Below are positions 1-23,247 of a DNA stretch of 23,247 nt, one piece after another; within the stretch, counting starts at the first letter, position 1, and each line of letters begins with the position of its first letter. Origin of the DNA: a virus; IMG/VR virus record IMGVR_UViG_3300047359_000272, positions 1 through 23,247 of that record. The stretch is one strand, 5' to 3'. A program made the position numbers and the translations under genes. The notes beneath the pieces are model-generated. The model had not been told where the DNA came from. It ran no database searches and saw only the letters and a program-made list of their open reading frames with translations.

Positions 1-1
1 A

Positions 2-676
2 CACCAACATGCCTACAGCCTGCTACTGGACACCGTAGGGATGCCAGAGGTGGAGTATAAGGCGTTTTCAGAGTACGAAGCTATGGCTGACAAGCATGAG
101 TACATCAACGCTGTGAAGGTCACTAAAGGAGACAAGAAGAGCATTGCTAAGGCACTAGCTATCTACTCAGGCTTTACTGAAGGACTACAACTCTTTAGTA
201 GCTTCATCATCCTGTTGAACTTCCCAAGGTTTGGTAAGATGAAGGGTATGGGACAGATTATTACCTACAGTATACGTGATGAGTCTATGCACGTAGAGGC
301 AATGACAAAGCTATTCAGGGAGTTTATGCAGGAGAACATTGACCTGTGGACTGATGACTTCAAGGCTGAGATCTATCAGGCATGTAGGGAAATGGTTGAC
401 CTAGAGGATAGGTTCTTGGACTTGGTGTTTGAGCAGGGTGATATTGAAGGATTAACTAAATCTGAAATGCAACAGTATATTAGATATATTGCTGACAGGC
501 GTTTACTTCAATTAGGATTAAAACCTAACTATGAAGTAAAAGATAATCCACTAAACTGGCTTGACGATGTGTTAGGTGTAGAGCATCAGAACTTCTTTGA
601 AGGTCGTGCAACTACTTATATGAAAGCTGGCTTACGTGGTAATGCTAGTAAAATTAAATTTTCTAATGTGGCTTAA
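2..676 (+). CDS. nrdB: Ribonucleoside-diphosphate reductase small subunit (class Ia NrdB), 5' partial
   Basis: Radical-generating beta subunit of aerobic ribonucleotide reductase, which with NrdA turns ribonucleotides into deoxyribonucleotides for phage DNA synthesis. The open frame runs to the window edge, so the ATG at 41 is internal. The first codon (2-4, His) begins HQHAYS, which fits the His of the first ExxH iron motif (compare EAIHSRSYT in E. coli); its Glu partner would lie outside the window. Other ligands are visible: Glu in FTEGLQLFSSF, and Glu/His in IRDESMHVEA. The C-terminal FFEGRATTYMKAG places a Tyr where the family has its radical-transfer Tyr (Tyr356 in E. coli numbering). 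Codon use changes from GC-balanced to AT-rich near base 450, with no break in the protein. It lies convergent to the late operon, and nrdA would be expected upstream. Confidence 0.93.
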   Translation, partial: HQHAYSLLLDTVGMPEVEYKAFSEYEAMADKHEYINAVKVTKGDKKSIAKALAIYSGFTEGLQLFSSFIILLNFPRFGKMKGMGQIITYSIRDESMHVEAMTKLFREFMQENIDLWTDDFKAEIYQACREMVDLEDRFLDLVFEQGDIEGLTKSEMQQYIRYIADRRLLQLGLKPNYEVKDNPLNWLDDVLGVEHQNFFEGRATTYMKAGLRGNASKIKFSNVA

Positions 677-678
677 CT

Positions 679-888
679 GTGTCAGAAGGCAATATTATAA
701 GCTTTAAAGTTTTTATTAATCCTAAAGGATTATTAATGACTGAGTACTCTAAACTTCCTAATAAAGAACTTAATAAAATTTTTAGTAAAGATGATATATT
801 ATTTATTCAAAAAATATTGAATAAAGTAGATCCTTTAGTTAAAGATTTACATAGAGATTTAGAAAAAGAATTAGAAGCTTTAAACTAA
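679..888 (+). CDS. Small hypothetical protein downstream of nrdB
   Basis: Unrecognised 69-residue protein. It starts with GTG two bases after the nrdB stop, so it is probably translated by coupling; no clear Shine-Dalgarno is seen. It is Lys/Asp/Glu-rich and mostly helical in appearance (IFSKDDILFIQKILNKVDP, then a charged C-terminal helix), with no cysteines, so it is not a glutaredoxin, the small redox partner often found beside nrd genes. It is very AT-rich (about a quarter G+C by hand count of two 60-base rows). Its last 9 bases overlap the 3' end of the converging late operon. Its position suggests expression with nrdB, but no function can be given. Confidence 0.7.
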   Translation: MSEGNIISFKVFINPKGLLMTEYSKLPNKELNKIFSKDDILFIQKILNKVDPLVKDLHRDLEKELEALN

Positions 889-1086
889 AAGGTTGATGGT
901 CTGGGACGATGAGGATACATTGCGTACACTTAGCGTCCCATGATCATACTGATAGTACACAGTCCTGAAGACAGTAGTATCAATTCTACCAGTATCCCCA
1001 CCACTATTAACAACAGAAGTGCGCGTCTCTGTGTTGACATAACTACTCAGTAGCATGTTTGATACAGATGATACAGGGCCTACCAT
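880..1086 (-). CDS. Small hypothetical protein, last gene of the leftward late operon
   Basis: Unrecognised 68-residue protein. Its ATG overlaps the stop of the upstream gene in the string ATGGTAG, a translational-coupling arrangement like others in this operon, which is the main reason to accept it. The protein is rich in Ser, Thr and Val and poor in Lys, with an N-terminal VGPVSSVSNMLLSSYVNTET and a C-terminal TLSVRNVSSSS, suggesting beta structure. That is quite unlike its Lys-rich neighbours. Its 3' end overlaps the convergent + strand gene by 9 bases. A small virion or decoration role is possible but not supported directly. Confidence 0.6.
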   Translation of the reverse strand: MVGPVSSVSNMLLSSYVNTETRTSVVNSGGDTGRIDTTVFRTVYYQYDHGTLSVRNVSSSSQTINLLV

Positions 1087-1403
1087 TTGGCCTTATTAGC
1101 CCAATATGCGGCACTCATCTTACCCTTCTTAATATTCTTAGCGTGACGAGCTTTAAAACTTGCACGTTTCTTCTTCATCTTGTCAGACTCTCCTGCCTTT
1201 GGCTTACCTGCCGTCTTAGCACCTTGCTCACCAAATCGAATGGTTTTGATCTTGTCACCCTCTTTAGCCACTACAACGTGTGACTTCTTAGGGTGGTTAG
1301 GAGTTCTCTTAGGCTTGTTATAGCCGCTAACGCCTGCACGGGTTAAGCGTGGATCTTTCTTCTTAGCCTTACCACCTTTTTTATATTCTTCTCTATCTAT
1401 CAT
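1080..1403 (-). CDS. Small basic phage protein (107 aa), function unknown
   Basis: A strongly basic protein, with roughly a third of residues Lys or Arg. It carries the conserved-looking cores DPRLTRAGVSGYNKPKRTP, KSHVVVAKEGDKIKTIRFG and, at the C-terminus, KMSAAYWANKAKW. I recognise this pattern from many marine phage genomes, where it is annotated only as a domain of unknown function (DUF6321 or similar from memory, unverified). The middle (VVVAKEGDKIKTIRFGEQG) reads like a small beta hairpin or sheet, and the ends like charged helices. It overlaps the upstream gene by 4 bases (ATGA), and a GAGG-type ribosome site lies just before the ATG. Nucleic-acid binding or DNA condensation is a reasonable inference from charge alone. 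Confidence 0.8.
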   Translation of the reverse strand: MIDREEYKKGGKAKKKDPRLTRAGVSGYNKPKRTPNHPKKSHVVVAKEGDKIKTIRFGEQGAKTAGKPKAGESDKMKKKRASFKARHAKNIKKGKMSAAYWANKAKW

Positions 1404-1654
1404 TTGCGGTGCCTCGCTGTTTTCTTTGCTATCTTTTTGGGTTGCTTAGAGTGCTGCTTTCCTTTCTTTGTGTCTTCACGTTTCTTTTTGGAAGTGGCAG
1501 CGTACTCCTTGTCTGATAGAGCCTCTCTAGCCTTCTTCGGGAGATACCTTTCACCTGTTGCTTTCTTTCCTTGTGTTGAGGGTTTACCTGACTTGGTTCC
1601 CCATTTCTCTTTAGTCCACTTCTTTAGGGACTTCTGTGATTTCTTTAATCCCAT
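1400..1654 (-). CDS. Very basic small phage protein (84 aa), DUF5872-like
   Basis: An extremely Lys-rich protein: about 26 Lys and 5 Arg in 84 residues against about 7 acidic residues. The order is SLKKWTKEKWGTKSGKPS, then ERYLPKKAREALSDKEYAAT, then a Lys-rich tail with GKQHSKQPKKIAKKTA. The W-x3-KW-x-TKSGKPS and YLP-x2-A-x2-LS-x2-EYAAT blocks match a small protein family common in marine phages and giant viruses (recalled as DUF5872, unverified). It shares a 4-base overlap with the next gene and a 10-base overlap with the lipoprotein gene. A role in genome packaging, DNA condensation or host chromatin binding would fit the charge, but nothing in the sequence proves it. Confidence 0.8.
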   Translation of the reverse strand: MGLKKSQKSLKKWTKEKWGTKSGKPSTQGKKATGERYLPKKAREALSDKEYAATSKKKREDTKKGKQHSKQPKKIAKKTARHRK

Positions 1655-1914
1655 GTTTTAAGTTCCTTACCTATCTTGATCCTACCGTAAGGGTTACGTC
1701 CTTCAAACTCTGAGGATGTCTCGTAGCCTAAAGCACCATCTACGTACCACGTATCCTGCTGTACTCTCAAACCTGTCCACACAATGTCTGTAGAGGTTTC
1801 ATTTAGATCGTTGAACGGCGTACCATTAGGGATACTTGAGATATGTTCAAACTCTCCGTACCATGTGCAGCCTTGTAAGAGTGCTAATATAAAAATTAAT
1901 TTAACTGCTTTCAT
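1645..1914 (-). CDS. Predicted phage lipoprotein (outer-spanin candidate)
   Basis: An 89-residue protein with a classic lipoprotein signal: MK start, hydrophobic core KLIFILALL, then L13-Q14-G15-C16 as a lipobox, giving a mature protein of about 74 residues lipidated at Cys16. The residue after Cys is Thr, not Asp, which by the enterobacterial rule favours the outer membrane. The mature part has no transmembrane segment and looks beta-rich (IVWTGLRVQQDTWYVDGALG, NPYGRIKIGKEL). It lies a few genes after the holin and endolysin, so it could be the outer-membrane half of a spanin pair. A superinfection-exclusion lipoprotein is an equally open alternative. It overlaps both neighbours (ATGA upstream, 10 bases downstream). 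Confidence 0.8.
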   Translation of the reverse strand: MKAVKLIFILALLQGCTWYGEFEHISSIPNGTPFNDLNETSTDIVWTGLRVQQDTWYVDGALGYETSSEFEGRNPYGRIKIGKELKTWD

Positions 1915-2108
1915 TTGTACCCACCACCCGCTGCTTTGTATTCCTTAGCAAGCATCTGAGCTTTACGGGCTGACCACTGCCCCGGCTTACCGCCTTTACT
2001 ACCCGCCTTGATCTTGTTAAATAAACGCTTACGCATAGTAGGCTTGGTGTAGTTACCTGCCTCATTAACTTTGGACTTTTTCTTTGCTGGCTTCTTAGCT
2101 GCTGGCAT
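1911..2108 (-). CDS. Small basic phage protein (65 aa), function unknown
   Basis: A small Lys-rich protein (about 16 Lys and 3 Arg in 65 residues). It has a lysine-alanine N-terminal tail (PAAKKPAKKKSK), a core AGNYTKPTMRKRLFNKIKAG, a stretch SKGGKPGQWSARKAQMLAKE and a Gly-rich end. The GKPGQWSARKAQMLAK block is one I recognise from other marine phage genomes, always without a known function. A strong GGAGG ribosome site sits six bases before the ATG, so translation here is independent of the gene upstream, which ends 12 bases earlier. The tail resembles histone-like disordered tails, so DNA binding is a plausible inference. Confidence 0.8.
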   Translation of the reverse strand: MPAAKKPAKKKSKVNEAGNYTKPTMRKRLFNKIKAGSKGGKPGQWSARKAQMLAKEYKAAGGGYK

Positions 2109-2119
2109 AGTGCCTCCAG

Positions 2120-2569
2120 TTATCTAGTTAAATATGAAATTAAAAGAGCTAAACACATAGGTATCAACAACACTAGTACGGCAATTACAGTACCTATCTC
2201 TCTAACGTCCTTCCAAAACTTCTTCTTAGCCGCTGCTGCTCTAGCTAACTCTAGCTGTTTAGCCTTCCTAGCTTCAGCCATAGCAGCCATAGCTTCTTGA
2301 TATAGCTGACCGTTACCACTGACTGTAAAGAGATCTTTGATCTCCTTCATAGTTTCTTGTATTTGCTTTTTGGCTAGTGCAGCTTTTACAGCATCTGCTT
2401 CAGATAGTTTACCTTCATTCTGTGCTCTTGCAAGCTCTACTTCAGCGCCACCAAGTGTAGATAAAAAACCTGATATAGATTGTATATCATTAGTAGTTTC
2501 AGCTACACGCTTGATAGCGCCTGTGGCAGCGTTAACACCTGCTATGATCGCAGATATTTCAGCAATCAT
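2120..2569 (-). CDS. Tail-anchored membrane protein in the lysis block, function unknown
   Basis: A 149-residue protein with a mildly hydrophobic N-terminus (IAEISAIIAGVNAATGAIK), a long Ala/Glu/Lys/Gln-rich helical middle that could form a coiled coil (about residues 45-115), and one strong membrane segment at the very C-terminus (IGTVIAVLVLLIPMCLALLI) followed only by SYLTR. This is the topology of a tail-anchored inner-membrane protein with a cytoplasmic body. It overlaps the holin gene by 4 bases (ATGA), so it is probably coupled to it. Possible roles are antiholin, lysis regulator or membrane partner of the lipoprotein; none is shown by a diagnostic motif. Confidence 0.8.
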   Translation of the reverse strand: MIAEISAIIAGVNAATGAIKRVAETTNDIQSISGFLSTLGGAEVELARAQNEGKLSEADAVKAALAKKQIQETMKEIKDLFTVSGNGQLYQEAMAAMAEARKAKQLELARAAAAKKKFWKDVREIGTVIAVLVLLIPMCLALLISYLTR

Positions 2570-2955
2570 TTGCGGGTCTTTTCATAGGATCTCATAGCAC
2601 CTAGTCCTAACATACCCATGAGTACAGGCATCATAGTTTCTAAAGGTACAAGAGGAATAACAATGTCTATACCCACTAAGGCCAGTACAAAGTTTGCAAA
2701 TGGAATTGTAATAAAGTTACCGAACATTCCTAGTCCACATGTCCAGCCAATGAAGGGCCTCCAACCACTTACAAAAATGCTAGAGTGTGCTGCTTCAGTT
2801 TTGTTAACTTCAAGCTGACCCTTCATAAGCTCTTGATGATGTTCTTCTGACATCGTAGCAATCTTATGAGCCAGCATTGCCTTCTGGTCTTTGTCTTCAA
2901 TAAACTTATCTAGTAATCCAGTTACAGGGCCTACTAAGTTTGCTAACATACTCAT
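2566..2955 (-). CDS. Holin of the 3-TM, GTA-release type
   Basis: Inner-membrane holin that lets the endolysin reach the cell wall at the end of infection. The 129-residue protein has an N-terminal amphipathic helix (MLANLVGPVTGLLDKFI), a charged helix (EEHHQELMKGQLEVNKTEA), then the hallmark SSIFVSGWRPFIGWTCGLG, and hydrophobic segments continuing through FANFVLALVGIDIVIPLVPL and MMPVLMGMLGLGAM, ending in a basic tail YEKTRK. This matches the family called holin of 3TMs, for gene-transfer release (PF11351 from memory). It lies 164 bases after the endolysin gene with a small gene in between, and is coupled by ATGA overlaps on both sides. Confidence 0.88.
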   Translation of the reverse strand: MSMLANLVGPVTGLLDKFIEDKDQKAMLAHKIATMSEEHHQELMKGQLEVNKTEAAHSSIFVSGWRPFIGWTCGLGMFGNFITIPFANFVLALVGIDIVIPLVPLETMMPVLMGMLGLGAMRSYEKTRK

Positions 2956-3119
2956 AATAGTTCTACTTCTTGATCTATTTGATCAAAAATAGCTTGCTGT
3001 TGTTCTTCAAATAAAGTACGAAAATCTTCTCGCTGCATAAAACCTAAATTGTTTTTAGCTTGTTTTAATTGATATAATTTATAAACTTTATCTAATATTT
3101 CTTCTGTGTATAAGATCAT
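2952..3119 (-). CDS. Short hypothetical protein (55 aa) between endolysin and holin
   Basis: A 55-residue frame that fills the otherwise empty gap between the endolysin and holin. It begins MILYTEEILDKVYKLYQLKQ and ends FDQIDQEVELL. The ATG directly abuts the TAA of the endolysin gene, a GGAG ribosome site lies 7 bases upstream of it, and its stop overlaps the holin start as ATGA. This matches the spacing used everywhere else in the operon and strongly supports a real gene. The product is soluble, highly charged and all-helical in appearance (DKVYKLYQLKQAKNN; EEQQQAIFDQIDQEVE). Its DNA is far more AT-rich than the two genes around it. Function unknown. Confidence 0.78.
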   Translation of the reverse strand: MILYTEEILDKVYKLYQLKQAKNNLGFMQREDFRTLFEEQQQAIFDQIDQEVELL

Positions 3120-3488
3120 TTAATAACTCCAAACATGTGGTCTTGGCCTACCTTCAGAGCATTCAAGGTCATCAAGGTGTACAAATCTAGAGCCACCCTT
3201 CTGACTGATACCAATCCCAGTGAAACCTGCCTCTAGAGCGCCCTGTAAAAGCTTGTAAGCAGCTTCACCACGTACCCCTATATCTATGGCCCTCCCTGAA
3301 GCATGTGCTCCCGGAGAGGCTTTACGGGCCTCTATGGGGTGGTCTTTACAACGGTATGCAGAGGTTACAGGAAAGCTAAAGCCAAGCTTCTCACGCAAGG
3401 CATCTACCTTTTTCATGAACTCAGGGTCTATACCCTTGGTTTGGCAGTGTTTACATTCTAATTCTTCTTCTGTAAAATACTTATACAT
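3120..3488 (-). CDS. Endolysin: peptidase M15A-family cell-wall hydrolase
   Basis: Zinc peptidase predicted to cleave the peptide cross-links of peptidoglycan during lysis. The 122-residue protein is essentially a single catalytic domain. It shows SAYRCKDHP, then GAHASGRAIDIG with the zinc ligands His and Asp of the SxxHxxGxAxD pattern, and a final RFVHLDD supplying the third ligand His. The N-terminal ELECKHCQTKG also resembles the start of M15A proteins of phages. There is no signal peptide or membrane anchor, so it should depend on the nearby holin. The start overlaps the giant upstream gene by one base (TAATG). By length it is a compact form of the family. Confidence 0.9.
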   Translation of the reverse strand: MYKYFTEEELECKHCQTKGIDPEFMKKVDALREKLGFSFPVTSAYRCKDHPIEARKASPGAHASGRAIDIGVRGEAAYKLLQGALEAGFTGIGISQKGGSRFVHLDDLECSEGRPRPHVWSY

Positions 3489-6400
3489 TACCTATTTCCA
3501 CGTTTTTGATTCTTATCTATTAAGTCTAATATTCTTTGTTGCTGTACAGGATCAGCTTTTTTAAATGCTGAAAGATTTGTAATTGATTCAGATAATTCAG
3601 ACTTTCTTCGTAACACTGGTAGCTTTTGTGTTATTGCTGGTGTAGAATCTTTACCTGTCTTAAACTTAGCTGTAGTAGCTACACGAGCTTTTTTCTCTTT
3701 AGACTTTTTAGATTTTTGTTTTGGTGGTATATACTCAACTCTATTTTTTACATCAGGTGGAGCTAATGGATTTTTTAATACAAACTCATAAGGAGAATTT
3801 TCATTATCTCTTGTAACTAAAAAATCACCATCTGTTGTAGACATTACAGTTATAGGTCTTCCGTTTTGTTTAGCAGGAAAAACTCTATCTTGTGTTTCTT
3901 TATAAGACTCTAATGAAGGATCTTCTCTTAAACCTACAATACCTAAATCTGGATCATCTACAGTAGATTCTCCTACGCGAGCTTTATCCATTTCTGTTTT
4001 CTTTTCAAACTCAAAATATTGAGAAGGTGTATAAGGTTGTTCTTCAGTAACCACTACTTTATTCATATAATCAATACTTGCATCTTGAGCTTCTTTAACA
4101 CTAGTTACAGGAGGAGATATAGATGCAAAAGCTTGAGCAACAGAATTTCTAATATTATTATCTACTGGGTGATGTAAAAACTCAGCAGGTTTATTAGCTT
4201 GTCTTTCTTTAATAAATGCAGCCATTTCTGTACCTGTTAAAGCTCTAGCTTCTTCCATTTCTCGAAGTTTTAAATCATCGCTAAGATATTTAGAAGCTTG
4301 ACCTTCAAACATTTCAGTCATAAAATAAAGTTGAGGATCTACTAAAGAAGTAAAATCTGAAGCTTGTCTTTTTTCTTCTCTAACCTTTAATTGATTTACT
4401 AAAGAATCATAAAAAGCTTTTTGACCTTCATCATTTAAATTAATTTCACCAGCTAACTTAGCTAATCTTTCTGGTGTAGCTGCTTCAATAGTTAAAATTT
4501 TACTAGGTAAAAATTCAGGAATACCTAAAGCAATACGATTCATTCTATTTTCATACTCTCCATCTGACTCTCCTTTTAATTTATCAGGATATTTAGCATG
4601 AGAGTATTCGTGACGAACTACAAAAGTATTCCAATCTTCTAAACTATCTATTGAGTTTTCAGGTAAAGGCTCAGCCCCCGGCTTCTTTTCTAAAACATCT
4701 TTTCTTATTGATGTCCAAGCTTTTCTATCATAAGCTTCACGCATACGTACAGGATCAATAAATACTGTATCTTGTTTTTTATCATAATAAGCAAAAGCTT
4801 CTTTATTTTTATTAGGCAAAGGGCCATATACTGTTTTTACAGCAGGTAAATCTTCTAAAACATTTTGAGTTGTTATATCTGACGAAGGTAACAATGAAGT
4901 AACTAAATGGTATGGCCCTTTAGCAATATCATTTTTAAATTTTTCATCAGACAGCCCCATACTAAACTTTGTTTCATTAATAAAATCTATTCTGTCTTTT
5001 TCTGAAAACTGAGTATTAATATTAAAGTATGTTTGCTTGTCTAATACAGGAATATTAGAGTTTTCTAAAAACATGGTATCGTCTAATAAGATCCAGTTTT
5101 GTTCCTCTTGCATCATTTCTTTAGTTAAAGAATAATTATCAAGACCTATATATTCTTTTGTAGGTACTTCATATTCTACTAAAGGTTCTTCAGGAAGCTC
5201 GTCTACTTTTAGCTGCATACCTGAAGTACCCTCAACAGGAGCAAGAGCCTCTCTGCTTCCCGGCATAGCTCTTTCGGCTTCTTCTAATACATTTGTAACT
5301 GTAGCCTGTACAGTCTCTCCTGCGGTACGTACAGGAGCTTTACCTCCTATTTTTGTAGACTCTACTGATGCAAACCTTTCAGATAAATCTTTTTTATTTA
5401 CCGGAGCATGTTGAATAGAGTCATATCCTGCTGTTTTAAAAGCATCAATAATTTCTTTTTCAACTAATATAGGATGTAAAGCTATTTGGTCAGGTGAATA
5501 GCCTAAACCTTCTTCAATAGCTAAGGGCAATCTTTCTCTTTCTTTTTGTATTCTTTTTAAACTTTTAGCTAATTCTGCATCTGACTTACCAACCTGAGTA
5601 ATAAAATCTTCTTGATCTAAAAAATTAGTAAGAGAAGTTACCTTAGGTATTTTTCCTGAATACTTAAAAGGATTTAAGGTTCTTATAGTTCCTCTAGGGT
5701 TACTCAAAACAGAAGGGTTTGTTTCAGCTATAGCTAAACCATTAGGATTGACACTAAAGTACACAGGAGTTTTAACTTGAGATTCTCTAACATGAGCATC
5801 TATGCGATCTTTACGATTAGCAGTGCTAAAAAGTTCTTCTGAAGACTCATCTAAGTAAGTAAAAAATTTACTTCCTTGTTTTCTAACTGCTTTAACTATA
5901 CTACCAGCCATAAACTGGCGACGATTATTTAGCAGTTCACCTGACTGCTCTGAGTAAGGCATCCCTGTAGTTCTATCTACACGTTGACTAGGGTTTAAAC
6001 CAGTTCTAGGAACCTCTTGATCAAGCTCACCGCCTTTAAAAAACTGAGAGCGTTGGTAATAAGACCTTTGAGTTTCTAACCAAGCATTTAAAGATTGTTC
6101 TTTTTTAGGTGGCTTTAATCCTACAGCCCTATCTATATCTTTACCAAACTCTTGAATATCTTTTTTTAAGTCTCTATTTTCTTGTAGACTAGGCAATGAT
6201 CTATATAAACTATATCCGGGTACATTGGTAGCTATAAGCTCTCCGGGGCCTTTACGATATATTAAACCATCAATAGCATCGCCTACTATTGGGCCTGTTA
6301 CAGCTTTAACACTAGATCCTAAAAAGCCTCCACCTATTTCAGCGTTTGCTCTAGCTCTTTCTGCATAATCAAAAAAACCTATGCCGCCCCAACGCTGAAC

Positions 6401-9400
6401 AGCTTCCATAATGATTTCATCATTCTCTTGCTCTTCACCTTTATAGTTTTTAAAGTTACCGCCATTTCTAATCCAGTTAGTTCCTGCGGCAGCAGCAGTC
6501 ATCAACAAACCAGTTGATAAAATTTTAGCTCCTCCGCGCATAGGATCTCTAGCTGCTTGACCATAAAAGTTTTTAAGTACTGTATTTGTAAAAGCTGTAG
6601 GGTATCCTAAGAACTGAAACAACACTGTACCCATAGGTGTCTGTTGTACGTGTGGGCGTATAGAAGCAGCTTTAGAAGGATCAAGAATTACTTCATTAGT
6701 AAAACGAGCAGCGCCTCCCATTACTTGCTTTTCGTAAAAACTATCCCATTTACGTAAGCCTGTAATTTCATCTCTTATAATTTTACCGTCTTTATCAAAA
6801 TCAGGAGTGTATGTATTAGCTCCTTTTTGAACCCAACGCTTACCATCTTCTATATTAATACCTAGATCTAAAAGCTCTTGTTCTAAACGATCTACTTTCT
6901 TTTTATTAACGGCATTAGGAGTGGCTTCTAGTGCTACTATTTCTTTTAAATTACGAGTAATTAAATCTTTACCCATAGTAAAAGAAGCAAGCTGAACTGT
7001 ACGAGTCCACTGCTCTAGTAAGTTAACTTTAAAAAAACCATTTTGAATTTTACGGCCTACTACACTTTGTACACCTTCACCAGCTAATCCATCAATACGC
7101 TGAGCTACTGCTTGGTTAATACCTAAAAATACTCTGTGCATTTCTGCAAGAGCATCTTCTTTACTAAGTTTGTGTCTATCCTGTAGTTCTCTAAGGGTGT
7201 TATCACTAGTACGTTGAACAGCAAACTTTAACGTCTGTCCCATGCCTCTAGCCCATGTAGCTGCATTAGTTCTAGTAAGAGGAATAAAAATCTCTGTTAA
7301 ACTTGAAAGCGTAACTAAAGGTAAGTGAGCAAGCTGTTGACTTACTTTAATAAAATCTCCAGCAATGTTTAAACCGTTAGATCCAAAGTTAGATTGATCT
7401 AGACCTGTTGTAAAATTGTACATTTTAGCAAGCTGTTCTTTGTCAGCATTGTTTAAAGTTACGCCTTTCTTTGCTAATTCTTCAGCAGCAGGTTTTATCC
7501 AACGCTGATTAAACTCATTAAGATCAATACCTAATGTAGACTTTCTAGCATACAAGCGCGAGCTTTGATTAAAATAATCACGCATTAAAAGATCAAAGTC
7601 ACTAGCGATAAACTTTTCAATTTCAAAGTCATCTAGCATAAACAATTTTCTAGGACTAAAAGAAGAAGGCATAACTGTGCCTAAAGTTTCAATATCTAAA
7701 GTATTGACTTCATTCTTTTTGCTTAGCATGTCATCAATAATTTGATTAGCTACTTTTGTTTTTTCACCTATTACATCTGCGCTAGGAGGAAGAGTACGTT
7801 CAATCTCTTTCTTTTCTTTAGCAGCCTTTTGCATTAGATTCCCTAACCTAAAAGATGCAGTTGGGTTTTCTAACATAAGGCCATCAACAGATGCAGAAAC
7901 ATTATATTTTCTATTTATACCTTCTACAAAGCTTTCTAAGTCTTCTTTGTTTTTAGAAGGTAGATCAGTTAATATTTCTTCATAAGCATTTGTAAGGTTA
8001 GTAAGCTGCTCATAGCGTCTACGATTAGCTCCTTCAGGAAGTAAAGACAACATAGTTGTATCGTCTAAAGATACAGCATCAGACTTAACCATAATGTCTG
8101 CTAACTCTCTACGGTTGCCTTGTACTTCTTCCCACAACCAACGGCGAGGAAACCAAGAGTTAACACCACCATTTAAAGGTCTACGATAAACTCCTACTTC
8201 TGCTCCATCTTTTAAAACACTATCTGCAAGCTTTCTTACTTTAGCAGCTACTTTATAATGAACATCAGTAGCTCCTTCTACTTGTACTTTAAAATCTTTA
8301 CGTCTCATTAAACGAGAAAGAATTAACTCATCGTCTTTACTAATCTTGCCTTTGGGAGCTAATGGGCGTATAATATCTTCATAGGCTTGATGATATTTAC
8401 CGTTGTAATCACTTAAAGTAGAATGATAGTCACTACCTATAGCAGAAGAACCTTTTCCTTCTTTAAACTTATAAGTATCGTACCTAAATGCTTTAAGCAT
8501 TGTTTGCATTGTTTGAGAGCTTTCAGCTAAAGTTAAAAACCTAGTAACAGGTTTACCTACTGTTTTAGATATAATTGCGTCTTTAGCTTTAGAGGCTTTA
8601 AAACCTAAACTGTTTTCATTAACATAGCTTTCATCTGAAAATTTAACAAGGTTGTAGTGTGCTTCTTTTGAAAATGCAGTAGATACATTAGATAAACCTT
8701 TACCTAATGCTCCGCCTAAAACACCACCAATCAAAGAAGAAGTACCTACATCATATAGATTTAAACCTTCTCTAATATCTATACCGTCTATAGACTCTCT
8801 TTCTTGACGCAAATACTCATCAGCACCTGTCCATAAAGCACCTTCTGCTGCTCCAAACAGTGCAGTATTTTTAGCTTTATCTTTGTAGTATTGTTTAACA
8901 GCTTCTTGCCGTTGCATCTTACCTTTCTTTAACGTAGCTCCCCAATCAAGTTCTCCTGTAGCTTTATATACATCAAAAGAATCTGTATCTTTTCTTGCGT
9001 ATGCAAGGCTTTTATCATTTTTAAACGACTTACCTACTTTCTTTAAACCTAATTTAGCAGCTTGAGCTAGTCCTTTATTTGCAAAAAGACCTGTGGCACT
9101 TGCTCCTCCAGTAAAAGGTGCAGCAATAACTGCTGCTAAACTCACAGGGTCAGTAGCTAAATCTACACCTGCGTCAGCTATAAACCCTAAATACTGTTTA
9201 AAGCCTCCCATATCTGCATTATCAAATCTTTGGCGCAGGTAAGTATAGTCCTTCTTTTGTTGATCTGTAAAAGAAGGAATATCTAATAAACTACGTTTAG
9301 CACTTGCACCTAAGTTCCAATCTTCATCACGTAAGTACTCATAGACATCATCTACAGCTTTGTCATCTTCTCCAATACTACTTAAAAATCTTTCAGCTAC

Positions 9401-9514
9401 TTTAATATAGCTGTCATCATTTTCTAAAGTATCTAGAGTGTCTTTAGATCTTACAGATGCTCGAACTTTTGAAGGCGTGTAACCAAGACCGTATTGTTGA
9501 GTTGCTTTGCTCAA
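3488..9514 (-). CDS. Giant internal virion/ejection protein with ART-like and zincin-like domains
   Basis: A 2008-residue protein placed like the largest ejection protein of T7-like phages (gp16 position: after the smaller internal proteins). Residues 1 to about 1200 look virion-structural: small-residue/glycine-zipper segments near 255-275 (SSLIGGVLGGALGKGLS), long charged helices and a hydrophobic segment near 1000 (STGLLMTAAAAGTNWI). Residues about 1235-1395 resemble ADP-ribosyltransferases of polyvalent proteins, and about 1570-1670 a zincin metallopeptidase with H1635-E-Y-S-H1639. The C-terminus is basic (KQKSKKSKEKKAR). No ATG is available near the start: the first codon is TTG, with AAGAGG 8 bases upstream, directly after the in-frame TAA of the preceding gene. 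The far 3' part is very AT-rich. The protein likely enters the cell with the DNA; the enzymatic roles are inferred. Confidence 0.82.
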   Translation of the reverse strand: MSKATQQYGLGYTPSKVRASVRSKDTLDTLENDDSYIKVAERFLSSIGEDDKAVDDVYEYLRDEDWNLGASAKRSLLDIPSFTDQQKKDYTYLRQRFDNADMGGFKQYLGFIADAGVDLATDPVSLAAVIAAPFTGGASATGLFANKGLAQAAKLGLKKVGKSFKNDKSLAYARKDTDSFDVYKATGELDWGATLKKGKMQRQEAVKQYYKDKAKNTALFGAAEGALWTGADEYLRQERESIDGIDIREGLNLYDVGTSSLIGGVLGGALGKGLSNVSTAFSKEAHYNLVKFSDESYVNENSLGFKASKAKDAIISKTVGKPVTRFLTLAESSQTMQTMLKAFRYDTYKFKEGKGSSAIGSDYHSTLSDYNGKYHQAYEDIIRPLAPKGKISKDDELILSRLMRRKDFKVQVEGATDVHYKVAAKVRKLADSVLKDGAEVGVYRRPLNGGVNSWFPRRWLWEEVQGNRRELADIMVKSDAVSLDDTTMLSLLPEGANRRRYEQLTNLTNAYEEILTDLPSKNKEDLESFVEGINRKYNVSASVDGLMLENPTASFRLGNLMQKAAKEKKEIERTLPPSADVIGEKTKVANQIIDDMLSKKNEVNTLDIETLGTVMPSSFSPRKLFMLDDFEIEKFIASDFDLLMRDYFNQSSRLYARKSTLGIDLNEFNQRWIKPAAEELAKKGVTLNNADKEQLAKMYNFTTGLDQSNFGSNGLNIAGDFIKVSQQLAHLPLVTLSSLTEIFIPLTRTNAATWARGMGQTLKFAVQRTSDNTLRELQDRHKLSKEDALAEMHRVFLGINQAVAQRIDGLAGEGVQSVVGRKIQNGFFKVNLLEQWTRTVQLASFTMGKDLITRNLKEIVALEATPNAVNKKKVDRLEQELLDLGINIEDGKRWVQKGANTYTPDFDKDGKIIRDEITGLRKWDSFYEKQVMGGAARFTNEVILDPSKAASIRPHVQQTPMGTVLFQFLGYPTAFTNTVLKNFYGQAARDPMRGGAKILSTGLLMTAAAAGTNWIRNGGNFKNYKGEEQENDEIIMEAVQRWGGIGFFDYAERARANAEIGGGFLGSSVKAVTGPIVGDAIDGLIYRKGPGELIATNVPGYSLYRSLPSLQENRDLKKDIQEFGKDIDRAVGLKPPKKEQSLNAWLETQRSYYQRSQFFKGGELDQEVPRTGLNPSQRVDRTTGMPYSEQSGELLNNRRQFMAGSIVKAVRKQGSKFFTYLDESSEELFSTANRKDRIDAHVRESQVKTPVYFSVNPNGLAIAETNPSVLSNPRGTIRTLNPFKYSGKIPKVTSLTNFLDQEDFITQVGKSDAELAKSLKRIQKERERLPLAIEEGLGYSPDQIALHPILVEKEIIDAFKTAGYDSIQHAPVNKKDLSERFASVESTKIGGKAPVRTAGETVQATVTNVLEEAERAMPGSREALAPVEGTSGMQLKVDELPEEPLVEYEVPTKEYIGLDNYSLTKEMMQEEQNWILLDDTMFLENSNIPVLDKQTYFNINTQFSEKDRIDFINETKFSMGLSDEKFKNDIAKGPYHLVTSLLPSSDITTQNVLEDLPAVKTVYGPLPNKNKEAFAYYDKKQDTVFIDPVRMREAYDRKAWTSIRKDVLEKKPGAEPLPENSIDSLEDWNTFVVRHEYSHAKYPDKLKGESDGEYENRMNRIALGIPEFLPSKILTIEAATPERLAKLAGEINLNDEGQKAFYDSLVNQLKVREEKRQASDFTSLVDPQLYFMTEMFEGQASKYLSDDLKLREMEEARALTGTEMAAFIKERQANKPAEFLHHPVDNNIRNSVAQAFASISPPVTSVKEAQDASIDYMNKVVVTEEQPYTPSQYFEFEKKTEMDKARVGESTVDDPDLGIVGLREDPSLESYKETQDRVFPAKQNGRPITVMSTTDGDFLVTRDNENSPYEFVLKNPLAPPDVKNRVEYIPPKQKSKKSKEKKARVATTAKFKTGKDSTPAITQKLPVLRRKSELSESITNLSAFKKADPVQQQRILDLIDKNQKRGNR
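4505..4807 (-). other. Zincin-like metallopeptidase region (HEYSH) inside the giant ejection protein
   Basis: Codes for residues about 1570-1670. The HExxH zinc motif is HEYSH at residues 1635-1639 (bases 4598-4612), followed by glutamates at 1649, 1653 and 1655 and the helix YENRMNRIALGI, which could supply the third ligand. Upstream, FAYYDKKQDTVFIDPVRM and LEDWNTFVVRHEYSH follow the usual strand-then-helix order of phage polyvalent-protein peptidases. Likely activity is zinc-dependent proteolysis, either of virion or of host proteins. Confidence 0.65.
5330..5812 (-). other. ADP-ribosyltransferase-like region inside the giant ejection protein
   Basis: Codes for residues about 1235-1395. The order of short blocks fits ART folds seen in phage polyvalent proteins: PVYFSVNPNGLAIAET (Val1251 onward), then GTIRTLNPFKYSGKIP, then DAFKTAGYDSIQHAPV (Gly1363-Tyr1364-Asp1365) and RFASVESTKIGG. 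These correspond to the family's F-S-x-NP, NP-and-strand, K-x-AGYDGI and final strand. I cannot point to an unambiguous catalytic triad, so this is a fold-level guess. Confidence 0.45.
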
Positions 9515-11902
9515 TTAGTTATCCTCTTGTGCTGCTGCTCTTTTACGCAATTCTGCCATAACTTTTTCATATTCAGGATGATCTGGACGATACTTTGCTA
9601 TATCATTTAAAACTTTTGTAGTGGCTTGAACTACTCCTTTAATACCTTCTACAATAGGAATTGGAGCAGCTTCAAATTCTGAAGCAGGAATTCTAGAAGC
9701 AGTTAAAGCACGACGAGCTTCATCTGGTGTTATTGCACTTGTTGATTTTTCACTTTCAGCCATTCTTAATCGAAATGCTTTAAGTCTTTTAGCTAAACTA
9801 AAATTACCTTCTGCTCCAGCCTTATTAACTTTTTCTTCAATAGTTTCGTCAGTATCTGTAGCTTCCACAACTTGAGAAGCTTCTTTAAATATCAAATGAC
9901 GTTTATACATAGAATTAGCTACTTCCTCTAAAGAAGTAGGAACACGCACTGAAGTTATTTTTGTTTCAGGATCATACTCTGAAAAATCTTGTACTAAAGC
10001 AGCAGTTATTGTGTTTCTAATTGCAGTAGGATCTTGTAAAACATCGCCATGAAAAAATCCAGGTTGTTTTCCTTTGTAAAAAGCTTCTTCATTTACTCTT
10101 AAAACTTCTTCTGCATAATATCTAAATATTGATATATTAGAAGAATTTAAACCTGCTGCTTTTCTTTTAGGATCTGAGTATACTGTAGGGCCTAAATATG
10201 TTAAGTAGGAGTTTAATTTCTCTTCAGTCACCTCACCAAAAACATTAGTTATTTCAGATTTTTCAGGGCTTTGTAAGGCATCACCTATAAGAGTTCTAAC
10301 ATCGGAAGTAGCATTTTGAAAACTTCTATTTAAAATTGCATCAGACACTTTATTTAAAGGAGTAACAGTAACAGCTAAAGCAGCCATACGATTTGCTGTA
10401 GCTTCATCTATATTAGGATTATTAGCTATTTGATAACTAACATTTTGCATTAAATAAGGAACACTTGCTGCAGTTTCTGGGTTTGTTTGATTTACTGCTT
10501 GAGTATAAAAATTAGCAACACGCGCATCTCCTTCATTTATATCACGTTGATTTAAAGCATCCTCAACAAATTTATTTGCTAAAGCTGTGGGAGTGTCTAT
10601 ATTTTCTATACTTGTTTGAAACACAACTTGTTGAGTTTTTAAATTTTGTAAACGTGTTTGTTCATTAGGAGTTAAACTTTCGTTTGATTGTTTAGCTATT
10701 AAAGGAGCCATTTGATCAGTTATAGAACTAAGACTTCTTTTATAACCTAATAAAACATTTACTTTATCAGTAGACAAAGTACTATATTGTTCTTTTAAGC
10801 CATCATAAAAAGAACTTACTTTAGCCCTTTGTTGAATTTTTTGTTCTTCTGTTAAATTTGTATTAGCATTAATTCTTTTTCTTGCTTGGCTTTCTTCAAT
10901 TGTAAAACGAGTAGTAGCTGCTGTTCGTCCCATTCCTCCAAAAACAACATCATTAAAAGCATTTTGAAACTCTACATTTCCCATATTAGGATTACTGTGC
11001 ATAAGTTTTTGTAAAGCTTCAGTAGCTTCTGCTTTTAAACCCGGAGCTAATTGAGTAAGTACCCCAGCATCTTCTTGAGGCAAGGATGCCCAAATACCAA
11101 AATCAGTATCTTTAACTGCTTCATAATATTCTTCAGGAGTAGTAGACCCTGTCCAAGCTTCCATAGCTTCTACACCTTTTTTAACTTCAGCAGTTAAATA
11201 ACGATTACGAAAAGCTGCTATTTGTTCTTGTTGATAATCTAACTTACGTGCTAGTTTACCTCCTATCTTACTCATTAATCCATAATTATCAGGATCAATA
11301 CTAATACCCATGTTTTCTAAACTTCTAAGATTTGTTTGAAATTTTTCAAAATCAAAAGCTTGTCCTGAACGAACATAATTTACTTTGTCCATAACAACAC
11401 TGTTATAAAGATTTTCTACAGCCTCATGATTTTCATCGGACATACCCCAAGTATTTCTTTGTGCTTCATAGTCTTCATAACTTTTAAAAGAAGCTCTAGG
11501 AAGTAAATTAGGAAACTGACTTACAACAGTTCCCCAAGCTTGTTCGCCAAAAACTTTACGAGCAGCTTGAAGGTTTTGTTGAGTTCCTTTAGATGAATCA
11601 TCAAATTGATAACCATTATTTACTAAACTTTCATACTGTCCTGAAGTTTCTTTATTACGTTTAATTTGATTAGTAGCATCTGCACGAAGCTTTGCTAACT
11701 CTAAATTATTTTCAAAGTTAGCATTATCCATTTTTTCACGTAGCTTATAAGTCTGGTAATTATCTGTAATACCTATTAAAGTATCTATAATACGTCCACT
11801 ATTGCGCTTTAAAAAACTAGGTCTTTTTCTACGAGTTTGTCCACGTATTTGATCGACAACAGAGCCATAATCAAAATTTGAAATATCTGGTCTTTTAGCC
11901 AT
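9515..11902 (-). CDS. Internal virion/ejection protein candidate (795 aa)
   Basis: A large soluble, predominantly helical protein placed immediately before the giant ejection gene. In position and length it resembles the middle internal protein of T7-like phages (gp15, about 750 residues). It has a basic N-terminus (QTRRKRPSFLKRNSGR), a long Asn/Gln/Glu/Ala-rich helical body and a charged C-terminus. No enzymatic motif or membrane segment is recognised. Its ATG overlaps the upstream stop as TAATG. Its own stop is a single TAA, and the next gene continues in the same reading frame with TTG, so low-level readthrough would create a fusion of about 2800 residues. Assignment rests on context, not on motifs. 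Confidence 0.72.
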   Translation of the reverse strand: MAKRPDISNFDYGSVVDQIRGQTRRKRPSFLKRNSGRIIDTLIGITDNYQTYKLREKMDNANFENNLELAKLRADATNQIKRNKETSGQYESLVNNGYQFDDSSKGTQQNLQAARKVFGEQAWGTVVSQFPNLLPRASFKSYEDYEAQRNTWGMSDENHEAVENLYNSVVMDKVNYVRSGQAFDFEKFQTNLRSLENMGISIDPDNYGLMSKIGGKLARKLDYQQEQIAAFRNRYLTAEVKKGVEAMEAWTGSTTPEEYYEAVKDTDFGIWASLPQEDAGVLTQLAPGLKAEATEALQKLMHSNPNMGNVEFQNAFNDVVFGGMGRTAATTRFTIEESQARKRINANTNLTEEQKIQQRAKVSSFYDGLKEQYSTLSTDKVNVLLGYKRSLSSITDQMAPLIAKQSNESLTPNEQTRLQNLKTQQVVFQTSIENIDTPTALANKFVEDALNQRDINEGDARVANFYTQAVNQTNPETAASVPYLMQNVSYQIANNPNIDEATANRMAALAVTVTPLNKVSDAILNRSFQNATSDVRTLIGDALQSPEKSEITNVFGEVTEEKLNSYLTYLGPTVYSDPKRKAAGLNSSNISIFRYYAEEVLRVNEEAFYKGKQPGFFHGDVLQDPTAIRNTITAALVQDFSEYDPETKITSVRVPTSLEEVANSMYKRHLIFKEASQVVEATDTDETIEEKVNKAGAEGNFSLAKRLKAFRLRMAESEKSTSAITPDEARRALTASRIPASEFEAAPIPIVEGIKGVVQATTKVLNDIAKYRPDHPEYEKVMAELRKRAAAQEDN
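9523..9528 (-). promoter_or_regulatory. Ribosome binding site deciding the TTG start of the giant gene
   Basis: On the minus strand this reads AAGAGG, 8 bases before the TTG at 9514-9512. It lies inside the last codons of the preceding gene. The first in-frame ATG is about 100 codons later, so this site is the main support for starting at TTG. Confidence 0.65.
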
Positions 11903-12528
11903 TACACTTTTCCTAATAAACTGGGAGCTTGTTCAGCTTCATCACTTGATTTAGTTTTAGATAGTAGACTTTGAGTTTCAGGCAAAGGCACATCTTCAAT
12001 AGTTTCTAATATTTCAGGAGACACGCTTCTAACATCTATGCCTCCTTGCTTTCTAAGACCTTTAAAATCTGTTTCTTCTTTAATAGCATTAATTACTTCA
12101 TTAGCTAATTCAATTCTTTCTTCTTCATCAATCTCTTCGTTTTCACCTCTATAGATTTCATAGTCTCTAAAACCTGCTCTTTCTGATAAAGCCATTAACA
12201 CAACCATAACTGGCTCTGCTAATAACAGCATCATGTCAGGATTCCAGTAACCTTTTCTAAAACCATCTTCTAAAAGCATTTGAGCTATGTCTGCAATAGG
12301 AAACTCATTCATTGCTAAAACATCTAAAACACCTGATAGTCTTTCTTCATCACCTAAAATACCTTCAACAATAAAATTAAGACCTTCGGGAACTTTAGTA
12401 AACCTAGGCGGTTTTTCCCATGGATAGGGGTTATCTACAGGATTAGTCAAAGACTGTCCCGGTATTGGCCTATTAAAAGGACTAACCAAAGCCATTGTTT
12501 CCGGATTTAACATTCTTTCTTCTGCCAT
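11902..12528 (-). CDS. Conserved virion-associated protein candidate (208 aa)
   Basis: Unrecognised in function, though the N-terminal ALVSPFNRPIPGQSLTNP and PYPWEKPPRF are familiar from structural regions of other marine phages. The middle is helical (GVLDVLAMNEFPIADIAQML) and contains a hydrophobic segment MMLLLAEPVMVVLMAL, about residues 99-114. An acidic helix (ENEEIDEEERIELANEVINA) and a flexible tail with two copies of a Ser-Leu-Leu element (ETQSLLSK; APSLLGKV) follow. It sits between the 453-aa and 795-aa ejection-type genes, with a 4-base gap upstream and a 1-base overlap downstream. It may connect tail or core components. Confidence is high for the gene and low for the role. Confidence 0.75.
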   Translation of the reverse strand: MAEERMLNPETMALVSPFNRPIPGQSLTNPVDNPYPWEKPPRFTKVPEGLNFIVEGILGDEERLSGVLDVLAMNEFPIADIAQMLLEDGFRKGYWNPDMMLLLAEPVMVVLMALSERAGFRDYEIYRGENEEIDEEERIELANEVINAIKEETDFKGLRKQGGIDVRSVSPEILETIEDVPLPETQSLLSKTKSSDEAEQAPSLLGKV

Positions 12529-12532
12529 AACT

Positions 12533-13894
12533 TTAACCTACTTGCATTGATGCCATAGAATTTAGAGAGCCGTAAATATTACCAAACCCTGCTTTTTGTC
12601 TAATTTGATTTAGAGTACTAAAAGGATTAGCTACATTTCCTGTAGCCATTTGATTTGAAAAATCCATAGCCATTGTAGGAGCTTGATATGCAGTAGTTGC
12701 TCCTATTTGAGAAAGCGTAGCTACTTCTGCTGCTGCATAAGGATTTCGACTAGGCATTTCTACAGGCTCAGGAGGAGATAATAAAGCTGAAGCTGCTTGT
12801 GCTGTTCTAAAAACTCCTTGTTCTCCTGCAAAACCTTGAAGCTTTCCTCCTGTTAGTTCTCCAAGATCATAAGTTTGTGCTCTTCCTAAAACATTGCCCA
12901 TGCCTGAAAGTGGATTATTTCCTGCTTGATAAGCTTCTTTAAAGCTTGAAAACTCTTGAACACCGTTAATTTGTCCAGCAGGCGTTAGTTCTAAACTTAT
13001 ATTATTAGAGTCTGTTAAACCTTTAGATGGTTCTACTAAGGATTCATATAACTCTCTTGTTTCAGGATTTTTTAAAGAATCTCTTAATGTACTTTGATTC
13101 ATAGATTTAAAATCTGCTATTTGTGTTTCCATTGAAGAAGTTAAACTTTCAGGAGTTAAAGAAGTAGCAGATTCGCCTTGTAAGGCCGTGTCCATAACAC
13201 TAGGGTCAGCCAATAAACTTTTTGTTTCCGTTGCTGGTGGAGGACTTATCAAACTTGTTGCATCTGCCGGTGGAACAGCAGTTAATCCTGCTTCTGTACC
13301 TGCTGTAGTAGTAGCTTTTGCACCATCAGCACCAGTTAATATATCTTTTTGTAAGTTCATAGATGCTGAAGCTGTTTGTTGTGTTGCTTGCTGGCCTACT
13401 TGTTGAGTTGTACCAGATACTACTTCAGGTGTAAAAGTAGCACCTTGTTTAGCTACTTCTGCTCCGCCATTAGCAACAGCTTTTGTTACACCTTCAGAAG
13501 TTGCTGCTAGAACAGACTCTCCAGTGACAGTGCCTGCTGCTTGTGTGAGATTATTTGTTTGAGCTACAACTCCTTCAAGAGTAGTATCTAAAGCTTTTTG
13601 AGTAGTTTTTTCACCAACAGTTTTTAAAACTTCTGTTTTACCAGCTTCAACTGTACCTTGAGTTACTGCTTCTATTCCTGCTTCTTTACCAACTTCGGCA
13701 GTCGCTGTAGCTGCTGCTGTGCTTGCGGCTGTTCCTCCTGCAACTCCTTGATACATAGCTTGGAAAATAGAACCAACACCAAAGGCTAAAGATACCATAC
13801 CAATAATTCGTCCTATTTTAGAACTCATTACTTTCATAATACCTTTACCTAGTTTTTTAAGGCCCTTACCTATTTTTTTAAAAAACTTTTTCAT
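12533..13894 (-). CDS. Internal virion protein candidate with cationic membrane-active N-terminus (453 aa)
   Basis: The first 19 residues, MKKFFKKIGKGLKKLGKGI, form a highly cationic amphipathic helix like membrane-disrupting peptides. They are followed by a hydrophobic stretch (IGRIIGMVSLAFGVGSIFQA, about 27-46). The rest is low-complexity Ala/Thr/Gly/Gln (about 50-240), then a more ordered part with Pro-rich linkers (ISPPPATETKSLLADPS; LLSPPEPVEMPSRNPYAA) and a C-terminal region rich in Ala, Gln and Asn. Position in the ejection block and the membrane-active start suggest a T7 gp14-like role, opening or lining the host envelope during DNA entry. The ATG overlaps the upstream stop as ATGA. 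No homology is claimed. Confidence 0.72.
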   Translation of the reverse strand: MKKFFKKIGKGLKKLGKGIMKVMSSKIGRIIGMVSLAFGVGSIFQAMYQGVAGGTAASTAAATATAEVGKEAGIEAVTQGTVEAGKTEVLKTVGEKTTQKALDTTLEGVVAQTNNLTQAAGTVTGESVLAATSEGVTKAVANGGAEVAKQGATFTPEVVSGTTQQVGQQATQQTASASMNLQKDILTGADGAKATTTAGTEAGLTAVPPADATSLISPPPATETKSLLADPSVMDTALQGESATSLTPESLTSSMETQIADFKSMNQSTLRDSLKNPETRELYESLVEPSKGLTDSNNISLELTPAGQINGVQEFSSFKEAYQAGNNPLSGMGNVLGRAQTYDLGELTGGKLQGFAGEQGVFRTAQAASALLSPPEPVEMPSRNPYAAAEVATLSQIGATTAYQAPTMAMDFSNQMATGNVANPFSTLNQIRQKAGFGNIYGSLNSMASMQVG

Positions 13895-16734
13895 AGTGCT
13901 AATAATCCTCTTTGTATTGCTCCTGCTTGTAAATCAGTATAATCATATGTAGCTGAGTCTTGCCCTAGTGCTGCTACAATAATAGAAGCTCTACGAGCCT
14001 GATCACCTTCATAAGCTTTAAAGTCATGGTCTGCTTGATCTCTCATTTCCTGCCATAAAAATGCATTAGCTTGTTGAGTCATATTGTAAGCATTCATAGA
14101 GTTTTGCATATTAACTGCATTCTCTGTTGCAGTATCTAGCTCATTAGCTCTACGCCTCCAAGCAACATTAGATGCTTCTACTGCTGCTGAGTTTTGAGCC
14201 ATCCATGAATCCCTTTGAAAATTAACATTAGAATTAAATTTATTAATATCATTTTTCATAGTAGCATTAAATTTACTTACATCTGTTTGTCTATTTGCGT
14301 CTTGAGCAGCCATTGTATTTTTTTGAGAAGTATTAAACTGTGCCATTGAATTAGCTTGTGTAGCATTAAACTGATTCATGGTTGCTGCTAAGTTAGCATT
14401 AAATTGATTTACTTGATTTTCTGAACTTGCATTAAACTGATTAGCTGCATTTTCAGCAGCTTGATTAGATAACATTCTTTGTTGTTCTTGTTGAGCATTT
14501 AAAACATTTGTTTGTTGTTGAGCATTTAAATTAGCCATGTCCATTTGTAAAAATGATTGAGCATTAGTAATTGCTACTTTTGTACGTGCATCTGCATTAG
14601 CCATATCCATAGAAGCCATAGACGTAGCATTTTGCATAATTGCTTGTTGACTAGCATTAAAATCTGTTAAAGTCATAGTTTGCATAAACTTACTATTAGC
14701 TAACTCTACTTGCTGTGCTGCATTAAACTTAGTTAAATCCATATTAGCTATAGTAGTAGCTTTTTGAACAGCAGCTTGTTGATCTACATTTAATTGAGCA
14801 AGACCCATACTCTCAGCAATTTTTGACTGAGTTAAATTAGTCTGCATACGTGTATTAAGGTTTGCTAATTCAGTTTGTTGTTCAGCACTAAGATTTTGTG
14901 AATCTGCTTGATTCAAAGCAGAAAGATTTGCAAGCCTCATTTGCTGATCATTATTTAAATTAGCAAGTTCCATTTGCTGTTTAAACGCTGCATTCTTTGA
15001 AAGAAAATCAGCACCTATTTGCATATCTACAAGACGCTTTTGATTGTAAGCAGTCATATTTTCACGAGCAGTAGAATCTTCTATTTGAAGATTAGCTAGT
15101 TCTATTTGTTGTTCATTGCCTAAATTTTGAGCATTTATAGCTTGTTGATTTTGAGCATTAAGAACTGCTGCTTGCTGTCTATTTTGTAAATTTTGAGAAC
15201 GTGTTTGTTGTTCTATTTGTGCAGAAGTCATTACAGCATCTTGTGTAAATTGACTTTGAAGCACATTCATTTGTTGAGCCATTGTAGCTGTTTGAGAAGC
15301 TGCTGTTTGTCTATTAGACAAATTAGCCATACGGCGTTGCATGTCCAGCGTGGACTGCTGCATATTAGCCTGCTGCTCATTAGATAAATTCTGCGCTGAA
15401 CGCTGCTGGAGAGCCTGTGCGTTACTTTGAGCTATAGGCATAGCAGAGGTTATGATAGTGTTAAAAAGCGCGTCACGGCCTACTGAGGAGGCTGAGAGGC
15501 CCCTTTGTGCTAACATCTGCTCTACATTAGATAATGCAGGTTTAGCCCATGCAGGAGTTTTACCATCCTCCATACCGGCTAACAGGGTTTCCATCTGTGA
15601 AGATACTAAAGCTTCTGTAGGTAAAGCTGCAATAGCTGCACGTACTTCTACAGGCTGATCATCAATTTGCGCTTCTACAGTTGCAGGATCTTCTACAATA
15701 GCTGCTGTAATATCAGGAGGTAACTCTCCTACTTCTGCAAGCATTTCTGCTGCTGCACCTTTTGCAGCCGTACCTTTTACTGTTCGTCTTTGTGCAACTT
15801 GAAATCCTACAGTATCTATAATCTGCGCTGCTTGCCCATCATCCGCAGGCGTACCTGTAATAGCTTCTCGTTGCGCTGCTTCTGCTTCTTTAGTAGGAGC
15901 TACATCTGCTACTTTACCTGTAACTTTATCTACATAAGAACCATCAGAAATATTAAACTCTGCTACATCAGCTTGTGCTGCTTTTTCTTGTGCAGCATCT
16001 CTTTCTGCTGCAACAGCACGTTCACTAAGAGTAGCTTGTGCTGCTTCTGCTTCACGGCTTACACTGCCTTGCGCTGCTATAGCATCTTTTACAGGGCCTA
16101 CTTTAACTGCTTGCATTGTTGCAAGTTTAGCATCTGAAGGTTTTTCAGCTTTAGCTGTATCAGCTATTGATGTTGTAGTACCTGTGCTTTGTGCTTGAGC
16201 TGTATCAGAAGTAGAATCACTACTTAATGTAAAAGAACTAGTATCTTGTGTAACAGGTGCAGAATCAGCATCAATTTTACTTAAATCTGTTTCAGGATCT
16301 AAATTAACATTAGGTGCAGCTTTTTTAAAATCACCCTTAGCAAATTCTTCTGCTCTTTTAGCTGTAGATTCAAGTCTTGTTTTCTTTTCTTCACTCATTT
16401 CAGAACTCACTTGTTTTTTATTTGAACTACTATCTTGATACCCTGTATTTCCTACAACGTTTTGTTCGTCTCCTTGAGTAGTAGAATCTGTTATATCTGT
16501 AGAACTACCGCTTCCTGAGCCTTCATTAACATCAATCATAATTTCATTAGCTTTAAAATCACGATCATATTGTGCTTTAGCTTTTTTATAGGCATTAAGA
16601 CCGCCTACATTACCGCCGTAATCTTTTCTTTTAGGAGGCTCTTTAGTTAAATCAGAACTAATAAACTCTGAACCCTCAGCTTTTTTAATTCTTTTATTTT
16701 TATTACGGAGAGCTTTTAAAATTTTATTATTCAT
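13891..16734 (-). CDS. Virion protein with a 37-copy hendecad repeat domain (947 aa)
   Basis: Three parts are visible. Residues 1-436 begin with a basic patch (KALRNKNKRIKK), then a long Ser/Thr/Asp/Ala-rich, probably disordered region, and an ordered stretch around 370-436 (AAIAALPTEALVSSQMETLL). Residues 437-843 are exactly 37 consecutive 11-residue repeats, rich in Asn, Gln and Ala, with a regularly spaced hydrophobic residue. Residues 844-947 are a different, partly aromatic C-terminal part (WRRRANEL; QANAFLWQEMRDQADHDF). Such repeats form long helices, either undecad coiled coils or amphipathic lipid-binding helices. The gene is the first large one after the promoter at about 17150 and precedes the membrane-active 453-aa gene. 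I recall similar Asn/Gln-rich proteins in marine phages, with no known function. Confidence 0.8.
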   Translation of the reverse strand: MNNKILKALRNKNKRIKKAEGSEFISSDLTKEPPKRKDYGGNVGGLNAYKKAKAQYDRDFKANEIMIDVNEGSGSGSSTDITDSTTQGDEQNVVGNTGYQDSSSNKKQVSSEMSEEKKTRLESTAKRAEEFAKGDFKKAAPNVNLDPETDLSKIDADSAPVTQDTSSFTLSSDSTSDTAQAQSTGTTTSIADTAKAEKPSDAKLATMQAVKVGPVKDAIAAQGSVSREAEAAQATLSERAVAAERDAAQEKAAQADVAEFNISDGSYVDKVTGKVADVAPTKEAEAAQREAITGTPADDGQAAQIIDTVGFQVAQRRTVKGTAAKGAAAEMLAEVGELPPDITAAIVEDPATVEAQIDDQPVEVRAAIAALPTEALVSSQMETLLAGMEDGKTPAWAKPALSNVEQMLAQRGLSASSVGRDALFNTIITSAMPIAQSNAQALQQRSAQNLSNEQQANMQQSTLDMQRRMANLSNRQTAASQTATMAQQMNVLQSQFTQDAVMTSAQIEQQTRSQNLQNRQQAAVLNAQNQQAINAQNLGNEQQIELANLQIEDSTARENMTAYNQKRLVDMQIGADFLSKNAAFKQQMELANLNNDQQMRLANLSALNQADSQNLSAEQQTELANLNTRMQTNLTQSKIAESMGLAQLNVDQQAAVQKATTIANMDLTKFNAAQQVELANSKFMQTMTLTDFNASQQAIMQNATSMASMDMANADARTKVAITNAQSFLQMDMANLNAQQQTNVLNAQQEQQRMLSNQAAENAANQFNASSENQVNQFNANLAATMNQFNATQANSMAQFNTSQKNTMAAQDANRQTDVSKFNATMKNDINKFNSNVNFQRDSWMAQNSAAVEASNVAWRRRANELDTATENAVNMQNSMNAYNMTQQANAFLWQEMRDQADHDFKAYEGDQARRASIIVAALGQDSATYDYTDLQAGAIQRGLLAL
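14206..15426 (-). repeat. 37 tandem 33-base units coding 11-residue repeats
   Basis: Codes for residues 437-843 of the 947-aa protein, 407 residues or 37 x 11, with no insertion or deletion in the register when written out by hand. Typical units are ANLNNDQQMRL, QNLSAEQQTEL, TKFNAAQQVEL, ANLNAQQQTNV and FNANLAATMNQ. The period is kept at protein level while the DNA units have diverged, so this is an old, selected array and not a recent DNA expansion. Confidence 0.92.
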
Positions 16735-16737
16735 TAT

Positions 16738-16959
16738 TTAACTTAAATGTGCAAAAATAACAGAAGCAGCTCCTGCAAAAACAACAGAAACAACAAGCCA
16801 TGCAAGTCTTTCCCACCGTGCAGCATGAGATGTGGCTAACTCCCTTAACTGTTTTAACTCAACTGTGGCTTCTCCCCAACGCTCTCCACATTCTTTCTCA
16901 TGTTGAGCAATCTTTTCTAAAGCCTCTAGAGCTATTTCCATCTCAGTTTTTACTGCCAT
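16738..16959 (-). CDS. Small C-terminally anchored membrane protein (73 aa)
   Basis: A short protein with a charged helical front (EIALEALEKIAQHEKECGER, VELKQLRELATSHAARWERL) and one membrane segment at the C-terminus (AWLVVSVVFAGAASVIFAHL). The ATG at 16959 has AGGTG 9 bases upstream. A GTG at 16971 would add four residues and lies next to the stop of the previous gene. The helix-then-TM layout with an ARWERLAWLVV junction is one I have seen in phage proteins placed near holins, but no function is established. It sits between the 49-aa membrane protein and the ejection block, with a 3-base gap to the hendecad gene. Possible roles are lysis accessory or membrane partner of the ejection machinery. 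Confidence 0.75.
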   Translation of the reverse strand: MAVKTEMEIALEALEKIAQHEKECGERWGEATVELKQLRELATSHAARWERLAWLVVSVVFAGAASVIFAHLS

Positions 16960-16971
16960 AACTACTTTCAC

Positions 16972-17121
16972 CTACTGCTTTGCTTTACCAACATTAATGG
17001 CTAACAAGTCTGTAAGTTTGTAAAACTTTTCAACCCATTTATTATTATTAGGAATAGGTTTTAAAGCAGCAATAATAGAAGCTACAGTAACAATTGTTGT
17101 AACAATATTAATTAAATCCAT
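16972..17121 (-). CDS. Very short membrane protein (49 aa), holin-like in form
   Basis: A 49-residue frame that accounts for the gap upstream of the 73-aa gene. It has a consensus ribosome site (AAGGAG, 17128-17133) 6 bases before its ATG, and its TAG overlaps the alternative GTG of the next gene by no more than the junction itself. The N-terminus MDLINIVTTIVTVASIIAAL is a single membrane segment; the remainder (KPIPNNNKWVEKFYKLTDLL, then AINVGKAKQ) is a short soluble tail. I recall the ending LLAINVGKAK from other phages. T7 keeps a small holin gene just after its tail-fibre gene, so a holin or pinholin role is possible, although a 3-TM holin is already present elsewhere. Confidence 0.75.
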   Translation of the reverse strand: MDLINIVTTIVTVASIIAALKPIPNNNKWVEKFYKLTDLLAINVGKAKQ

Positions 17122-17138
17122 CTTTAACTCCTTAAAAG

Positions 17139-17167
17139 ATTATAGCATATTTTCTGAAGGTTGTCTA
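17139..17167 (-). promoter_or_regulatory. Candidate sigma70-type promoter for the ejection and lysis genes
   Basis: On the minus strand: TAGACA (17167-17162, five of six matches to TTGACA), a 17-base spacer, then TATAAT (17144-17139, perfect) with TG at the extended -10 position (TGCTATAAT). It lies in the only real intergenic gap of the late operon (17122-17170) and points at the 49-aa gene. The predicted start, near 17132, would fall inside the AAGGAG ribosome site, leaving an 11-base leader, which is a weak point. Confidence 0.6.
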
Positions 17168-17170
17168 CTG

Positions 17171-17374
17171 TTAAGATCCTAAAATTGGACGAGTGTTTGG
17201 GAAGTTTTCTGTACTGGGCCAGTCACGCAAAGCCTGACGGTAAGCCAACACTGCTTCAGCATTAGGGTAATCAGAAACTGTAGCGGCTATGTCTGTTCGC
17301 TGTAGTTCAGCGTCACGCCAGCGTCTAGCCTTCACTTCAGGAGAGATCGTTTCTTCTGCTATTATTAAAGCCAT
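17171..17374 (-). CDS. Tail assembly chaperone-like protein (67 aa), second copy
   Basis: A 67-residue protein carrying the signature of the phage tail-assembly-chaperone family (Phage_tail_APC from memory): RRWRDAELQRTD, then EAVLAYRQALRDWPS and FPNTRPILGS. In this family the short domain is often found next to tail-fibre genes and is thought to help fibre folding or attachment. It directly follows the propeller-like fibre gene, with a TAATG one-base overlap, and is a paralogue of the 98-aa protein two genes upstream (18638-18934), with which it shares YRQALRDWPS. It lacks the N-terminal 30 residues of that copy. It is the last gene before the operon's intergenic promoter. Confidence 0.82.
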   Translation of the reverse strand: MALIIAEETISPEVKARRWRDAELQRTDIAATVSDYPNAEAVLAYRQALRDWPSTENFPNTRPILGS

Positions 17375-18252
17375 TATTTCACCCTCATATAAACAGTTCC
17401 GCCTAGTTCTACGCCATTGTCTGATTGGCTTGATGTAATCTTATGAATTCCTGTCGCCGGAGAAAATTTATTTACGGAGTCTGTGGAAAGATTAGTTACC
17501 CAAAAATTAGTACCATCCCAAGCTACATCATGTGGGGTTGTAAAGTCAGGTCGTACACTAAAAGACCCCAAATTAACCCCTGCTGTGCTGTATTTATAAA
17601 CTGCGTCAGCGCCATTCGCGAGCACCCAAAAGTAAGTCCCGTCCCAAGTAATTCCTGTCCAAGAGTAACTTTCGTTAGCCACAGAAAAAGACTCATTTTG
17701 ATAAACCCCTGATGAGTTGTATTTATAAACTGCGTCAGTAGTGTCGCCAAGAACCCAGAAATGAGTTCCGTCCCAAGTAATTCCTGTGGGGACTGTGTCT
17801 TGGCTCCCTACAGAGAAAGATACGTTTTGATAAACGCCGCTTGTACTCCACTTGGTTACATCGTCTCCAGTAGAACCAACAACCCAAAGGTAGCTTCCGT
17901 CCCAAGTTATACCCTGTGGTGCGCCTTCTTCGGAAGCCACTGAAAAGCTACTTTGCTCCACCCCTGCCGTGTTGTACTGACGAACTGTGTCAGTATCAAT
18001 CCCAACCATCCAAAAGGAAGTGCCGTCCCAAGTAAGTCCGTAGGGGTTATTTTCACCTGTTGTTGGAAAGCTTGTACCAGAAAAAACGAAAGTACTGGAT
18101 GCATCTGGGTAAACGGATAAATCATCCTCAAAAACACCCGCCTTTAAGTACACCCTACCGTCAGCCAACGTGACAACATTTTCAGCCCTGTTTAATATAA
18201 CAACTTCATTTACCTGTGATGCGCTACCGCCACCACCTAAACTAATAGCCAT
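17374..18252 (-). CDS. Propeller-like tail fibre/receptor-binding protein (292 aa)
   Basis: A short N-terminal handle (LGGGGSASQVNE) leads to five repeats of 42-43 residues, each with a conserved GITWDGTYFWV-type strand. The Trp of this strand is at residues 75, 117, 160, 203 and 245. Each repeat continues with a DAVYKYSTAGV-type strand and an SFSV strand, the four-strand pattern of NHL/SMP-30-like beta-propeller blades. The ends (DGRVYLKAGV near the start, LGGTVYMRVK at the end) may close the ring with a sixth blade. A surface-exposed sugar- or receptor-binding role at the tail tip is inferred from this and from the fibre cassette around it. The start directly abuts the upstream TAA, and GGAGG lies 8 bases upstream. 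Confidence 0.8.
   Translation of the reverse strand: MAISLGGGGSASQVNEVVILNRAENVVTLADGRVYLKAGVFEDDLSVYPDASSTFVFSGTSFPTTGENNPYGLTWDGTSFWMVGIDTDTVRQYNTAGVEQSSFSVASEEGAPQGITWDGSYLWVVGSTGDDVTKWSTSGVYQNVSFSVGSQDTVPTGITWDGTHFWVLGDTTDAVYKYNSSGVYQNESFSVANESYSWTGITWDGTYFWVLANGADAVYKYSTAGVNLGSFSVRPDFTTPHDVAWDGTNFWVTNLSTDSVNKFSPATGIHKITSSQSDNGVELGGTVYMRVK
17458..18057 (-). repeat. Five ~128-base repeats coding propeller-like blades
   Basis: Codes for about residues 66-265 of the 292-aa fibre. On the + strand the most conserved piece is CCGTCCCAAGT, present near 17638, 17768, 17898 and 18022, with a divergent copy near 17514. DNA-level similarity between copies makes copy-number change by recombination possible. 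Confidence 0.85.
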
Positions 18253-18636
18253 TTATAGCTCCTCCCATCCAATTGTTGCATCAACATAAACCAAAGAAGC
18301 TCCAGCATCTGCTGCTAACTCGCCATCGTCTGCCGTTGAATTTATTTTTGAGCCGTTACGAGCTACAGTAACTGTGCCGGTTCCAGCGTTCTTAATGAAT
18401 ACTACATCACCAGCACTAGGGCTTGCGGGTAGCGTGATTGTTACTGCACTGCTTGAGTTGACAATAAGTTGATCACGCGCAACGGCTGTATAGTTTCCTG
18501 TTTTAATAGCAAAGTTATTAAACGCTCCACCAGCACCTACTGCAAGCTTTGCAGATGTTATGGCACCGTCAGCGATTGCAGAAGCTGTAATGGCATTATC
18601 AGCAATACCAGTAGCTTTAATTTTTGTTGTAGCCAT
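18253..18636 (-). CDS. Short tail-fibre protein, stand-alone paralogue of the large fibre's tip (127 aa)
   Basis: The protein begins with a handle (MATTKIKATGIAD) and then decapeptide repeats (NAITASAIAD, GAITSAKLAV), followed by a compact beta domain: YTAVARDQLIVNSSS, VTITLPASPSAGDVVFI and TVARNGSKIN, ending LVYVDATIGWEEL. The same order, decapeptide repeats then TITLPASP then GRNGSNI then NSTVGWAMA, forms the C-terminus of the 854-aa fibre (19757-22321). The two are therefore paralogues, and this gene looks like a detached fibre tip. It likely forms a trimeric fibre piece. A good ribosome site (AGGAG) is present, and it lies 1 base from the upstream gene and abuts the downstream one. Confidence 0.82.
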   Translation of the reverse strand: MATTKIKATGIADNAITASAIADGAITSAKLAVGAGGAFNNFAIKTGNYTAVARDQLIVNSSSAVTITLPASPSAGDVVFIKNAGTGTVTVARNGSKINSTADDGELAADAGASLVYVDATIGWEEL

Positions 18637-18637
18637 T

Positions 18638-18934
18638 TTACGCTCCTAGTTCTGGGCGAGTAGCTGGGAAGTCTGACGTGCTAGGCCAATCCCGTAGTGC
18701 CTGACGATACGTTAAGATGTTATCTCTGTTAGGCCAGTCTGGGGTTTGTGCTGCTTTGTCTGTAACAGCTAACTCCATATCACGCCACATGCGACCAGCT
18801 TCTTCTGCTGTAGGTTCTGGAGGCGTAGGTTCAACGCACACTTCATAGTGGTCAAAGTTAGCTTCAACAAAGTCAGCGTCAGCAATGATGGTATTTGTGA
18901 TGTTACCGTCAGCATCTTTAATATTATATTTCAC
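18638..18934 (-). CDS. Tail assembly chaperone-like protein (98 aa), first copy
   Basis: The N-terminal part (YNIKDADGNITNTIIADADF, then FDHYEVCVEPTPPEPT) resembles the small beta-rich leader found in front of many phage chaperone domains. Residues about 43-98 hold the APC-type domain: GRMWRDMELAVTD, DNILTYRQALRDWPS, FPATRPELGA. The start codon is GTG with a perfect AAGGAG 6 bases upstream; no ATG is available. It lies between the Gly-rich adhesin and the short fibre. Its paralogue at 17171-17374 has kept only the C-terminal domain. Probable role is folding or attachment of the neighbouring fibres. Confidence 0.82.
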   Translation of the reverse strand: MKYNIKDADGNITNTIIADADFVEANFDHYEVCVEPTPPEPTAEEAGRMWRDMELAVTDKAAQTPDWPNRDNILTYRQALRDWPSTSDFPATRPELGA

Positions 18935-18944
18935 TTAAATCTCC

Positions 18945-19760
18945 TTACGGTATGTACTGGATGACAACACAACCTTCACCACCACGCCCTGAACGAATGT
19001 ATGAGCTGCCTATGGTGGAACAACCCCAACCACCCCCGCCGCCTATTGTTGCGTGGCAAGTGAGGGGAGAATAAGGCTGTTCAGTATACATCGCCCCTGC
19101 TCCTGCTAACGGCCCCGCCTTCGCATCTCCTATTGCATTGTCATAAGTTACATCTAAAACCGCCGTCGCAGACCCAAGACTGCCAGATATTTGACCTAAA
19201 CTAGAGGAATAGAAATCACCTACTATGTCACAGTCACCACCAAGACCATTAAGTTCGGCGTTAGAAGTTGTGCCGTCATTACCCGTCCCTAATAAACCAA
19301 CAGCGCCACCCCCTTTATCATGGCCGCCGCGTCCACCTGTAGTATTGAAGTCTCCGTTTGATCCTACGCCGCCGTTAGTAAAGGCTGTGCTTGATAAAGT
19401 TCCTCCGGCTCCACCAGTAGCCGTTAATGTGGCGCCTAGTCCTGTACCTGAAACGGTTGTAGTGCCTCCATTTGCACCATTACCTCTTGATCCATCCTGA
19501 AACGCTCCACCTGCACCAATAACAACAGTGAATGAGCCAGAAGTAGTAACGGCTAAAGAGTCCTTTCTGCAATAACCTCCTGCCCCACCGCTTTGTAATT
19601 CGGTGAGATTATAACTTCCAGAGCCACTACCGCCAGCACCAATAACGTGGATCATTATATTGCCGTCTTGAGGCGGAACCCATGTCTGTGACTTGTGTAA
19701 AAAGATTGTAGGGAATGACGCAGAGCCGCCACCGCTAATGAAATCTGTAAAGTTGCTCAT
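18945..19760 (-). CDS. Glycine-rich tail fibre adhesin (271 aa)
   Basis: A tail-tip protein of the glycine-rich type. The N-terminus SNFTDFISGGGSASFPTIF shares GGGSAS with the propeller fibre and is followed by SQTWVPPQDGNIMIHVIGAG, the typical first strands of the glycine-rich domain. It then has many Gly-rich turns (GGAGGYC, IGAGGAFQDG, GGRGGHDKGGGAVG, IGGGGGWG) and ends RGGEGCVVIQYIP. Gly-rich segments of this kind form polyglycine helices in T4-like adhesins and carry variable receptor-binding loops. I choose the ATG at 19760 because it overlaps the upstream stop as ATGA; an ATG at 19772 would add four residues. It probably contacts the host receptor. Confidence 0.82.
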   Translation of the reverse strand: MSNFTDFISGGGSASFPTIFLHKSQTWVPPQDGNIMIHVIGAGGSGSGSYNLTELQSGGAGGYCRKDSLAVTTSGSFTVVIGAGGAFQDGSRGNGANGGTTTVSGTGLGATLTATGGAGGTLSSTAFTNGGVGSNGDFNTTGGRGGHDKGGGAVGLLGTGNDGTTSNAELNGLGGDCDIVGDFYSSSLGQISGSLGSATAVLDVTYDNAIGDAKAGPLAGAGAMYTEQPYSPLTCHATIGGGGGWGCSTIGSSYIRSGRGGEGCVVIQYIP

Positions 19761-22321
19761 GCCATTGCCCATCCTACTGTAGAGTTTGTATAAATAAATT
19801 GAATTGAAAGATATTCTTTATCTAGTGTCATATCAGTACCACTAGACATAATGTTACTTCCATTACGTCCAACTACTGTGTCTGTAAAGTTTCCAACTGT
19901 AATTAACACTCTTTGACCAATTGTAGGTGACGCAGGTAATGTAATAGTTTGACCAGCAGTATCCACATATACATGTGTGTTGGCTGTAGCTGTTATGCTT
20001 GAACTGGTGACTACTGAGGTTATACCAACTGTTACAGGCTCAGAAGCAATCTTAGCTGCTGTTACAGCATCATCTACTATAGAATCTGTAACTACTGCAC
20101 TAGAGGCAAGTTTAGCTGCTGTCACGGCATCATCAACAATAGAAGCTGTAACTACTGCACTTGTAGCTAACTGGTCAGCACCTACAGCATCGTCTGCAAT
20201 CTTAGCTTGTGTAACTGCATCGCCTGCTAATTTAGCTGTAGTAACCGTACCATCGCCCGGAGTTGTTGAAGCAGCAACAGTAGAAATAATAATAACTTCA
20301 ACAGCAACGCCTGAAGCCGGAGCAGTGCTAAAAGTAAGCGTAGTTCCGCTAAAGCTAAAAGTATCTTTATGCTGATATACACCATCAAAATAAACTTGAA
20401 TAGAGTTTTCAGAAGCAGGTGTAACAGACATGGTGAGCGTTGTGTCGCTTCCATCCCCTGTCATGGTGTCTAGCGTGAACTGAGCCTCACCGCCTCCAAT
20501 GTCTCCCCAAGAAGTAGTGTAACCTTCAAACTTTCCAGTTGTACTGTTATATCTAAACTGTCCTGCTGAAGCCGTAGGACGCTGTGCTGTAGTACCAACA
20601 GGGAGTTTTAAAGCTCCTGTCGTACCCATTGTAGTAGTAATTGCTGTAGCGTGATTACCCATATAATCATGTGAGCTACACTGATAATATAAAATATTAG
20701 GCGTATCAGACGTTACAGCTATTGTAGTATGAGCACCGGCACTTCCGGGAGTTCCTGAAGTTGTTACACCAGCTGTGTACGCCGAAGTCTTAGCTGCGTC
20801 ATAGTAGAAACGTAAGGGATGTCCAGTGTTTGAAGAATCAGATTGATCAAACTTATAGTAATATTCACTAGAACTTGTAACGCTATCTACACCCAGTAAA
20901 GATAATGCTGGAGACTCTTCATCATTTAAAAAATATGCACTGCTAGAACCATCACCATTATAAGGATGTGATGAAGTTTTTGAAGCTACTGTAACTGTAA
21001 ACACTACAGGGCTTGAAGCACTACCATAATCTCTTGTCACGATAGAACCAGTAACTTGAGAGTCTACATAAGCTTTAACAGACTGTTGAGTAGGCACAAG
21101 TGTTGCACTATTAGAAGACATAGTATCTTCATCTACGAATGCAGTTACATTGATTGAACCATCGTTAAGACTTCCAAAAGTTAAGTTTGTAATGGCAACA
21201 GCATCAATTGTGCCACCTTCTACTTTATTACCAGAAATCTGATTGTCTGCAAGTGTAAGAGTACCTCCTGAGACATCTAAAGCATTACCAGATCCTACAG
21301 TAATATTAGCACCATCTACAGTGCCTCCATTAATATCTGGATTTGTTAAAGTCTTGTTAGTAAAAGTTTCACCACCTGCAAGCGTAGCTACAGTGCTGTC
21401 AATTGCAAAAGTTACTGTATTACCTGAACCAGACGTATTAATACCTGTACCGCCTGTGAAGGTCATAGCTTCGCTGTCAAGGTCAATGCTTAAAGCACCA
21501 CCAGAGTCTGCACTGAAGTCCAAGTCCTGTGCAGTTACTTGAGCGTCTACATAAGCCTTAATAGACTGCTGCGTAGCTAAAGACGTATTACTATTAGAAG
21601 TTAAATCATCTTCATCAAGAATAGAGGTTACTGTAGTACCACTGTTTAATACAAGGCTGTCAAGATTAGCAGTACCATTAATGTATAAGTCTTTCCACTC
21701 AGCCCCTGTAGCACCTAAGTCATGAGTATTATCCGCACTAGGAAGCAAGTCAGAAGCTACATCAGCACTAAAAGATACTGTATCTGTAGCAGCATCACCA
21801 AAAGTTAAGTTACCTGCAATGGTTGCGTTGCCAGTTACTGTAAGATTACCGCCTACACTTAGATTATTAGAAAGCGTTGTAACGCCTGTGACACCTAAAG
21901 TACCTGCAACTGTAGCATTTACATCTACATCTAAAGTATCTACATGTGCTGTGCCATCTAAAAATAAATCTTTAAACTCTAAAGAAGATGTGCCTAAATC
22001 AATATCATTGTTTGTTACAGGTACAATAGCACCATCTTGAATACGAATCTGCTCTACAGCAGCACTAGAAACTTCTACATAAAAACCAAGACGATTGTTT
22101 GTTCCGTCTACTTCAATCTTGTTAAGAAAATCAAGATCACCAATTTTAAAAATATTACCGCCCTGACCAGCAGTACCATCGTGTCTGTGGCCTGTGCTTA
22201 CTGCACTGCTAGAAGAGTAAGCAAAAGAGTTTACTAATTGGTTATATTCGTTATTAAATAACGATGCTGATATAGTATCTCCATCAGCGAATGTACTTTG
22301 TCTGGTATAGCTCTGAGCCAT
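19757..22321 (-). CDS. Large tail fibre with cupredoxin-like module (854 aa)
   Basis: Domain order: an N-terminal virion-anchoring part (FADGDTISASLFNNEYNQLV, HRHDGTAGQGGN); fibre shaft repeats with two copies of a DLG-x-EF/WKDLF/YLDGTA block and hexapeptide-like GNLTVTGNATIAGNLTFGD; two copies of QQSIKAYVDAQVT-type helices; a cupredoxin-like module (about 439-565) with H501, C548, H551 and M554; a short GALKLPVGTTAQRPTASAG linker region common in phage fibres; seven decapeptide repeats (691-760); and a tip domain (TITLPASP, GRNGSNI, NSTVGWAMA). Two tandem stops (TAA TAG) of the previous gene precede the ATG in the same frame, and AAGGAG lies 7 bases upstream. A receptor-binding role is inferred from family and context. 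Confidence 0.87.
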   Translation of the reverse strand: MAQSYTRQSTFADGDTISASLFNNEYNQLVNSFAYSSSSAVSTGHRHDGTAGQGGNIFKIGDLDFLNKIEVDGTNNRLGFYVEVSSAAVEQIRIQDGAIVPVTNNDIDLGTSSLEFKDLFLDGTAHVDTLDVDVNATVAGTLGVTGVTTLSNNLSVGGNLTVTGNATIAGNLTFGDAATDTVSFSADVASDLLPSADNTHDLGATGAEWKDLYINGTANLDSLVLNSGTTVTSILDEDDLTSNSNTSLATQQSIKAYVDAQVTAQDLDFSADSGGALSIDLDSEAMTFTGGTGINTSGSGNTVTFAIDSTVATLAGGETFTNKTLTNPDINGGTVDGANITVGSGNALDVSGGTLTLADNQISGNKVEGGTIDAVAITNLTFGSLNDGSINVTAFVDEDTMSSNSATLVPTQQSVKAYVDSQVTGSIVTRDYGSASSPVVFTVTVASKTSSHPYNGDGSSSAYFLNDEESPALSLLGVDSVTSSSEYYYKFDQSDSSNTGHPLRFYYDAAKTSAYTAGVTTSGTPGSAGAHTTIAVTSDTPNILYYQCSSHDYMGNHATAITTTMGTTGALKLPVGTTAQRPTASAGQFRYNSTTGKFEGYTTSWGDIGGGEAQFTLDTMTGDGSDTTLTMSVTPASENSIQVYFDGVYQHKDTFSFSGTTLTFSTAPASGVAVEVIIISTVAASTTPGDGTVTTAKLAGDAVTQAKIADDAVGADQLATSAVVTASIVDDAVTAAKLASSAVVTDSIVDDAVTAAKIASEPVTVGITSVVTSSSITATANTHVYVDTAGQTITLPASPTIGQRVLITVGNFTDTVVGRNGSNIMSSGTDMTLDKEYLSIQFIYTNSTVGWAMA
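20042..20251 (-). repeat. Seven decapeptide repeats, including a near-identical 60-base duplication
   Basis: Codes for residues 691-760 of the large fibre: units such as GTVTTAKLAG, DAVTQAKIAD, SAVVTASIVD, DAVTAAKLAS. Bases 20042-20101 and 20102-20161 are a tandem 60-base direct repeat (two units each) with only a few differences, so this part has duplicated recently. Similar units occur in the 127-aa fibre. Confidence 0.88.
20627..21007 (-). other. Cupredoxin-like (type-1 copper) module inside the large fibre
   Basis: Codes for residues about 439-565. Key elements are GHPLRFYYD with H501, and YYQCSSHDYMGNH with C548, H551 and M554, separated by beta-rich sequence (TTSGTPGSAGAHTTIAV). The His-to-Cys distance of 47 equals that in plastocyanin (His37, Cys84), and C-x2-H-x2-M is the ligand spacing of amicyanin (values from memory). 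Copper binding is inferred. Confidence 0.55.
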
Positions 22322-22324
22322 CTA

Positions 22325-23247
22325 TTATCTCCTTCCTGATGGAGTGTAGTCTATATAAAGACCATTCACTGTATATGGCGATTTTTGATCTGAACTTGTT
22401 ACAATAAAACTTACAGTATGCCCACTGCCTTGAACTGTTTGGCGTACTAGAGGATCTGCTGGAGCACCAAATACATTGGCTCCAAATATGCCTGACCCAA
22501 GAATACTAGGCAGAGGAATAGTATCTAATATATAATCTAAAGGTTGTGAAATTAAAGGATCTTCATAATCATAACGTACACGTAATGTAGGCTGGATAGC
22601 CCCTTCAGGACTTATAGACAACCGTACATAACGTAAAGTCTTTTTAGTGCCTACATCACCAAAGTCTAAATTAGGTGTCTGATAAGCTGCTCTAATGTCA
22701 GCAGGATTACCACCATAATCAAAAGAAATACCATCATCATGATTGTAGATATAGCCGTCACTATCTCCATGCCACGTTTGTTCAATACCATCTATGTCTA
22801 AATCCGATGTTAAAGCAGTAGCTTTGATACCTTCAGTTTCTGAATACTGAAAACCTTCATTCGTTAATGTAGCGATAACACCTTTAGCAGCAGCATTGGT
22901 TGTACCATCTGTATTATAAAATAATCTATATTGTGATTTACTTCTAAGTACAGCACTTGTGATATCTAAGTTATCAATGTTAGCCGCAATACTTTTAATT
23001 GTAGGCTGAATAGGTCTACTTACAGTTCCTAATTCAACGTCACCAATTCGTACCGTACCTGCAACGGTTCTAAGACCGTCAGGACTCAAGAATAACAAGT
23101 CACCTGCAATTTCTTGAATACTCTGGGCATCCATACAACCTACGTTTTTTGTAACTGGTTGTACTACAATATTATTAGAATCATTAATGTTAAGAAGTTT
23201 AAAAATACTATTCTTACAAAAGATAATAAGGTCACTACGGAAACTAG
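22325..23247 (-). CDS. Tail-tube/nozzle-type virion structural protein, 5' partial
   Basis: The frame stays open to the right window edge, so the ATG at 23134 is internal and at least 37 more residues precede it (FRSDLIIFCKNSIFKLLN, then VVQPVTKNVGCMDAQSIQEI). The sequence DLLFLSPDGLRTVAGT with DVELGT and the beta-rich remainder (SQYRLFYNTDG, YIYNHDDGISFDYGGNP, LRYVRLSISPEG) fit beta-propeller-type tail proteins of podoviruses in the tail tubular protein B (T7 gp12) position: immediately before the main tail fibre. The D-x-L-I-x-F-...-S-I-x-K and GDLLFLSPDG patterns are recognised from other marine phages. The exact T7 equivalent is an inference from gene order. Confidence 0.78.
   Translation of the reverse strand, partial: SFRSDLIIFCKNSIFKLLNINDSNNIVVQPVTKNVGCMDAQSIQEIAGDLLFLSPDGLRTVAGTVRIGDVELGTVSRPIQPTIKSIAANIDNLDITSAVLRSKSQYRLFYNTDGTTNAAAKGVIATLTNEGFQYSETEGIKATALTSDLDIDGIEQTWHGDSDGYIYNHDDGISFDYGGNPADIRAAYQTPNLDFGDVGTKKTLRYVRLSISPEGAIQPTLRVRYDYEDPLISQPLDYILDTIPLPSILGSGIFGANVFGAPADPLVRQTVQGSGHTVSFIVTSSDQKSPYTVNGLYIDYTPSGRR

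Follow-up and report, generated by a model that had tools for sequence, protein, structure and literature searches.

An exchangeable tail with a predicted zincin-like module and a putative degenerate ART-like domain on the gp16-position protein of a marine podovirus

Results

The sequence analysed, here referred to as the window, is the whole 23.2 kb stretch of DNA of a virus record, which represents a fragment of a phage genome (Table 1). At its left end lies the gene for a ribonucleotide reductase beta subunit (PF00268), with 68.5% identity to that of Pelagibacter phage HTVC115P, and positions 22325-23245 encode a tail or stabilisation protein that is 39-43% identical to those of HMO-2011-type phages. 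On the strength of these two genes and of the HTVC115P and HMO-2011 counterparts of the giant gene (see below), the window is, as judged from its sequence, part of an HMO-2011-like marine podovirus. Its giant gene is a single open frame of the minus strand (9514..3488), which starts with TTG and encodes 2008 amino acids; the original prediction of such a protein was real and its coordinates right. Within a virion module, this gene adjoins a gp15-like gene, both here and in HTVC115P. In the latter phage, a 1893-aa 'hypothetical protein' is encoded at the equivalent location, behind the gp15-position gene, and the giant gene is syntenic with HTVC115P gp40; the HMO-2011 counterpart is shorter, namely, 1128 aa. 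A family search with the gp15-position protein of the window gave no significant match.

Table 1. Position of the features of the giant protein and of its adjoining genes in the window.
Feature	Residues	Positions	Strand	Basis
Separate M15-type peptidase endolysin, just downstream of the giant gene		3120..3488	-	PF08291, 3.2e-14
Remaining C-terminal region, basic end	1669-2008	3491..4510	-	Conserved in five relatives
Zincin-like metallopeptidase module	1557-1668	4511..4846	-	pLDDT mostly 65-90; Foldseek; exchange/deletion in relatives
Candidate third-ligand helix (ESDGEYENRMNRIAL)	1649-1663	4526..4570	-	Predicted helix; E1649, E1653 and E1655 covary with HExxH
HEYSH motif	1635-1639	4598..4612	-	Computed position; on predicted helix
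Last strand of ART-like domain (NWILLDDTMF)	1473-1482	5069..5098	-	Aligned to YILFDNNQF; Asp position kept
Insert in ART-like domain	1374-1472	5099..5395	-	Gap versus second ART-like family; low model confidence
ART-like domain, main part, probably non-catalytic	1248-1373	5396..5773	-	hhalign E 1.3e-5; pLDDT 65-89
Hinge (NPSQRVDRTTGMPYSEQ..), where the shared region ends and the cargo slot begins	1174-1192	5939..5995	-	Motif conserved among relatives with unrelated tails
Conserved body, internal-virion/ejection-protein type	1-1194	5933..9514	-	PHROG matches, ~80 viral contigs
795-aa protein in gp15 position, adjoining the giant gene		9515..11902	-	Gene order only

Other genes of the window deserve a brief mention. 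A paralogous pair of small genes (17171-17374 and 18638-18934), matching Phage_tail_APC, a tail assembly chaperone (E 2.7e-11 and 1e-8, respectively), flanks tail-fibre-type genes. The products of 18253-18636, which has a weak Phage_depo_C match, and of 19757-22321 end in similar beta-sandwich-like tips (TITLPASP..VTVARNGSKI and TITLPASP..TVVGRNGSNI), which suggests duplication of a fibre tip domain. Also among the tail genes, 17374-18252 encodes WDGTxFWVxG-type repeats, beta-propeller-like by eye, with no match in a Pfam search at 0.05. Three small, very basic, lysine-rich proteins are encoded within 1080-2108 (1080-1403, 1400-1654 and 1911-2108); they too gave no Pfam match at 0.05, and they could possibly be DNA-binding or packaged.

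The N-terminal body of the giant protein is common to about 80 viral contigs. Its residues 589-1080 match PHROG 7348 (6e-58) and residues 644-989 match PHROG 6958, a virion structural family (1.5e-16), while the body of one relative has a distant, low-identity match to LUZ24-type particle proteins. The body profile found no phage protein in the PDB and no sequence link to T7 gp16, and tblastn of the whole giant protein against isolated phages found nothing. The proposal that about 1200 structural-looking residues precede enzyme-like domains is borne out by these virion families, as a giant body of virion type is followed by domains of polyvalent type. From homology and gene order, we infer that the giant protein is an internal, ejected protein.

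The shared region ends at a hinge with the motif NPxxRxDxxTGxPY, at about residue 1174, and at or near this point the proteins of the relatives diverge completely. When relatives were grouped at 90% body identity, the tails behind the hinge ranged from 4 to 991 aa across the 39 groups. They contain lysozyme, glucosaminidase, SLT, ART-PolyVal of the canonical H-Y-D kind, unidentified domains, or nothing, many relatives having no tail at all. Specifically, Phage_lysozyme was detected in the tails of L009 and L032, Phage_lysozyme2 in L055, Glucosaminidase in L011 and L046, SLT in L053, and ART-PolyVal in 10 of 48 tails (E<0.01; L035 exceeds the curated cut-off), frequencies that are indicative only, because the relatives are mostly metagenomic contigs and were retrieved by body patterns. 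Moreover, near-identical bodies bear different tails, as in L077 and L079 (99.7% body identity) and in L045 and L049 (97.5%). Judged by these comparisons, the C-terminus after the hinge (from about residue 1190) is a hypervariable, exchangeable cargo slot, which is the main point that the original prediction had missed.

Some of the tails of relatives are remarkable in themselves. The 991-aa tail of L035 (9298-12345) has a canonical ART, which scores above the Pfam cut-off, along with another, divergent ART-like domain; its third domain resembles, by eye, a stretch of HTVC115P gp40. In L086 (10241-11920), the tail has an ART-PolyVal match (1.4e-6) and, behind it, a segment that by eye resembles ParB (KHEGRHRAALIEAEG). 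The long tails of L023-L028 share a conserved HIDEMQSDL motif, with an HEFRH segment in L027 and L028, and had no Pfam matches above chance. The HEFRH region of L027 was considered as kin of the zincin-like module of the window and rejected, their relation not being demonstrable (hhalign E 0.028, prob 1.8%).

The HEYSH motif of the window lies exactly where it was first placed, at residues 1635-1639. When the last ~800 residues are shuffled, HExxH is found in 0.6% of the shuffles, so that the motif by itself is no more than a mild surprise. What lends it weight is that its putative ligands are kept or lost together and that the predicted structure matches minimal zincins. First, a comparison of the ligand positions, covering six phages, showed that H1635, H1639, E1649, E1653 and E1655 are all present in the window, L005 and L022, and all replaced in L004 and L098, where E1636 stays. 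In a relative of 80% identity, L002/L003, the module is cleanly absent; this counts as one deletion event, because L002 and L003, with a single base difference over 13 kb, are two assemblies of one virus. Second, a model of the tail built from 15 alignment rows, with pLDDT mostly 65-90 for residues 1559-1665, consists in this region of strands, the HEYSH-bearing helix and then a second helix with Glu. The best Foldseek matches in the PDB were abylysin (prob 0.82, E 0.11), deuterolysin (0.51, 0.28) and selecase, none of them significant at 0.001, and the viral matches included IrrE-like and SprT-like proteins, the strongest being unnamed giant phage proteins. These matches were assigned to the HEYSH module by inference, because the output gives no matched residues.

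In searches at the sequence level, the window tail had no metallopeptidase match in Pfam and only chance matches in the PDB, and residues 1669-2008 had no Pfam match. An initial model of the tail (839 aa, 6 rows), with a pLDDT of 41, was of insufficient quality, and its Foldseek list was noise. Structure prediction for the tail, compared with known folds, yielded modest zincin-like matches but no ART fold. The predicted arrangement of beta-sheet, HEYSH helix and Glu helix, together with the minimal-zincin matches, supports the zincin-like assignment made originally, and the module is probably an active minimal zincin metallopeptidase.

The module also stands out in how it varies. L005 and L098 share 98% identity at residues 601-1194 and 45% in the zincin module, while the window and L005 share 67.5% in the zincin module and 35-48% elsewhere in the tail; in those phages that have HExxH, no other part of the tail is as well conserved as the module. 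Such a pattern of identities is consistent with an exchange of alleles within the tail. We did not rely on dN/dS, as the synonymous sites compared here are nearly saturated.

The second enzyme-like region, originally placed at residues 1235-1395, proved to be more distant from known ARTs. Alignment by hhalign of the ART-like family of the window with a second ART-like family (L035, L038, L019 and others) gave an E of 1.3e-5 and prob of 81%; when rows were added, only the YDSI segment remained aligned (E 4.2e-5, prob 70%). Members of this second family match ART-PolyVal weakly (0.0063, 0.012, 0.036, 0.1 and 0.11), and the family is faintly linked to canonical ART tails (E 0.016), to which no direct profile link was found from the window region. 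The two families share the elements GTIRTLNPF, AGYDSIQ and NWILLDDTMF, the last of which lies behind an insert of ~100 aa, so that the original range misses the last strand. A profile search with the ART segment gave this weak, distant homology and no Pfam match, the window tail as a whole had no ART match in Pfam, and the Foldseek lists for the tail model contained no ART fold, despite a confident model at residues 1248-1373.

Polyvalent ARTs have been described as having a His-Tyr-Asp triad (PMC5512222), and these three residues are kept in all ten canonical ART tails of the sister proteins. The window family is without the 14-residue strand-1 segment that contains the His and without the strand-2 Tyr, and keeps the strand-5 Asp. 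We therefore regard the domain as probably non-catalytic, because its strand-1 and strand-2 catalytic positions are absent, and consider it moderately likely that residues 1248-1482 are a degenerate, distant ART-like domain. What stands of the ART-like assignment is the distant profile homology, but not a Pfam match, an ART fold or the catalytic His and Tyr; the lack of these two positions tells against the ADP-ribosylating activity that had been proposed.

Discussion

The giant protein shares traits with several known systems. Like polyvalent proteins (PMC5512222), it is one multidomain phage protein with metallopeptidase-like and ART-like domains, its relatives add lysozymes, and its gene lies among late virion genes. 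It differs from them in that its domains match no published Pfam models, its body is of the gp16 position and not N4 RNAP, MuF or DarB, and its tail, which has two enzyme-like domains in one polypeptide, one of them degenerate, is swapped whole, beyond a hinge. Like gp16-like ejection proteins (T7 gp16, LUZ24; PMC8954989), it is the largest internal-type protein and is encoded beside a gp15-position gene, and the body of a relative is distantly homologous to LUZ24-type particle proteins; unlike them, it is extended at the C-terminus by about 800 residues, which include enzyme-like domains, and it has no sequence link to T7 gp16. With minimal zincins (abylysin, selecase) and deuterolysin, the module shares the predicted beta strands, HExxH helix and following Glu-bearing helix, but it has no sequence match, its scores are modest, and it forms part of a 2008-aa phage protein. 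MuF polymorphic toxins of temperate phages (PMC12226406) are alike in outline, with a constant virion-associated N-terminus and a variable C-terminal enzyme, but given the different body family and the lack of a MuF domain, this is a resemblance only.

Starting from what the tools returned, namely, a body family, a hinge, swapped tails, a zincin motif whose ligands covary, a zincin-like predicted fold and the loss of the ART catalytic positions, we propose a gp16-position ejection protein with a replaceable, delivered tail, which contains a probably non-catalytic ART-like domain and a probably active minimal zincin. We lean towards this explanation, on balance. The giant protein would be the gp16-position internal virion protein of an HMO-2011-like marine podovirus, and the tail after the hinge would travel in the capsid and be ejected together with the genome, reaching the periplasm or the cytoplasm early in entry. 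T7 gp16-C has been placed in the cytoplasm (PMC8954989), and the same topology is assumed here. After delivery, the zincin would act by cutting one or a few host proteins.

Alternatively, the zincin may be a self-processing protease that releases the domains of the giant protein by cleaving it, either within the procapsid or following entry, as Iyer et al. proposed for the metallopeptidase domains of polyvalent proteins, including the N4-like virion RNAP (PMC5512222). This is unlikely: self-processing by the zincin cannot be a general requirement, because the module is deleted in the 80%-identical phage and all ligands are lost in two others that keep the rest of the tail. It is quite unlikely that the tail opens the cell wall, with the zincin as a peptidoglycan peptidase for entry, given the separate M15 endolysin gene next to the giant gene, fold matches that are protein-cleaving minimal zincins, and the many tailless relatives; a wall role would nevertheless be in keeping with the peptidoglycan enzymes (lysozyme, glucosaminidase and SLT domains) that relatives have in this slot. 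The tail could also be structural filler, its HExxH being due to chance or decayed, and the degenerate and deleted alleles, the lost catalytic positions of the ART-like part and the 0.6% of shuffles would agree with this; we hold it to be very unlikely, as the ligands change in concert, the module is better conserved than any other tail part among HExxH carriers, and its predicted fold matches zincins. Finally, the injection of an active protease together with an active ART, as originally envisaged, is hardly credible despite the canonical H-Y-D ART tails at the same position in sister proteins and the precedent of T4 Alt, a known injected ART (PMC5512222), since the window family has neither the 14-residue strand-1 segment nor the strand-2 Tyr and no ART fold is found in the Foldseek lists.

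Polyvalent proteins with these domains, as well as mosaic ejection proteins, have been published (PMC5512222, PMC8954989), and the case of the window is a polyvalent-type tail on a gp16-position protein. In the literature searched, which left most subscription journals outside, we found no description, for this protein family, of a hypervariable tail anchored at a hinge. It is tempting to speculate, though we would not yet call it probable, that in marine podoviruses the gp16-position C-terminus is a polymorphic effector slot, in which near-identical phages exchange cargo downstream of a fixed hinge, and which delivers peptidases, ARTs, wall hydrolases and other enzymes before phage gene expression. 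The slot offers a direct route to new effectors, by comparing the sequence past the hinge in near-identical phages, and the active, dead and deleted zincin alleles provide natural controls for the purpose of the peptidase. If the effector-slot reading is true, these alleles would stem from an arms race between phages and host defences; and if the tails are delivered, a widespread lineage of marine phages carries interchangeable first-contact effectors.
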